Under the pieces are notes generated by a model. It was not told where the DNA came from and ran no database searches. It saw only the letters and a program-made list of their open reading frames with translations. A stretch of 64,000 bases of DNA. Source: Solibacillus sp. FSL R7-0668 (lineage in GTDB: Bacteria > Bacillota > Bacilli > Bacillales_A > Planococcaceae). The stretch's first letter is position 1. Each line of letters begins with the position of its first letter. Positions 1-64,000 of this stretch are shown piece by piece. Position numbers and translations under genes: made by a program. The stretch lies in contig NZ_JBBOUU010000001.1 of assembly GCF_038006205.1 (NCBI RefSeq), positions 1,118,001 through 1,182,000 on the forward strand. Reading direction: 5' to 3'.

Positions 1-2
1 TG

Positions 3-977
3 AATTTTGATATAGTTCTAAGCTTTATGGAAAATATGGGGATCGTTAATGCAGCTACAAAAAGGAATGAAACCACACTTCATGCAGTAAGTAGTTATTT
101 GTCGGGTCAATTTGAATATACAAGCAGTAAAAAAAAGAATATATATACTTTTATATTTAAAATGTTAATAAAAAAGTATTTCAATAAGCTTGATGGAATT
201 TTAACGATTAGTCAAGAATCGTGTCAGGATTTAGTAGAAAACTTTAAAATAAAAGAAAATAAAACAGTCGTTTCCTACAATCCCTATGATATAAAAATGA
301 TAAATAAGTTGTCAGGCGAACTAGAAAAGAGAAGTAATGGAAATTGTTTAAGAATTGTTACGATGGGATCTTTAATAGATCTTAAGGCGCAATGGAATTT
401 ACTTAGGGCCTTTAAAGAAATAGAGACTAAATTTAAGGATGTAGAATTACTTATTATAGGAAGGGGCGAAAATGAAAATTACTTAAAAGAAATGACGAGT
501 TATTACCATTTAAATCATAAAGTTAAATTTATTGGGTATGTCACTAATCCTTTTGAATATCTGAAAAACTCCGATATTTACGTTTTAACTTCTATTAGAG
601 AAGGCTTACCTAATGCTTTAATTGAAGCTATGGCTTGTGGTTTACCAGTGATAGCTACTGATTGTTCTTCAGGACCTAGGGAAATAATTGCTCCTTCTAC
701 TGAATTTAAAATAAAAACTACTAAACTCGAAATAGCTGCGAATGGCATCTTGATTCCGATAAATAATGGAGTTAAGAAAAAAAATAGTGAGCCATTAGAT
801 AGGCAAGAAAATATTTTAAAAAATGCCTTGCAAATCTTAATTGAAGATCGGCAATTAAGGGAAAAGTACGCTCTAAAATCTGTTGAAAGAAGTTTAGATT
901 TTGATGTGAAGACAATTATTCCAATTTGGTTAAATGCTTTAAACAAGTTCGATTATAATTCTAACAAATCCTTATAA
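3..977 (+). CDS. Glycosyltransferase family 4 (GT-B), 5' end cut by window edge
   Basis: Transfers a sugar from a nucleotide donor to a lipid-linked glycan at the inner membrane face; donor and acceptor cannot be read from the sequence. The reading frame is open to the first bases of the window, and residues upstream of the first ATG at 27 (NFDIVLSF, then MENMG) look like the interior of a GT4 N-terminal domain, so the true start lies outside. The C-terminal Rossmann half is clear: a GSLIDLKAQWNLLRAF strand-helix, LLIIGRGEN, and the GT4 EX7E motif in REGLPNALIEAMACGLPVIA (about 597-655). It is followed after 24 bp by a second glycosyltransferase and then a flippase, which places it in a glycan operon. 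Base composition is very AT-rich compared with the housekeeping genes further right, as is common for surface glycan loci. Confidence 0.88.
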   Translation, partial: NFDIVLSFMENMGIVNAATKRNETTLHAVSSYLSGQFEYTSSKKKNIYTFIFKMLIKKYFNKLDGILTISQESCQDLVENFKIKENKTVVSYNPYDIKMINKLSGELEKRSNGNCLRIVTMGSLIDLKAQWNLLRAFKEIETKFKDVELLIIGRGENENYLKEMTSYYHLNHKVKFIGYVTNPFEYLKNSDIYVLTSIREGLPNALIEAMACGLPVIATDCSSGPREIIAPSTEFKIKTTKLEIAANGILIPINNGVKKKNSEPLDRQENILKNALQILIEDRQLREKYALKSVERSLDFDVKTIIPIWLNALNKFDYNSNKSL

Positions 978-1001
978 GTAGAGTAGGGGAGAGTATAACA
1001 A

Positions 1002-1985
1002 ATGGAAACGATTTTAGTGAGCGTTCATTGTTTAACGTATAATCATGAAAAATATATAGCAGAGGCTATCGAAAGTTTTTTAATGCAAAAGACTAATTTT
1101 AAATTTGAAATATTAATACATGATGATGCCTCTACCGATAGGACAGCAGATATTATTAGAGAATATGAGTTACAATACCCAGATTTAATAAAGCCTATTT
1201 ATCAAACAGAGAATCAATATTCAAAAGGAGATTCATTTAATAGGGTAAATCTTATTAATTTAAATCGGGCAAAGGGAAAATATGTTGCCGTGTGTGAAGG
1301 TGATGACTACTGGATAGATCCGTATAAATTACAAAAGCAAGTGGATTTTATGGGAAAAAATCCAGATTATTGTTTGTGTGTTCATGGTGGTTATATCGTG
1401 TCTGCAGCAGAAAAAACCGTACAATTTTCCAATCGACCTTATAAAAAGAATAAAACTTTTACAGTGGAAGAGGTCATTGAGGGGGGTGGTGGATTGTTTT
1501 TAACAAATTCTATGCTATTCCTAAAAGAATATGCATTCGACAAACCCACATTTCTACAAAATGCTCCAGTAGGTGATTATCCCTATGCGATTAACCTATC
1601 ATTGCTAGGCAAAGTGTATTATATAGATGAATTTATGTCAGCTTACCGAGTGGGGCATAGTGGCTCTTGGTCAGCAACGGAATTTAATAATATAGAAAAT
1701 AAGAAGCGGCATTATATTGAAATTGAAAAAATGCTAGATAGCTTAAATAACTATACGGATTATCGATATACGGATGCTATTACTAGAACAAAATTAAAAA
1801 CACAATTCTCTTTTTTATTAGAGCAAAGAAATTATTCTGAAGTAAAAAAGGGTATTTACAAAGAATATTATTTAGCACTAAGTGTTAAAAGGAAATTAAT
1901 TATTTTTATGGATCAATATAGTCCGTTTATTTCTAATACTTTAAGAGGTGTTAAAAGGAGGTTAAATGGGTGGACCTCCATATAA
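1002..1985 (+). CDS. Glycosyltransferase family 2 (GT-A)
   Basis: Cytoplasmic or membrane-associated GT2 enzyme adding one sugar to the lipid-linked repeat unit. The N-terminus VSVHCLTYNHEKYIAEAIES is the usual GT2 opening strand and helix, ILIHDDASTDRTADII gives the nucleotide-binding Asp pair, and CEGDDYWIDPYKLQKQ carries the metal-binding DD of the GDD(Y/W) type. No membrane segment is evident in the 327 residues. An AGGGGAG ribosome site precedes the ATG. Its last 16 bp overlap the start of the flippase gene, so the two are probably translationally coupled. The sugar specificity is unknown. Confidence 0.9.
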   Translation: METILVSVHCLTYNHEKYIAEAIESFLMQKTNFKFEILIHDDASTDRTADIIREYELQYPDLIKPIYQTENQYSKGDSFNRVNLINLNRAKGKYVAVCEGDDYWIDPYKLQKQVDFMGKNPDYCLCVHGGYIVSAAEKTVQFSNRPYKKNKTFTVEEVIEGGGGLFLTNSMLFLKEYAFDKPTFLQNAPVGDYPYAINLSLLGKVYYIDEFMSAYRVGHSGSWSATEFNNIENKKRHYIEIEKMLDSLNNYTDYRYTDAITRTKLKTQFSFLLEQRNYSEVKKGIYKEYYLALSVKRKLIIFMDQYSPFISNTLRGVKRRLNGWTSI

Positions 1986-3442
1986 CAAAATTCAAAGTAT
2001 TATCTTCTCTTCTGTGGAAATTAATGGAGAGGGGTGGGGTGCAAGGGATTCAGTTTATAGTAATGATTGTTCTTGCACGAATTCTTTTACCAGAAGATTT
2101 TGGATTAATCGTTCTAGTAACGGTTTTTATTAATATGGCTGGAATTATAACACAAGGCGGATTTAATCTAGCTTTAATTCAAAAGAAAAAAGTTGATGAA
2201 GCGGATTTTTCATCGGTCTTTTATTTAAACATATTTATTGCATCTATTCTATATATACTACTCTTTTTCATAGCACCATATATAGCCTCCTATTTTGAAC
2301 AACCTCAATTAAAATCTATTTTAAGAATACTTGCTATAACCTTATTTTTTTATTCTTTTAGTGCTATTCAAAATACTATAATTTCGCGAGAATTTAAATT
2401 TAAAAAACTATTTATTAGTACACTGACGGCATCTATTATAGCTGGAATAGTTGGTATAGTAATGGCATATACTAATTATGATATATGGGCTTTAGTAGGT
2501 TTTCAATTAACAAATCAATTTCTAGTTTCGATTATATTATGGTTCACAATAAAATGGAGACCAAAACTTCTTTTTTCTTATAAAAGAATTAAGAGTTTAT
2601 TTTCATTTGGTTGGAAGTTACTAGTTTCTTCTTTGATTGATGCAATGGACATGAATATTAGAAGTTTGTTAATTGGTAAGTTGTTTAATCCAGCAATACT
2701 AGGTTTTTATAATAGAGGAGATCAATTTCCTAGCCTTGTTGTAAATAATATAAATGGGGCGATACAAGCAGTCATGTTTCCTACACTATCGACGCTTCAA
2801 GATGATAAAAATAGGGTGAAAGAGATGGTTAGGAGAGCCATTGTGACGAGTTCATTTATCATTTTTCCTATGATGGTTGGATTAGCTGTAATTGCAGAAC
2901 CATTAGTTGAACTATTATTGACGGATAAATGGTTACCTGCAGTGCCGTTCATCCAAATATTTTGTGCCGGCTATGCATTATGGCCAATCCATACAGCCAA
3001 TTTACAGGCTATCAATGCATTAGGCAGAAGTGATATTTTTCTCAAATTAGAAATAATTAAAAAGGCTTTAGGTATAGTTGTTTTAATTGTGAGTATCCCT
3101 TTCGGCGTTTATGCAGTAGCTATTAGTATAGTAGTTGGTGGAGTTATGGCGTCGTTCATTAATGCATTTCCCAATTCGAAATTACTAAATTATAGTATTC
3201 GAGAGCAATGGAACGATGTAATCCCTTCTTTGCTTTTATCCATTGTTATGGGCGCTGTTATATATACGTTTCATTGGCTTGAAATGCCAGCCTTGTTAAC
3301 GATAGTAGTCCAAGTTTTTGCTGGCATCGTTATATATATAGGACTAGCTGCTCTTTTCAGACTCGAGTGCTTTACTTATTTATTTGTAACGCTAAAAGAA
3401 CTGGTAAGAAAAAGAAGAAGTATGCAGTTAAATGTAGATTAA
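1970..3442 (+). CDS. Wzx-type oligosaccharide flippase (MOP superfamily)
   Basis: Polytopic membrane protein of 490 residues with about 12-14 hydrophobic helices, starting ERGGVQGIQFIVMIVLARIL and LPEDFGLIVLV, the typical opening of the WzxC/RfbX polysaccharide transporter families. It would flip undecaprenyl-linked repeat units across the membrane for polymerisation outside. The start is a GTG at 1970, chosen because AGGAGG at about 1955-1960 sits 8 nt upstream and the nearby ATG at 1966 is in another frame. It overlaps the preceding GT2 gene by 16 bp. A Wzy polymerase, which such a flippase normally needs, is not visible in the window and may lie to the left. Confidence 0.88.
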   Translation: MDLHITKFKVLSSLLWKLMERGGVQGIQFIVMIVLARILLPEDFGLIVLVTVFINMAGIITQGGFNLALIQKKKVDEADFSSVFYLNIFIASILYILLFFIAPYIASYFEQPQLKSILRILAITLFFYSFSAIQNTIISREFKFKKLFISTLTASIIAGIVGIVMAYTNYDIWALVGFQLTNQFLVSIILWFTIKWRPKLLFSYKRIKSLFSFGWKLLVSSLIDAMDMNIRSLLIGKLFNPAILGFYNRGDQFPSLVVNNINGAIQAVMFPTLSTLQDDKNRVKEMVRRAIVTSSFIIFPMMVGLAVIAEPLVELLLTDKWLPAVPFIQIFCAGYALWPIHTANLQAINALGRSDIFLKLEIIKKALGIVVLIVSIPFGVYAVAISIVVGGVMASFINAFPNSKLLNYSIREQWNDVIPSLLLSIVMGAVIYTFHWLEMPALLTIVVQVFAGIVIYIGLAALFRLECFTYLFVTLKELVRKRRSMQLNVD

Positions 3443-3526
3443 ATCAAAAACGTTACGATGAAGATGATACGTATATTGTTGAATGCGCAAGTGAAAATAT
3501 ACCATTTAATAACTAAGGAGAATAGC

Positions 3527-4084
3527 ATGAAAAATAATTTATATTTGAGAGCTTTTGAATATAGTGATTTAAACTTATTAAATTTAATAAGAAATGATGA
3601 TATTCTATTCCAATCAACTTTAGGTAATAAATATTATATCTCTTCTGAATACGATAAAAAATGGATAGAAGATAAAATATTTAATAATTCCAATCAGCTT
3701 TATCTTGTAATTTGTTGCAAAGGTATTGATGAACCAATTGGATATATATGTGTAACTAATATTGATTATATTAATAGAAAGGCTGAATGGGGTGGCTTCG
3801 TCATTTCTAGAGAATTTATTAGTAAAGGCTTAGGGACTGATGCTGGTTATTTACTGCTAGATCATTTATTTGGCGAGCTTGGTATGAATATGGTTTATGC
3901 ATATGTAAAGGAAGATAATAAAGCATCCTATAGACTATCTGAAAAGTATGGCTTTAAAAAGGATGGCTTAATAAGAGACTTTGTTTTTAAGCAGAATCGC
4001 TTTCACAATGCCTATATATTTTCTATGTTGAAATCAGAATATGAAGAATTACAGCTACGGGAGCAAGAGACCTCAATTAGCTAG
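3527..4084 (+). CDS. GNAT-family N-acetyltransferase
   Basis: About 185 residues of the RimJ/RimL-type GNAT fold: LYLRAFEYSDLNLLNLIRND at the N-terminus, a central strand GYICVTNIDYINRKAEWGGF, the acetyl-CoA binding SKGLGTDAGYLLLDHLF and the terminal NKASYRLSEKYGFKKDG. The start at 3527 was preferred over an upstream in-frame ATG at 3458 because AAGGAG lies 6 nt before it and homology begins there. It sits directly before a sugar aminotransferase gene, so its substrate is probably the amino group of a nucleotide-linked aminosugar; that is inference from context, since GNAT enzymes act on many substrates. Confidence 0.85.
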   Translation: MKNNLYLRAFEYSDLNLLNLIRNDDILFQSTLGNKYYISSEYDKKWIEDKIFNNSNQLYLVICCKGIDEPIGYICVTNIDYINRKAEWGGFVISREFISKGLGTDAGYLLLDHLFGELGMNMVYAYVKEDNKASYRLSEKYGFKKDGLIRDFVFKQNRFHNAYIFSMLKSEYEELQLREQETSIS

Positions 4085-4110
4085 TCAACTATAAAAGCAA
4101 AGGTGATCAT

Positions 4111-5253
4111 ATGGACAAACCTATTCAAGTAACAAGCTCCTCAATGCCCACTTTAGATGAGTATATTGAGGAAATTAAGGATTTATGGGAAAGTAAATGG
4201 CTTACGAATAATGGGGCTAAGCATGCTAGATTAGAGCGAGAGCTTGCTGACTATTTAAATACGCCAAATATTGCCCTATTTACAAATGGCCATTTAGCTT
4301 TGGAATATATAATAGAAGTTTTCCAGCTTAAAGGGGAAGTGATTACCACACCATTTACGTTTGCATCCACTACTCACGCCATTGTAAGAAGTGGCTTAAC
4401 ACCCGTTTTTGCTGATATTAATCCGACTGATTTTACAATGCAAACGGATAGTTTAGAGAGTCTTATTACCGAAAAAACATCTGCTATTTTGCCTGTTCAT
4501 GTGTACGGAAATATATGTGATGTTAAAGAGATTGAGCGGATCGCAAAGAAATACAAGTTGAAAGTAATCTATGATGCAGCCCATGCCTTTGGTGTCACGG
4601 TAAATGGAGAAAGTGTTGCCAACTTTGGCGATGCTTCGATGTTCAGTTTTCATGCTACAAAAGTTTTTAATACAATTGAAGGTGGGGCTCTCGCGTTTAA
4701 AGATCCCAACCTAAAACAGGCTATAGAAGCATATAAAAACTTTGGTATCACTGGTCCTGAAACGGTAGAATACATTGGTGGCAATGCTAAAATGAATGAA
4801 TTTCAGGCAGCTATGGGTCTATGTAATCTTAGAACTGTAGATCAAGAAATTGAGAAAAGAAAATTAGTTTATGAAAGATATCTTGAAAATCTGAGCGAAG
4901 TTGAGGGCATTATGTTGCCAAGTATCCCTAAAGATGTCATTAGCAATTTTTCTTACTTCCCAGTCCTTTTTGATAGCGAAAAAATCTCAAGAGACGAGAT
5001 TCATCAAGAATTAATGAAACACAACATTTATACTAGAAAATATTTTTATCCGTTAACCAATCAATTAGAATGCTACCGATCCAAATTTACCCCAAATCAC
5101 ACTCCAGTCGCACAAAATATTGCACAAAGAATTTTAACACTTCCACTTTATGCCAAACTACAGTTAGATGCTGTAGATAAAATTTGTACCTTAATTAAAA
5201 CACAATTCAATAGTAGCAAAGCAACCGATCTGAAAGAGAGTATTTCTACATGA
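4111..5253 (+). CDS. DegT/DnrJ/EryC1/StrS sugar aminotransferase (VioA-like)
   Basis: PLP-dependent enzyme that aminates a keto-sugar nucleotide. It has the family hallmarks: LFTNGHLALE near residue 56, the PLP-contacting Asp155 in YDAAHAFG, and Lys184 in SFHATKVFNTIEGG as the internal aldimine lysine. With RmlA and RmlB next door, the expected substrate is dTDP-4-keto-6-deoxyglucose, giving dTDP-4-amino-4,6-dideoxyhexose (viosamine or thomosamine type). The HATK..NT.EGG form is what I associate with VioA-type enzymes, but position 3 versus 4 amination cannot be settled by eye. It overlaps the next gene by 4 bp (ATGA). Confidence 0.87.
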   Translation: MDKPIQVTSSSMPTLDEYIEEIKDLWESKWLTNNGAKHARLERELADYLNTPNIALFTNGHLALEYIIEVFQLKGEVITTPFTFASTTHAIVRSGLTPVFADINPTDFTMQTDSLESLITEKTSAILPVHVYGNICDVKEIERIAKKYKLKVIYDAAHAFGVTVNGESVANFGDASMFSFHATKVFNTIEGGALAFKDPNLKQAIEAYKNFGITGPETVEYIGGNAKMNEFQAAMGLCNLRTVDQEIEKRKLVYERYLENLSEVEGIMLPSIPKDVISNFSYFPVLFDSEKISRDEIHQELMKHNIYTRKYFYPLTNQLECYRSKFTPNHTPVAQNIAQRILTLPLYAKLQLDAVDKICTLIKTQFNSSKATDLKESIST

Positions 5254-5954
5254 AAGTAGCCTTAATGCAACCTTATTTCTTTCCCTATATTGGTTATTTT
5301 CAACTAATACATGCGGTAGATGAATTTATTATTTTTGATAATGCTCAGTATATTCGTAGAGGCTGGATCAACCGAAATCGAATATTAAATGCCCAGAAGG
5401 AAACCGTTTATATTAATATTCCCGTACACAAAGCTCCAAGAGAAACAAAGATTAAGGATATTGTAATTGCTAATGGCAATTGGAAGGAAACGATATTTCA
5501 TCAGTTAAATTATTACCGTAAAGCGCCACATTATGATTTTGTAATGGTTTTTTTGGAAGACTGTTTAACTAGTCATAATTCTAACTTAAGTGAATTGAAT
5601 ATAAGTCTAATAAAAAAGGTATGCAATCTACTTGAAATTGATACAAAAATTACGGTTTTATCAAATAAATTCCCAATGCTGAGTGATATAAATGCAGCAG
5701 ATGAATGGGGAATTGAAGTGTCCAAAGCTTTGAATGCAACAACCTATATTAATGCAATTGGTGGAATGGAATTTTATGATTCGCAGAAATATAAGGCAAA
5801 TGGTTTAGATATTCAATTTGTTAAAACTGAACTAAAACCGTATCAACAATTTCAGGATGTTTTTGTACCGGGTTTATCGATTATCGATGTGCTGATGTTT
5901 AATCAACCAGATGAGATAAGAGAAATGTTAGAGATTCATGAATTAATCAAATAG
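5250..5954 (+). CDS. WbqC-like family protein
   Basis: A 234-residue soluble protein whose opening [20 protein letters not shown], followed by [17 protein letters not shown], is the signature of the WbqC family, found in O-antigen and capsule clusters. The biochemical role of the family is not firmly established; it usually accompanies aminodideoxy-sugar genes. Here it is translationally coupled (4-bp overlap) to the DegT aminotransferase and followed by rmlA and rmlB, which supports a role in making or modifying the same dTDP-sugar. No membrane helix or signal peptide is visible. Confidence 0.85.
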
Positions 5955-5971
5955 CACAAAGGGGACTTTAT

Positions 5972-6865
5972 ATGAAAGGTATTCTTTTAGCAGGGGGTTC
6001 AGGAACTAGACTGTATCCTTTAACTAAATCCATTTCAAAGCAAATGCTACCGATTTATGACAAACCGATGATTTATTATCCGCTATCCGTATTAATGTTA
6101 GCGGGTATTAGAGAAGTGTTAATTATTTCTACTCCTCGTGATATTGACGGATTCAAAGAGCTTCTAGGGGATGGTAGTAAGCTAGGTATGAAGTTCGAAT
6201 ATGCTGTTCAGGAAAATCCGAATGGTCTGGCCGAAGCATTTATTATCGGAGAGAGCTTTATAGGTAACTCCACTGTTGCATTAGTTTTAGGAGATAATAT
6301 ATTTTACGGCTCCAACTTATCGATGCTTTTAAAAGAGGCGGCGTCTTTAACGAATGGGAGTATTATTTTAGGCTGCTATGTAAATGATCCTCGCGCTTAT
6401 GGCGTAGTAGAAGTAGATGAACAGCAAAATGCTATTTCAATAGAAGAAAAGCCTGAAAAACCTAAGTCCTCTTATGCGATTCCGGGTTTATATTTCTTTG
6501 ATAATAAAGTTGTCCAGTTTGCAAATAGTGTTGAGCCTTCTGCACGAGGTGAGTTAGAAATCACTTCTATATTAGAGAAGTATATGCACCAAGATGAATT
6601 GACTGTAAAACTGGCAGGTCGTGGATTAGCTTGGTTGGATACAGGTACGCATGAATCGCTTTTAGAAGCCTCCAATTTTGTTGAGGCTATTCAAAAACGT
6701 CAAGGTTTGTATATTGCGAGTATTGAAGAGATTGCCTATCGAAAGGGCTACATTAATAAAAAAGAGCTAATAAAACTCGCTGAACCACTTATGAAAACTG
6801 AATATGGCAAATATTTAATGGATCTTGCACAAATTGTCGACGTATCATTTGAATCAGTAATCTAA
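5972..6865 (+). CDS. rfbA: Glucose-1-phosphate thymidylyltransferase
   Basis: Makes dTDP-glucose from glucose-1-phosphate and dTTP, the entry step of dTDP-deoxysugar synthesis. The N-terminal nucleotide-binding motif is [20 protein letters not shown], with [17 protein letters not shown] next, [10 protein letters not shown] for the metal Asp, and a full-length 297 residues. A GGGGAC-type ribosome site lies 11 nt before the ATG. It is followed by rfbB but not by rfbC or rfbD, so this locus does not on its own make dTDP-rhamnose. Confidence 0.96.
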
Positions 6866-6881
6866 AAGGTGGATAAGTTAT

Positions 6882-7874
6882 ATGAAAAAAGTATTGGTAA
6901 CTGGTGGAGCTGGATTTATTGGCGGTAATTTTATTCATTATCTAATAAAACAATACCCTCACTACAAAATTTTTAATTTAGATGCACTGACGTATGCAGG
7001 CGATTTAACAAAGCATGTTGCAATAGAAACGATGGAAAATTATCATTTTATAAAGGCGGATATTACAAATTATCAGGAAATCACGCAGTTATTTGAAAAA
7101 GAGCGATTTGATTTTGTCGTTCATTTTGCTGCAGAAAGTCATGTGGACCGTTCGATTATAGATCCTGGTATTTTTGTTCAAACGAATGTGCTAGGCACAC
7201 AAGTGTTATTAGAGGCAGCAAGGAAAATGGGGCTTACAAAATTTGTTCATGTATCAACAGATGAAGTATATGGGGAACTGGATTTTGACCCTACAACCTT
7301 TTTTACGGAAGAAACCCCATTAAAACCAAATAGCCCTTATAGTGCAAGTAAGGCATCTTCAGATTTATTGGTGCAAGCTTATCACCACACTTATGGATTA
7401 CCTATGAATATTACGCGCTGTTCGAATAATTATGGTCCATTTCATTTCCCAGAAAAGTTAATTCCTTTAACAATTAGTCGGGTTTTGAATAATGAAAAGG
7501 TTCCTGTTTATGGAGATGGCCAAAACATCCGAGACTGGTTACATGTGTTTGATCATTGCACGGCTATTAATCTAGTATTGCACGAAGGTGTCAATGGTGA
7601 GGTTTATAATATTGGTGGTCATAATGAGCGCACGAATTTACAAGTGGTGAATACCATTATTCACGCATTAGGTAAGTCTGATAAATTAATTGAGTTTGTA
7701 GAGGATCGTTTAGGACATGATAAACGTTATGCAATTGATGCCTCTAAATTAGAGCAATTAGGGTGGAAGCCAAAGTTTACATTCGAAACAGGCATTGACG
7801 AAACAATCAAATGGTATGCAGAGAATATAGTTTGGATTGAGCAAATTAATAATAGGGATCTACACATGTCTTGA
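6882..7874 (+). CDS. rfbB: dTDP-glucose 4,6-dehydratase
   Basis: Extended short-chain dehydrogenase of 330 residues converting dTDP-glucose to dTDP-4-keto-6-deoxyglucose. The NAD-binding GGAGFIGGNFI is at residues 7-17, the catalytic YSASK (YxxxK) near residue 153, and HVSTDEVYGEL supplies the Thr-Asp-Glu triad used by this enzyme. It is the last gene of the run that starts at the left edge and is followed by an inverted repeat. Its product is the branch-point substrate for the DegT aminotransferase upstream. Confidence 0.96.
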   Translation: MKKVLVTGGAGFIGGNFIHYLIKQYPHYKIFNLDALTYAGDLTKHVAIETMENYHFIKADITNYQEITQLFEKERFDFVVHFAAESHVDRSIIDPGIFVQTNVLGTQVLLEAARKMGLTKFVHVSTDEVYGELDFDPTTFFTEETPLKPNSPYSASKASSDLLVQAYHHTYGLPMNITRCSNNYGPFHFPEKLIPLTISRVLNNEKVPVYGDGQNIRDWLHVFDHCTAINLVLHEGVNGEVYNIGGHNERTNLQVVNTIIHALGKSDKLIEFVEDRLGHDKRYAIDASKLEQLGWKPKFTFETGIDETIKWYAENIVWIEQINNRDLHMS

Positions 7875-7932
7875 AAAAATTTTGATTAGATCTTACGTAA
7901 GCACTTGTTCAAATAACACATAAAAAACACTT

Positions 7933-7980
7933 GGCATCTCCGGTACGTTGAACGTATTAAGTTATTGGAGATGCCTATCT
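7933..7980 (+). terminator. Inverted repeat after rfbB, probable terminator
   Basis: A 9-bp perfect stem GGCATCTCC (7933-7941) and GGAGATGCC (7967-7975) encloses a 25-nt loop that itself contains ACGTT/AACGT. A downstream U-rich stretch is weak (TATCTTATTT), so termination efficiency is uncertain. Confidence 0.55.
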
Positions 7981-8021
7981 TATTTAAGAATAAATTCTAG
8001 CAAATTTAGTAGGAGGTCGTT

Positions 8022-9839
8022 ATGGTATTTAATCAAAAAATTCTTATCTCATTAATTGCTTTTTTTACGTTAATTCTAAGTGCCTGTTCAGAGGAAGAAG
8101 GACAAGTGGAGTTTGATATTGTCATTGATGACGTATTGATTCAAATGAATGATGGCGTAAACCTAGCTACCCGTGTATATCGCCCAGATGATAATAACCG
8201 TTATCCCGTATTGCTAGCTAGAACTACATATTATAGTGGGGCATTTGGCAGTAAAGAAATAGGAGATTACCGAGAACTAGGAATAAGGATGGCTAGAAAA
8301 GGATATGTAGTCGCTATACAAGATATAAGAGGCTTATATGGTTCTGAAGGAGAATGGCGATTGTTTAAGGATGATGCATCTGATGGCCATCAAACGGTCA
8401 TTTGGCTAAACGAACAACCATGGAGCAATGGAAAGGTAGGTGTCTTTGGAACATCTGCTCTTGGTATGACAGCCAATTTATTAGCTACTACGAACCCTCC
8501 AGGATTAGAGGCTGCCTTTGTTCAAATGGCACCTTCGCAATTTTTTGAAGAAGTTATTGCAGAGGGGGGAATTTATAGACATGAGCTTGCTACCAGGTGG
8601 ATGTATTTTATAAACGCTAATTATTCAATAAAAATGCTACATCAAGGAAAAATTGACGAAGATACCTATTCTAAATTATTAAATGCTAATAAGGATTTTC
8701 CGGATTTATTTTTTCATACACCGCTTAATAGTTTTCCTTATTTAAGTGATAATCCGTTGTATACTTCGATTTTTGATCATTATATTCAGGATAATTACTA
8801 TGATTATTATGATATTCCATCGAACTTTTCAAATATTAAAATCCCTATCTATCATCTTGGAGGTTGGTATGACACCTTTTTAGAAGGGACGATGAAAAAC
8901 TATCAAGGGCTGCAACAAAATGGAGGAGAGGGAGCGAAAGGGAACCAAAAGCTTCTAATGGGACCTTGGACACATCAAGATTTCGGGAAAAATGGTATTA
9001 ATGCAGATAGTACTTTTTTTTACGGAGATGAAATTTATTTAATAACCGAGATGGAACGCTGGTTTGATTATTGGCTAAAAGATATCGATACAGGTGTTAT
9101 GGAAGAAGATTCTATAAAGTATTTTACAATGGGTGAGAATAAATGGAGAGAGACGAAGGTATGGCCGGTTGCAGGTGCAAAAGAAGAAAAATGGTATTTT
9201 AATAGTGAAAAAAGCAATAGTGCAACGTCGATAAACGATTCGCTATTGTCGAAAGAACAGCCACGTAAAGAAGTAAAAAATCAATATAAATATGACCCTA
9301 AAACCCCAATTATTACGATTGGAGGGAGAAATTTATTCGGTGAGTTGGGGCAAGGGCCATTCGATCAACGACCTGCCGAAGTAGATTCATTAACATATAC
9401 GTCTGAGCCGTTAACGGAATCACTAGAAATAGGAGGCACAGTTAAAGCGACCTTATTTGTTTCTTCAGATGCCATTGATACCGATTATACTGTGAAATTA
9501 ACTGATGTTTCACCCAATGGTACTTCCTATTTATTAAGTGAAGGGGCATTACGAATGCGATTCCGTGAAGGGCTAGATAGAGAAGTATTTATGGAAGACG
9601 GGAAGGTGTATGAGATAGAAATCAATTTACATGATATTAGTCATGTATTTAAAGATGGGCATAGAATTCGAGTTGCTGTAGCAAGTAGCAATTTCCCACG
9701 ATTTGACCGAAACTCAAATACTGGCAATCCACTTGGCGTGGATTCAGTGGAAGATTTTGTGATTGCTGAAAATGCAGTTCATATAGGTCCAGACCATCTA
9801 TCACAAATCACGCTACCAGTCATAAAAAATCAAGAATAA
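8022..9839 (+). CDS. CocE/NonD-family alpha/beta hydrolase, lipoprotein
   Basis: Secreted, lipid-anchored acyl hydrolase or X-Pro dipeptidyl-peptidase-like enzyme of 605 residues. The signal peptide ends in a lipobox LSAC (Cys about residue 22). The body begins VLIQMNDGVNLATRVYRPDD, typical of the family, with AIQDIRGLYGSEGEW, the nucleophile elbow GTSALGMT, the acid Asp in HLGGWYDTFLEG and the His in MGPWTHQDFG, then a jelly-roll C-terminal domain. The residue after the catalytic Ser is Ala rather than the more usual Tyr or Gln. The substrate is unknown. It stands alone between two terminator-like hairpins, with AGGAGG before the ATG. Confidence 0.9.
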   Translation: MVFNQKILISLIAFFTLILSACSEEEGQVEFDIVIDDVLIQMNDGVNLATRVYRPDDNNRYPVLLARTTYYSGAFGSKEIGDYRELGIRMARKGYVVAIQDIRGLYGSEGEWRLFKDDASDGHQTVIWLNEQPWSNGKVGVFGTSALGMTANLLATTNPPGLEAAFVQMAPSQFFEEVIAEGGIYRHELATRWMYFINANYSIKMLHQGKIDEDTYSKLLNANKDFPDLFFHTPLNSFPYLSDNPLYTSIFDHYIQDNYYDYYDIPSNFSNIKIPIYHLGGWYDTFLEGTMKNYQGLQQNGGEGAKGNQKLLMGPWTHQDFGKNGINADSTFFYGDEIYLITEMERWFDYWLKDIDTGVMEEDSIKYFTMGENKWRETKVWPVAGAKEEKWYFNSEKSNSATSINDSLLSKEQPRKEVKNQYKYDPKTPIITIGGRNLFGELGQGPFDQRPAEVDSLTYTSEPLTESLEIGGTVKATLFVSSDAIDTDYTVKLTDVSPNGTSYLLSEGALRMRFREGLDREVFMEDGKVYEIEINLHDISHVFKDGHRIRVAVASSNFPRFDRNSNTGNPLGVDSVEDFVIAENAVHIGPDHLSQITLPVIKNQE

Positions 9840-9905
9840 AAATTATTTTACTAAACTTGCAATTAGATTTATCTTTTCTCAGTGTGTTCTTCCAACCTTC
9901 CAGTT

Positions 9906-9942
9906 AAAAGCTGAATTCTATTAAGTAGAATTCAGCTTTTGT
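9906..9942 (+). terminator. Strong intrinsic terminator after the CocE-like gene
   Basis: A 15-bp perfect stem (9906-9920 with 9926-9940), loop TTAAG, ending in CTTTT. It separates the hydrolase gene from pgi. Confidence 0.8.
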
Positions 9943-10084
9943 GTACTCGTTAGTAATTATTCCTAATGACAGACCATATAATAGATAAGCTAAAAAAATT
10001 TTGACATCAATTATCTAAATTAATCAAGCTGAAAAATGTAGAAATGGTAAATTTATTAGTCATTATGAAATGAGGTTAATTTTG

Positions 10085-11359
10085 ATGATTCAATTACTCC
10101 AAACCGGTATTTTAAATGAATCCTTAATTCAAATTGAGTGGGGAAATTATACTCAATCAGTAGCAGCGATTCATCGCCATCTTGAAAATTCAAATAGTGA
10201 AATGACAGGCTGGCTAAACTCTCCAATAGAAAATAATGTAGAATTGGTGAACTCGATTCAACAAAACGCATATAAAATTAAAATGTTGGCGGATGTATTA
10301 GTAGTTATCGGTATTGGGGGCTCATTTTTAGGTGCAAAAGCCATTCAAGATGCATTAACACCGTATTTTGGTGATTGTGCGAATGGGATTGAAGTTGTCT
10401 ATGTTGGTCAAAATATGAGCGGTGCTTATATTCGGCAGTTACTCAATAGTCTCGAACATAAAGAAGTATATGTAAATATTATTTCAAAATCTGGTACAAC
10501 AATGGAGCCGGCGTTAGCCTTTCGTGTTTTGAGACAATATATGGAGAAGCGATATGGAGAAGAAGCGCAAAATCGGATTATCGTGACAACTGATGCTGAA
10601 AAGGGATTATTGAAGGCTATAGCAGAAAAATCAGGTTACCAACAATTCTTAATTCCAGCGAATATTGGTGGTCGTTATTCCGTGTTAACACCAGTTGGAC
10701 TGTTACCAATTGCTGTCGCAGGTGTTGATATTGAAAAGTTACTAGCAGGGGCAAAACAAGCTGCAATAGTTTTAAAGAATGAAAACCTCGACCAAAATGA
10801 AGCGTATCGTTATGCAGTAATCCGACAAGAACTTTATAAAAAAGGTTATCAAATTGAACTATTAGCCTCTTTTGAACCAGGGCTTACAAAACTCCATGAA
10901 TGGTGGAAGCAATTATTCGGTGAAAGTGAAGGGAAAGAAAAAAAAGGATTGTTTCCAGCTACAGTCAGTTATTCAACGGACTTACATGCAATTGGTCAGT
11001 TCATACAAGATGGTAGCCCCATTATTTTTGAAACCTTACTTCACTTCAAGGAGATTCTTTGTGATTATCATGTTCCATTTGATAGTGAAAACGATGATCA
11101 ACTGAATTATCTAGCAAACTATAGCTTTAACGAAATCAATGCCATTTCCAAGCAAGGTACGGCTATGGCCCATGCGGATGGGGGGGTTCCGATCATCCAA
11201 CTCGAATTAGAGCGGTTGGATGCCTATCATTTAGGGTACCTTATTTATTTTTTCATGAAAGCATGTGCGATGAGCGCTTACCTTTTACAAGTTAATCCTT
11301 TTGATCAACCAGGTGTTGAAGCCTATAAAAAGAAAATGCTTCAATTGTTACAAGAATAG
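10085..11359 (+). CDS. pgi: Glucose-6-phosphate isomerase
   Basis: Interconverts glucose-6-phosphate and fructose-6-phosphate in the cytoplasm. The sugar-phosphate binding motif VVIGIGGSFLGAKAIQDAL, the SIS-type NIISKSGTTMEPALAF and the family signature ending YSTDLHAIGQFIQDG are all present; the C-terminus AYKKKMLQLL is normal. I prefer the ATG at 10085 to the one at 10070 because GAGG lies 9 nt upstream of it, giving 424 residues, a little shorter at the N-terminus than the Bacillus enzyme (about 450). Its place inside a glycan locus suggests it balances hexose-phosphate supply for nucleotide sugars; whether it is the only pgi in the genome cannot be told here. Confidence 0.93.
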   Translation: MIQLLQTGILNESLIQIEWGNYTQSVAAIHRHLENSNSEMTGWLNSPIENNVELVNSIQQNAYKIKMLADVLVVIGIGGSFLGAKAIQDALTPYFGDCANGIEVVYVGQNMSGAYIRQLLNSLEHKEVYVNIISKSGTTMEPALAFRVLRQYMEKRYGEEAQNRIIVTTDAEKGLLKAIAEKSGYQQFLIPANIGGRYSVLTPVGLLPIAVAGVDIEKLLAGAKQAAIVLKNENLDQNEAYRYAVIRQELYKKGYQIELLASFEPGLTKLHEWWKQLFGESEGKEKKGLFPATVSYSTDLHAIGQFIQDGSPIIFETLLHFKEILCDYHVPFDSENDDQLNYLANYSFNEINAISKQGTAMAHADGGVPIIQLELERLDAYHLGYLIYFFMKACAMSAYLLQVNPFDQPGVEAYKKKMLQLLQE

Positions 11360-11391
11360 AATGTAAAAAAACAAGTAGGATGGGGATGTAA

Positions 11392-12378
11392 ATGACCACG
11401 ATAAAGGCGATAGAATATCACTTTCCAACAAATCAAATTATGAATGATCCAAACAATAAACTAACTAAAAAAATAGGGATTTCATCTAGATACATCGCAG
11501 AGAAAGATGAAACTGCCTCAGACTTGGCAATAAAAGCCGCTGAAAAATTGTTTGATAAGGGAATTTTTAAAAAGAGTGAAATTGATTTTTTGCTATTTTG
11601 TACGCAAGCCCCAGACTATATTTTACCTACATCGGCATGCATCATTCAGGAAAAATTAAAACTCCCAACTAGTTGTGGTGCACTCGATTTTAATTTAGGC
11701 TGTTCTGGTTTTATTTATGGGCTCTCGCTTGCTAAAGGGTTAATTGAAAGCGGGCAAGCAAAGAATGTATTGCTTTTAACAGCAGATACTTACAGTAAAT
11801 TTATCCATGAACATGATTTCAGCACATCTGTATTATTTGGTGATGGAGCGGCGGCAACTTTAATTACTGAATCTTCGGAGAGTAATAATCTTGGTCCATT
11901 TGTATTTGGAACAGATGGTAGTGGTGCAGAAGAGTTAATCGTTTATGCAGGTGGATCTAGAGAGCCCATGGATACTGAATCTTTACTGGAATTTGAAGAT
12001 GAAAAAGGTAATATTAGAACGCGAAGTAATCTATATATGAATGGATCAGAAGTATTTAATTTTGCTATGCGAGAAGTACCGAAAGCGATTGCTGATTTGG
12101 TTAGTAAAGAAAATACAACATTAGATGATTATGATTACTTTATTTTTCACCAAGCGAACAAATATATGTTAGATGCTTTGAGAAGAAGGATAGAAATTGA
12201 TAAGGATAAATTTTCGATTCAATTGAATGATTGTGGGAATACGGTATCTTCTACAATCCCAATCGCTCTAAAAAGAGAAATCGAACAAGGACATATAAAA
12301 AGCGGGGACAAAATTTTATTAGTCGGATTCGGAGTAGGGTTATCTTGGGGCGCTTGCTCAGTAAGAATAAGTTTCTAA
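11392..12378 (+). CDS. 3-oxoacyl-ACP synthase III (FabH-like), dedicated to the glycan locus
   Basis: Thiolase-fold condensing enzyme of 328 residues. The catalytic Cys104 lies in DFNLGCSGFIYGL, the His in FIFHQANKYML and the Asn in CGNTVSSTIP, so the triad is complete. It probably condenses a short acyl-CoA with malonyl-ACP to give a 3-oxoacyl-ACP. It is followed by its own small ACP and an acyltransferase rather than by fatty-acid genes, so I read it as making an acyl group for a sugar rather than for membrane lipid. Ketoacyl-ACP synthase III and ACP genes are, as far as I recall, also found with viosamine genes in Pseudomonas flagellin glycosylation islands. GGATGGGG precedes the ATG. Confidence 0.88.
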   Translation: MTTIKAIEYHFPTNQIMNDPNNKLTKKIGISSRYIAEKDETASDLAIKAAEKLFDKGIFKKSEIDFLLFCTQAPDYILPTSACIIQEKLKLPTSCGALDFNLGCSGFIYGLSLAKGLIESGQAKNVLLLTADTYSKFIHEHDFSTSVLFGDGAAATLITESSESNNLGPFVFGTDGSGAEELIVYAGGSREPMDTESLLEFEDEKGNIRTRSNLYMNGSEVFNFAMREVPKAIADLVSKENTTLDDYDYFIFHQANKYMLDALRRRIEIDKDKFSIQLNDCGNTVSSTIPIALKREIEQGHIKSGDKILLVGFGVGLSWGACSVRISF

Positions 12379-12409
12379 CAGTATATTTTAAATGCGGGAG
12401 GTCTATGAG

Positions 12410-12655
12410 GTGAATTTAAATCAATTTATAGCTTTATGTGAAGATATTTTAGAATTAGAAGAAGGTACGCTGACAATGGATACGGTTTTAGATGAAATAG
12501 AAGAATGGGACTCATTAACAAGGATGGACTTAGTTTCATATTGTGATGAGAAATTTAACACTACACTTCCTGTAGAAATATTTCGAGATACTGAAATATT
12601 TCAAGATGTAGTAGATAAAGTGAAGCACTTTTTACAGGTGACAGTCCATGAATAA
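12410..12655 (+). CDS. Acyl carrier protein, dedicated
   Basis: Small acidic helical carrier protein of 81 residues with the phosphopantetheine attachment Ser35 in EEWDSLTRMDLV. The start is the GTG at 12410: GGGAGG lies 9 nt upstream, while the in-frame ATG at 12392 lies before that ribosome site. It overlaps the following acyltransferase gene by 8 bp, so ACP and acyltransferase are coupled. It probably carries the acyl chain made by the KAS III enzyme just upstream. It differs in sequence from housekeeping AcpP, whose motif is DSLD. Confidence 0.88.
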   Translation: MNLNQFIALCEDILELEEGTLTMDTVLDEIEEWDSLTRMDLVSYCDEKFNTTLPVEIFRDTEIFQDVVDKVKHFLQVTVHE

Positions 12656-13349
12656 AGAAGAGTTGCTAGTATTAGTTGGTGATGGAGAATTTGCCGAAAT
12701 CGCATATGAATATTTTACTTATGACTCTCCATATCGTGTCGTAGCATTTGCGGCTGAAAAAGAGTATCTAGTGAAGGAAACACTGTATGGTTTACCTGTT
12801 ATACCTTTTGAGGAAATCGAACAAAGGTATCCATCCGATCAATATAAAGTTTTTGTTGCTATTAATAGTACAAAATTAAATAGACCTAGGACTAGATTAT
12901 ATAATGAAGTAAAAAATAAAGAGTATGAGGTTGTTTCATATATTAGCTCAAAAGCATTTGTATGGCGAAATGTAAAGATTGGAGAAAATACGTTTATTTT
13001 CGAAAACAATGTCTTACAGCATCATGTTGAAGTAGGGAATAATGTCATTATGTGGAGCGGTAATCATATTGGGCATCGTTCAGTTATTAAAGACAATAGT
13101 TTTATAACTTCCCATGTTGTGATAGGGGGGCGATGTGAAGTAGGAGAGAGTAGCTTTCTAGGTATAAACAGTACTATAAATGACATGATTAAAATAGGAA
13201 AAGATTGTTTCATTTCTTCTGGAGCAGTAGTAAATAAAAATACAAAAGAAGGATATATTTACTCGGGAAATCCCGCAAAATCTATGGCTATAACGAGTTA
13301 TAGATATTATGAAATAGAAGTGGACAGGATTATATCTTGGAAGAAATGA
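12648..13349 (+). CDS. NeuD/PglD/VioB-type left-handed beta-helix acyltransferase
   Basis: A 233-residue acyltransferase with the two-part architecture of PglD and VioB: an N-terminal Rossmann-like half (LLVLVGDGEFAEIAYEYF, then VFVAINSTKLNRPR) that binds the UDP- or dTDP-aminosugar, and a C-terminal hexapeptide beta-helix from about residue 100 (IGENTFIFENNVLQHHVEVG, VIMWSGNHIGHRSVIKDNSF, VIGGRCEVGESSFLG). The conserved catalytic His is probably in GNHIGHRS. It would N- or O-acylate the dTDP-aminodideoxyhexose; the adjacent ACP and KAS III suggest a 3-oxo- or 3-hydroxyacyl donor instead of, or besides, acetyl-CoA. No reductase gene is adjacent. Confidence 0.86.
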   Translation: MNKEELLVLVGDGEFAEIAYEYFTYDSPYRVVAFAAEKEYLVKETLYGLPVIPFEEIEQRYPSDQYKVFVAINSTKLNRPRTRLYNEVKNKEYEVVSYISSKAFVWRNVKIGENTFIFENNVLQHHVEVGNNVIMWSGNHIGHRSVIKDNSFITSHVVIGGRCEVGESSFLGINSTINDMIKIGKDCFISSGAVVNKNTKEGYIYSGNPAKSMAITSYRYYEIEVDRIISWKK

Positions 13350-13783
13350 TTATATGTATTCAAAGCTCGAATTTAATCTAAACCTAATCTAGTATTTCAC
13401 CATCTTGAGAACAAAGTTATTTATGTCACTAGAATTATGAATAGAATATCCAAAGTTTGTTTGATACTTTGGACATTTATAGTGAAAAGTCTGTTGAAGT
13501 AATAGCTTTATTGTTAACTTCATATAGTAATCAATAGAATTAGAAGCATATTATCTAGTAAATTACTCTTCCCGTAAGTTTGGGCGACTTTCGTAAATAA
13601 TGTTGATTGTAGTTGCGGCAGTTGACTCCGTGGGGATTAAGTGACTAATGAACAAATGCTAGATACGTCATGACCTAAGGCAACCTATTTGTAACCATTA
13701 TAGAATTGACCTCAGCTAGAACGGAAAATAACCCAATATTATGGAGATGAAACTATTAAATGTATCTCAAGGGGGCACAACTA
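13350..13783 (+). other. Intergenic region between the glycan locus and the BY-kinase pair
   Basis: About 430 bp without a coding frame on either strand. It holds a 7-bp hairpin CCAAAGT/ACTTTGG (13450-13456 with 13466-13472, no U tract) and a somewhat more GC-rich stretch around 13560-13700. I see no recognisable riboswitch, EAR element or promoter. Confidence 0.4.
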
Positions 13784-14518
13784 TTGGAAGAATCAATCAG
13801 TTTACAAGAAATGGCGAAAATAATAAGGAAAAGATTATTACTAATTATTATCCTAATGGTTATCAGTGTTGGAATTTCCGTATGTATTAGTTTTTTTGTA
13901 TTAACTCCGATCTATAAGGCTCAAACACAAATATTAGTAAATCAAAAAAGTATATCTGAGGAAGCATATATATGGCAAACAACAGAGGCTGATTTACGAT
14001 TAATTAATACGTATAATGTTATTATTACAAGTCCGGTCATTTTAACTCCCGTTATAGAACAACTTGGGTTAAATATTACTCCGGATCAATTAATGAAAAA
14101 AATCTCAGTTTCAAATGAACTTGAATCGAAAGTTGTAAATATCAGCGTGTTGGATCCCGATCCATCCAAGGCTGTGGACATTTCAAATACAGTGGCAGAA
14201 GTGTTTGAAAAGCGAATTCCGAATCTCATGAGTGTTGATAATATTTCGATTTTATCAGCCGCGAAAATAAGTGATGATCCAAGTCCGGTAAAACCGAATA
14301 AAATATTGAATGTCGGGATTGCGGTATTTATTGGTCTCGGGTTAGGTGTGGGGTTAGCAATTCTACTGGAACTTTTAGATACAACGGTCAATAGCGAGAG
14401 AGATATTGAAGAAATGAAAGGTTTACCCGTCATCGGCGTAGTGGGCTTTATAGCCGATGAAAAGGAAAAAAAAACTTCCTTTATTTCACGTAGAGCGAGG
14501 AGGAACATAAATGTTTAA
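13784..14518 (+). CDS. Wzz-domain chain-length regulator / tyrosine kinase modulator
   Basis: Membrane protein with two transmembrane helices (about residues 20-40 and 175-200), an extracytoplasmic Wzz domain between them, and the PxxP-containing DDPSPVKPNKILNVGIA before the second helix. It resembles B. subtilis EpsA/YwqC (TkmA), which activates the cognate BY-kinase and sets polysaccharide chain length. A TTG start at 13784 is chosen because AAGGGGG lies 8 nt upstream; the ATG at 13760 has only a distant GGAG. The C-terminal cytoplasmic tail, rich in Lys and Arg, overlaps the kinase gene by 8 bp, the usual arrangement. Confidence 0.87.
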   Translation: MEESISLQEMAKIIRKRLLLIIILMVISVGISVCISFFVLTPIYKAQTQILVNQKSISEEAYIWQTTEADLRLINTYNVIITSPVILTPVIEQLGLNITPDQLMKKISVSNELESKVVNISVLDPDPSKAVDISNTVAEVFEKRIPNLMSVDNISILSAAKISDDPSPVKPNKILNVGIAVFIGLGLGVGLAILLELLDTTVNSERDIEEMKGLPVIGVVGFIADEKEKKTSFISRRARRNINV

Positions 14519-15233
14519 GTTGAATCATAGAAGAAAGAAAAAAAAGCTAAAACTCTCAAAACTATCCCGAAAACTTGTTACGATTTCTGATACGAAATCG
14601 ATTATTGCAGAACAATTTCGCACAATCCGTACAAACATCACATTTTCAATGCCTGACCAAGAATTGAAAACGATTTTAGTTACCTCGTCTACACCAGGAG
14701 AAGGGAAATCTACGAATGCAGCAAATCTTGGGGTCGTATTCGCGCAAGAAGGTAAAAGAGTCCTAATTATAGATGGAGATTTGAGGAAACCGACTTTGCA
14801 TTATACATTTAATACTTTCAATAAAGTGGGGCTATCCAACGTGATTGCAAAAAAGGCGGCTTTCTATGAAGCGATTCAAGAGACCTTTATAGTTGGACTG
14901 AATGTATTAACGAGTGGTCCCGTTCCACCAAATCCATCTGAATTGCTTGCTTCAAAAGCGATGGATGTATTGCTCTTTGATGTGAGAAAAGATTATGACG
15001 TCATTATTATTGATGCACCACCATTGTTATCTGTTTCAGATTCCCAAATATTAGCGAATAAATGCGATGGCACGATTTTAATTGCAAATACAGGTGTTGT
15101 CGAAAAAAGTGCTGTCCAAAAAGCACATGCCATTTTGTCTAACTCTCAATCAATCATTATAGGGGTAGTTTTAAATAATTATGTAACACCAAAACATCAG
15201 CATTATTATTATGAATATAGTTTTGGTGAATAA
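14511..15233 (+). CDS. CpsD/CapB-family tyrosine-protein kinase (BY-kinase)
   Basis: Cytoplasmic P-loop tyrosine kinase of 240 residues. Walker A is STPGEGKSTNAANLG, Walker A' is VLIIDGDLRKPTLHY, Walker B is DVIIIDAPPLLSVSD, and the C-terminal tyrosine cluster HYYYEYSFGE is the autophosphorylation tail. It is paired with the upstream Wzz protein. The matching CpsB/YwqE phosphatase is not adjacent, and no sugar genes follow; the pair is cut off from the glycan locus by 430 bp and followed by spoVS, so it may serve the upstream locus in trans. Confidence 0.9.
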   Translation: MFKLNHRRKKKKLKLSKLSRKLVTISDTKSIIAEQFRTIRTNITFSMPDQELKTILVTSSTPGEGKSTNAANLGVVFAQEGKRVLIIDGDLRKPTLHYTFNTFNKVGLSNVIAKKAAFYEAIQETFIVGLNVLTSGPVPPNPSELLASKAMDVLLFDVRKDYDVIIIDAPPLLSVSDSQILANKCDGTILIANTGVVEKSAVQKAHAILSNSQSIIIGVVLNNYVTPKHQHYYYEYSFGE

Positions 15234-15345
15234 TTTTCTGAAGAGTTTCAATTTTCGGATTCTAAACGATAATCATACCGCATACAATGACGTACAGGCA
15301 ATAAAAATTGTCTAAAAAGCAGTACTAGATGAGGAGGAAATAGCT

Positions 15346-15612
15346 GTGGATTCATTAAAAGTATCATCACGTTCAAATCCTAACTCTGTTGCAGGTGCAC
15401 TCGTTGCGGTAATACGAGAGCAAGGGTTTGCAGAAATGCAGGCAGTTGGGGCAGGTGCATTAAATCAAGCGATTAAGGCTGTAGCCATTGCAAGAGGATT
15501 TGTCGCACCAAGTGGAACGGATTTAATTTGCGCACCAGCCTTCGCGGACATTACCATTGCAGGGGAAGATCGTACAGCGTTAAAATTACTCGTTGAAAAA
15601 AGAAATCGTTAA
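15346..15612 (+). CDS. spoVS: Stage V sporulation protein S
   Basis: An 88-residue Alba-superfamily protein, nearly invariant among Bacillales: VSSRSNPNSVAGALVAVIRE, AVGAGALNQAIKAVAIARG, LICAPAFADITIAGEDRTA. SpoVS is needed for late sporulation and affects septation and coat assembly in B. subtilis; the molecular mechanism is not settled, although nucleic-acid binding is expected from the fold. GAGGAGG lies 8 nt before a GTG start. It is flanked by its own terminator. The B. subtilis gene is under sigma-H control; I could not find a convincing sigma-H promoter upstream. Confidence 0.96.
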   Translation: MDSLKVSSRSNPNSVAGALVAVIREQGFAEMQAVGAGALNQAIKAVAIARGFVAPSGTDLICAPAFADITIAGEDRTALKLLVEKRNR

Positions 15613-15622
15613 TAATAAATTT

Positions 15623-15668
15623 AAAACACTTGCACAGGGATGAATAATCCACTATGCAAGTGTTTTTT
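15623..15668 (+). terminator. Intrinsic terminator of spoVS
   Basis: A 12-bp stem AAAACACTTGCA (15623-15634) pairs with TGCAAGTGTTTT (15655-15666) across a 20-nt loop, followed by TT. Confidence 0.8.
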
Positions 15669-16109
15669 GTTGTACTTAAACGTTTTGGAACAAACTAATC
15701 CGAATTTCGTTGTAATAATTAACTACATTTAAGATAGAAGCCATGGATTCGAAAAGATCTTGTTTATGCAAGTGCAACAATTAAGCCGAGTCCAAATGCG
15801 ATTATAAGAAGGTATCAATAATCAAAAATGTACTCAAACCAATTTGTGTACAAAACTTTCCGTCAAAGGTCTGATTTTTTGACTCAATATGACATTTGCA
15901 ATAGAAGGAACGTACACTTCATGTTAAACTAATGAAGGAAAATTAACTGAATTCATTTGCAGATTAAAGGATATCGGTTAAGCCTCTGGTAACCATTACG
16001 CAGAGGTGTAATGGCATATACATAGCTGTAGCATTATCCAGCTACCTAATAAAGTAATTTTAATTACTTTATTTACTTATACAATTAGAAATCTTAAGGA
16101 GATGTTGAT
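15667..16109 (+). other. Leader region of korA with overlapping inverted repeats
   Basis: About 440 bp without a gene. Near its 3' end are two interleaved repeats, CCTCTG/CAGAGG (15983-15988 with 16001-16006) and CCATTAC/GTAATGG (15993-15999 with 16008-16014), which cannot form easily at the same time; then TAGCTG/CAGCTA (16023-16028 with 16039-16044); then an AT-rich 8-10 bp hairpin (16050-16071). AAGGAG for korA is at 16096-16101. No known riboswitch class or T-box was recognised. Confidence 0.45.
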
Positions 16110-17843
16110 ATGTTACATCAGCTTTCATGGAAAGTCGGTGGGCAACAAGGTGAAGGGATTGAGAGTACAGGTGAAATTTTCTCAATGGCAATGAATCGTT
16201 TAGGGTATTTCCTATACGGTTACCGTCATTTCTCTTCTCGTATTAAAGGTGGCCATACGAATAATAAAATTACGGTTCGTCCAACGGAAGTACGTTCAAT
16301 TGCGGACGATTTAGATATTTTAGTGGCGTTCGATCAAGAAACAATCGACGTGAACTATAAGGAATTAACAGCATCTAGTATTATTTTAGCAGATGCAAAA
16401 TTTAATCCAACAAACCCAGAAGACTGTGTAGCACCTCTATATGCAGTGCCATTTACAGAAATCGCAGCAGAGCTTGGAACGTCACTCATGAAAAACATGG
16501 TGGCAATTGGTGCTACAGCAGCTCTTTTAAATTTAAGCGAAGAAGTGTTCCAAAGCGTAGTAGACGAAATCTTCGGTCGTAAAGGTGAAGAAGTCGTAGC
16601 GAAAAACATTGAGGCCATTACGCGCGGTCGTGAAGCCATTTCTGAACAAATTGGCGAGCGTGTAGGTAGCTGGGAGTTAGTACCGGCAGATGGTAAGCGT
16701 CGTATGTTTATGATTGGGAACGACGCAGCGGCATTAGGTGCGCTTGCGGCGGGATCACGCTTCATGGCAGCTTACCCAATTACACCTGCTTCTGAAATTA
16801 TGGAATACATGATTAAAAAGTTACCATTAGTTGGTGGAGCGGTGATTCAAACAGAAGATGAAATCGCAGCCGCTACAATGGCAATTGGGGCAAACTATGG
16901 TGGTGTTCGTGCATTCACTGCATCAGCAGGTCCTGGTCTATCATTGATGATGGAAGCAATCGGTCTTTCAGGTATGACCGAGCAGCCGCTTGTTATTTTT
17001 GATACACAGCGTGGTGGCCCATCAACAGGTTTACCAACAAAGCAAGAGCAATCAGATTTAATGGCGATGCTTTACGGTACACATGGTGAAATTCCGAAAG
17101 TTGTCATTGCTCCTTCTACGATGGAAGAAGCTTTCTATGACACAATTCAAGCATTTAACATTGCCGAAGAATTACAATTACCAGTTATCGTCATGACGGA
17201 TTTACAATTAGCATTAGGGAAACAAACGGTAGAGCCATTTGATTATAGCAAAATTGAAATCCGTCGCGGTAAAATCGTCGAGGCGGTTGAAGATGAAGAA
17301 ACAAAAGATTACTTCAAACGTTATGAAAACACAGAAGACGGCGTTTCACCTCGTGTATTACCAGGCTTAAAGGGCGGTATTCACCACGTAACAGGTGTAG
17401 AGCATGATGAAACAGGGAAGCCATCCGAAGCAACGGGCAACCGCCGTACACAAATGGATAAACGTATGCGTAAATTAAATCATGTACGCTTCCATAATCC
17501 AGTGTACGTAAACGCGCCACATGAAGAAGCAGATGTATTATTAGTAGGCTTCAACTCAACGCGCGGTGCTTTAGAAGAAGTACAAGAAATGTTAAATAAC
17601 GAAGGCGTAAAAGTAAACCATGCCCATATCAAATTAGTGCACCCATTCCCAGCCGAAGAAATGACGGCATTAATGGATCGTGCGAAAAAAGTCATCGTAG
17701 TAGAAAATAATGCTACAGGACAATTAGCGAACATTATGAAAATGAATATCGGTGGTCATGCAAAGACAAAATCGATTTTAAAATACGATGGGACACCGTT
17801 CTTGCCACGTGAATTAACAAACTTAGTGAAGGAGGAAATGTAA
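16110..17843 (+). CDS. korA: 2-oxoacid:ferredoxin oxidoreductase, gamma-alpha fused subunit
   Basis: Large subunit of a 2-oxoglutarate (or related 2-oxoacid) ferredoxin oxidoreductase, oxidatively decarboxylating the acid to its acyl-CoA with reduction of ferredoxin. The N-terminal gamma domain (residues 1 to about 190, starting LSWKVGGQQGEGIESTGEIF) is fused to the alpha domain, with YPITPASEIMEYM and a C-terminal domain DVLLVGFNSTRGALEEVQ. The 577-residue length is typical of the fused bacterial form. AAGGAG is 8 nt before the ATG; korB follows after 2 bp. Substrate assignment to 2-oxoglutarate rather than pyruvate follows the two-subunit layout of Bacillales KorAB. Confidence 0.93.
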   Translation: MLHQLSWKVGGQQGEGIESTGEIFSMAMNRLGYFLYGYRHFSSRIKGGHTNNKITVRPTEVRSIADDLDILVAFDQETIDVNYKELTASSIILADAKFNPTNPEDCVAPLYAVPFTEIAAELGTSLMKNMVAIGATAALLNLSEEVFQSVVDEIFGRKGEEVVAKNIEAITRGREAISEQIGERVGSWELVPADGKRRMFMIGNDAAALGALAAGSRFMAAYPITPASEIMEYMIKKLPLVGGAVIQTEDEIAAATMAIGANYGGVRAFTASAGPGLSLMMEAIGLSGMTEQPLVIFDTQRGGPSTGLPTKQEQSDLMAMLYGTHGEIPKVVIAPSTMEEAFYDTIQAFNIAEELQLPVIVMTDLQLALGKQTVEPFDYSKIEIRRGKIVEAVEDEETKDYFKRYENTEDGVSPRVLPGLKGGIHHVTGVEHDETGKPSEATGNRRTQMDKRMRKLNHVRFHNPVYVNAPHEEADVLLVGFNSTRGALEEVQEMLNNEGVKVNHAHIKLVHPFPAEEMTALMDRAKKVIVVENNATGQLANIMKMNIGGHAKTKSILKYDGTPFLPRELTNLVKEEM

Positions 17844-17845
17844 TC

Positions 17846-18712
17846 ATGGCAACATTTAAAGATTTCCGAAATTCAGTAAAACCGAACTGGTGCCCTGGCT
17901 GTGGTGACTTCTCTGTGCAAGCAGCAATTCAACGTGCAGCAGCAAATGTCGGATACGAGCCAAACGAATTAGCTGTTATTTCTGGTATTGGCTGTTCAGG
18001 TCGTATTTCAGGCTATATTAACTCATACGGTTTCCATGGTATTCATGGACGAGCATTACCAATCGCACAGGGCTTAAAAATGGCCAACAAAGATTTAAAA
18101 GTTATCGCTTCTGGTGGTGACGGTGATGGCTTTGCAATCGGTATGGGACACACAATCCATGCAATTCGCCGAAACATCGATATTACGTACGTAGTCATGG
18201 ATAACCAAATTTACGGTTTAACGAAAGGGCAAACATCTCCACGCTCAGCAGCAGGTTTCATTACGAAATCAACGCCAGGTGGGGCAATTGAGCCATCGTT
18301 AAAACCTTTAGAAGTCGCCCTTACAAGTGGTGCAACATTTGTAGCGCAAGGATTCTCAACGGATATTAAAGAATTAACAGCATTAATTGAAGCAGGCTTA
18401 AATCATAAAGGCTTCTCATTCATCAACGTGTTCTCTCCATGTGTCACATACAACAAAGTGAACACATACGAATGGTTCAAGGAGCATTTAACGAAATTAG
18501 CCGATATCGAAGGCTATGACAATTCAAATCGCGAGCAAGCGATGCAAACGGTTATGAAGCATGAAGGGTTAGTAACAGGGATTATTTATCAAGATACGGA
18601 AACAAAATCGTATCAGGAAAAAATCCGCGGCTATTCAGAATTGCCATTAACAGATATTGATATTAGCTTATCAGAAGCACAATTCGATAATTTAGTGAAA
18701 GAATTTATGTAA
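17846..18712 (+). CDS. korB: 2-oxoacid:ferredoxin oxidoreductase, beta subunit
   Basis: Thiamine-diphosphate and [4Fe-4S] subunit of 288 residues. The cluster cysteines are in WCPGCGDFS, GIGCSGR and SPCVTYN; the ThDP motif is SGGDGDGFAIGMGH ending at the Asn of VMDNQIYGLTKGQ. It forms the catalytic complex with KorA, encoded 2 bp upstream, and the pair is followed by a terminator. There is no separate delta ferredoxin subunit, in keeping with two-subunit enzymes that use free ferredoxin. Confidence 0.95.
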   Translation: MATFKDFRNSVKPNWCPGCGDFSVQAAIQRAAANVGYEPNELAVISGIGCSGRISGYINSYGFHGIHGRALPIAQGLKMANKDLKVIASGGDGDGFAIGMGHTIHAIRRNIDITYVVMDNQIYGLTKGQTSPRSAAGFITKSTPGGAIEPSLKPLEVALTSGATFVAQGFSTDIKELTALIEAGLNHKGFSFINVFSPCVTYNKVNTYEWFKEHLTKLADIEGYDNSNREQAMQTVMKHEGLVTGIIYQDTETKSYQEKIRGYSELPLTDIDISLSEAQFDNLVKEFM

Positions 18713-18720
18713 ATACAAGG

Positions 18721-18757
18721 GACAGCATGAGTGAGAAACGCTTTTGCTGTCTTTTTT
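18721..18757 (+). terminator. Intrinsic terminator of korAB
   Basis: GACAGCA (18721-18727) pairs with TGCTGTC (18745-18751) and is followed by a run of six T. Confidence 0.8.
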
Positions 18758-19004
18758 CGTTTTATCACGCTAAGTAGGGGGGCATGCAGTTTTGTTGGAG
18801 AAGGATATGGGGATTTTTGGGTATTCGCACGTAAATAGGCTAAAAACGCACGCATTTCTCGAAAATCGCACGTAAAAAATTCTGAGCATTGCCACGAAAA
18901 GAGCCATGCAATCGCCTATCTATAGACGATCGTAAAAATCCACCCATTTTTTCAGAGATAAGCCTTTTTTATTAATAGTAGAAAATTTAGTAAGTAAACT
19001 TGTA
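18752..19004. repeat. Intergenic stretch with degenerate CGCACG repeats
   Basis: Between the korAB terminator and the atoE-side hairpin lies non-coding DNA with a short motif repeated about every 20-24 bp: CGCACGTAAA at 18826, CGCACGCAT at 18847, CGCACGTAAA at 18867 and a decayed GCCACGAAAA at 18891. A reverse-strand open frame across it (MRAFLAYLRANTQ...) runs into korB and looks spurious. I believe similar elements are scattered in intergenic regions of Lysinibacillus-like genomes, but that is recollection, not a search. Confidence 0.45.
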
Positions 19005-19070
19005 TAACAAAAAAACACCTTTTGTGGAAATCTAGTATTGGCTACTACGAATTCCACATGAAGGTGTTTT
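19005..19070 (-). terminator. Terminator of the AtoE-like transporter gene
   Basis: Read on the minus strand, AAAACACCTT (19061-19070) pairs with AAGGTGTTTT (19012-19022 region) with an inner GTGGAA/TTCCAC stem, and is followed by a T run from the A7 tract ending at about 19008. Confidence 0.75.
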
Positions 19071-19082
19071 ACTTTTCAATTA

Positions 19083-20396
19083 TTAAAAGAAGAAAAAGCC
19101 GATACTAATAATGATGCCTGAGTATACGAGAACGAGTACACAGAAGCCCATAATATCTTTCGCACGTAACCCAGCAACGGCTAATGCAGGTAATGCCCAG
19201 AAAGGCTGGATCATATTAGTCCAAGCGTCTCCCCATGCAATCGCCATCGCAGTCTTTGCAAAGTCTGCATTTAATGAAGCTGCTGCATCTAACATAATAG
19301 GTGCTTGTACAGACCATTGGCCACCACCTGATGGTACGAAGAAGTTAACAAGACCTGCTGCAAAGAATGTGAATAAATAGAATGTACTTTCATTTGAGAT
19401 GGATACAAACCAGCCAGACATAACTGCTGCTAAGCCTGAAGCTGTCATCATTCCCATAATTCCCGCGTAGAATGGGAATTGGAATACGATACCACCCGTT
19501 GTTTTAATTGCATCTTGAACGGCTGCTAAGAAACGCTGTGGTGTACCGTGTAAAATGATCCCTAAAATGACGAACATCGTATTGACAATATTCAAATCTA
19601 AAACAAAGCCATTTGTCATAAAGTGATAGCCTAAATAAGTTAAACCCATTAATCCGATAAATCCTGTAATCAAATAGCTACGCTCCGTAATGGACGCAAA
19701 TGTTTTTTCTGCTGGTGGAAAAGCTTCCTTTTCATCTTTTAATAAAGCTGGATCTATTTCTACGATTTCATCTTCCCTTGGCATTAAGAAACGGTTGAAA
19801 ATCGGTAATGTTATAAGAATGACAATGACGATAAATAAGTTATATGTTGAGAAAATTGTTTGAGATGTAGGTACAACGCCCATTAACGATTGGAATGGAT
19901 GATTTTCCGTTGCAATTGATAATGGAATGGACCCCGCTAAACCACCGTGCCATATCACCATCCCAGAGTAGGCACTCGCAATTAATAAACGATAATCTAC
20001 TTTTTTCACATGACGTGCAATTTCTTTTGCAAAGATTGCTCCGATTACTAAACCGAAGCCCCAGTTAACCCAACAAGCAATTAATGATACGAATGTTACG
20101 ATAATAATCGCCATGCTCGGTGTTTTAATTGTAGAAGCTAATTTTGATAACCCCTTTTTAAATAACGGACTATGTGCTAGTACGTGTCCAGCAGCTAATA
20201 CAACAACCATTTGCATCGTAAAGCCTAATAACCCCCAAAAACCGTTCCCCCAATGAAGCGTCATGTCTAAAGGTGAAGAATCTGTAAATGTGACTCCTAA
20301 TAACATGACTAGAAAAGTTAAAATTGCTACAAATATGTATGGGTCTGGAAGGAATTTTTCCATTAGTGCATTTGTAAAACGTGTAATATACCTCAT
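19083..20396 (-). CDS. Short-chain fatty acid transporter, AtoE family
   Basis: Polytopic inner-membrane carrier of 437 residues with roughly ten to twelve helices. It opens FTNALMEKFLPDPYIFVAILTF and carries WVNWGFGLVIGAIFAKEIARHV and VNFFVPSGGGQWSVQAPIM, all diagnostic of the AtoE/YocO family of putative short-chain fatty acid (acetoacetate, butyrate) uptake proteins. It is divergent from a LysR gene and lies near a CoA-transferase pair, so import followed by CoA activation is a coherent pathway. The ribosome site AAGGGGGC lies before the ATG on the reverse strand. Confidence 0.92.
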   Translation of the reverse strand: MRYITRFTNALMEKFLPDPYIFVAILTFLVMLLGVTFTDSSPLDMTLHWGNGFWGLLGFTMQMVVVLAAGHVLAHSPLFKKGLSKLASTIKTPSMAIIIVTFVSLIACWVNWGFGLVIGAIFAKEIARHVKKVDYRLLIASAYSGMVIWHGGLAGSIPLSIATENHPFQSLMGVVPTSQTIFSTYNLFIVIVILITLPIFNRFLMPREDEIVEIDPALLKDEKEAFPPAEKTFASITERSYLITGFIGLMGLTYLGYHFMTNGFVLDLNIVNTMFVILGIILHGTPQRFLAAVQDAIKTTGGIVFQFPFYAGIMGMMTASGLAAVMSGWFVSISNESTFYLFTFFAAGLVNFFVPSGGGQWSVQAPIMLDAAASLNADFAKTAMAIAWGDAWTNMIQPFWALPALAVAGLRAKDIMGFCVLVLVYSGIIISIGFFFF

Positions 20397-20668
20397 ATAA
20401 ATTGCCCCCTTTGTTATCTCTCTAAATTTAATCTACTAGAAAAAATACTATATTTAAACAAAAATTTTATGCATTTTCGAGAAGAAATGGATTTTTATAT
20501 TTTGGTGAATTTATAAATATGTCTAAAATTTGTATGGAAGCATTCAAAGAAACTCAATCGTATCAACATGTTTTCACAATATAGTAAGAGGAATAGAAAA
20601 GGATTTATTTATACTTATAGAGAATAAATAAGAGCGTCCTATAACAAAATGGAATAGAAGGTGTTTAC

Positions 20669-21535
20669 GTGGAATTACGAGATTTACGAAATTTTATTGC
20701 CGTCGTGCAATCCAGTAGCTATACAAAGGCGGCACATCAGTCATTTGTATCACAACCCTCTCTTAGTAAAAGTATAAAAAAATTAGAAGAAGAACTAAAT
20801 GTCAAATTATTAGAACGCTCTACTCGCTTTGTTCGATTGACCGATGCAGGTAGGATTGTATTTGATCAGGCTAAAAAGGCGGTGCTCGCATTGGATGAAA
20901 TGCCTGTTTTACTAAATGATTTAAAGCAAATGCATACAGGAAGCATTTCGATTGGGATCCCTCCGCTTGTCAGTCTATTATTTTTCCCAGCAATTGCACG
21001 CAAATTTCATGAAAAGTATCCAAAAGTAAAATTAGACTTAACAGAACGTGGTGCAAAATTAATTTGGGAATTAGTTGATAATGGCGATGTGAATATTGGC
21101 TTTATTGTGCTGCCTACAAATGAGTCTTTATTTGATATTCAGCCATTTATAGAAGATGAATTCGTATTATTCGTCCATAAGGAGCATCCGCTTGCTAGTT
21201 GTGATGTTGTTTCGTTAGAACAATTAAAAGAAGAGCAATTTATTGTTTTTTCAGATGAGTACTCCCTTCATGATGTCGTCATTCAAGCATGTACAAAGGC
21301 AGGATTCATTCCGACAATTGCTTATAAAAGTTCTCAGGGCGATTTAATTGTTGAGCTTGTTGCTTCTCGTTTAGGTATTACACTATTACCGCGTTCTATA
21401 TATGAAAAGCAGAAGCATGAAGATATTCGAATAATTGAGTTACAGGAGCAATTACTTTGGCGTTTAGGGATTATTACAAAAAAAGGCGCCTACCTATCTG
21501 TTGCTGCGAAGGAATTTCTCAGTTTTACGAATTAA
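20669..21535 (+). CDS. LysR-family transcriptional regulator
   Basis: A 288-residue LTTR with the N-terminal winged helix-turn-helix MELRDLRNFIAVVQSSSYTKAAH and SQPSLSKSIKKLEEELNVKLLER, then a two-lobed effector-binding domain (ISIGIPPLVSLLFFPAIARKF onward). It begins with GTG preceded by GAAGGTG. It is transcribed away from the atoE-like gene, and the CoA-transferase genes follow on its own strand, so both are likely targets, with a short-chain acid or its CoA ester as a possible inducer. The 272-bp intergenic region would hold the operator. Confidence 0.93.
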   Translation: MELRDLRNFIAVVQSSSYTKAAHQSFVSQPSLSKSIKKLEEELNVKLLERSTRFVRLTDAGRIVFDQAKKAVLALDEMPVLLNDLKQMHTGSISIGIPPLVSLLFFPAIARKFHEKYPKVKLDLTERGAKLIWELVDNGDVNIGFIVLPTNESLFDIQPFIEDEFVLFVHKEHPLASCDVVSLEQLKEEQFIVFSDEYSLHDVVIQACTKAGFIPTIAYKSSQGDLIVELVASRLGITLLPRSIYEKQKHEDIRIIELQEQLLWRLGIITKKGAYLSVAAKEFLSFTN

Positions 21536-21635
21536 TTATTCTGTTATGGCATGAGTATTATTCAATATATGAATTTCCCTAATAAATCGCACCTTTGTAC
21601 AATGTAGGAAATAAGTCAAGGGGAGGCGCATTGAG

Positions 21636-22334
21636 ATGGAGAAAGTAGTCGCATCAGTTCAAGAGGCCATTCATGATATTGAAAACGGCGCAACAATTTT
21701 AGTAGGGGGATTTGGGCTTTGTGGAATTCCAGAAAACTTAATTACCGCGCTACATGAAAAAGGGGTAAACGAATTAACGGTTGTCAGCAATAACTGTGGT
21801 ATAGATGATTTTGGGTTAGGTGTATTACTGCCAAATAAACAGATACAAAAAATGATTGCCTCTTACGTAGGGGAAAATAAATTATTTGAACAGCAATTTC
21901 TAAGTGGGGAGCTTGAAGTCGAGTTAACGCCACAAGGAACCTTAGCAGAGCGTATTCGTGCTGGTGGTGCGGGCATTCCGGGATTCTATACAGCAACTGG
22001 TGTAGGAACGGACATTGCACAGGGTAAAGAAGAAAAAGAATTTAACGGGAAGTCTTATATTTTAGAACGTGCGATTACAGGTGATTTTGCCTTTGTTAAA
22101 GCATGGAAGGCCGATCGTTCAGGCAATCTCGTATTTCGCAAAACATCACGCAACTTCAATCCACTCGTTGCAACAGCTGGTAAAGTGACGATTGTCGAAG
22201 TAGAGGAACTGGTTGAAACAGGGGAGCTTGATCCAGATGAAATTCATGTACCTGGCGTTTATGTACAGCGAATTGTTCACGGATTAACACATGAAAAACG
22301 CATCGAATGTCGTACAGTAAGGGAGGAAGCATAA
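21636..22334 (+). CDS. 3-oxoacid (acetoacetate/acetate) CoA-transferase subunit A
   Basis: Alpha subunit of a family I CoA-transferase, moving CoA between succinyl-CoA or acetyl-CoA and a short-chain acid such as acetoacetate. The 232 residues include the family signature [16 protein letters not shown] near residue 22, the [13 protein letters not shown] segment and [26 protein letters not shown] precedes the ATG. The stop codon shares one base with the start of subunit B (TAATG), indicating coupled translation. ScoA and AtoD type proteins look alike here, so the preferred acid is left open. Confidence 0.92.
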
Positions 22335-22966
22335 TGAATAAACGATTAGCAATTATTCGCCGCGCTGTAAAGGAAATTGAGGATGGGATGTATGTTAATT
22401 TAGGGATTGGCATGCCTACATTAATTGCCAATGAAATTCCGGAAGCCTATGATGTGATGCTTCAATCTGAAAATGGCATGCTCGGCATTGGATCCTATCC
22501 AACTGCAAATGAAGTGGATGCGGACCTTATTAATGCTGGAAAGGAAACGGTAACTGCTAAGGCGGGGGCATCCTTTTTCGATAGCGCGGAAAGCTTTGCG
22601 ATGATTCGCGGTGGGCATATTGATGTTGCGATTTTAGGTGGCATGGAAGTGTCAGAAACCGGCGACCTAGCAAACTGGATGATTCCGGGGAAGGTTGTAA
22701 AAGGAATGGGCGGTGCGATGGACTTAGTTGCGGGTGCAAAAAAGGTAATCATCGTAATGGAGCATACAAATAAATATGGTGAATCGAAAGTAAAACCGGC
22801 TTGTACCTTACCGTTGACGGGCAAAGCGGTGGTCAATCGTCTCATTACAGATTTAGCTGTATTTGATTTTAAAGATGGACGTATGCAGCTTGTAGAATTA
22901 CAAGAAGGTGTAACACTCGAAGAAGTACAAGCGAAAACCGAGGCTCAATTTGAAATAGCACTTTAA
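22334..22966 (+). CDS. 3-oxoacid (acetoacetate/acetate) CoA-transferase subunit B
   Basis: Beta subunit, 210 residues from the ATG at 22334, which has GGGAGG 7 nt upstream; an in-frame start at 22307 lies within subunit A and is less likely. The catalytic glutamate is in the signature [14 protein letters not shown], to which CoA becomes linked as a thioester. [14 protein letters not shown] and [14 protein letters not shown] are further family motifs. With subunit A it makes the working heterotetramer. A terminator follows. Confidence 0.93.
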
Positions 22967-23018
22967 GCGTATTAAGACCAAAACGAGCGAACTAAAAATT
23001 ATAAGGCTACATAAAATG

Positions 23019-23075
23019 CACCTCTGAAATGGGTATGTAAAATCCTATACATACTCGATTTGGAGGTGTGTTTTT
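23019..23075 (+). terminator. Terminator after the CoA-transferase genes
   Basis: CACCTC (23019-23024) pairs with GAGGTG (23063-23068), with an inner GTATGT/ACATAC pair, followed by TGTTTTT. Confidence 0.7.
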
Positions 23076-23232
23076 ATGGTGAAAACATAGTAATGCAAGT
23101 ACATATAACTCCATGTTTATTGGTAATATGCTTTTTTACATCATTTTACAAGGAATTAACAATTCTACGGAAGCAATTTAATAAAAGATGCGTACAATTA
23201 ATTTAAAATGACAGTGGAAGAGGTTTTGTGAC

Positions 23233-24759
23233 GTGCGCTTTCTACAGGCGATAAAGGTAAAAGATCGACTAGCCGTTTTAATGATTATTTGTATTTTATC
23301 AAACATCATTTTAACCGTTTTTAGCTTAGATTATTTACGCAAAATGGAACATGAAACGTCGAAAATGTATCATGAAAAATTACAAGCGACGCAAGTATTA
23401 CAGGAGACCATGCTTCAAATCGAAACAAACAATGCTATTTCAGATGAGGTCCAGCAGCAACTAAAGACTATTGCGTTTGATGGTAAAATGGAGCATTATA
23501 TCAAGCAAGTAATGGCGAACCCATCTCCGAGCCTTCTTGTAGAAATCAATACATACATATTAGAGCGTGCGCAAAAACAGCTCGAAAATCACGAGTTAGA
23601 TATTGCATTTGGTTATCGGTTAATTGTCAGCATTTCTGTTATTTTAATGGGACTCATTTTATTTTTCGGCATTCAAGCAATTCGTTCAATCAACAAACCA
23701 ACGCGTGAATTAAAACAGTTGTTTAAATTAGCCCAGCAGGGGGATTTAACAAAATTTGCAACCTATAGCGCGCGCGATGAGTTAGGAGAAACAACGAAGT
23801 ACTATAATTTAATGATTTCAGATATGAAGGAGTTATTGAAAACGGTTCGTCACGGGGCAGGGGAAGCGACCATAGCGAATCAAGATTTAGCCTATAATTT
23901 CGAGCAAATTACAAAGGGCGCGGTGCATATTGCTTCGAATGCAGATGTCATGACAAGCTCATTGCATTATGCAACTGTACAGCTTGGAGAAAATACTGCA
24001 TCCATTCAGCAGGTCGCAGCGGGTGTTGAAGAAATTTCACAGCGAATGCATGCAATTGAGCATGTCGTACAAACAACGGTTCACAAAGCGTCTAATGGTG
24101 AAATTCTTGTTGAGCAAAACCTTGTGCAAATGCAATCAATTGAGCAGGCAATGGAGCAATCGAATAACAAGCTACAACAATTAAAGGGACAATCTCATGA
24201 AATTTCACAGGCTGTTCATATGATTCATGAAATTGCCGATCAAACGAATTTACTGGCACTGAATGCCTCTATTGAAGCAGCGCGTGCGGGAGAGCATGGG
24301 AAAGGCTTTGCGGTAGTAGCTCAGGAAGTAAGTAAGCTAGCAGAGCAATCCAAGCGCTTCACCAATTCCATTGCGACGATTGTAAAGGATATACAGCAAG
24401 GCACATTGGAGGCCTCACATAGTATGGAGCAGGCAATGAATCGTGTCGTGACAGGAGCAAAAAGTACAGAGCAAAGTGCTTATACATTTAGAGAAATTAC
24501 CGATGAGGTTCATCAAATTGGGCCACAAATTGAGCAGATGACGCATGTAGTGAACGAAATCGTCAACCATACACATGAGGTCTCGAATAGTGCAGTGGAG
24601 CTGAGCAATCGCTCTGAGGAAAATTTAGCTTCCATGCAAAAAATTCAGCAGCAAGTGGATCTACAAAAGCAATCAACAAGTGAAATATCCGATGAAATCC
24701 GTAGTATCGCCAAAAATATGCGTTCCCTAACACAGGCAGTGGACCGATTTCAAGTATAA
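23233..24759 (+). CDS. Methyl-accepting chemotaxis protein
   Basis: A 508-residue transmembrane chemoreceptor. The first membrane helix is at about residues 13-33, a short extracytoplasmic sensor of roughly 95 residues follows (long amphipathic helices, four-helix-bundle type), the second helix is near 133-155, then a HAMP domain and the cytoplasmic signalling coiled coil. The hairpin-tip region [38 protein letters not shown] matches the conserved CheA/CheW contact site. It starts with GTG after GGAAGAGG. It is a single-gene unit with its own terminator. The ligand is unknown; no PAS or Cache domain is evident. Confidence 0.93.
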
Positions 24760-24812
24760 ATACCAAGAGCTTCTGGCGACAACTTGGCGTCAGAAGTTTT
24801 TGGTATTTAGCA
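24757..24812 (+). terminator. Terminator after the chemoreceptor gene
   Basis: ATACCAA (24760-24766) pairs with TTGGTAT (24800-24806) around an inner CTTCTG/CAGAAG stem; the T run lies inside the descending arm. Confidence 0.6.
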
Positions 24813-25307
24813 AAGTAAAGGATCAACTCTGTTAGATAAAAAACCAAATTATGTTAAATAAATTGCAAGGAACTGTAAATAGTTTAATATAAAATAGATA
24901 GTTAATAAATAAATTATGAATATTTTCAAAAAAGTAGTGAAAATCATTAGATTAATTGGTATTATATAATCAATAAGTCATATTACTAGGCGATATGTAA
25001 AAAAGTGTCATAAGGGGATGTACCTAGAAGAAAATGTAAAGGTCGAAATAGTTATTGAATTGACACTTTTCTTAAAATATTGACTATAGTAGAATGGTTT
25101 TAATTGATTTATAAATGCGTTAGTGAAAAAGGTTTTAAAACCAAATAGACGAATAGTACAATGCGCATATATAAGTGTAATTTTTAAGGGGAAACGCTTT
25201 GTCGTTTACTCATTTAGGGAAAGGGTTAGTTGATTCATACGTTTGAAAATCATTGCTCGTACAATCTACGTAGCATAGCACTTCACTTAATTAGGGGGAT
25301 GAATTTT
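24813..25307 (+). other. AT-rich intergenic region with a long-range inverted repeat and promoter-like boxes
   Basis: About 500 bp without a gene. AAAAGTGTCA (25001-25010) is repeated in inverted form as TGACACTTTT (25061-25070), a perfect 10-bp match across 50 nt. The right arm overlaps a TTGACA box (25060-25065) that lies 19 bp before TATAGT (25085-25090), a possible promoter for the small gene at 25308. No known RNA family recognised. Confidence 0.4.
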
Positions 25308-25634
25308 ATGAACAATCAAATTCAATTAATGGTTCCAGAGTGGTTTGTATTAGATGAACTACATATTATCGATACAGTGGTTGGTGAAGCGTCATCAGAA
25401 ATCGGGCTTGTGATTGCAGGTGAAAACTTTGATTCTATGAAGCAATGTTGTCCTACAGTGCGCTTATATATGATTCGCTTAGTTGGAGAACAATATGAAT
25501 TAATGAAAGAGCTTGATGCTTTTCAATTTCAATCAGCAGAAGATGCCAAAGAATTTTGTGATAAATTGCCACAGCTAAATGCGATTGATTTAATTATGTT
25601 AATGAATAAACAAGAGCCAATGTTTGCTCAATAA
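25308..25634 (+). CDS. Small protein of unknown function
   Basis: A 108-residue soluble, acidic protein, beginning MNNQIQLMVPEWFVLDELHI. I do not recognise a family. The start at 25308 is preferred over upstream in-frame starts because TAGGGGG lies 9 nt before it. The composition (many E, D, L, I; cysteines in KQCCPTV and KEFCDKL) and the lack of a signal peptide or membrane helix indicate a folded cytoplasmic protein. It has its own terminator and lies upstream of hemW, where B. subtilis has lepA. Confidence 0.75.
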   Translation: MNNQIQLMVPEWFVLDELHIIDTVVGEASSEIGLVIAGENFDSMKQCCPTVRLYMIRLVGEQYELMKELDAFQFQSAEDAKEFCDKLPQLNAIDLIMLMNKQEPMFAQ

Positions 25635-25642
25635 ATGATTTG

Positions 25643-25670
25643 CCGTACTCCAAGAGGGTGCGGTTTTTTT
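25643..25670 (+). terminator. Intrinsic terminator after the small unknown gene
   Basis: CCGTAC/GTGCGG with inner CTC/GAG forms a short stem at 25643-25663 followed by seven T. Confidence 0.8.
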
Positions 25671-25770
25671 GTTCAATTTAACTGCGATGACTATGATGTG
25701 CTTTCTTTGTAGGCATTGCATTATAATGGATGAGGAGCATTGAAGAAATTTAGTAAAGGAAGTGATTTTA

Positions 25771-26922
25771 ATGGCTAGAGGTGTATATATTCACATTCCT
25801 TTTTGTCATCAAATTTGCAATTATTGCGATTTTAATAAGGTGTTTTTTAAAAACCAACCCGTTGATGAATATATTGAAGCGCTCGGTCACGAAATGGAGC
25901 TGATCGTACAGCAAATGCCAGAAGCATTCGCCAATATTGAAACTATTTTTTTAGGTGGCGGTACTCCGACTGCTTTATCAGCGCAGCAAATTGAAAGATT
26001 ATTAGCGCTTATTGCGAAACATATTCCGATGTCAAACGTAAAAGAATTTAGTAGTGAAGCAAATCCAGATGAATTGACGATTGATAAATTACAGGCGCTA
26101 TATAATGGTGGCGTCAATCGATTAAGCATGGGCGTACAATCCTTTGATCAAGCGTTACTAACGAAAATAGGTCGTACCCATTCAAATGAACATGTTTATC
26201 AAACGATTCAAAATGCTAAAGATGTAGGCTTTACGAATATAAGCATCGATTTAATGTACGGCTTGCCTGGACAAACGATGGCGCAGTGGCAGGATACGCT
26301 TGAAAAGGCGCTTGCTCTGAAGTTACCGCATTATTCTGCATATTCATTAATCGTTGAGCCGAAAACGATTTTTTATATCCAATATGCGAAAGGTAAGCTG
26401 AACTTACCGACCGAGGACTTAGAAGCCGAAATGTATGGTGTACTGATGGACACGATGGAAGCACATGGCATACACCAATATGAAATAAGCAATTTTGCGC
26501 ATGATGGTTTTGGATCAACACATAATACAATCTATTGGGACAATGATGAATATGCAGGATTTGGCGCGGGTGCACATGGTTATTTACAAGGCATGCGCTA
26601 TTCAAATGTTGCGCCAATTAAAAAGTATATCGAGCTAGTGATGGCTGGCAATCGCCCTTTATTGCATGAGCATAATGTTACTAAGGAAGAAAAGCTCGAG
26701 GAGCAAATGTTTTTAGGATTGCGTAAAGCAGCAGGTGTAACCCATCAAGAATTTGAACAAAAATTTGGTCAGTCAATGGCTTCATTATATGAAGAAAAGC
26801 TTGTCAAATTACAGCAGGAAGGTTTACTTGAAGCAGATGAAGAGGGCATACGTTTAACTCGCAAAGGACGCTTCATTGGCAATGAAGTTTTTCAACGCTT
26901 TTTAATAGAAGATGTCGATTGA
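25771..26922 (+). CDS. hemW: Radical SAM heme chaperone HemW (formerly HemN-like)
   Basis: A 383-residue radical SAM protein with the cluster motif CHQICNYCDF (CX3CX2C) at the N-terminus, GGGTPTAL, SSEANPDEL, VNRLSMGVQSFD and the HemN C-terminal domain (LEEQMFLGLR). HemW binds heme and delivers it to membrane respiratory enzymes; it was long annotated as coproporphyrinogen III oxidase. In this conserved place before hrcA, HemW is the usual gene. The start at 25771 is chosen since AGGAAG is 8 nt upstream; the in-frame GTG at 25762 overlaps that site. Confidence 0.94.
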   Translation: MARGVYIHIPFCHQICNYCDFNKVFFKNQPVDEYIEALGHEMELIVQQMPEAFANIETIFLGGGTPTALSAQQIERLLALIAKHIPMSNVKEFSSEANPDELTIDKLQALYNGGVNRLSMGVQSFDQALLTKIGRTHSNEHVYQTIQNAKDVGFTNISIDLMYGLPGQTMAQWQDTLEKALALKLPHYSAYSLIVEPKTIFYIQYAKGKLNLPTEDLEAEMYGVLMDTMEAHGIHQYEISNFAHDGFGSTHNTIYWDNDEYAGFGAGAHGYLQGMRYSNVAPIKKYIELVMAGNRPLLHEHNVTKEEKLEEQMFLGLRKAAGVTHQEFEQKFGQSMASLYEEKLVKLQQEGLLEADEEGIRLTRKGRFIGNEVFQRFLIEDVD

Positions 26923-26952
26923 AAAAGATTTAAAAAAAGTTGTGCGAATTCG

Positions 26953-26988
26953 TTGACATCAATTTAGGGATTTGTTAATTTATATAAT
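26953..26988 (+). promoter_or_regulatory. Probable sigma-A promoter of the hrcA operon
   Basis: TTGACA at 26953-26958 is a perfect -35 box. The -10 is ambiguous: TAATTT at 26976-26981 gives a 17-bp spacer, while the better TATAAT at 26983-26988 gives 24 bp. The CIRCE operator begins 4 bp after the latter. Confidence 0.6.
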
Positions 26989-26991
26989 ATA

Positions 26992-27018
26992 TTAGCACTC
27001 CACTTGAACGAGTGCTAA
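26992..27018 (+). promoter_or_regulatory. CIRCE operator (HrcA binding site)
   Basis: TTAGCACTC (26992-27000), nine spacer bases, GAGTGCTAA (27010-27018): an exact match to the CIRCE consensus TTAGCACTC-N9-GAGTGCTAA. It lies just downstream of the promoter and 14 bp before the hrcA start, so HrcA represses its own operon, including grpE, dnaK and dnaJ, until heat stress inactivates it. Confidence 0.98.
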
Positions 27019-27032
27019 CAGGGGTGAAAATG

Positions 27033-28076
27033 ATGTTAACAAATCGGCAGTTACAAATATTACAAGTGATTGTAGATGATTTTGTGATGTCTGCTCAGCC
27101 TGTTGGTTCGCGTCAATTATCTAAAAAGGATGGCATTACGTATAGTGCTGCTACCATTCGAAATGAGATGGCAGATTTAGAGGAATTAGGCTTTTTAGAA
27201 AAAACGCATACTTCTTCAGGACGAGTTCCATCAGAAAAGGGCTATCGTTATTACGTAGACCACTTATTACAACCCCAGATTATTACCTCTGGGGAAGTTG
27301 AACAAATCCACTCACTATTTGAAAAGCAAATGCTTGAAGCCGAGCAACTTATTAAAGAATCGGCCAATATATTATCAGAATTAACGACGTATACAACGAT
27401 ACTGCTTGGTCCAGACGTAGCAAAGCATCGTGTAAAGAAATTCCAAATTGTTCCGTTATCCGATCAAATGGCAGTTGCGATTATTGTGACAGATAACGGA
27501 CATGTAGAAAATCGTACTTTAACATTACCACCTGGCTTTAGCCCAGTTGACATTGAAAAGACAGTGAATATTTTAAACGAACGCTTAGTAGGAGTTCCAT
27601 TATTCGAACTACCAATAAAGCTTCAAACAGAGGCATTGTCTGTACTAAAGCAGCATGTAAACGCATCGGAATCCGTTGTGCGTTCATTGCTATCGATTTC
27701 ATCGGGTCAATCGGAAAATAAGGTGTACTACGGTGGTAAAACCAATATGCTAAATCAGCCTGAATTCCATGATTTGAACAAAATGCGCATGTTGATGGAT
27801 TTAATGGATAAGGAAAGTCAGGTGCAATCTTTATTCAATGCACAAGACTACCGCATTAATAATAATCTAGGCATTCAAATTCGCATAGGCTCAGAAAATA
27901 ATCATATGGCAATGGAAAATTGTAGTGTCATTACCGCCTCATTTTTAGTGGGGCAAGAGCAGCAAGGAGCAATCGCCATTATTGGCCCAACGCGCATGGA
28001 TTACCGCCGTGTTGTGACGCTACTTGATGTGATGCGTAACAGTTTATCACAAGCCTTTTTCGAACAGAAAAAATGA
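27033..28076 (+). CDS. hrcA: Heat-inducible transcription repressor HrcA
   Basis: A 347-residue repressor. The N-terminal winged helix MLTNRQLQILQVIVDDFV with AQPVGSRQLSK and ATIRNEMADLEELGFLEK is essentially the B. subtilis sequence; the GAF-like dimer domain follows. It binds the CIRCE element just upstream. I take the ATG at 27033 (MLTNRQ) with GGGGTG 6 nt upstream; the ATG at 27030 is next best. GrpE follows closely in the same transcript. Confidence 0.97.
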   Translation: MLTNRQLQILQVIVDDFVMSAQPVGSRQLSKKDGITYSAATIRNEMADLEELGFLEKTHTSSGRVPSEKGYRYYVDHLLQPQIITSGEVEQIHSLFEKQMLEAEQLIKESANILSELTTYTTILLGPDVAKHRVKKFQIVPLSDQMAVAIIVTDNGHVENRTLTLPPGFSPVDIEKTVNILNERLVGVPLFELPIKLQTEALSVLKQHVNASESVVRSLLSISSGQSENKVYYGGKTNMLNQPEFHDLNKMRMLMDLMDKESQVQSLFNAQDYRINNNLGIQIRIGSENNHMAMENCSVITASFLVGQEQQGAIAIIGPTRMDYRRVVTLLDVMRNSLSQAFFEQKK

Positions 28077-28100
28077 TTGATCATCCGAGGAGGAAAAGAA

Positions 28101-28658
28101 GTGACAGAAACAACAAAGACAACAGAAGAATTACAACAAGAAGCAACCGAGGAAACAGTTGAGGCTACAGAAACAGAAGTAGTAGAGGAAATTGTTGTAG
28201 ATGAAAAAGAATTAAAAATTGCGGAATTAGAAGCAAAAATAGCAGAAGAGGAGGCACGTTACCTACGTTTACGTGCTGACTACGATAACTTATCTCGTCG
28301 CAATCGTCTAGATCGTGAAGCTTCAGAAAAGTATCGTGCTCAAAGCCTTTTAACAGAGCTTTTACCAGTGTTAGATAACTTAGACCGTGCCTTACAAGTA
28401 GAAGTGACAAATGAAGAAGCAGTAGCCTTATTTAAAGGTGTAGAAATGGTATACCAACAATTACTCGCTGCTGCAGAAAAAGAAGGCTTAGAGTTAATTG
28501 CTGCGGAAGGCGAAAGCTTTGATCCGAACTTCCACCAAGCTGTCATGCAAGAACAAGATAGCGAAAAAGAAACGGGCATTATTTTACGCGAGCTCCAAAA
28601 AGGCTATAAGTTAAAAGACCGCGTTCTACGACCATCAATGGTTTCGGTGAATGAATAA
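28101..28658 (+). CDS. grpE: Nucleotide exchange factor GrpE
   Basis: A 185-residue homodimeric co-chaperone that releases ADP from DnaK. It has the long charged N-terminal region, the coiled-coil helix [20 protein letters not shown], and the beta-domain signature from [20 protein letters not shown] to [15 protein letters not shown]. The GTG at 28101 is taken as start since GAGGAGG lies 7-8 nt upstream; a longer in-frame TTG at 28077 lies ahead of that site. Confidence 0.97.
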
Positions 28659-28724
28659 AATTCTCTAAGAGAAAAAAGCACTTACTCCTGCGGTAAGCGC
28701 AACGAGTTGCCCTTATACTCGTCG

Positions 28725-28764
28725 CAAGAAAATTAACATAAACAAGTTCGAGTTAATTTTCTTG
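28725..28764 (+). repeat. Long hairpin in the grpE-dnaK intergenic region
   Basis: A perfect 13-bp stem CAAGAAAATTAAC (28725-28737) and GTTAATTTTCTTG (28752-28764) with a 14-nt loop. A second small hairpin ACGAGT/ACTCGT (28702-28707 with 28717-28722) lies just upstream. No U tract follows, so it is not an ordinary terminator; it could be an mRNA processing or stability element. Confidence 0.6.
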
Positions 28765-28848
28765 CCATGCTTAGAGCAAAGTATGGCAACCTTTGAAATG
28801 AAATCGTAACGAAATTAATCAGTGTTTTAATAATAGGAGGAAAAATAA

Positions 28849-30696
<1,848 letters not shown>

Positions 30697-30719
30697 GAAG
30701 CATCACTAAAAAATACCAT

Positions 30720-30756
30720 GGAAAAGCCAAAGACCGTTCGCGGCTTTGGCTTTTCC
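30720..30756 (+). terminator. Hairpin between dnaK and dnaJ
   Basis: A 13-bp perfect stem GGAAAAGCCAAAG (30720-30732) with CTTTGGCTTTTCC (30744-30756) and an 11-nt loop. The T run is in the stem, so it may act as a partial terminator lowering dnaJ relative to dnaK. Confidence 0.7.
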
Positions 30757-30847
30757 ACATTAAATAGAAAGTGATGTAGCAAATGGTATACATCATTTTT
30801 TCAACATGTTAAAATAGACGTTATGTAAAAAGAGCGGAGAGTGAATT

Positions 30848-31957
30848 ATGAGTAAGCGCGATTACTATGAGGTGCTGGGCATTGCAAAAGGTGCTAGCAA
30901 AGACGAAATTAAAAAAGCGTACCGTAAATTATCAAAACAATATCACCCTGATATTAACAAAGAAGAGGGTGCAGACGAAAAATTCAAAGAAATTGCAGAA
31001 GCATATGAAGTGTTATCAGATGACCAAAAGCGTGCACGCTACGACCAATTTGGCCATGAAGATCCAAACGCTGGTTTTGGTGGCGGCGGTGGTGGATTTG
31101 GTGGCTTCGAGGATATCTTCAGTTCATTCTTCGGAGGCGGACGTCGTCAAGATCCAAATGCACCACGCAAAGGTGATGACCTACAATTCCGCATGAACAT
31201 AACATTTGAAGAAGCGGTATTCGGAAAAGAAACTGAAATCGAAATTCCGAAAGAAGAAACATGTGATACGTGTCACGGCTCAGGTGCAAAGCCTGGAACG
31301 CAACCACAAGCATGTTCTCAATGTAATGGCGCCGGTCAAATTAACCAAGCGGTGGATACGCCATTTGGTCGCATGATGAATAAACGCACATGTCCGAGCT
31401 GTCGTGGTGCAGGGAAAATTATCGTTGAAAAATGTACTTCTTGTCGTGGCGCAGGAAGTGTAACGAAGAAGAAAAAAATCAAAATTACAATTCCTGCAGG
31501 TGTGGATGATGGTCAACAGTTACGTGTTGGAGGTCAAGGGGAAGCCGGCTTTAACGGCGGTCCAGCTGGTGACTTATACATTATTTTCTCTGTTCGTAAG
31601 CATGAATATTTCGAACGTGACGGCGATGATATTTTATATGAGTTAAGCTTAACCTTCCCACAAGCTGCATTGGGTGATGAAATTGAAGTACCAACCATTC
31701 ACGGCAAAGTGAAGCTGAAAATTCCAGCAGGTACTCAATCAGGTGCGCAATTCCGCTTGAAAGATAAAGGAGTTAAAAATGTCCATGGCTATGGTTTAGG
31801 TAACCAGTATGTAGTCGTGAAAGTCGTTATTCCGAAAAAGTTAACAGAAAAACAAAAGCAATTATTACGCGAATTTGCAGAAATTAGTGGTGATATTCCA
31901 GAAGAACAAGGAAGCTCACTTTTCGATAAAATTAAGAAAAAAATAAAAGGCGACTAA
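30848..31957 (+). CDS. dnaJ: Chaperone DnaJ (Hsp40)
   Basis: Co-chaperone of 369 residues stimulating DnaK ATPase. The J domain has [20 protein letters not shown] and the HPD motif (YHPDINK); a Gly-Phe linker follows at about 75-110; four zinc-finger repeats [24 protein letters not shown] and CTSCRGAG are complete; then the C-terminal peptide-binding domain. The ribosome site is AGCGGAGAG. It is type I DnaJ of normal length. PrmA follows after 15 bp. Confidence 0.99.
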
Positions 31958-31972
31958 AAGGGGAGATTGCAA

Positions 31973-32911
31973 GTGAAATGGACAGAGCTTTCGATATTAA
32001 CAACGCATGAAGCGGTTGATGCTGTGACGAACATTTTACATGAAGCCGGTGCAAGCGGTGTAGTTATTGAGGATTCAAAAGAATTAGATAAAGAAAGAAT
32101 CGATAAATTTGGTGAGATTTACGCACTAAATCCAGAGGACTTCCCAAAAACAGGCGTCGTTGTAAAAGCGTATTTATCAGCGTCTAGCTTCTTAACGGAA
32201 ACAATCGAAGAAGTGAAGCTTGCAATTGCTAACCTTGTGAATTTTGATATTAATATTGGTGAAAATGTACTGACACTGTGTGAAGTAGATGATGAAGATT
32301 GGTCAACAGCATGGAAGCAATATTACCATCCTGTAAAAATTTCTGAGCGTTTTACCATTGTGCCGACATGGGAGAATTACGAGCCTGTTTCAACTGATGA
32401 GCTAATTATCGAGCTTGATCCAGGGATGGCATTCGGTACAGGCACGCACCCAACAACTGTCATGTGTTTACAGGGACTTGAAAAAGTCGTAAAAGAGGGT
32501 GACACAGTCATCGATATTGGCACAGGTTCTGGTGTTCTTTCGATTGGTGCAGCGATGCTAGGGGCAAAAAGGGTACACGCATTGGACTTAGATGAAGTGG
32601 CCGTTACAGCAGCACGTGAAAATGTACAGCTAAACAAAACAGATGATGTTGTAGAAGTATTCCACGGAAATTTATTAGATACAGTAAAAGAGCCAGCAGA
32701 TGTTGTGGTAGCAAATATTTTAGCAGAAATCATTATGTCCTTTACAGATGATGCCTTTTCAATTGTAAAACCAGGTGGCTTATATGTGACATCAGGAATT
32801 ATTGGTGCAAAAAAAGATGAAGTAAAGGCAGCGTTAAAAGCTTCAGGCTTTGTCATTGAAGAAGTATTAATGATGGAAGACTGGGTAGCGATTATTGCTC
32901 GCCGACCATAA
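31973..32911 (+). CDS. prmA: Ribosomal protein L11 methyltransferase
   Basis: SAM-dependent methyltransferase of 312 residues that trimethylates ribosomal protein L11. It has the N-terminal L11-recognition domain ([20 protein letters not shown]), [11 protein letters not shown], the SAM-binding [18 protein letters not shown] and [14 protein letters not shown] start at 31973 is supported by GGGGAG 9 nt upstream; an earlier in-frame TTG at 31967 is closer to that site than usual. The position after dnaJ is conserved in Bacillales. Confidence 0.96.
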
Positions 32912-32919
32912 TAACTAAT

Positions 32920-32953
32920 AAAACAACAGCTGTGTAAAGCAGCTGTTGTTTTT
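32920..32953 (+). terminator. Intrinsic terminator between prmA and rsmE
   Basis: A 13-bp stem AAAACAACAGCTG (32920-32932) with CAGCTGTTGTTTT (32940-32952), 7-nt loop and T tract. It suggests that rsmE is expressed from readthrough or its own promoter. Confidence 0.75.
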
Positions 32954-32976
32954 GTATAAAGGAGAATGACGAACGT

Positions 32977-33720
32977 ATGCAGCGATATTTTGTAGAGCAG
33001 CAGGGTGATGCACCAGATGAATTTACCATTGCAGGTGAAAATGCGCGCCATATAAGTAAAGTGATGCGGATGGCTGTCGGCGATGAGATTATTATTGTAC
33101 AGGATAATATCGCCAATATTTGCGAAATTACAGCTATTGATCAAGACGTCACAGTGAAAAAAACTGGTCGAACAATTGCTTCGCCTGAAATGCCAGTGAA
33201 GGTTGATATTGCTTGTGGCTTACCAAAGGGGGATAAGCTTGAGCTAATTGCCCAAAAAGCAACGGAATTAGGCATGCATGCATTAATTCCATTTGCAGCC
33301 GAGCGCTCAATCGTAAAATGGGACGATAAAAAGGCAAAAAAAAATCAAGAGCGTTTACAGAAAATTGCTCAAGAGGCAGCCGAGCAATCCCATCGTACAC
33401 ATATACCTGAAATTGTTCAGCCAGTAAGCTTTAAGCAGCTCGTACAAACTTTCGATAACTATGACGCCGTATTTATTGCGGATGAAGAAGAGGCAAAATT
33501 AGCTGAGCGTACAAGCTTTAAGCAAAAATTACAGGCGCTCAATGCTACTCAAGCGTTGAAAATATTATGTATTTTTGGTCCTGAAGGTGGCATTTCACGT
33601 CAGGAATCTACTGCCATGCTTGCGGCAGGTGCACAAACTATGTCATTAGGACCGCGTATTTTACGTGCAGAAACCGCACCATTTTATGCATTAGCCGCAA
33701 TTTCCTATGAGTTTGAATAA
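32977..33720 (+). CDS. rsmE: 16S rRNA (uracil(1498)-N(3))-methyltransferase
   Basis: SPOUT-class methyltransferase of 247 residues acting on U1498 of 16S rRNA. The N-terminal PUA-like domain starts MQRYFVEQQGDAPDEFTIAG and contains HISKVMRMAVGDEIIIVQ; the knotted SAM site is ILCIFGPEGGISRQE and LGPRILRAETAPFYALAAI. AAGGAG precedes the ATG. It closes the heat-shock gene cluster and is followed by a terminator. Confidence 0.96.
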   Translation: MQRYFVEQQGDAPDEFTIAGENARHISKVMRMAVGDEIIIVQDNIANICEITAIDQDVTVKKTGRTIASPEMPVKVDIACGLPKGDKLELIAQKATELGMHALIPFAAERSIVKWDDKKAKKNQERLQKIAQEAAEQSHRTHIPEIVQPVSFKQLVQTFDNYDAVFIADEEEAKLAERTSFKQKLQALNATQALKILCIFGPEGGISRQESTAMLAAGAQTMSLGPRILRAETAPFYALAAISYEFE

Positions 33721-33722
33721 AA

Positions 33723-33757
33723 AAATTCCCGGCCTATTTTGAGTCGGGATTTTTTTA
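33723..33757 (+). terminator. Intrinsic terminator of rsmE
   Basis: TTCCCG and CGGGA with A-T extensions form a hairpin at 33723-33750, followed by seven T. Confidence 0.75.
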
Positions 33758-33937
33758 TGGATTAGTTTACGTATCCATAATCATTTCAATGCTAATGTTT
33801 ACCCTTGGAATGATAATAGGATTTGCACTTCCAATATAACAAAAAATAAAACTAATTACCTAAATGTTTTGGGTTTTTAAATAGTTAAATGTTTGGTATG
33901 GTAAAGAAGAATTAGTGCGAGGGAAGGGGGTTGTGAG

Positions 33938-34822
33938 ATGAATCTTAGGAAAGTTAAAATGATCTTAATAGTCCTAATGACTTTACTTTTAAGCCTACAT
34001 ACATCAAAAACCTATGCTGATAAAAAAACCGAGAAAGAACGTTCGGTATGGATCTGGAATGCTAAGATACTTATAGATGAAAGCAAAGATCCACTAGCAT
34101 TTCTGGAAAGCAAGCAAATTAATAAAGTATATTTACAGGTTGACGCTACTATTTCAAAAAGTGTTTATCAAACCTTTATTGAAACAGCTCATTCAAAGGG
34201 AATACAGGTTGCTGCATTAGATGGAGATGCACATTGGACGACTAAGAGTGGTACGCGTCCGCTGGATCAATTTTTGAGTTGGCTAGAGCAATATCAAAAA
34301 GAGTCAACAGAAGTACAGCAATTTATAGGCATTCACTTAGATATTGAGCCTTATACGACACCTCTTTGGGATGAAAATCGGATGAAGGCTATAGAAAATT
34401 TTCAACAATTAGTACTTCAAGCGAAAGAGAAAGCACAACAATTAAACATACCGTTAGAATTGGATATTGCCTTTTGGTATGACGAGGTTAATTATCAAAC
34501 GAAATATGGGCGAGGCATTTTATCAAATTGGACGATTAATAATTCGGATAGCGTGACAATTATGGCCTATCGAGATTATTCGAATGGCATTATTAGAAGT
34601 GTCAAACATGAAATCGCCTACGCAAAACGTGTCGGAAAAAAAGTTGTTATAGGCGTTGAAACAATGAAATCAGCAGAAGGGGATCGTGTTAGTTTCTTTG
34701 AAGAAGGGGAAGAGTATTTAAATACGCACCTGAAAAATGTTCATAGTTATTATTCAAATCGACAAAGCTTTAATGGAATTGCCATTCATCATCTTGAAAG
34801 CTGGATGGAACTGAAGCCTTAA
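33938..34822 (+). CDS. Secreted putative glycoside hydrolase, TIM-barrel-like
   Basis: A 294-residue exported protein: signal peptide of about 28 residues ending TYA-DKK, no lipobox, then WIWNAKILIDESKDPLAFLE, VYLQVDATIS, a short GIQVAALDGDAHW strand, and GIHLDIEPYTTP, whose DxE arrangement after a beta strand looks like the catalytic end of a GH18-type or GH114-like barrel. VTIMAYRDYSNG, VVIGVETMKS and FNGIAIHHLESW fit further barrel strands. I do not recognise a named family. It lies just ahead of the exopolysaccharide locus and may trim the polymer; it probably has its own promoter, since 146 bp separate it from the next gene. Confidence 0.7.
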   Translation: MNLRKVKMILIVLMTLLLSLHTSKTYADKKTEKERSVWIWNAKILIDESKDPLAFLESKQINKVYLQVDATISKSVYQTFIETAHSKGIQVAALDGDAHWTTKSGTRPLDQFLSWLEQYQKESTEVQQFIGIHLDIEPYTTPLWDENRMKAIENFQQLVLQAKEKAQQLNIPLELDIAFWYDEVNYQTKYGRGILSNWTINNSDSVTIMAYRDYSNGIIRSVKHEIAYAKRVGKKVVIGVETMKSAEGDRVSFFEEGEEYLNTHLKNVHSYYSNRQSFNGIAIHHLESWMELKP

Positions 34823-34968
34823 ATGTCAATCATACAGTTAAACCAAATTTTTGTATTCAATCGATACGCTATAAAAAATATTTTCAAGAGTTGTTCAGAA
34901 TTTGTTTAACGGACTAGTATAAATTATTGCTAGTGATTGATATTCGAAATCATAAGGAGAATAAATAA

Positions 34969-37900
34969 ATGAAAAAAATAATAGCGGGAGTAATACTAAT
35001 TGCGGCTGTTTTATCTCCTTGGTGGCTCTATTTTTTAAAAACAGAAACACCACTCGATGTGCTTGTATTGGATGTAAGTTCTACAAGTGATGAGTTAAAA
35101 GCGAGACAGGGAATTTATGAGGCATTAGCATTTAATAAAGTGGTAAATCTTGAGGGTGCTATATACGAGGCGGATCGAGATTATTTTGGTGTCAAAGTCG
35201 TTGATGCACGTAAAACGATTGAGACAAAAGAATTACCACTGCGTATCGATACAGTGGATATCATTTATTTAGCTGATTTAGAGGGGATTCATGAGCGCGA
35301 TTTATCTTGGGGAGATGCCGCTTCGAATAAATTATTGTACAGTGGTCTTACTGGAGGTGCATGGCGTACGATTCAAAGTAGATTAGACCAAACTACGCCT
35401 AGCACACTCATTGTTGAATATAATAGTTTTACAGAGGCTACAGACGCGATTATTCAAGAACAGTTGGCTGCAGAGTTAGGTGTTGAACAAAGCGGTTATC
35501 GTGCCAAATATTTTGCTGATTTAAGCAAAGCCCCACTAACGACTCAAGAAAGCGGCAGTGGCTTAGTAATTCAACAAAAATCGACAGAAGAAACAGCTGT
35601 ATTAAAGAGTGCGCAGCCTGTTCAATTTCAAGTAACGAAGCAGGGGAAGCAATCCCTTCCTTTTCAAGAGTTCGAAAATTTCACAGGCTGGTTTGATTTA
35701 GCTGTGGCAACAGATGCAGAAACATTAGCAATCTATGAGCCAGCTATATCAGCGCAAGATCAAGCTCAGCTACAAGCATTGAACTTACCAGCTGCTTTTG
35801 CCGTGATTACGACAAATACACGACAGCATCATACGAATTATTATTTTGCGGGTAAATTTTCGTATCAGTCGAAGCAAGCGTTGTCAATACCGAAGTTTTA
35901 CGGCTATAAATGGTTACAGCAGCGGTTTGCTAAGGATGATGCATTTTATTGGAAAAATTACGAGCCGATGATGCAGCAAATCCTTAAGCATACATCACAC
36001 CGTGAAGCAAAGGAGCTTGCGGCGGTATCATTAGAGCCGGAAATTTATGAGTCATTATCCTATAATGCACGAATTAACGATCAAAAATATGAAGTTCTGC
36101 AAAATGGTGTATGGCAAGAAATCACGATTAAAGGAGTCAATATCGGGATGGCCAAACCAGGGGCATTCCCAGGGGAAGCAGCGATTACGAAAAGTGATTA
36201 TGCAGATTGGTTCAAGGCAATTGGTGAAATGGGCTCCAATGCAATTCGGGTGTATACCGTGCATCCGCCTGCTTTTTATGAGGCATTGCTTGAATATAAT
36301 ACAGCGCATGAACAGCCCCTATATTTATTTCACGGTGTTTGGTTAGATGAGGAGCCAGTGGAAGCAGCATTAGATGTCTACGGGGAGCCTACAGAAAACT
36401 TCCAGCAGGAAATACGACATATTGTTGATATTATTCATGGCGATGCGGTAATTGAGCCTCGACCTGGACATGCTTCAGGAACATATAAAGCGGACGTCTC
36501 GCCCTATATTATCGGCTGGATGATTGGTATTGAGTGGTACCCAGTGGCAGTAGAAAATGTCAATAAAACCTATAAAAATCAAGCGCAATTTGATGGGACC
36601 TATTTTTCTACAAAGGATGCACAGCCGTTTGAAATCTGGCTGGCACAACAAATGGAATATACAGCGAGCTACGAGGCACAAACGTATAACTGGATGCGGC
36701 CATTTAGCTTTACCAATTGGGTAACAACGGATTTATTAGAGCATCCCTATGAGCCAAGTGATCAGGAAGATTTAGTCTCGGTGAACCCGAATGTTATTTA
36801 TGAAAAGGGTGCCTTAGAAAAAGTAGGGCAATTTGCGAGCTATCATGTGTATCCATACTATCCAGACTTTTTGAATTACACGCCTGAATATGTGAACTAT
36901 ACCGATCATCGCGGTCAAAAAAATAACTATGCGGCCTATTTAAAGGATTTACATGCAGCCCATCGAATGCCAATTTTGATTTCGGAATTTGGTATCCCTG
37001 CGTCCCGTGGCTTAACGCATCGCAATCCATTTGGCTGGAATCAAGGCTTTATTTCTGAACGTGAACAAGGAGAAATACTCGTTCGTTTGTATGAAGATAT
37101 TATACATGAAGGCCTATTGGGAGGCTTAGTGTTTACTTGGCAGGATGAATGGTTTAAGCGGACGTGGAACACGATGGATTTAGATAATCCAGATGAGCGC
37201 CCATATTGGTCAAATGCTCAAACGAATGAGCAGCAATTTGGTGTGTTAAGCTTCGATACGTTAAAAATGAAGGTAGATGGGGATTCAACCGATTGGTACG
37301 GCATTACGCCATTTTATGAATCTGAAGAACTTTCGATGTATGTGGAGTCGGATGAGCGCTATTTATATATGAAGTTGGATGTTGAAAATACAAAGTTTAG
37401 TGACAATTATTACCCACTTATTTATATGAATACACTAGCAGCACAAGGTAATTCACGTTATCAAGGAATTCCATTATTAGCAGATTCCGAATTTGTCGTG
37501 ACGATTAAGGGAGAACAAAACGCGCGGGTGGAAGTAGATGCTTATTATGATATCTTCCAAAAAATGTACGGCGACCAATTGCAATTAGTGCCATTCGAAG
37601 GAACGAAGCAAAAAAATAGCAATCAGTTTAATCCAATCGATTATGCGCTCAATAAATCATTAACAATTCCAATTAGTAATATCGTTTTACCATTTGAAAA
37701 ATATGAAACAGGTATTTTACGACGAGGCAATGCCAATCCAAATAGTACAGAGTATGATTCATTAGCGGATTATGAAATCAACGAGCAGGAAGGCGTTATT
37801 GAAATACGAATACCTTGGTTATTACTAAATGTAACCGATCCGAGCCGATTGGAAGTACGATCCGATTTATATGCCAATGAACAGCTAGCAACAGAAATTA

Positions 37901-38088
37901 TCGACGGGATTGAGTTCGGTGCTATACTCGTGAAGGATCAGCAAATCATGGCAACGATCCCAGAGGAAGCACAGCAGCTCCAAACTTATAGCTGGGAGGG
38001 GTGGCGAATGCCTGATTATAAGGAGCGCCTAAAAGAATCGTATTATTTATTGCAGGAAAAGTTTTTAGAAGATGAAGTAAGGGAATAA
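34969..38088 (+). CDS. Large membrane-anchored protein: paralogous N-domain + GH-A-like glycosidase + CBM-like tail
   Basis: A 1039-residue exported protein held by an uncleaved N-terminal helix (about residues 5-23). Residues 26-350 are homologous over their whole length to the proteins at 38105 and 43057 (LDVLVLD, DIIYLADLEGIH, LIVEYNSF, YYFAGKF). Residues 380-740 resemble a clan GH-A barrel: IKGVNIGMAKPGAFPGE, NAIRVYTVHPPAFYEALL, a likely acid/base Glu522 in IIGWMIGIEWYP and nucleophile Glu673 in PILISEFGIPASRG. The residue before Glu522 is Ile, where Asn is usual in this clan. From about 760, MKVDGDSTDWYGITP resembles a CBM9/DOMON-type module. It probably cleaves or remodels the polymer made by the synthase at 41087. 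AAGGAG precedes the ATG. Confidence 0.75.
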   Translation: MKKIIAGVILIAAVLSPWWLYFLKTETPLDVLVLDVSSTSDELKARQGIYEALAFNKVVNLEGAIYEADRDYFGVKVVDARKTIETKELPLRIDTVDIIYLADLEGIHERDLSWGDAASNKLLYSGLTGGAWRTIQSRLDQTTPSTLIVEYNSFTEATDAIIQEQLAAELGVEQSGYRAKYFADLSKAPLTTQESGSGLVIQQKSTEETAVLKSAQPVQFQVTKQGKQSLPFQEFENFTGWFDLAVATDAETLAIYEPAISAQDQAQLQALNLPAAFAVITTNTRQHHTNYYFAGKFSYQSKQALSIPKFYGYKWLQQRFAKDDAFYWKNYEPMMQQILKHTSHREAKELAAVSLEPEIYESLSYNARINDQKYEVLQNGVWQEITIKGVNIGMAKPGAFPGEAAITKSDYADWFKAIGEMGSNAIRVYTVHPPAFYEALLEYNTAHEQPLYLFHGVWLDEEPVEAALDVYGEPTENFQQEIRHIVDIIHGDAVIEPRPGHASGTYKADVSPYIIGWMIGIEWYPVAVENVNKTYKNQAQFDGTYFSTKDAQPFEIWLAQQMEYTASYEAQTYNWMRPFSFTNWVTTDLLEHPYEPSDQEDLVSVNPNVIYEKGALEKVGQFASYHVYPYYPDFLNYTPEYVNYTDHRGQKNNYAAYLKDLHAAHRMPILISEFGIPASRGLTHRNPFGWNQGFISEREQGEILVRLYEDIIHEGLLGGLVFTWQDEWFKRTWNTMDLDNPDERPYWSNAQTNEQQFGVLSFDTLKMKVDGDSTDWYGITPFYESEELSMYVESDERYLYMKLDVENTKFSDNYYPLIYMNTLAAQGNSRYQGIPLLADSEFVVTIKGEQNARVEVDAYYDIFQKMYGDQLQLVPFEGTKQKNSNQFNPIDYALNKSLTIPISNIVLPFEKYETGILRRGNANPNSTEYDSLADYEINEQEGVIEIRIPWLLLNVTDPSRLEVRSDLYANEQLATEIIDGIEFGAILVKDQQIMATIPEEAQQLQTYSWEGWRMPDYKERLKESYYLLQEKFLEDEVRE

Positions 38089-38104
38089 TTAGGAGAGAAT
38101 GAAT

Positions 38105-39163
38105 ATGAAAAAATTGCTGATAGCCCTTCTCGTCACTAGTGTTGTTTTTTCACCACGCCTTTATTGGCAATGGAAAGAAAGTACGCCATTAGATGTATTA
38201 GTTATCGATAAAACCGTCCCGAATGAGGAATACCGGGAGCATCAAGGCTTGCTTTGGTTTTTAACGAATGAAAAAATTGTTAAATCAGATGGGCAGCTTT
38301 ATGATGGAAAGATAGATTATTATGGCTTTGATTCTTATATGCAGCAACCAATGGCAAATTATAAGCATTATGAAGCGATGGATGTCATTTATATTGCAGA
38401 TACTTATGGGGTGTACTCAGATGATTTAGAGGATTTTAGTAATGGCGACCGCTCTGAAAAAATTTATGGTGGCATGACGCTGCCAGAGTGGCAGGAAATT
38501 ATGAAATCCAAACAGCCGCACACAAAGTTAATTGCGGAATATAATTCATTTGCTACGCCAACAGAGGCAAATGTTCGGCAAGTAATGGAACAAGATTTAA
38601 ATGTTCAGTGGTCAGGCTGGACGGGGCGTTATTTTGAAGATTTAACGAGCGCTGAAATACCTGCCTGGCTCATTCGCAATTATGAAGCCCAGTATGAAAA
38701 ACAATGGACCTTTAAGCAGGGAGGTCTTGTATTTGTGAATACGTCGGATCAAGTAGTGATTATTGATGACAAGGAACTAGATGGGACGGTTTCATTTGAA
38801 TTGACACTAGCAGGACAAGAGCACTTGCCGGGAGTCAAAAATTCGGAATATCCTTATTGGTTTGATATCGTGACACCGATGAATGCGGCGGTTGTCTATG
38901 CACAATATGAATTAGCCGTAGCCGATTATGCGCAACAAGTGTTAGCACAGCACGGGATTCCACTTACCTTTCCAGCGGTAACAGCAGACGAACGTTCAAA
39001 TGTCTATTATCTTTCAGGCGATTTTGCTGATTATACAAAGGATAATTTGATGAAATGGCAAGGAAGTGAGCATTTAATGAAGCTTTTTTCAAACGAGCAA
39101 TCTGATTTTATGTGGTCGACCTATATTCCGTTATTGCAAAATATTATTACACCAAATAGGTAA
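38105..39163 (+). CDS. Membrane-anchored extracytoplasmic protein, paralogue 2
   Basis: A 352-residue protein with an N-terminal membrane anchor (LLIALLVTSVVFSPRLYW) and a single extracytoplasmic domain of about 320 residues. It is very similar to the protein at 43057 and more distantly to the N-terminal third of the protein at 34969. Shared blocks are PLDVLVIDKTVPNEEYREHQG, DVIYIADTYGVYSDDLE, KIYGGM, KLIAEYNSFATPT and SGDFADYT. I do not recognise a named family; the alternating strand pattern and DVIYIAD block recall GATase-like or ThuA-like folds, but that is a guess. The start at 38105 has AGGAG 9 nt upstream; 38099 is too close. It lies 10-17 bp after the GH gene, so the two form one operon. 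Confidence 0.75.
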   Translation: MKKLLIALLVTSVVFSPRLYWQWKESTPLDVLVIDKTVPNEEYREHQGLLWFLTNEKIVKSDGQLYDGKIDYYGFDSYMQQPMANYKHYEAMDVIYIADTYGVYSDDLEDFSNGDRSEKIYGGMTLPEWQEIMKSKQPHTKLIAEYNSFATPTEANVRQVMEQDLNVQWSGWTGRYFEDLTSAEIPAWLIRNYEAQYEKQWTFKQGGLVFVNTSDQVVIIDDKELDGTVSFELTLAGQEHLPGVKNSEYPYWFDIVTPMNAAVVYAQYELAVADYAQQVLAQHGIPLTFPAVTADERSNVYYLSGDFADYTKDNLMKWQGSEHLMKLFSNEQSDFMWSTYIPLLQNIITPNR

Positions 39164-39180
39164 AAGAAAGGGTGATTGGC

Positions 39181-40035
39181 ATGATAGATGTAGAGGTTCT
39201 TTATGAACAGAAAATTATTGAATATGCACAATTACAACAACTTTACAAATTACAACTTGCATATGTGATGCGTAAGAAAATTCACTTTTCAATTGTGCTT
39301 ATTGAGTATAAAGAGGAGTTCCCTATATCCTATCAACAATTTTATGATCAATTAAAAGGGAGATTGCGAGACTCAGATTTTGCCTATATGCATTCAGAAA
39401 AGCAATATATTGTGCTTTTATTGACCATTAGTAAAACGGCAGAGGCTCAATCTTTTATTCAACGAATTCAACATGTCTTTACCAAAGACAATATCCCGAT
39501 TGATTCTGTTATTTCAGAAGTGGCAAATGATGCACATTCGTTAGATGAGGTGTTAGCGATTAGCGAATCTGCATTATTGTATCAAGAGAATAAAGGACAG
39601 GCTCCAATTATTGTAAAGGATTTTTTAGCTAGATCGAAAGTGATTATTAAGGTAAGTATTATTGAAAATAACCGGATTACGCAGTCGATTTTCACGAATC
39701 TATTTCAACATCTGTCAATAGACAATGTGCAGCTAGATATCCAAACATTTAGTGATGGTTTGCAATTTATCGAATCGGATTGGTATCGCAGTGCGCATAG
39801 TCATATCGTAGTGTTGAATGATATTTTACCGAAAAAAACGGGCCTGGAAGTATTGGATTATTTGCGAGCTTTACCAAATGAGCAAAAGTATATTATTTTA
39901 TTTTGTTCGTCACGCGTGTCCGAGGATGCCCAGTTATATTGTTTCGAACATGGCGCGGATGCCTATATCGTGCGTCCATTTAATTTGAAAATTGTCGAAA
40001 AACAAATTAAAAATTATTTGAGAAGGTTGAATTAG
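39181..40035 (+). CDS. Degenerate GGDEF domain + pseudo-receiver; candidate c-di-GMP receptor
   Basis: A 284-residue cytoplasmic protein. Residues about 25-150 follow the GGDEF fold (HFSIVLIEY, then FYDQLKGRLRDSDFAYMHSE), but the active-site motif is replaced by SEKQY (residues 72-76) and the metal-binding Asp by Glu42. The inhibitory-site RxxD is kept as R63-D64-S65-D66, exactly five residues before SEKQY, as in true GGDEF proteins, so it probably binds c-di-GMP without making it. Residues 153-284 form a receiver domain with E162-N163-N164 for the acidic pair, N213 at the phosphoacceptor position (VVLNDILPKKTG) and R265 for the usual Lys, so it should not be phosphorylated. The start at 39181 has AAAGGG 8 nt upstream. 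It sits 2 bp before the HEAT-like gene. Confidence 0.78.
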   Translation: MIDVEVLYEQKIIEYAQLQQLYKLQLAYVMRKKIHFSIVLIEYKEEFPISYQQFYDQLKGRLRDSDFAYMHSEKQYIVLLLTISKTAEAQSFIQRIQHVFTKDNIPIDSVISEVANDAHSLDEVLAISESALLYQENKGQAPIIVKDFLARSKVIIKVSIIENNRITQSIFTNLFQHLSIDNVQLDIQTFSDGLQFIESDWYRSAHSHIVVLNDILPKKTGLEVLDYLRALPNEQKYIILFCSSRVSEDAQLYCFEHGADAYIVRPFNLKIVEKQIKNYLRRLN

Positions 40036-40037
40036 CG

Positions 40038-41081
40038 ATGATTACAAGTCAAATATTAAAAATATCAATCATCGCAATTGTCGTCTTGCTTGGGTTTGTT
40101 ACTATCCTCTTCTTTTATTTAGTATGGATGAACAGACGGCAGCAACGAAAAGAAAAAAGAATCACGCAATATTTCGAACAGCATGAAAAGGATTGGTACA
40201 ATTATTTAGTCAATCAGAGCCCTTTCATAAAACAAAAGGAACATAAAACGAATCTAGATGCAGTGGATAAGCTATTTGTCACCTATATGCTGACAATTAA
40301 TAATGAAGAAGTACGTAATCGCATTACCAACTATGCTGAACTGAATATGAAGCCGTATTATTTGAAGCAGCTACAGAGTAAGAGCTTGGTACAGCGCATC
40401 AATGTACTCCATCGTGCGCTCTTATGTAACTTTAGCTTTATTGTGCCGATCATCGAAAAGCAATTAAAAGCAGGTAAGGTTGAGTCCATCGAAGAATACT
40501 TGCTTTTATTGCAAATAATTTCAAAATATAATTCGAATTTATTTTTAGCACATATGTATCAGCCGCGTCTTGCTCTTCATGAGTACGAGTATAATGTGCT
40601 ATTAACGAAAGTTGATCCGACCTATATTGAGCAATTTCAAGACAACTTTGATGAATTGCCAATTGAATTACGCTTATCGCTGCTTACTTTTTTTAGCTTC
40701 AATGCTAACTTTGGGGATAATGATTTGCCATTTTTTGAGAGCTTACTCTCCTCTATTTATACAGAAATTCGAATTCGTGCGCTAAAGGATATTGCGTCGT
40801 TTGGGATGATTTCATCTTTGGAGCCTTACCGAGTATTTTTAAAATCAACGTATTGGGAAGAAAGGCTAATGCTCGCAAAAATTTTACCCTTTTCAAATGA
40901 TTCACAAGCATATGAATTACTGAAACAATTAATGATGGATAGGGAATGGACAGTACGTAGACAAGCCGCAGTATCACTTAAGTCGATGAAGCAGGGCCGC
41001 CGAATTTTACAAGAAATAATAGAAAAAAATGAAGATTTATTTGCTGCTGAGATGGCACAGGAAGTATTGAAAGTAGGCTGA
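40038..41081 (+). CDS. Membrane-anchored HEAT-repeat-like protein
   Basis: A 347-residue protein with one N-terminal transmembrane helix (residues about 8-30), a positively charged stretch RRQQRKEKR after it that keeps the body inside, and an all-helical body. Its end, IYTEIRIRALKDIASFGM, YWEERLMLAKILPFSND and REWTVRRQAAVSLKSM, shows HEAT-like repeats about 30 residues apart. Such proteins are scaffolds. Between the c-di-GMP-receptor candidate (2 bp upstream) and the synthase (5 bp downstream), it is likely to connect the two at the membrane. I know of no characterised counterpart. Confidence 0.72.
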   Translation: MITSQILKISIIAIVVLLGFVTILFFYLVWMNRRQQRKEKRITQYFEQHEKDWYNYLVNQSPFIKQKEHKTNLDAVDKLFVTYMLTINNEEVRNRITNYAELNMKPYYLKQLQSKSLVQRINVLHRALLCNFSFIVPIIEKQLKAGKVESIEEYLLLLQIISKYNSNLFLAHMYQPRLALHEYEYNVLLTKVDPTYIEQFQDNFDELPIELRLSLLTFFSFNANFGDNDLPFFESLLSSIYTEIRIRALKDIASFGMISSLEPYRVFLKSTYWEERLMLAKILPFSNDSQAYELLKQLMMDREWTVRRQAAVSLKSMKQGRRILQEIIEKNEDLFAAEMAQEVLKVG

Positions 41082-41086
41082 TCGGA

Positions 41087-42493
41087 ATGATGGATTTTTT
41101 ATTATATTGGCTCCATGAGATTTTTGGCGTATTTCTCATTTTTTATATGCTTTTAGTCATTGGGGTTTATACGCTCATGTTAATCTTTGCATTTACTTAT
41201 TTAAAGAAAACGCGTCGCTTAGACAAATATATTGAGAATACCGTGAATTTACAATATACCTATTCGAAACCTGTTTCCATTATTGTACCTGCCTATAATG
41301 AGGAAGTCGGGATTCTCAGTACAATCCATTCACTACTGACAATCGAATACCCCCAATTTGAAATCATTATCGTTAACGATGGCTCTAAAGATGCAACATT
41401 GCAACAGGTCATTGAAGCCTTTCAGATGGAGCAAGTTTTTCAGACGGTACGCCAGCAGCTTCAAACAGAAGAAATAAAGGCGATCTACCGTTCAAATATC
41501 CATCATAATATTGTGTTAATTGATAAAAATAATGGTGGCAAGGCTGATGCGCTCAATGCAGGTATTAATGTTTCGCAGTATCCTTATTTTTGCTCAATAG
41601 ATGGAGACTCCATTTTATCGGGAAAATCTCTATTACAAGTGATGAAACCGATCGTTGCCTCCAATGGTCATGTCATTGCAGCAGGTGGCAGTGTGCGTAT
41701 TGCTAATGGTTCCAATTTCCAATATGGTACATTTATGAATGCAGTCATGCCGAATAATCCACTTGTCATTATGCAGATTATTGAGTATTTACGTGCCTTT
41801 TACATGGGGCGAATTGCGTTAAGTCGTTTTAATTTATTGTTAATTGTATCGGGTGCCTTTAGTGTATTCTCGAAGCATTATGCGATAAAGGTCGGAGGAT
41901 ACAATCGGCAAACAATTGGCGAGGATATGGAGCTAATCGTTAGGCTACATCGCTATTTGCTGAAAAATAAAATTAACAAAGCGATTGAATATGTGCCTGA
42001 TCCCGTTTGCTGGACAGAGGCTCCAGATAATTTCAAAGATTTGCAAACGCAGCGTCGACGTTGGCATCAAGGACTGATTAGTAGTATTATGCTGAATCGG
42101 GGGATGCTATTTAATCCGAAATATAAGCAAATTGGAATGATTTCTGTTCCGTATTATGTATTTATCGAGCTTTTAGGACCGATTATTGAACTGATTGGGT
42201 ATATTTATATGATTATTTCATTTGCTGTTGGAAATGTGTATTGGGAATCTGCTATCATTTTACTGACACTGTTTCTAATCTACAGTACAGTTATTTCGAT
42301 GTTTGCAATTTTGCTGGAATCTTGGAGTATGCATACATATCCGCGTGCACGGGATACGTTAAAGCTCATGCTATACTCACTAACAGAGCTGTTTTGGTTC
42401 CGCCCGCTAACAACATGGTATCGAATTCAAGGCTTTTGGTATTATTTCCGTGGAAAAAACGACTGGGGAAAATTAAGTCGCAAAGGTTTATAG
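41087..42493 (+). CDS. Processive family-2 glycosyltransferase (polysaccharide synthase)
   Basis: A 468-residue membrane synthase of the BcsA/PgaC/HasA type that polymerises a sugar and pushes the chain through its own membrane pore. One or two N-terminal helices (8-38) precede the GT-A domain: PVSIIVPAYNEEVGILSTI, D98 in IIIVNDGSKD, D172-G-D174, GED at 278-280 and QRRRW at 322-326, all four synthase motifs intact; C-terminal helices follow at 350-410. No PilZ domain is present, so c-di-GMP control, if any, must come from a partner, for which the pseudo-GGDEF protein three genes upstream is the candidate. The product is unknown. A strong terminator follows. Confidence 0.85.
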   Translation: MMDFLLYWLHEIFGVFLIFYMLLVIGVYTLMLIFAFTYLKKTRRLDKYIENTVNLQYTYSKPVSIIVPAYNEEVGILSTIHSLLTIEYPQFEIIIVNDGSKDATLQQVIEAFQMEQVFQTVRQQLQTEEIKAIYRSNIHHNIVLIDKNNGGKADALNAGINVSQYPYFCSIDGDSILSGKSLLQVMKPIVASNGHVIAAGGSVRIANGSNFQYGTFMNAVMPNNPLVIMQIIEYLRAFYMGRIALSRFNLLLIVSGAFSVFSKHYAIKVGGYNRQTIGEDMELIVRLHRYLLKNKINKAIEYVPDPVCWTEAPDNFKDLQTQRRRWHQGLISSIMLNRGMLFNPKYKQIGMISVPYYVFIELLGPIIELIGYIYMIISFAVGNVYWESAIILLTLFLIYSTVISMFAILLESWSMHTYPRARDTLKLMLYSLTELFWFRPLTTWYRIQGFWYYFRGKNDWGKLSRKGL

Positions 42494-42510
42494 CGCTTGA
42501 AATAGATGAG

Positions 42511-42548
42511 GGCTGTTCAAAAAGTATATGCTTTTTGGATAGCCTTTT
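42511..42548 (+). terminator. Intrinsic terminator after the synthase gene
   Basis: A 14-bp stem with two G-U pairs (42511-42524 with 42531-42544), 6-nt loop and four T. Confidence 0.8.
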
Positions 42549-42549
42549 C

Positions 42550-42729
42550 TCATTGTGCGTAATCGCCAGTGTAATAAACGAGCGAACATGAATGCATCGC
42601 TTCAATTTCATCAATCATCGTGATGAAATACGTATTATCATCAACTTTCGAATTTTTACGGTCATTTTCGATTAAGCCTATACCTCTCTCGAATGGAAAA
42701 GGCAGCCCGCTTAGAATCCTCTTTCTCAC
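42550..42729 (-). CDS. Small protein of unknown function on the reverse strand (possible gene remnant)
   Basis: A 59-codon frame starting with GTG at 42729 and ending in TGA at 42550. The product starts MRKRILSGLPFPFERGIGLI and ends EIEAMHSCSLVYYTGDYAQ, a normal globular composition. GGGAGGG lies about 11 nt upstream on the reverse strand. The stretch is clearly less AT-rich than the flanking non-coding DNA, which supports coding. The frame stays open without a start for some 20 more codons upstream, so it could also be the surviving 3' end of a larger gene. No family recognised. Confidence 0.45.
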   Translation of the reverse strand: MRKRILSGLPFPFERGIGLIENDRKNSKVDDNTYFITMIDEIEAMHSCSLVYYTGDYAQ

Positions 42730-43056
42730 TCGAAGTAAATCCCTCCCTAAATGAAATGAATTTAGGTCTCATGGCTTATTTTTAATTTAGTGAGTAAAAT
42801 GCTTTTAAATTATTTAAATTTCTATTTTAAGTGTCTATACCTAAAATTTACACTTTAAAATTTAAAATATCATTGGATTAAAAAGTTTTATCTCATTTTA
42901 TAAATTTAGGACTTAAAGGCTGCTATTTATATGAAACGTTGAATATTTTTTGTTTTTAAGGTATTATTTACCTATAATTAATTTTATGAAAATATTACAA
43001 ATGAGTGATTTAATAGAGCGTTCACTAAGAAAAAATGCTTCTGGGGGGGTTATTAA
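42730..43056 (+). other. Very AT-rich intergenic region ahead of the second half of the exopolysaccharide locus
   Basis: About 330 bp of extremely AT-rich DNA. It contains an imperfect inverted repeat, TTTTAAGTGT near 42826 and ACACTTTAAAA near 42850, and a small AGTGA/TCACT hairpin about 50 bp before the next gene. A promoter for the gene at 43057 must lie here, but I cannot define boxes with confidence. Confidence 0.35.
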
Positions 43057-44133
43057 ATGAGTAAAAAGTATATTGTAGGATTGATTATTTTACTATTGCT
43101 AATTTTATCGCCGAGAATATATTGGCAGTTTAAAGAAAAGGTAGTACTGGATATTTTAGTTGTTGATAAAACAGTTCCAAATACACAGTATCGAGAGCAT
43201 AACGGACTGTTTTGGTTTTTAACGAATGAAAAAATCGTAAAACCGAATGGTGAATTGTATGATGTAGGAATCGATTACTATGGTTACGATCCATATGAAG
43301 GAAAAGCGATGGATACATATGTTTATGAAGAGAAAAAGGATGTCATTTATATTGCAGATACATACGGTGTTTATTCGGATGACCTCGAGACGGTTGTGGA
43401 AGGAGATCGCTCGGAAAAAATATATGGTGGAATGGACTTATTAGAATGGAACGCCATCTGGCAATCGAAGGGCTCAAATACAAAACTAATTGCTGAATAC
43501 AATTCCTTTGCATCGCCAACTGATGAACAAACACGCAAGGTTATGGGTGAAAACTTAAGTGTGGAATGGTCAGGCTGGTCGGGGAGATATTTCTCTGATT
43601 TCAATAATGATGAGGTGCCTCCATGGCTAATTGCCAATTATGAAGCGCAATACAATAAAAAATGGGATTTTGAGCAAGGTGGCCTAGCTTTTACGCACAC
43701 ATCTGATCAAATCATTGTTATTGATGAGGCAGAAATCACTTCGCCTGTATTATTTCAAATGACAGCGGATGGAGCAGGTGCATACCCGAATGTTTTAGAA
43801 ACAGAGTACTCTTATTGGTTTGATATTGTGAAGCCGCTAAATAATGCTCAGGTGCTTGCCCAATATAAATTAAGCCTGTCGGATAATGCAGAAAATGAGC
43901 TGGCTGTTGCAGGAATCCCTACTGTGATCCCGGCAGTCACTCACCATGACCAAAATAATACGTTTTATTTTTCGGGTGACTTTGCAGATTATACAAGAGG
44001 AAATTTGAAAAAATGGCAAGGCAGTGCAAGAGCAATGCGGTTATTTACAAATGATGAATCGGATTTTTTCTGGGGCTCCTATATCCCACTAATGGAACAA
44101 ATTTTTGCTGACATAAAAAATAACATGAGGTGA
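43057..44133 (+). CDS. Membrane-anchored extracytoplasmic protein, paralogue 3
   Basis: A 358-residue protein with an N-terminal membrane anchor (YIVGLIILLLLILSPRIYW) and the same extracytoplasmic domain as the proteins at 38105 and 34969. Identity to the 38105 product is high throughout, for example KTVPN.QYREH.GLFWFLTNE, DVIYIADTYGVYSDDLE, AEYNSFASPT and FSGDFADYTRGNL. The two are therefore recent paralogues. GGGGGGG lies 7 nt before the ATG. The function is unknown; the co-occurrence with a synthase suggests an extracytoplasmic part of the export or assembly machine. It is followed after 5 bp by the phosphatase-like gene. Confidence 0.75.
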   Translation: MSKKYIVGLIILLLLILSPRIYWQFKEKVVLDILVVDKTVPNTQYREHNGLFWFLTNEKIVKPNGELYDVGIDYYGYDPYEGKAMDTYVYEEKKDVIYIADTYGVYSDDLETVVEGDRSEKIYGGMDLLEWNAIWQSKGSNTKLIAEYNSFASPTDEQTRKVMGENLSVEWSGWSGRYFSDFNNDEVPPWLIANYEAQYNKKWDFEQGGLAFTHTSDQIIVIDEAEITSPVLFQMTADGAGAYPNVLETEYSYWFDIVKPLNNAQVLAQYKLSLSDNAENELAVAGIPTVIPAVTHHDQNNTFYFSGDFADYTRGNLKKWQGSARAMRLFTNDESDFFWGSYIPLMEQIFADIKNNMR

Positions 44134-44138
44134 TGAGG

Positions 44139-45821
44139 ATGAAAAATAAAAAGGCGATTATCAAATTTTTCATGTGGTTTCTAATGCTTAGCACATTAGG
44201 CGTTGGGGGAGGGATTTTCTTTTTACTTTTTGCTGTCGTGCCGATTGAAGAATGGTATGTGCAGCGTGGCTGGTCACAATTTAAAATCGATGGCGTAATG
44301 TCCTACTATGTAGTCGGTTGGGTTATATTCGGATTTATCATGTCATTTGTTTACTATTTCCTATGTTTGAAAAAAGAAAAATGGATTATTAGTAGCGTTT
44401 TTTGTATCGCTTCTATTTTACTATGTGTTGCAGGATTAAATTACTTTTTAAATACAGGCTCCTCGGTCGTACAGGCGTCGCAAGGTGATGTGGAGGTGGG
44501 CGAGCGCTTTACGTTTGGCCCCTATCCAGAAAAAGTGAATTTACAAGAGCTAAAGGATCAAGGCTATGATGGTGTGATTGCACTGTTAAGCACAACCTTG
44601 CCAATTGAAAAGCCATTATTAGATAAAGAGTTCAAAGCAGGGGAAGAAATTGGCATAGAAATATTATCGATGCCTATGCTTCCATGGGTTGGTGATAATA
44701 CAGAAACATTAAATAAAATTCGCGATTTAGTTGAACAGGATGATAAAAAATATTATGTGCATTGTTATTTAGGACGTCACCGGGTGGATGTTGTAAAGCA
44801 ATTGGTTAATGAAGCTAGTGGTGCAGCACATGAGCTTTTAGTGTTACAATCAACATCCTTTGAACGTGGACATGTGTATTATGATTCTGAAAATGAAGTC
44901 ATTATCGGACCATTTCCAACAGATGAAGAATGGTTTACACGTATCCGACGAGGCGAGGTGAAGGAGGTTATTTCATTACTAGGTACAGGGCATAGCTTCC
45001 GAGAGCAGGGCGAGCAAGTATCAAAAGAAATGAATATGATTTATACAGAAATGAGCCTACCACAAAATTACGAGCTCGCTGATTTGCAAAAAATAATCGA
45101 TTACATAAAAACTAGAGAGCATAAAGTATTTGTCTATGATTTTAATAGGAGCACAGCCTTACAGGAGTTAGAGGCGTTGTACTCATATGGAAAAACGATT
45201 CATCCACTAGCCAAAGGGACGAAAAATTCCAATCAAGCATTGTCAGTGGGGGCGAAATATATGGTAGGTCCAGCGCTTAACGAACAGCAAAAGGAACGCT
45301 TGAAAGCAATTGGGATTGAACAATTCGTAGATGTACAAGGTGATTTAGCACAGTCCTACCAACAAATCAAGGCAATAATTGCACAAGAAAAGCTAACATA
45401 TATTTCAACCTTGGCTGAAAATAAAGAAGCTGTCTATAAAATTGTTCACGGAATGGTGTATGGCTATGAGGATTATTTTTCAGCACAGGATGCAGGTTTA
45501 TTGGACGGTCAAGCATATGTTGACGTGCGTAATTTAACGTATGGTCCAATTATAACAGAAGAGCAAATGCTAGAATTTATTATTCCTAATGGCATCAAAA
45601 AAGTCCTTTATTTGCATGTTGCTGCAACAACTTCTGAACAAGAGCTACAGCAAATCAAAATGTTATTTGAAAAGTATAAAGTCGATTTGGCGGTGTATCC
45701 GATTGGGGAAGGGTATGAGAAAACGATTATTCCTATAATTAATGCAGAGCAAGGAAGTAACTATTTAATGATGGATGAAGCGGTATTGCCGTCTGTGATG
45801 GACTTGCTAGATAAATATTGA
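44139..45821 (+). CDS. Membrane protein with four tandem dual-specificity-phosphatase-like repeats
   Basis: A 560-residue protein. Three transmembrane helices (about 11-34, 56-77 and 82-103) with Lys-rich ends at the N-terminus and between helices 2 and 3 predict a cytoplasmic N-terminus and an extracytoplasmic C-terminal 450 residues. That part contains four repeats, each starting with a Gly-Pro motif: FGPYP (126), IGPFP (256), VGPAL (376) and YGPII (468). Repeat 1 has a complete DSP/PTP P-loop, H208-C209-YLGRH-R215, with Asp186 as possible general acid. The corresponding positions in repeats 2-4 are VYDFNRSTA, YISTLAENK and AVYPIGEGY, lacking the Cys or the Arg. The start at 44139 has GAGGTG 6 nt upstream. 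The role is unknown. Confidence 0.75.
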   Translation: MKNKKAIIKFFMWFLMLSTLGVGGGIFFLLFAVVPIEEWYVQRGWSQFKIDGVMSYYVVGWVIFGFIMSFVYYFLCLKKEKWIISSVFCIASILLCVAGLNYFLNTGSSVVQASQGDVEVGERFTFGPYPEKVNLQELKDQGYDGVIALLSTTLPIEKPLLDKEFKAGEEIGIEILSMPMLPWVGDNTETLNKIRDLVEQDDKKYYVHCYLGRHRVDVVKQLVNEASGAAHELLVLQSTSFERGHVYYDSENEVIIGPFPTDEEWFTRIRRGEVKEVISLLGTGHSFREQGEQVSKEMNMIYTEMSLPQNYELADLQKIIDYIKTREHKVFVYDFNRSTALQELEALYSYGKTIHPLAKGTKNSNQALSVGAKYMVGPALNEQQKERLKAIGIEQFVDVQGDLAQSYQQIKAIIAQEKLTYISTLAENKEAVYKIVHGMVYGYEDYFSAQDAGLLDGQAYVDVRNLTYGPIITEEQMLEFIIPNGIKKVLYLHVAATTSEQELQQIKMLFEKYKVDLAVYPIGEGYEKTIIPIINAEQGSNYLMMDEAVLPSVMDLLDKY

Positions 45822-45948
45822 GGAAATGGATGGAAATCAAGACAATCGTGCGCTCTAGTCAAAAAGATAGGCTTAACTCTCTAATTTATGCTATTATTAG
45901 ACACGTTAATTAATTTTGAAGTGTAACCGTGAAAGGATGATATAGAAT

Positions 45949-47298
45949 ATGAGTTACGAGCAAACAAAAACCGTATCTCTACATACATTAGGGTGTAAAG
46001 TAAACCACTATGAAACAGAAGCGATTTGGCAATTGTTTAAAGAGCAGGGGTATGAACGCGTTGATTTTGAACATCAATCAGATGTATATGTCATAAATAC
46101 ATGTACCGTAACCAATACGGGGGATAAAAAATCTCGTCAAGTAATTCGTCGTGCAATTCGTCAAAATCCAGATGCGGTTATTTGTGTAACAGGCTGTTAT
46201 GCACAAACTTCACCGGCTGAAATTATGGCAATTCCAGGCGTAGACATCGTTGTTGGTACGCAAGACCGTGAAAAAATGCTTGGCTATATTGACCAATACC
46301 GCGAAGAGCGTAAGCCAATAAATGCGGTGCGCAATATTATGAAAAATCGTGTATACGAAGAGCTAGACGTACCGGCTTTTACTGACCGAACACGTGCATC
46401 CTTAAAAATTCAAGAGGGCTGTAACAACTTCTGTACGTTCTGTATTATTCCATGGGCGCGTGGCTTAATGCGTTCGCGTGATCCAGAAGAAGTAATCCGC
46501 CAAGCGCAGCAACTAGTGGATGCCGGCTATTTAGAAATCGTTCTAACAGGTATTCATACAGGTGGCTATGGTCAGGATTTCAAAGATTACAACTTAGCTC
46601 AATTACTACGTGATATGGAAGCACAGGTAAAAGGCTTAAAACGTTTACGTATTTCTTCTATTGAAGCATCTCAATTAACAGATGAAGTAATCGAAGTGCT
46701 ACAAAACTCAGAAATCGTTGTTAATCATTTACACATTCCGATTCAATCGGGTTCGGATACGGTATTAAAACGTATGCGTCGTAAATACACGATGGAATTT
46801 TTTGCAGAGCGTTTAGAAAAACTAAAAATTGCTTTACCTGATTTAGCTGTCACTTCTGATGTCATTGTAGGCTTCCCGGGTGAAACAGAAGAAGAATTTA
46901 TGGAAACATACAACTTTATTCGTGACCACAAATTCTCAGAGCTTCATGTATTCCCGTATTCGCAACGTACAGGTACGCCAGCCGCTCGTATGGATGACCA
47001 AGTCGATGAAGAAGTGAAGAACGAGCGAGTTCACCGTTTAATCGCATTAAATGATCAATTAGCGAAAGAATATGCTTCTCGCTTTGAAGATGAAGTAGTA
47101 GAGGTAATCCCAGAAGAACGTTTTAAAGATGGGAACAGTGAAAACCTATATGTAGGCTACACAACCAATTATTTAAAAGTTGTCTTCGAAGGTAATGAAA
47201 ATATGATCGGTCAAATTACAAAAGTAAAAATTACCAAAGCAGGCTATCCATACAATGAAGGACAGTTTGTGCGTGTATTACAGGAACAAAATCTATAA
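45949..47298 (+). CDS. mtaB: tRNA (N6-threonylcarbamoyladenosine(37)-C2)-methylthiotransferase MtaB
   Basis: Radical SAM methylthiotransferase of 449 residues that converts t6A37 to ms2t6A37 in tRNA. The N-terminal UPF0004 domain has SLHTLGCKVNHYE, VINTCTVTN and VTGCYAQ, whose three cysteines bind the auxiliary cluster; the radical SAM motif is CNNFCTFCIIPWARG; a TRAM domain closes the protein (EVVEVIPEERF onward). It corresponds to B. subtilis YqeV, which also follows rsmE (YqeU); here the exopolysaccharide locus has been placed between the two. GAAAGGATG precedes the ATG. Confidence 0.95.
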   Translation: MSYEQTKTVSLHTLGCKVNHYETEAIWQLFKEQGYERVDFEHQSDVYVINTCTVTNTGDKKSRQVIRRAIRQNPDAVICVTGCYAQTSPAEIMAIPGVDIVVGTQDREKMLGYIDQYREERKPINAVRNIMKNRVYEELDVPAFTDRTRASLKIQEGCNNFCTFCIIPWARGLMRSRDPEEVIRQAQQLVDAGYLEIVLTGIHTGGYGQDFKDYNLAQLLRDMEAQVKGLKRLRISSIEASQLTDEVIEVLQNSEIVVNHLHIPIQSGSDTVLKRMRRKYTMEFFAERLEKLKIALPDLAVTSDVIVGFPGETEEEFMETYNFIRDHKFSELHVFPYSQRTGTPAARMDDQVDEEVKNERVHRLIALNDQLAKEYASRFEDEVVEVIPEERFKDGNSENLYVGYTTNYLKVVFEGNENMIGQITKVKITKAGYPYNEGQFVRVLQEQNL

Positions 47299-47339
47299 AA
47301 TGAAGAATATATTTCTGATGATTACCAAATGAATGATTA

Positions 47340-47390
47340 GCATCTCTTTTAGGCACAACCTAAAGGAGATGCCTTTATATTTATTTTTAA
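47340..47390 (+). terminator. Intrinsic terminator of mtaB
   Basis: GCATCTC and GGAGATGC enclose TTTAGG/CCTAAA, giving a long hairpin over 47340-47372, followed by a T-rich tract. Confidence 0.75.
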
Positions 47391-47433
47391 GTCGTAATAT
47401 TCTGAAAATAATTCATTCAAAAGTTCCTATACT

Positions 47434-47479
47434 TTAAAAAAATCACCTTTTCCGAATGAAATCATTGGAATAGGTGATT
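47434..47479 (-). terminator. Terminator for the small reverse-strand gene
   Basis: On the minus strand AATCACCT (47472-47479) pairs with AGGTGATT (47441-47448) with an inner TTCC/GGAA stem, followed by a run of T from the A tract at 47435-47442. Confidence 0.65.
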
Positions 47480-47515
47480 ATGATTGGTCTGAAATGAATG
47501 GATACTTTATAAAGA

Positions 47516-47626
47516 CTAAATTTCGTTTGGTTGTGGTTTTTTCTTCCACTTGATTCCGCTAGAAACGCAACCGAATGTTACGATTAATAATAGAACAAAT
47601 AATGAGTTGTGTAACCAATAAGGCAT
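47516..47626 (-). CDS. 36-residue predicted membrane peptide
   Basis: A 37-codon frame on the reverse strand starting with ATG at 47626. The peptide has one hydrophobic helix (SLFVLLLIVTFGC, residues 8-20) and a basic, proline-containing tail ending KKKPQPNEI. AAGGAG lies 7 nt upstream of the ATG, and a proper minus-strand terminator lies about 35 bp after the stop, so it has all the parts of a real gene. Short single-helix proteins of this kind are common in Bacillales and often regulate membrane proteins, but I do not recognise this one. The Cys at residue 20 does not fit a standard lipobox. Confidence 0.6.
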   Translation of the reverse strand: MPYWLHNSLFVLLLIVTFGCVSSGIKWKKKPQPNEI

Positions 47627-47864
47627 AGAAATGCTCCTTTTCTATTGAATTGCTTGCATTTATGGTGATTAGTTATTATTTTAGTATATTAATACGAATT
47701 CATCTATTAATCAAGCAATAGGCTTTTGGATTGAGATGAACTATTCTAATCCGTATCCTCTTTTATGGTAGTTGCATCATTTCTTAGTGTTAAAAATTTG
47801 ATTTTTTGATTATTATCATGAGATTGGGGTAATAACTTTTAATGGTGTGTGGGAGGCGAATTAG

Positions 47865-48341
47865 GTGAAAATAAATCATTTAAGTGAAAAAATGGCTAAC
47901 TTATCGGTTGTAGAGGTGCCAGATGGTGTTATCGGAAGCATTCATCGATTTAGAAATTATGATCCGACTCGAATTATTCATTATGAATTAAAGGAGAATC
48001 GTTTATTTTTATTTATGGATGAAGAAAAGCGTCTTGAGGCAATGACTGAATTTCGTAGTACATTGGAGGCCTTTCACTATGAGGTGGGGCGCGGTGTTCG
48101 TCCAGAAGTAGAAGCATTTTATCATTTTGATTATCAAGAGGATTTTACGGAATTAACATTTACCGTGGATCGGTTGGAATATGAACAAGACATTACAGCG
48201 GAAATGATTGAGATGAGCATTGTAGAGGATGCCATAAAATATCAGATTTATAGTAGGAAGCCTATTCGTGTTCAAGTTACCTATATTGATTATGCAACGA
48301 AGCGGGTTTTTGAACAGCGGAATTACCCGGTGACAAGGTGA
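47865..48341 (+). CDS. Conserved-looking protein of unknown function
   Basis: A 158-residue acidic cytoplasmic protein, beginning with GTG after GGGAGG. It has no signal peptide, membrane helix or motif that I recognise. Charged strands such as RIIHYELKENRLFLFMDEEKR and ITAEMIEMSIVEDAIKYQIY suggest an alpha/beta fold. It stands alone between mtaB and deoC. About 235 bp upstream are AT-rich with no clear promoter. Confidence 0.7.
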   Translation: MKINHLSEKMANLSVVEVPDGVIGSIHRFRNYDPTRIIHYELKENRLFLFMDEEKRLEAMTEFRSTLEAFHYEVGRGVRPEVEAFYHFDYQEDFTELTFTVDRLEYEQDITAEMIEMSIVEDAIKYQIYSRKPIRVQVTYIDYATKRVFEQRNYPVTR

Positions 48342-48461
48342 TGGGTAGAAGCGTTTTGAATGCGAAATAAATTAAGTTGTCTAATAATTTATCTCTTTTT
48401 AATATCGTGCTAAACTATAGAGGTACGTACAACTATTACAATGTAAAGGGAGTAATTCAAT

Positions 48462-49130
48462 ATGACTCAAAACTATGCAGCAATGATTGATCACACATTA
48501 TTAAAGGCGGAATCTACCCAAAAGCAAGTAGAGCAAATTTGTGCAGAAGCAAAACAATACAGCTTTGCATCTGTATGTGTTAATCCAACTTGGGTGAAAT
48601 TTAGCGCGCAGCAATTAGCTGGTACAGAAGTAAAGGTATGTACAGTAATTGGCTTCCCTTTAGGTGCGAATACTTCGGCTGTAAAGGCATTTGAAACAAA
48701 AGATGCAATCGCAAATGGCGCTGGCGAAATTGATATGGTCATTAATATTGGTGCTTTAAAAGAAGGGAACTTTGATTTAGTTCGCGATGACATTAAAGCG
48801 GTAGTAAATGCAGCAAATGGTACACTTGTAAAAGTAATTATCGAAACATGCCTATTGACGAATGAGGAGAAGGTAAAAGCATGTGAATTAGCAGTTGAAG
48901 CGGGTGCTGATTTCGTAAAAACGTCTACTGGTTTCTCAACGGGTGGCGCAACAGCTGAAGACATCGCATTAATGCGTAAAACAGTAGGCCCAGACCTTGG
49001 TGTAAAAGCTTCTGGTGGCGTTCGTAGTTTAGAAGATATGCAAGCAATGATTGAGAATGGTGCAACTCGTATTGGTGCTTCTTCGGGTGTTGCTATTATG
49101 AATGGATTAAAGTCAAATTCTAACTATTAA
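48462..49130 (+). CDS. deoC: Deoxyribose-phosphate aldolase
   Basis: Class I aldolase of 222 residues cleaving 2-deoxyribose-5-phosphate to acetaldehyde and glyceraldehyde-3-phosphate in deoxynucleoside catabolism. The Schiff-base Lys153 is in [16 protein letters not shown]; Asp91 ([11 protein letters not shown]) and Lys182 ([11 protein letters not shown]) complete the relay. AAGGGAG precedes the ATG. It stands alone here, without the deoR-nupC-pdp partners of the B. subtilis operon; the cytidine deaminase gene cdd lies 9 kb away in its usual place. Confidence 0.96.
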
Positions 49131-49145
49131 TTGTTATAGTTTCTG

Positions 49146-49174
49146 TTGACTCTTTTAGAACTTTACGTTATACT
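49146..49174 (+). promoter_or_regulatory. Sigma-A promoter of rpsU
   Basis: TTGACT (49146-49151), a 17-bp spacer and TATACT (49169-49174): one mismatch in each box and ideal spacing, about 65 bp before the rpsU start. Confidence 0.8.
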
Positions 49175-49240
49175 ACTTTAGTACACATTAGCTAGATGTT
49201 AATGTTGTATTGACGTGTGTTCGGAGGGAGGGAAAGAGAG

Positions 49241-49414
49241 ATGTCAAAAACTGTCGTTCGCAAAAACGAATCGCTTGAAGATGCTCTTCGTCGCTTCAAA
49301 CGTACTGTATCAAAATCAGGTACAATTCAAGAAGTTAGAAAGCGCGAGTTCTACGAAAAACCTAGCGTAAAACGTAAAAAGAAATCAGAAGCTGCACGTA
49401 AACGTAAGTGGTAA
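49241..49414 (+). CDS. rpsU: 30S ribosomal protein S21
   Basis: A 57-residue, strongly basic ribosomal protein of the small subunit: [20 protein letters not shown] and the Lys/Arg-rich tail ending ARKRKW. It helps in recognising the Shine-Dalgarno region. The start at 49241 follows GGAGGGAGGG; an in-frame GTG at 49217 lies upstream of that site. It has its own promoter and terminator. In B. subtilis yqeY follows rpsU; here it does not. Confidence 0.98.
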
Positions 49415-49479
49415 TTTCCCTGTAAAAACCCTACGTTCAAAACACGCAATTTTCAGATTCAATTGAGCAGATCAATGAT

Positions 49480-49520
49480 ATACCCCGCAGTTGCTTAGGC
49501 AATTAGCGGGGTATTTGTAT
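49480..49520 (+). terminator. Intrinsic terminator of rpsU
   Basis: ATACCCCGC (49480-49488) pairs with GCGGGGTAT (49506-49514), with an inner TTGC/GCAA stem, followed by TTGTATTATTT. Confidence 0.8.
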
Positions 49521-49695
49521 TATTTGAGCAGAGAATGCAGCTATAATATAGAAAAACACGTATAATTGAGAAATCAGCATAAATAGCTTGTAATTTTGAA
49601 TCATCGAACAAAAAACATTTTTTTGAAACTTTTTGCTTTTTGCCCCGTATAGTTACTGTACATAAAATTCCAAGCTAAAGAGAGGTGAATGAAAA

Positions 49696-51012
49696 ATGAA
49701 ACGAACAAAAATCGTCAGCTGGCTTTTTCTGATGGTCATGTCACTTGTCATAGTTTTTCCGTCAATAACAGCGTTCGCCAAAGGAACGGTTTATGAAATA
49801 TCTGTGAATGATGAAATTGAAATGGGGCTGCATGAATATTTAAAACGTGGCTTTCAAGAAGCTACAAATGCTGGTGCCGATACGATTATTCTCAATATGC
49901 ATACGCCGGGTGGTGCTATAGATGCTGCTGTAGAAATCGGGAGACTTATTGATTCCACAGATATTCCTGTCATCGCCTTTGTTAATACGAATGCGATTTC
50001 AGCTGGCGCATATATTGCACTACATGCCGATGAAATTTATATGATGCCTACTGCAACGATGGGATCTGCTGCGCCAATCGTTACATCAGGTAATACGGCT
50101 GGCGAGAAGGTGGAAAGCTACTGGTTAAAGGAAATGACAGCAGCTGCGCAAAGCTCGGACAACAACCGAAACCCAAAATATGCGCAGGCAATGGTTGTGG
50201 ATACAATTGATTTGCCAGAACTAAATCAGCCAGCGGGCAAATTACTAACCTTAACCGCACAAGAGGCTGAACAAGTAGGGTATTCAGAAGGAACCGTTTC
50301 GTCATTTGAGGCGCTCCTAAAAGAATTAAATTTGGCTGAAAGTGACATTGTGCAAGTTGAACAAACCTTCGCTGAAAAGCTAGCGCGTTTTATTACCAAT
50401 CCGATTATTGTCCCAATCTTATTGTCGATTGGTAGCATTGGTTTAGTTGTTGAATTGTATTCACCAGGCTTCGGAATTCCAGGTACAATGGGGCTAGCTG
50501 CGTTAGGGATGTTTTTCTTTGGACATATGGTTGCTGGATTTGCGGGCTATGAAACATTGGTTTTATTTGTAATAGGTTTGATTTTAATTGTCGCCGAGCT
50601 GGTTGTTCCGGGTGGGATTATTGGAATCATAGGTGGTGTATTAATCATCGGGAGTTTACTTTTTGCAGGGGAAAGCTTTGTCCATATGGCCTATTCGATT
50701 TTAATCGCAATGATTATTACTGGTATAGGAATGGTGATACTTATGAAATTCTTCGGGAAAAAGCTTCATCTGTTCAACCGTCTCGTATTAAGAGATGCGA
50801 CGACAACAGAAGAAGGCTATGTATCCAATACAAACCGAATTGAATTAATCGGCAAGCGAGGACAGTCTATTACGCCTTTACGTCCTTCTGGTACAATTGT
50901 ACTTGATGGGGAGCGTCTGGATGTCGTAACAGAAGGCAGCTATGTCGATGGTGGAAAAACAGTAGAAGTAATAAAAGTTGAAGGCTCGCGCATTGTTGTG
51001 CGGGAAATTTAA
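49696..51012 (+). CDS. NfeD-family membrane-bound ClpP-class serine protease
   Basis: A 438-residue protein (YqeZ-type) with a signal peptide ending near residue 28 (ITAFAKG), an extracytoplasmic ClpP-like protease domain with [16 protein letters not shown] and the catalytic Ser102 in [10 protein letters not shown] (a Lys near 138-145 is the likely base), four to five membrane helices at about 225-345, and a C-terminal OB-fold domain ([20 protein letters not shown]). It is always paired with a flotillin, encoded here 20 bp downstream. In B. subtilis the YqeZ-FloA pair belongs to the sigma-W regulon and helps resist sublancin; I could not locate a sigma-W promoter with confidence. Confidence 0.92.
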
Positions 51013-51032
51013 AGAAAAGGTGGAGAAATAGT

Positions 51033-52034
51033 ATGGCATTTGATGCAGGAGCAATATCGTTAATCATTGGAATTGTCATTGTCTTTCTTATTTTAGCAGT
51101 TTTCTTCACATTTGTTCCAGTTGCACTATGGATTAGTGCACTGGCAGCAGGTGTAAGAGTAAGTATTTTCACATTAATCGGGATGCGCTTACGTCGCGTA
51201 ATTCCTTCACGTATCGTGAATCCGTTAATTAAAGCGCATAAGGCGGGTATAGAAGTATCCATCAACCAATTAGAGTCTCACTATTTAGCGGGTGGTAATG
51301 TTGACCGCGTTGTCAATGCATTAATCGCTGCGCACCGTGCTAATATTGAATTAAGCTTTGAGCGTGCGGCAGCGATTGACTTAGCAGGACGTGACGTTTT
51401 AGAGGCTGTACAAATGTCAGTCAATCCAAAAGTAATTGAAACACCATTTATTGCCGGTGTTGCAATGAACGGGATTGAAGTAAAGGCAAAGGCACGTATT
51501 ACAGTTCGTGCAAATCTAGATCGTTTAGTAGGTGGTGCGGGTGAAGAAACAATTGTAGCCCGTGTTGGTGAAGGGATTGTCTCAACTTTAGGTAGTTCGG
51601 AATCCCATTCAAAAGTATTAGAAAACCCAGATTTAATTTCTCAAACGGTGCTAGCAAAAGGATTAGACTCGGGTACTGCGTTTGAAATCTTATCTATCGA
51701 TATCGCGGACGTTGATATCGGTAAAAACATCGGTGCGGAATTACAAATTGAGCAAGCACAGGCTGATAAAAATATTGCTCAAGCAAAAGCAGAAGAGCGT
51801 CGCGCAATGGCTGTTGCCAATGAACAGGAAATGGTCGCACGCGTTCAGGAAATGAAGGCGAAAGTAGTAGAAGCAGAAGCGGAAGTACCAATGGCATTAG
51901 CAGAGGCATTGCGTTCAGGTAACTTTGGCATTATGGATTACATGAATTATAAAAATATTCAAGCGGATACATCAATGCGTGATTCGATTTCAAAAGCTTC
52001 AAATACGGACACTCAAGATCCGAAAAACAAATAA
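51033..52034 (+). CDS. floA: Flotillin-like protein FloA
   Basis: A 333-residue scaffold of functional membrane microdomains. A hydrophobic membrane-embedded hairpin at residues 8-45 is followed by a PHB/SPFH-type domain and an Ala/Glu-rich coiled region ([21 protein letters not shown], then [20 protein letters not shown]). It matches the B. subtilis YqfA form, not YuaG/FloT. AAGGTGGAG precedes the ATG. It is co-transcribed with the NfeD gene upstream and probably with the next gene. Confidence 0.95.
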
Positions 52035-52057
52035 TCGAGGAAGGGAGTGAGCACTAA

Positions 52058-52531
52058 ATGGAAGCGTTAATTATTGCAATTGTTATCGGTATTATTAGCT
52101 CAATATTTAAGGATAAAAACCAAAAACAGCAACCTAATAAAAAGCCGACAAATCAAATGCCGCCATTTAGCAGTCAACCTGCTCCTCGAAAGCAAGAAAC
52201 ACGACTAGATCCAAAGCAACAAGATCGTCCAAGAACATTGGAGGACTTTGCGAATGAAGTATTTGGTCAGTTAAATGAAAAATCAAAGCCGGTTATGCAG
52301 AAGATGGAGCCACCTCTTGAGGTCGTGTTACCACAAGAAGTTACAACGCCAAAAATTGAAGAACGATCAAAAATGGCAGCATCTCCGCGTAAGTTGACAG
52401 AGCGTCCAATTGTTGAAAAGCTCAAGCAACAATCCGAAGGGCTACAAATTGTGCCACAAAATAATAAACAGCTTATGCAGGCAATCATTATGACTGAAGT
52501 ACTAGGACCGCCTAAAGCGCGGCGAAAATAA
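52058..52531 (+). CDS. Small membrane protein of the floA operon, unknown function
   Basis: A 157-residue protein with one N-terminal membrane helix (EALIIAIVIGIISSIF), a long, polar, probably disordered middle rich in Gln, Pro and Lys, and a short conserved-looking C-terminal helix QLMQAIIMTEVLGPPKARR. It follows floA by 23 bp and ends in a terminator. It occupies the place of yqfB in B. subtilis, but I cannot confirm homology. A role as accessory to the NfeD-flotillin pair is inference. Confidence 0.75.
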   Translation: MEALIIAIVIGIISSIFKDKNQKQQPNKKPTNQMPPFSSQPAPRKQETRLDPKQQDRPRTLEDFANEVFGQLNEKSKPVMQKMEPPLEVVLPQEVTTPKIEERSKMAASPRKLTERPIVEKLKQQSEGLQIVPQNNKQLMQAIIMTEVLGPPKARRK

Positions 52532-52538
52532 TAGCAGG

Positions 52539-52577
52539 GGGGCATCCGGAAAGTGATTTCCAGGATGCCTCTTTTTT
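52539..52577 (+). terminator. Terminator of the nfeD-floA operon
   Basis: GGCATCCGGAAA (52541-52552) pairs with TTTCCAGGATGCC (52557-52569) with one bulge, followed by a run of six T. Confidence 0.8.
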
Positions 52578-52655
52578 AAAACGGCTAGCAAAAACGGTCA
52601 TGTATGCTCATGTCCCTTTTCATCACGGCATATAGTGCATAAAGGGGGCAATTTT

Positions 52656-52889
52656 TTGAAAAAATTATTCGAAGTACCAAATATGTTGACGATGAAGCAA
52701 TTTGAGCGGCTTCGATTTGATGGCATGTACGAGCTTGAACAAATTTCTGAGCAACAATATGCATGTCAGACAGATCGTTTTCACATATTAATTGAAGCGA
52801 AGAAAATCCATGTGCAGCATTTATTTGATTCAGGGTTTTTATTAGACTGTGAATCCTTACAAAAACTTGTAATTGAGCGCATATCATGA
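52656..52889 (+). CDS. yqfC: YqfC-family sporulation protein
   Basis: A 77-residue protein in the conserved place before yqfD. YqfC proteins are made under sigma-E in the mother cell. VPNMLTMKQFERLRFDGMYEL and the closing strand FLLDCESLQKLVIERIS fit the family pattern only moderately, and assignment relies mainly on size and synteny. A TTG start at 52656 is chosen because AAAGGGGG lies about 9 nt upstream; an in-frame ATG at 52635 lies before that site. The stop overlaps the start of yqfD by 4 bp. Confidence 0.68.
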   Translation: MKKLFEVPNMLTMKQFERLRFDGMYELEQISEQQYACQTDRFHILIEAKKIHVQHLFDSGFLLDCESLQKLVIERIS

Positions 52890-53989
52890 TGAATCATCAA
52901 ATAGTGATTATTTCGGTAAAACAAAATGAACGTGCTACGAAGTTTTTGCAACAATTAAAAGCACAGCATATTCCAATACGCAAGCTAGCATTTTCAAAAG
53001 GGCAAGCATCGTTCGAAATGGATGTGCAGCATTTACGGGCAGTCCGGAAAATTCGAAAACGCTATGCTGTAAAATTAACGATTCACTACAAGTCACCGCA
53101 TAAAATTTTGCAAAGAGATGGGACTACACTTTTTGGATTATTGCTACTGATCATTGTTCCGATTTTATTGGCGCAATTTATTTGGCGGGTAGAGGTGGAT
53201 GCCGATACAATAGAATTATCAGACGAGATAGACCAGTATTTGCAAAGTGAGATGAATTTAACATTACCAATGTTAAAGCGTCAATTTTATTCAGATCGGG
53301 ATTTACGCCAACAGCTAATGGAACAGTTTCGACAATTTTCTTGGGTACATATTACAAAGCAGGGAAGTAGCGTGACGCTCACACCACAATTAGCACCAAA
53401 GGAAACGATCTCACTAAAGCAAAGCATGAATCAACATTTAATTGCATCGAATAGTGGTGTAATAACACATTTTGATATTGAGCGCGGTGTTCGGAAAGTA
53501 GAGCCGAATATGACTGTTTATAAAGGGGATACATTAGTATCAGGTGTGTTAATGCGAGATGACGAGGTATTTGTTGTTGGTGCACAAGGTGAGGTTTATG
53601 CAGATTATTGGCTAGAAACGACATTTTCCATTCCAAAAAAGGTACAGATGCAGGTGCTCGATGAAATTTACTGGGATTTGGAGATTAATTGGAATCAACT
53701 GGTCGAGAGCTGGAATGGCATGTCACTAGCTCCATTGAAGTCACTTGTTGCATATACGCCATCACGTGTCTTTCATAAAAAAACAGAAACCATTAGCGAA
53801 AATGATATTGAAAAAGTAATTTTACCCTTATTACATGAAAAAATGATTCGATCCTTGCCACTTAAATCTACAATAAAATCGGAAAAACTTTTGCACGTCT
53901 ATGCTGATGATGATACAGTAAAGGGGAAAGTCCTATATTTGGTAAATGAAAATATTGCAACACCACGTCCAATTCACCAAGGAGAATGA
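52886..53989 (+). CDS. yqfD: Sporulation protein YqfD
   Basis: A 367-residue membrane protein made in the mother cell during sporulation, of uncertain function. An N-terminal domain (IVIISVKQNERATKFLQQLK and the later SFEMDVQHLRAVRKI) precedes a transmembrane helix at about 85-105 (FGLLLLIIVPILLAQFIW), then an extracytoplasmic region that includes a lipoyl-like segment VYKGDTLVSGVLMRDDEVFVVGAQGEV. Length and order with yqfC and phoH match Bacillus, which supports the call strongly. It overlaps yqfC by 4 bp, and phoH starts 2 bp after it. Confidence 0.85.
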   Translation: MMNHQIVIISVKQNERATKFLQQLKAQHIPIRKLAFSKGQASFEMDVQHLRAVRKIRKRYAVKLTIHYKSPHKILQRDGTTLFGLLLLIIVPILLAQFIWRVEVDADTIELSDEIDQYLQSEMNLTLPMLKRQFYSDRDLRQQLMEQFRQFSWVHITKQGSSVTLTPQLAPKETISLKQSMNQHLIASNSGVITHFDIERGVRKVEPNMTVYKGDTLVSGVLMRDDEVFVVGAQGEVYADYWLETTFSIPKKVQMQVLDEIYWDLEINWNQLVESWNGMSLAPLKSLVAYTPSRVFHKKTETISENDIEKVILPLLHEKMIRSLPLKSTIKSEKLLHVYADDDTVKGKVLYLVNENIATPRPIHQGE

Positions 53990-53991
53990 GT

Positions 53992-54951
53992 ATGTCACAA
54001 AAATATATTGAGCTTCAAATCGACAATCCAAATGAAGCGGTCATGCTATTGGGAATGTCCGATGCAAATATAACATTAATCGAAGAAACGTACGGCGTTC
54101 AAATCATTACACGCGGTGAAGTGATTCAAATCGCGGGTGAAGATGAAGCAAATAAAAAGCATGCCTATGACGTATTAGAAGCGTTGTTGAAAGTCATCCG
54201 TAAAAACATTAATATTGACCAACGTGACGTCGCTACGGCTATTGAAATGGCGAATAAAGGCACGATTGAATATTATGCAGAGCTTTATGATGAAGAAATT
54301 GCGCGCAATACAAAAGGCAAGCCCATTCGTGCAAAAACGATTGGACAACGTGAATATATCCGTGCGATTCGCCATAAGGATTTAATTTTTGGCATCGGCC
54401 CAGCAGGTACAGGGAAAACATATTTAGCTGTTGTTATGGCAACACAGGCTTTGAAAAATGGTCATGTAAAGCGCATTATTTTAACGCGTCCAGCAGTGGA
54501 AGCGGGGGAATCACTCGGATTCTTACCGGGTGATCTAAAGGAAAAGGTAGATCCTTATTTACGTCCGTTATATGACGCACTCCATGATATTTACGGTCAG
54601 GAGCAAACACAGCGCCTTATTGAGCGTGGGACAATTGAAATTGCGCCGCTAGCATATATGCGCGGTCGTACGTTAGATGATGCTTTTGTTATTTTAGATG
54701 AAGCGCAAAACACAACACATCAGCAAATGAAAATGTTTTTAACGCGATTAGGCTTTGGCTCGAAAATGGTCATCACAGGCGATAAAACGCAAATTGATTT
54801 ACCGAAAAATACGGAATCGGGTTTAATAATTGCAGAGCGTACATTAAAGTATGTAAAAGATATCCACTTCCAAATTTTAGAACAGGGTGATGTGGTAAGA
54901 CACCCGTTAGTAGCAAAAGTCATTCAAGCCTACTCGGAACAAGAGTTATAA
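53992..54951 (+). CDS. phoH: PhoH-like ATPase
   Basis: A 319-residue P-loop ATPase of the helicase superfamily 1-like PhoH family, probably acting on RNA; it usually lies beside ybeY. An N-terminal KH-like region (DNPNEAVMLLGMSDANITLIE) precedes Walker A FGIGPAGTGKTYLAVV and Walker B DDAFVILDEAQNTTHQQMKMF. The ATG at 53992 with AGGAG 7 nt upstream is preferred; the ATG at 53986 overlaps the ribosome site. A terminator follows. Confidence 0.95.
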   Translation: MSQKYIELQIDNPNEAVMLLGMSDANITLIEETYGVQIITRGEVIQIAGEDEANKKHAYDVLEALLKVIRKNINIDQRDVATAIEMANKGTIEYYAELYDEEIARNTKGKPIRAKTIGQREYIRAIRHKDLIFGIGPAGTGKTYLAVVMATQALKNGHVKRIILTRPAVEAGESLGFLPGDLKEKVDPYLRPLYDALHDIYGQEQTQRLIERGTIEIAPLAYMRGRTLDDAFVILDEAQNTTHQQMKMFLTRLGFGSKMVITGDKTQIDLPKNTESGLIIAERTLKYVKDIHFQILEQGDVVRHPLVAKVIQAYSEQEL

Positions 54952-54955
54952 AATC

Positions 54956-54988
54956 AACCACCCAATCAAAATGAGTTGGGTGGTTTTT
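54956..54988 (+). terminator. Intrinsic terminator of phoH
   Basis: AACCACCCA (54956-54964) pairs with TGGGTGGTT (54977-54985), 12-nt loop, T tract. Confidence 0.85.
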
Positions 54989-55177
54989 AATTTGCCTCCG
55001 TAGCCTTTTCTTGAAAGATAAACAAAGTGACAGATACAAAAGTCCTGATTAATTTTTAAGTAAGATAGTGACTTCCAACCACTGAATGCAATAATTTAAA
55101 AAACATACACGCTTTTCTTCAACAGTGCGGAATAAATTTGTTAGAATAATAACGATAGAGAAAAATGGAGGTGCATG

Positions 55178-57283
55178 ATGAAAGAAAAATTAAACAAGCT
55201 CATCCAGCTCATTAGTTTTCGTACGTTATTGATTATTGTTTTATCAATAACTGCTGTCCTACAATTTTCATTGATGGTTGAAAATGTACGTGGGGTTACA
55301 TATGATATACAGTTGACAGAATTATCGCCAGAAACGATTCGTTCAATGAAAACAATTGAAGATACGGCAAAAACTGAAATAGATAAGGAACATGCAGAAG
55401 AGGCTGTTGAACCTGTTTATGTTTTTGATGAGGATATACCGAATCATCGTGCCACATTTGTTACGACGATTTTTGATATTGTGTTAGAGGCAAAAAAGAA
55501 AATCGAAGAAAATGGTGAGTACACGCAGGAAGAGCAAGTGGATTTATTGCGTGAAGATTTTAAAAAGATATTTGAAAATCAGCAATCGTTAACCATTTCG
55601 GATGCACAGCTAAAAAATCTATTAGCTGCAACAAAGGAGCAAATTGAAGCGACGCGTGACACACTAGCATCTTTAGTAGAAGCCAACTTAGACCGTCCGT
55701 TACGTAAAGAAAATTTAATCACGTATCGCAATGAAATCGAAAGTAAAATTCGTCAGCAACTAGCGATTTTAGACAGTTTAATGAGTGTTGCGGTGATTGT
55801 TGGTCGTGCAGCAGTTGTTGAAACTGAAATTCTAGATGAAGAGAAAACAGTCGTAGCCAAACAGCAAGCACGTGAGGCAGTAGAGCCGACGCGGATTTTG
55901 CAGGGACAAATTATTGTACAAGAGGGCGAAGTTATTACACGTGAAATTTATCGCCAGCTTGAGCTGTTAGGCATGCTTGACAATAAAGTATCCATCAAGC
56001 CGATTATTGGTCTTTTATTCTTAATTTTATTGCAAATGGCATTTTTATTTGTACTATTTGATCGTTCAAAAAAAGAAGTATCAAAAAAACGAAAAGATTT
56101 ATTTGTGACGGTCATTGTTTATGCGGTTGCACTTGTGACGATGAAGATTATTGGATTAATTGCAGCCAATTTTGATGTCATGTTGGCATTTATTTACCCG
56201 TCAGCGATGGCGACAATGCTCGTTCGTATTTTAACGAATGAAAAGGCCGCAAGTATCGTAACGGTCATTACAGCAGCATCCGCGGGAATCATCTTCCATG
56301 AGGGCTATGCGGCGGTGTTACAAATGGATGCGGCGCTGTATATTTTATTTGGTGGCTTTGCCGCATTAATCTTTATGCGTAGCTTCGAAAAGCGTTCGGA
56401 TATTTTACAGGCTGTCGCAATTATTACACTCGTAAATGTGATCTTTATTGCCTTTTATTTATTGATGTCGCAATCTGGCTATCAATTCAAAGAAATTTCC
56501 TTTTATCTTGCAGCGGCGATTATTTCAGGGCTATTATCTGGTGCACTAACGATGGGGCTGTTACCGTATTTTGAGTCGGCCTTTGGCATTTTATCGACGA
56601 TGCGCCTAATTGAGTTATCGAACCCGAATCATCCATTATTGAAAAAAGTATTAACTGAAACACCGGGTACGTATCATCATAGTATTATGGTCGCGAATTT
56701 AGCGGAGGCTGCATGTGAGGCGATTGGTGCGGATGGCTTGCTTGCGCGTGTTGGTTGCTATTATCATGATGTAGGGAAAACGCGCAGACCGCTGTTTTTT
56801 ATCGAAAATCAAATGGGCACAAACCCACATGATTCATTACCACCTGAAAGTAGTGCGGAAATTATTATCGCGCATACAACAGACGGTGCAGAGCTACTGC
56901 GTAAATATAAAATGCCACAAGAGATTATTGATATTTGCTTGCAGCACCATGGGACAAGCTTACTAAAGTTCTTCCTGTTTAAAGCAAAAGAAGAAGGGAA
57001 ACAATTGGATGAAAATACATTCCGTTACCCTGGACCGAAGCCACAAACAAAGGAAGCGGCCATTATTAGTGTAGCGGATAGTGTAGAGGCAGCAGTGCGT
57101 TCGATGAAAGAGCCAAATGCGCAAAAAATTCAAAAGCTTGTGCAGTCGATTATTCAAGACCGTGTACAAGATGATCAATTTGATGAATGCGATATTTCAT
57201 TAAAGGAATTAAAAATGATTGAAGATGTATTATGTGAGACATTGAATGGGACGTTCCACTCGCGAATTGAATATCCAAAATAG
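55178..57283 (+). CDS. pgpH: Cyclic-di-AMP phosphodiesterase PgpH (7TMR-HDED/HD)
   Basis: A 701-residue membrane enzyme that hydrolyses c-di-AMP. A first membrane helix (residues about 15-30) is followed by an extracytoplasmic 7TMR-HDED domain (to about 265), seven helices (about 272-480), and a cytoplasmic HD domain with HHSIMVANLAEAACEA and GCYYHDVGKTRRP carrying the metal His-Asp pair, then the helix IISVADSVEAAVRS. GGAGG lies 6 nt before the ATG at 55178 (3 nt before that at 55175). It corresponds to YqfF and is followed by ybeY as usual. Confidence 0.95.
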   Translation: MKEKLNKLIQLISFRTLLIIVLSITAVLQFSLMVENVRGVTYDIQLTELSPETIRSMKTIEDTAKTEIDKEHAEEAVEPVYVFDEDIPNHRATFVTTIFDIVLEAKKKIEENGEYTQEEQVDLLREDFKKIFENQQSLTISDAQLKNLLAATKEQIEATRDTLASLVEANLDRPLRKENLITYRNEIESKIRQQLAILDSLMSVAVIVGRAAVVETEILDEEKTVVAKQQAREAVEPTRILQGQIIVQEGEVITREIYRQLELLGMLDNKVSIKPIIGLLFLILLQMAFLFVLFDRSKKEVSKKRKDLFVTVIVYAVALVTMKIIGLIAANFDVMLAFIYPSAMATMLVRILTNEKAASIVTVITAASAGIIFHEGYAAVLQMDAALYILFGGFAALIFMRSFEKRSDILQAVAIITLVNVIFIAFYLLMSQSGYQFKEISFYLAAAIISGLLSGALTMGLLPYFESAFGILSTMRLIELSNPNHPLLKKVLTETPGTYHHSIMVANLAEAACEAIGADGLLARVGCYYHDVGKTRRPLFFIENQMGTNPHDSLPPESSAEIIIAHTTDGAELLRKYKMPQEIIDICLQHHGTSLLKFFLFKAKEEGKQLDENTFRYPGPKPQTKEAAIISVADSVEAAVRSMKEPNAQKIQKLVQSIIQDRVQDDQFDECDISLKELKMIEDVLCETLNGTFHSRIEYPK

Positions 57284-57301
57284 TTGTAGGAGGGGACAAG
57301 C

Positions 57302-57787
57302 ATGTTATTAATCGATTTTTTAGATGAAACGAATGAGGTGCAAGAAGCACATATTGATTTAGTAGAAAAATTACTACAACACGCGGCACAAATTGAAGGT
57401 ATTGAGGATGGTTCTGAAGTGTCGATTACTTTTGTCACGAACGAAGCAATTCACGAAATCAACCGCCAATACCGTGACAAAGATCAGCCAACCGATGTGA
57501 TTTCTTTTGCTTTAGAGGAAATGGGCGAAGGGGAAGTACAAATTATCGGTGAAGGCATTCCACGAATTTTAGGGGATATTATTATTTCGACAGATCGTAC
57601 ACGTGAACAAGCAGAAGATTTTGGTCATTCATTTGAACGGGAGCTAGGCTTTTTAGCGGTACATGGCTTCTTACACCTATTAGGTTATGACCATATGGAG
57701 CCAGAAGATGAAAAAGTGATGTTCGGTAAACAGGACGAAATTTTAGAATCTTACGGCTTAGGTCGTGATACGAATGAACGTCAGTAA
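57302..57787 (+). CDS. ybeY: Endoribonuclease YbeY (rRNA maturation factor)
   Basis: A 161-residue zinc-dependent RNase involved in 16S rRNA 3'-end maturation and ribosome quality control. The zinc motif is [11 protein letters not shown] (H3XH5XH form), with [21 protein letters not shown] before it. TAGGAGGGG precedes the ATG. The gene's 3' end overlaps the start of dgkA by 14 bp. Order pgpH-ybeY-dgkA-cdd-era is standard. Confidence 0.96.
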
Positions 57788-58124
57788 ATTTTTTAAGTCG
57801 TTTAATTATGCTATTGAGGGCATATTTACGGCGACAAAGGAGCAAAATTTACGCTTTCATTTAGTGAGTGCTCTTGTCGTTGTCATCGCTGGATTTTATA
57901 CCGGCTTAAGCACGACAGAATGGCTCATCCTTATTTTGGTGATGGCGCTCGTTATTGGTACGGAAATGGTCAATAGCGCCATTGAGCGAGTAGTGGACCT
58001 TGCATCGCCGGAAATTCATCCGTTAGCGAAGCAAGCAAAGGACATCGCAGCTGGGGCTGTGCTTGTTTTTGCTGTGGCAAGTGTTATAATCGGACTACTC
58101 ATATTTTTACCAAAATGGTTTTAA
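57774..58124 (+). CDS. dgkA: Undecaprenol/diacylglycerol kinase family protein
   Basis: A 116-residue membrane kinase with three helices. The signature [33 protein letters not shown] contains the catalytic Glu and the metal-binding Glu/Asn residues. In Gram-positive bacteria this protein phosphorylates undecaprenol, recycling the lipid carrier for cell wall and surface glycans. The ATG at 57774 lies inside the end of ybeY; an upstream in-frame GTG at 57765 is less likely. Confidence 0.95.
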
Positions 58125-59469
<1,345 letters not shown>

Positions 59470-59481
59470 TAAAATCGTTTT

Positions 59482-59519
59482 AGCAGATGTGTCATATAAA
59501 GGACTACATCTGCTTTTTA
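59482..59519 (+). terminator. Intrinsic terminator of era
   Basis: AGCAGATGT (59482-59490) pairs with ACATCTGCT (59506-59514), followed by TTTTAT. Confidence 0.8.
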
Positions 59520-59587
59520 TATTGAATTAAGATTTACATTTGGTACTATTTAATAGGGAATATCTTACAAAAAGGGTAGGTGAGAAG

Positions 59588-60778
59588 TTGAATAAGCTAA
59601 ATCAATTTTTATTAGGTCTGTGGATCGTTTCCCTTTCTGTGTTAGTATTCGTTGTCATGACGGTGGATAATGGGCAAGAAATACTGGCCGTAGAAGGGCA
59701 AATGAATGATCTGTCTGAGTCGGTAGTGGTTAAAAAGGAAATTTCAAATGAAGTGGTGCCACCGCCGACGATAGAGCCAGAACCGATGCCAGAACCAGAA
59801 CTAGAACCAAAACCAGTAGTAACAAAGGAGACAATGCGATTGGCAATGACGGGCGATGTGCTGTTGCATTATCGTTTGGCACAGTATAAGGATTTTACGT
59901 CTTCTTTTGCTGCTGTCGCACCACTGATGCAAAGCTATGATTATTTACTCGCCAATCAGGAGTCACTCCCTGTAGGCAATAAATATGCGCTAAGTGGCTA
60001 TCCCCAATTTTCAAGTCCCCCGCATATTTTACGTGATCTTCAAAATGCGGGTGTAGATATGGTCACGGTCGCTAATAATCATACGGTTGATAAGGGAGAA
60101 GGCGGTGTCCGAACTTTATTTGAAAACTTGGAAGCACAACAAATGCCTTACGTTGGCGCTTATAAAAATCAAGAAGATAAAAATACACATCGCATTATTG
60201 AAGTCGGCTCGATTAAAATAGGTATGCTTGCGTATACGTATGGTACAAACGGCTTGTATTTACCGAAAGGCTCTCCGTTTAGTGTAAATTATATCGATGA
60301 AGCTAAGATGAAGGTAGATATTGAAGCGCTTCGTCCAGAAGTCGATGTGCTGGTCGTTTCGATGCACTGGGGTTCGGAATATGTGTATGAAGAAAATGAT
60401 TATCAGCGCACATATGCCAAACTGTTAAATGAGGCTGGCGTGGATATCGTATTTGGCACACATCCACATGTATTACAGCCCTACGAAAAATGGATCAGTG
60501 CGTCACAGCATGAAACCCACGTCTTTTATTCGCTTGGGAACTATTTTTCAACTATTTTAACGGTGCCTAATTCCATGATTGGCGGGATTGCGAGTATGGA
60601 AATTTCAAAGGAAGGCGATGTCGTTACACTTCGTAGTCCAAGGCTTGATGCAACATCCGTCTTATTAGATGCTGATGGTGTGTACCGCGTGTATCCATTA
60701 AAGGATGTTGAGGCACGTTCAGTGAAAAGTTTGGGGTGGGTGAGAAAGGTAGTAGGCCCTGATGTAAATGTCTATTAA
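59588..60778 (+). CDS. CapA-family protein (PGA_cap metallophosphatase-like)
   Basis: A 396-residue membrane-anchored extracytoplasmic protein. After a membrane helix (residues about 5-27) and an acidic Pro/Glu-rich spacer (PEPMPEPELEPKP) comes the CapA/PgsA domain: MAMTGDVLLHYR-type metal motif, LLANQESLP, VANNHTVDKGEGG, VVSMHWGSEY and FGTHPHVLQPYE, the metal-ligand set of the calcineurin-like fold. CapA takes part in poly-gamma-glutamate synthesis in B. anthracis, but the family is widespread and no capB/capC lie nearby, so the role here is open. TTG at 59588 is chosen as start because AGGTGAG is just upstream. Confidence 0.85.
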   Translation: MNKLNQFLLGLWIVSLSVLVFVVMTVDNGQEILAVEGQMNDLSESVVVKKEISNEVVPPPTIEPEPMPEPELEPKPVVTKETMRLAMTGDVLLHYRLAQYKDFTSSFAAVAPLMQSYDYLLANQESLPVGNKYALSGYPQFSSPPHILRDLQNAGVDMVTVANNHTVDKGEGGVRTLFENLEAQQMPYVGAYKNQEDKNTHRIIEVGSIKIGMLAYTYGTNGLYLPKGSPFSVNYIDEAKMKVDIEALRPEVDVLVVSMHWGSEYVYEENDYQRTYAKLLNEAGVDIVFGTHPHVLQPYEKWISASQHETHVFYSLGNYFSTILTVPNSMIGGIASMEISKEGDVVTLRSPRLDATSVLLDADGVYRVYPLKDVEARSVKSLGWVRKVVGPDVNVY

Positions 60779-60898
60779 GCCCTTTTGGCGACTGTTATGG
60801 AGTCGGACTTACGCAATGGGAATCGTTTGAAAACAAGCTTTTAGCGTCCAAATGCATTATAATGAATACTACGAAAGACAGTAAAGGATGTGCAAACG

Positions 60899-61672
60899 AT
60901 GCTACATAAATGGGAAGGCATCATTTTAAAAGCGCGTGCTTACGGTGAATCAAATAAAATTGTGACGTTAATGACACGTGAAGCTGGCAAGGTAGCTTGT
61001 ATGGCGCGTGGTGCAAAAAAACCAACAAGCCGATTAGCGGGGGTTACACAGCCCTTTATGCATGGCTCCTTTTTAGTGCAGCGAACAACCGGTATGGGGA
61101 CAATGCAGCAAGGTGAGCATTTTAATACAATGCGCCATATTCAAACGGATATTATGGCAACCGCCTATGCGAGTTATATTGTAGAATTGGTGGATCGTTT
61201 AGTGGAAGAAAGCGGGCCCGTACCACATGCATTTGAGGTATTACTCCAGGCATTAAATGCGATTGAGGAAGGCCATGATCCAGAAGCGATTACACTATTT
61301 GTTGATTGGAAGATGCTGCCGTATGCAGGGGTACAGCCGATTCTACATGCATGTGCAGGCTGTGGTGCGGTGGATGGAGAATTTGCCTTTTCATTCCCAC
61401 AAGGTGGCTTTTTATGTCATCGCTGTTTCCATTTAGATCCTTATATTATCCGCTTATCACCGACTCAACTGAAGTTGATTCGCATGTTTTATACGGTGCC
61501 GATTGAGCAGGTTGGAAAGCTAGAATTAAAGCCACAAACGAAGCAGTTTATAAAAAAAATTGTCACAACGATTTATGAAGAGCAGACAGGCATTCGTTTG
61601 AAATCGCGAAGTTTCATTGAGCAATTAGAGCGAACACCGCTACTACAACCGAAACCGAAAAAAGAAGAATAA
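60899..61672 (+). CDS. recO: DNA repair protein RecO
   Basis: A 257-residue recombination mediator that loads RecA with RecR. The N-terminal OB domain LHKWEGIILKARAYGESNKI with ARGAKKPTSRLAGVTQPF, the helical middle and the zinc-binding CAGCGAVDG plus GGFLCHRCF are all present. The ATG at 60899 has AAAGGATG upstream; the GTG at 60890 is an in-frame alternative. A TATAAT-like box at about 60858 may be its promoter. Position after era is conserved, except for the CapA-like gene inserted between them. Confidence 0.95.
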   Translation: MLHKWEGIILKARAYGESNKIVTLMTREAGKVACMARGAKKPTSRLAGVTQPFMHGSFLVQRTTGMGTMQQGEHFNTMRHIQTDIMATAYASYIVELVDRLVEESGPVPHAFEVLLQALNAIEEGHDPEAITLFVDWKMLPYAGVQPILHACAGCGAVDGEFAFSFPQGGFLCHRCFHLDPYIIRLSPTQLKLIRMFYTVPIEQVGKLELKPQTKQFIKKIVTTIYEEQTGIRLKSRSFIEQLERTPLLQPKPKKEE

Positions 61673-61679
61673 GAGATTG

Positions 61680-61710
61680 AGCCAGTCAATTTATGTGACT
61701 GGCTTTTTTA
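61680..61710 (+). terminator. Intrinsic terminator of recO
   Basis: AGCCAGTCA (61680-61688) pairs with TGACTGGCT (61696-61704), 7-nt loop, six T. Confidence 0.85.
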
Positions 61711-61730
61711 CTTAAGAATGGAGAATTTCG

Positions 61731-62510
61731 ATGATTCAATTTCAAAATGAGCATTTGACGGTATTTCAAAGTGCACTTTATCAGACGACATCCGCGGTCA
61801 TACAAACAGAAAAAGCAATGATTATCACAGACCCGAATTGGCTGCCTCATGAGGTTGAAGCAATTAAGGTTTTTGTAGAAAGCAGGATAGGAAATCGTCA
61901 ACTATATGTGCTATTTACGCATAGTGATTTCGATCATATTATTGCGGCTGGGGCATTTCCACAGGCGATAAAAATTGCGAGTGCGGCGTTTGTTGACCTT
62001 GTGGATAAGGAAAAGGCGCTTAATGATATTAAGGATTTTGATGCACAATATTATATAACGCGTGATTACCCGATAATTTATCCAACTATTGATATTGTGA
62101 TTCGACAAGATGGGCAACGAGAAGTGCTTGGGGATATCGCATGTAGCTTTTATTTGGCGCCAGGCCATACAGAGGACGGGATTTTTACGTTTGTCGAGCC
62201 CCTAGGTATATTGCTTGTAGGAGATTATTTGTCAAATGTCGAATTTCCGTTAGTGAATAATCTATTGGCATATGAATCAACTTTACAAAAGGCAAAGAGT
62301 TTGCTGGAACAGTTTGGTGTGCAGGCGTTAGTTCCAGGACATGGGCAGACGACAACGGACACATTAGAAATGGAAAATCGTATAGAGGAATCTCTGGATT
62401 ATTTAATAAAGCTTCAGCAAGGCATGAATCAAGAACAGGCATTAGAAGCGAGGTATTCTTTTTATCGCTCGTTAAAGGCGTTGCATGAAGCGAATAAACA
62501 AGTGCTGTAA
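61731..62510 (+). CDS. MBL-fold metallo-hydrolase with variant metal motif
   Basis: A 259-residue metallo-beta-lactamase-fold protein. The usual HxHxDH motif appears as H64-S-D66-F-D68-H69, with Asp in place of the second His. The other ligands look normal: APGHTEDG, VGDYLSNVEFP and PGHGQTTTD. The changed ligand suggests a different metal set or substrate, as in the glyoxalase/quorum-quenching side branches. AAGAATGGAG precedes the ATG. It is a single-gene unit between two terminators; the substrate is unknown. Confidence 0.85.
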   Translation: MIQFQNEHLTVFQSALYQTTSAVIQTEKAMIITDPNWLPHEVEAIKVFVESRIGNRQLYVLFTHSDFDHIIAAGAFPQAIKIASAAFVDLVDKEKALNDIKDFDAQYYITRDYPIIYPTIDIVIRQDGQREVLGDIACSFYLAPGHTEDGIFTFVEPLGILLVGDYLSNVEFPLVNNLLAYESTLQKAKSLLEQFGVQALVPGHGQTTTDTLEMENRIEESLDYLIKLQQGMNQEQALEARYSFYRSLKALHEANKQVL

Positions 62511-62530
62511 GATGTTTACAGCACTTGTTT
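62497..62530. terminator. Bidirectional terminator between convergent genes
   Basis: AACAAGTGCTGTAA (62497-62510) pairs with TTACAGCACTTGTT (62516-62529), 5-nt loop, T runs on both strands. It includes the stop codon of the MBL gene and adjoins the end of the reverse-strand EcsC gene. Confidence 0.85.
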
Positions 62531-63334
62531 TTATTCGGTAGCCTTATTTAAACGCTCTAATACACGGCGTTTTCGGTAAAGCATGATGCCTGCCTCGGCA
62601 ATATCATGAATCATGGATTTATTAATAAAGGCGCCGAATATCATACCGGCAATCGGGATCATTTGGAATAGTTTTTTCATACCGAAATTATCGCGATATG
62701 TATAAAACACCTCCTGCCAGCCTTTTAATTGTGACATCATATTTTCACCAGATTGGGCGTTTTCGAAGCTTGTTGTTAGCTCCTTTAAAATTTGATCTTT
62801 ACCGACGATATCTGAGGAAGCGAATTGAATGCATTTGACAATAAAAATGCGTTCCTGTTTTTCACTCGGATCATAGCCATGAATCATCGCGATTTCTTGT
62901 AAGGTTTTTAATGCAATGCCTAAAATAACAGGAATATCTATGGCTAGTGTGAAAATGCCGCCAAAGCCCGTGGAAGCACCTTGAACAGTCGCCATATTTG
63001 CGCGATTTTTTTGTAGTTTTGCACTGAGCTCCACCATATCGCTTAGCGGCATTTGCTGAATGTCTTCAAGGGAAGTGACATTGTGTAATGTATGCTTTTG
63101 AATATGGCGTATCATGGCTTGTTGGCTGACTAAATATTTGCCTCCATTTTGAACGTAGCTTACTAGTTCGTCGATTAATAAGGCAATTTTTTCTTGTACA
63201 AATTTTGGTGTCAGTTTATCTAATAGCTTAAAAGGGAGACGACCGAGCTTTTCCCAAAACCAGAGCCCGCTTTGATCTTGCTCCCATTTTTGAATTTCCG
63301 TTAAGTATTGTTGTAGCTGTTCTTTGGATTCCAT
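62531..63334 (-). CDS. EcsC-family protein
   Basis: A 267-residue protein of the EcsC family, named for the third gene of the B. subtilis ecs ABC transporter operon. WEQDQSGLWFWEKLGRLPFKLLDKLTPK opens the domain; hydrophobic stretches GIFTLAIDIPVILGIALKTL and LFQMIPIAGMIFGAFINKSM suggest membrane association. The molecular function of the family is not known. AGGAGGG lies before the ATG on the reverse strand. It runs opposite to its neighbours, next to another reverse-strand gene of unknown function. Confidence 0.87.
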   Translation of the reverse strand: MESKEQLQQYLTEIQKWEQDQSGLWFWEKLGRLPFKLLDKLTPKFVQEKIALLIDELVSYVQNGGKYLVSQQAMIRHIQKHTLHNVTSLEDIQQMPLSDMVELSAKLQKNRANMATVQGASTGFGGIFTLAIDIPVILGIALKTLQEIAMIHGYDPSEKQERIFIVKCIQFASSDIVGKDQILKELTTSFENAQSGENMMSQLKGWQEVFYTYRDNFGMKKLFQMIPIAGMIFGAFINKSMIHDIAEAGIMLYRKRRVLERLNKATE

Positions 63335-63397
63335 AGTAGCCCTCCTGTTGGACGCGTTCGTTACTATACGTTTCTAGGCTGAGATGGTTTCAAAATA

Positions 63398-63862
63398 TTA
63401 TTCGAATTGTGTTAAAAGTGGTGTAATATCTTCTTTTAAACATTGATAAAACGCTGCTTCAAGTTGTAACTGTTTATGAAGTTCTTTGTTTGAAAATAAT
63501 GTATACATCGCATCAATTTTTTCCTTTGAAAAACGAAAATGATGGTTAAAATGCTCGCGCTGTTTTTCATCGCTTAAGTGCATATAGCCGCGAATTATCG
63601 TGTACAGCTGATTGTATTTTTGATTTGCAAGTTGATAAGCGTCACGACTAAATTGACCGATGGAGGTACTGGGATTATCAAAACGACGATAGAAATCGCG
63701 TGCCTCACGATAGCTTTCAAGCTTTGAATTGGCGCTATATAAAATATGATGATTCGCGCGATGATCGGGACATTCGAAATCAAGAATAGCGCGTACAAGC
63801 TCGGAGATTTTATCGTACGTATCCAGTGTTTTTTTAGGTGCCTCCTTCAATTGAAAAAACAT
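63398..63862 (-). CDS. Small helical protein of unknown function
   Basis: A 154-residue, largely helical cytoplasmic protein, beginning MFFQLKEAPKKTLDTYDKIS. No family recognised. The start at 63862 was preferred over a more upstream ATG at 63904 because GGAGGG lies 7-8 nt before it. Many His, Arg, Tyr and Gln residues and repeated amphipathic helices are seen. Probably transcribed ahead of the EcsC-type gene, 63 bp further on. Confidence 0.7.
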   Translation of the reverse strand: MFFQLKEAPKKTLDTYDKISELVRAILDFECPDHRANHHILYSANSKLESYREARDFYRRFDNPSTSIGQFSRDAYQLANQKYNQLYTIIRGYMHLSDEKQREHFNHHFRFSKEKIDAMYTLFSNKELHKQLQLEAAFYQCLKEDITPLLTQFE

Positions 63863-63982
63863 CTTTATCCCTCCAAACATCGTTGTCAGAAAATTATAAC
63901 TCATTTTTGTTCATTTTGTTCACAAAAATAGATAAAAAGTGTAGTAGCATAGTAATTGAACGAAATTGGCAAGGATGGTGGC

Positions 63983-64000
63983 ATGATGAAATACGAAGTG
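63983..64000 (+). CDS. Start of a further gene, cut by the window edge
   Basis: AAGGA followed after 7 nt by ATGATGAAATACGAAGTG, giving MMKYEV. Only six codons are visible. In B. subtilis recO is followed by glyQS or ccpN/yqzB, but MMKYEV does not match the GlyQ start I know, so no name is given. Confidence 0.35.

Follow-up and report, generated by a model that had tools for sequence, protein, structure and literature searches.

The eight genes of the locus were all confirmed at the positions originally proposed for them within the window, that is, the whole stretch of 64,000 nucleotides of DNA that was analyzed (Table 1). When the eight proteins were compared with Pfam, matches over the cut-offs were obtained only for the GT2, the HEAT repeats and the receiver domain, and no sugar-nucleotide gene was recognized by Pfam among the eight. 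The true start of the GGDEF/REC gene is likely the ATG at 39181. A search of the 64 kb window with Rfam gave zero matches at gathering scores, so control by a c-di-GMP riboswitch is not supported. A total of 19 GGDEF matches were found in the genome from which the window derives, so c-di-GMP signalling is likely to occur in this organism.

Table 1. Genes of the locus, with positions in the window.
Position	Strand	Product and features	Supporting matches
33938..34822	+	Accessory secreted TIM-barrel-like putative glycosidase; N-terminal signal/anchor	
34969..38088	+	EX domain, clan GH-A barrel and C-terminal beta-rich domain, fused; membrane anchored, extracytoplasmic	
38099..39163	+	EXA: solo EX protein with a GATase1-like fold and no Cys; extracytoplasmic, anchored in the membrane	
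39172..40035	+	Degenerate GGDEF (I-site retained, active site lost) and pseudo-receiver; putative c-di-GMP receptor	
40038..41081	+	Membrane-anchored cytoplasmic HEAT-repeat protein	Pfam HEAT_2 3.8e-10; TM 11-29
41087..42493	+	Processive GT2 synthase	Pfam PF00535 3e-23; motifs, TM segments
43057..44133	+	EXB: second solo EX protein; 57% identity to EXA	
44130..45821	+	Accessory membrane protein with extracytoplasmic DSP/PTP-like repeats; HCx5R kept in first repeat	

To study the conservation of the locus, genomes were scanned with a 17-row alignment of the fused glycosidase, and at least 588 confirmed relatives were obtained. The 80 loci named in this work are the best 80 of them, and so the closest to the query; they span 30 named genera, two of the loci being without genus. 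With fixed score thresholds, GT2 was found in 64 of these loci, HEAT in 59, GGDEF/REC in 53, and all three in 49, counts to be taken as lower bounds because some contigs are short (e.g., L077, 8.7 kb). The strict order GGDEF/REC-HEAT-GT2-glycosidase, with the genes adjacent and on one strand, was observed in 34/80 loci, and 107 of the 145 core junctions on one strand lay between −10 and +5 bp. Concerning the 16 loci without GT2 nearby, HEAT occurred elsewhere in each of the 16 genomes (E 2.4e-64 or better), and in the five of those HEAT neighbourhoods that were read it adjoined GT2 in all five, GGDEF/REC being also present in four.

Among 101 relatives, where HEAT and the glycosidase were each scored as present at 200 bits or more, 25 contained both, five only HEAT, five only the glycosidase and 66 neither (Fisher p 4.5e-14, kinship not corrected for). 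In the five glycosidase-only genomes (L129-L133), the glycosidase gene adjoins a GT2 and a HEAT of divergent sequence. Three of the HEAT-only genomes have a lone HEAT gene (G001, G006 and G008), and the other two GGDEF/REC-HEAT-GT2, with the glycosidase not in the stretch read (G005 and G040). In a sample of the phylum, 24/398 genomes gave a match at E 1e-30; of 20 stretches read from 19 genomes, nine contained HEAT and GT2, two GT2 without detected HEAT, and nine neither HEAT nor a strong GT2, so the glycosidase and EX are not exclusive to this system. Nor is EX universal, since no EX domain was detected with the GH-A barrel of several genomes (G004, G009, G013 and L129-L133). The operon core is therefore old. 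Its unit consists of GGDEF/REC-HEAT-GT2 together with a GH-A glycosidase, in most cases fused to EX, and/or an EX protein, with EXB, the DSP-like protein and the 33938 glycosidase as accessories. The eight genes had been predicted as one co-occurring set; the core does co-occur widely (the 49/80 loci above), but the eight genes are not the unit. A spore-specific function as the sole role was also considered and was rejected, given that the operon is also found in Kurthia, Planococcus and Caryophanon, which we take to be non-sporulating genera.

Two side observations concern individual loci. The GT2 reads as two ORFs in L122 (G005), L033 (G042) and L117, which suggests a decayed synthase or a sequencing error. 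A complete Bacillales-like operon was also found in a record labelled as a Mogibacterium MAG (L113), a case in which a binning error is likely.

In the case of the regulator encoded at 39172, hhalign matched its N-terminal half to GGDEF domains encoded in the same genome (probability 93%, E 3.4e-7) as well as to the intact GGDEF of the Metabacillus version (89.6%, E 1.9e-6), both comparisons being made with 12 of the 16 homolog rows (two Kurthia rows, L024 and L032 were left out). The GG[DE]EF active site is absent from the window protein and from 43/43 short forms, whereas 9/14 long forms carry the motif and four more a near form. The phosphoacceptor of the receiver is Asn instead of Asp in the window protein, and the Asp occurs in 3/43 short forms versus 14/14 long ones. 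Judged by these motifs, the window protein would be neither a diguanylate cyclase nor a functional response regulator. The degenerate GGDEF and pseudo-receiver of the original prediction are thus borne out, with active-site motif and phosphoacceptor both lost.

The I-site behaves differently from the active site. Its triad, R66, D69 and R98, is complete in the window protein, in 36 of the 41 short forms long enough to cover it (two truncated sequences were not counted) and in 11/14 long forms, the five short exceptions being four from Kurthia (RxxN) and one from Rossellomorea (PxxS). All three residues are within the top seven of the 147 columns of the GGDEF half, R66 and R98 with 97.6% and D69 with 87.8% conservation, the two arginines being level with R34 and the start Met as the most conserved. 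In an alignment with PleD, weak at 3.2 bits, R66/D69 fall on the RAID motif and R98 on the AERI arginine, which we take to be I-site residues of PleD. The spacing of the three residues equals that of R363, D366 and R395 of Bacillus cereus PelD, a proven I-site triad according to the available parts of its report (PMC7112168). Both this protein and PssE (PMC4125290) are, as far as the available text of the two papers goes, precedents for the binding of c-di-GMP through the I-site.

In Metabacillus and Domibacillus, the same gene encodes a REC-GGDEF-REC protein (GGDEF E 6.5e-43 and 1.6e-41, respectively), with an N-terminal Hpt match slightly below the Pfam cut-off, and in both a hybrid histidine kinase gene is found in the same stretch. 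From sequence, the long form of other genera is apparently an intact cyclase. Hybrid histidine kinases were seen near the long-form regulator in L115 and L080 (Pfam: CHASE3 or GAF/PAS/HAMP) and in L164 (by eye). When the long and short forms, assigned by protein length to 60 of the 75 rows, were mapped on a GT2 tree, parsimony required at least four changes between them. The N-terminal halves of the outgroup itself, however, also lack the GGDEF motif, so that the short forms may, but need not, be cyclases decayed to receptors. The link to c-di-GMP had been drawn by analogy, and it is now strengthened, at the level of sequence, by the retained I-site and by the apparently intact cyclase versions of the gene.

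The GGDEF/REC protein could also be a pure protein-protein adaptor, with I-site residues of structural value, c-di-GMP unbound, and the input coming from another protein or from HEAT. This would agree with the RxxN of the Kurthia forms, with the receiver of the window protein being also dead, and with the 11/64 GT2 loci, mostly of Planococcus and kin and two of them on short contigs, in which no GGDEF/REC gene was detected at the thresholds used and where, consequently, another input may exist. However, such an adaptor is unlikely, because the I-site positions remained among the most conserved while the rest of the domain drifted, and because the same slot is filled by apparently intact cyclases.

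The three EX proteins (the fused one, EXA and EXB) are paralogs. Their fold comparison gave about equal scores for GH42 and GATase1-like domains. Cys is absent from 31/36 EX sequences, among them all three encoded in the window, and the other five contain one Cys each; lacking the catalytic Cys, EX does not classify as a class I glutamine amidotransferase. Compared to the carbohydrate deacetylase Agd3, EX is without a deacetylase domain of its own. EX may be an analogue of BcsB, which was not among the 50 fold matches listed for EX, and EXA is proposed as an export partner. EXA, EXB, the 33938 glycosidase and the fused protein reached the cut-off of no Pfam or NCBIfam family, and a sequence search of the PDB with the last of these, alone and as a profile, gave no matches. 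The best fold match of the fused glycosidase, with 17% identity, was GH157, with which it has the clan GH-A barrel in common and from which it differs by the fusion to EX and to a C-terminal domain. GH157 enzymes are, we assume, endo-beta-1,3-glucanases, and the PDB titles of the GH157 matches refer to laminari-oligosaccharide complexes. This likeness is a weak hint that the polymer might be a beta-glucan, and the fused GH-A protein is a putative polymer-trimming glycosidase.

Concerning the accessory proteins, a profile of the 33938 glycosidase (12 homologs) matched 10yv_A, a solved 'putative GH97' of C. fimi, at 6.8e-21, and homologs of this glycosidase occurred within the fetched stretch in 9/80 named loci. 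A DSP-like gene follows GT2-EX in L024, L136 and L165. The HCx5R signature is present in 6/6 DSP-like sequences, while Pfam phosphatase matches were weak (E 0.003-0.008, each in one or two of the six) and the profile search of the PDB gave a best E of 0.15, mostly to DSP3/VHR and outside the HCx5R repeat. It is unusual that the signature of a Cys-based phosphatase occurs, as in 44130-45821, in a domain predicted outside the membrane; the repeats after the first look degenerate by eye.

The locus was originally read as a likely insertion between rsmE and mtaB, into a conserved block. The operon does lie between these genes, but they are adjacent in only 2/16 genomes of the genus (G003 and G010). 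Considering the 16 genomes, this interval contains the operon in six, one of them incomplete, a Pel operon in three and neither in seven. The operon is there in the window genome, G002, G004, G009 and G013, while in G005 it lacks the glycosidase and its GT2 is split into two ORFs; an insertion unique to the window genome was, therefore, rejected. In G001 and G006, the interval contains two unrelated genes followed by a lone HEAT gene, and G008 has such a lone HEAT gene plus the Pel operon, which is also found in G012 and G015. G007, G011 and G014 have other content, G014 carrying the operon elsewhere. The Pel operon (L145 in G012, L146 in G015, L148 in G008), of the Gram-positive kind, occupies the same site on the opposite strand in 3/16 congeners and includes a PelG-CotH fusion, DUF3492/GT1, DUF2194, epimerase-GAF, DUF4956 and VTC. 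Of the seven Pel genes of G015, identified by Pfam, tblastn found 7/7 in G012 and 6/7 in G008; PelG is present in 6/16 genomes of the genus. Operons for matrix polymers are therefore exchanged at this site, in support of the functional class assigned to the window locus.

Other features of the interval are worth recording. A second HEAT gene follows the GT2 in G004, G009 and G013, and the lone HEAT of G001, G006 and G008 looks like what remains of an otherwise lost operon. Genes for an FAD amine-oxidase-like protein and a bacterial PH-domain protein, not present in the window, follow rsmE in L148 (G008) and L142 (G007), and ORFs of similar size to those two genes occur in L121-L123 and L125-L127.

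The GT2 contains the processive motif set (DxD, TED/GED, QxxRW) together with TM segments, and it is the sole full copy of its family in the window genome. Its best NCBIfam model was PgaC_IcaA, with 125 bits against a cut-off of 422.3, so it is not assigned as a PgaC/IcaA equivalog; with 56.4 bits against 699.1 for the CelA model, it is not assigned as a cellulose synthase either. The product could conceivably be a cell-bound glycan, or the GT2 could decorate a wall polymer, a lipid or the S-layer, with EX and GH remodelling the glycan. The N-terminal hydrophobic anchors or signals on the extracytoplasmic parts, and the lack of a sugar-nucleotide gene among the eight, would be compatible with this. 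Against it, the processive motif set is complete, the nearest NCBIfam model is a polymer synthase and the chromosomal site exchanges with the Pel operon. It seems reasonable to regard this alternative as quite improbable.

Concerning membership of known operon types, Pfam at E up to 1 gave no match in the eight proteins for PilZ, GH8, DUF2334 or a polysaccharide deacetylase of the PgaB/IcaB type, the latter being absent also with NCBIfam, and Pfam gave none for PelG or a PelF-type GT. BcsB (PF03170) had zero matches in the whole window genome, while the controls B. subtilis and E. coli do match, so the locus is not of the yda/pss/bcs type; the PelG of the window genome sits elsewhere (G000:C1:1968457, at 1.97 Mb). 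The idea of a diverged yda/pss, PNAG, cellulose or Pel operon, suggested by the shared logic of GT2 plus degenerate GGDEF and by PgaC_IcaA being the best NCBIfam match, is very hard to sustain in view of the cut-offs not reached, the genome without BcsB, the distant PelG and the missing deacetylase, GH8 and PilZ. The locus fits none of these known complete operon types, as had been anticipated, and no description of such an operon was found in the open-access literature searched (PMC).

Of the features of synthase-dependent, c-di-GMP-controlled EPS systems, the processive GT2 is present, the I-site receptor is recognized at the level of its residues only, and the extracytoplasmic partner and the hydrolase only by predicted fold, anchor and neighbourhood. 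In our judgement, the locus is probably a Bacillales operon for the synthase-dependent secretion of an exopolysaccharide, under post-translational control by c-di-GMP, with the receptor acting through HEAT. We infer that the GT2 would polymerise a nucleotide sugar and export the chain. The GGDEF/REC protein would bind c-di-GMP at the retained I-site and would switch the synthase on via the membrane-anchored HEAT protein as a scaffold. Outside the membrane, the EX proteins would accompany the chain, and the one of them that carries the GH-A enzyme would trim it.

More tentatively, the operon might represent a new class of c-di-GMP gate, in which a HEAT scaffold in the membrane would transmit the action of GGDEF-REC. 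The protein of some genera would be an active two-component cyclase with the I-site maybe as the read-out, i.e., maker and sensor in one, while in others, that of the window included, it would be a sensor only, and the operon would be interchangeable with Pel at one site.

Should the interpretation be correct, many mostly environmental Bacillales would carry a polymer secretion system undescribed in the open literature searched, with a matrix polymer yet to find and a HEAT-based coupling of c-di-GMP to the synthase. A single operon slot would also show a natural gradation, with apparent cyclases at one end and bare receptors at the other. Since congeners exchange the operon with Pel at one site, the choice of matrix polymer can be studied by comparing them.

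The locus can be compared with four described systems. E. coli NfrBA-YbcH includes a c-di-GMP-controlled GT2 with a dedicated local cyclase but, according to the available part of its report (PMC8669469), c-di-GMP is received there by an MshEN domain that forms one protein with the GT, and an outer-membrane secretion part is present. The Gram-positive pelDEADAFG operon has in common with the window a degenerate GGDEF receptor with equal I-site spacing, but the window locus contains no match to PelG, PelF-type GT or deacetylase. In the case of ydaJKLMN of B. subtilis, we take YdaM to be a GT2, YdaK a degenerate GGDEF protein, YdaN BcsB-like, YdaL a DUF2334 protein and YdaJ a GH8. It is an EPS operon in which, in the available text (PMC13274460), YdaJ is a putative glycosyl hydrolase and YdaK a c-di-GMP receptor, features that have putative counterparts in the window locus; the window differs in having no BcsB, GH8 or DUF2334 and in having HEAT, REC, EX and GH-A parts. 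Listeria pssA-E is similar in its GT2, which is IcaA-like, and in PssE, a receptor with an I-site and an inactive GGDEF (PMC4125290, available sections); its PssD is an ortholog of BcsB, which is absent from the window genome, and those sections mention no receiver domain in PssE, while the window receptor has a pseudo-receiver. The logic of yda and pss with different parts, synthase-dependent and c-di-GMP-linked, is what had been predicted for this locus, a prediction that the analysis supports.
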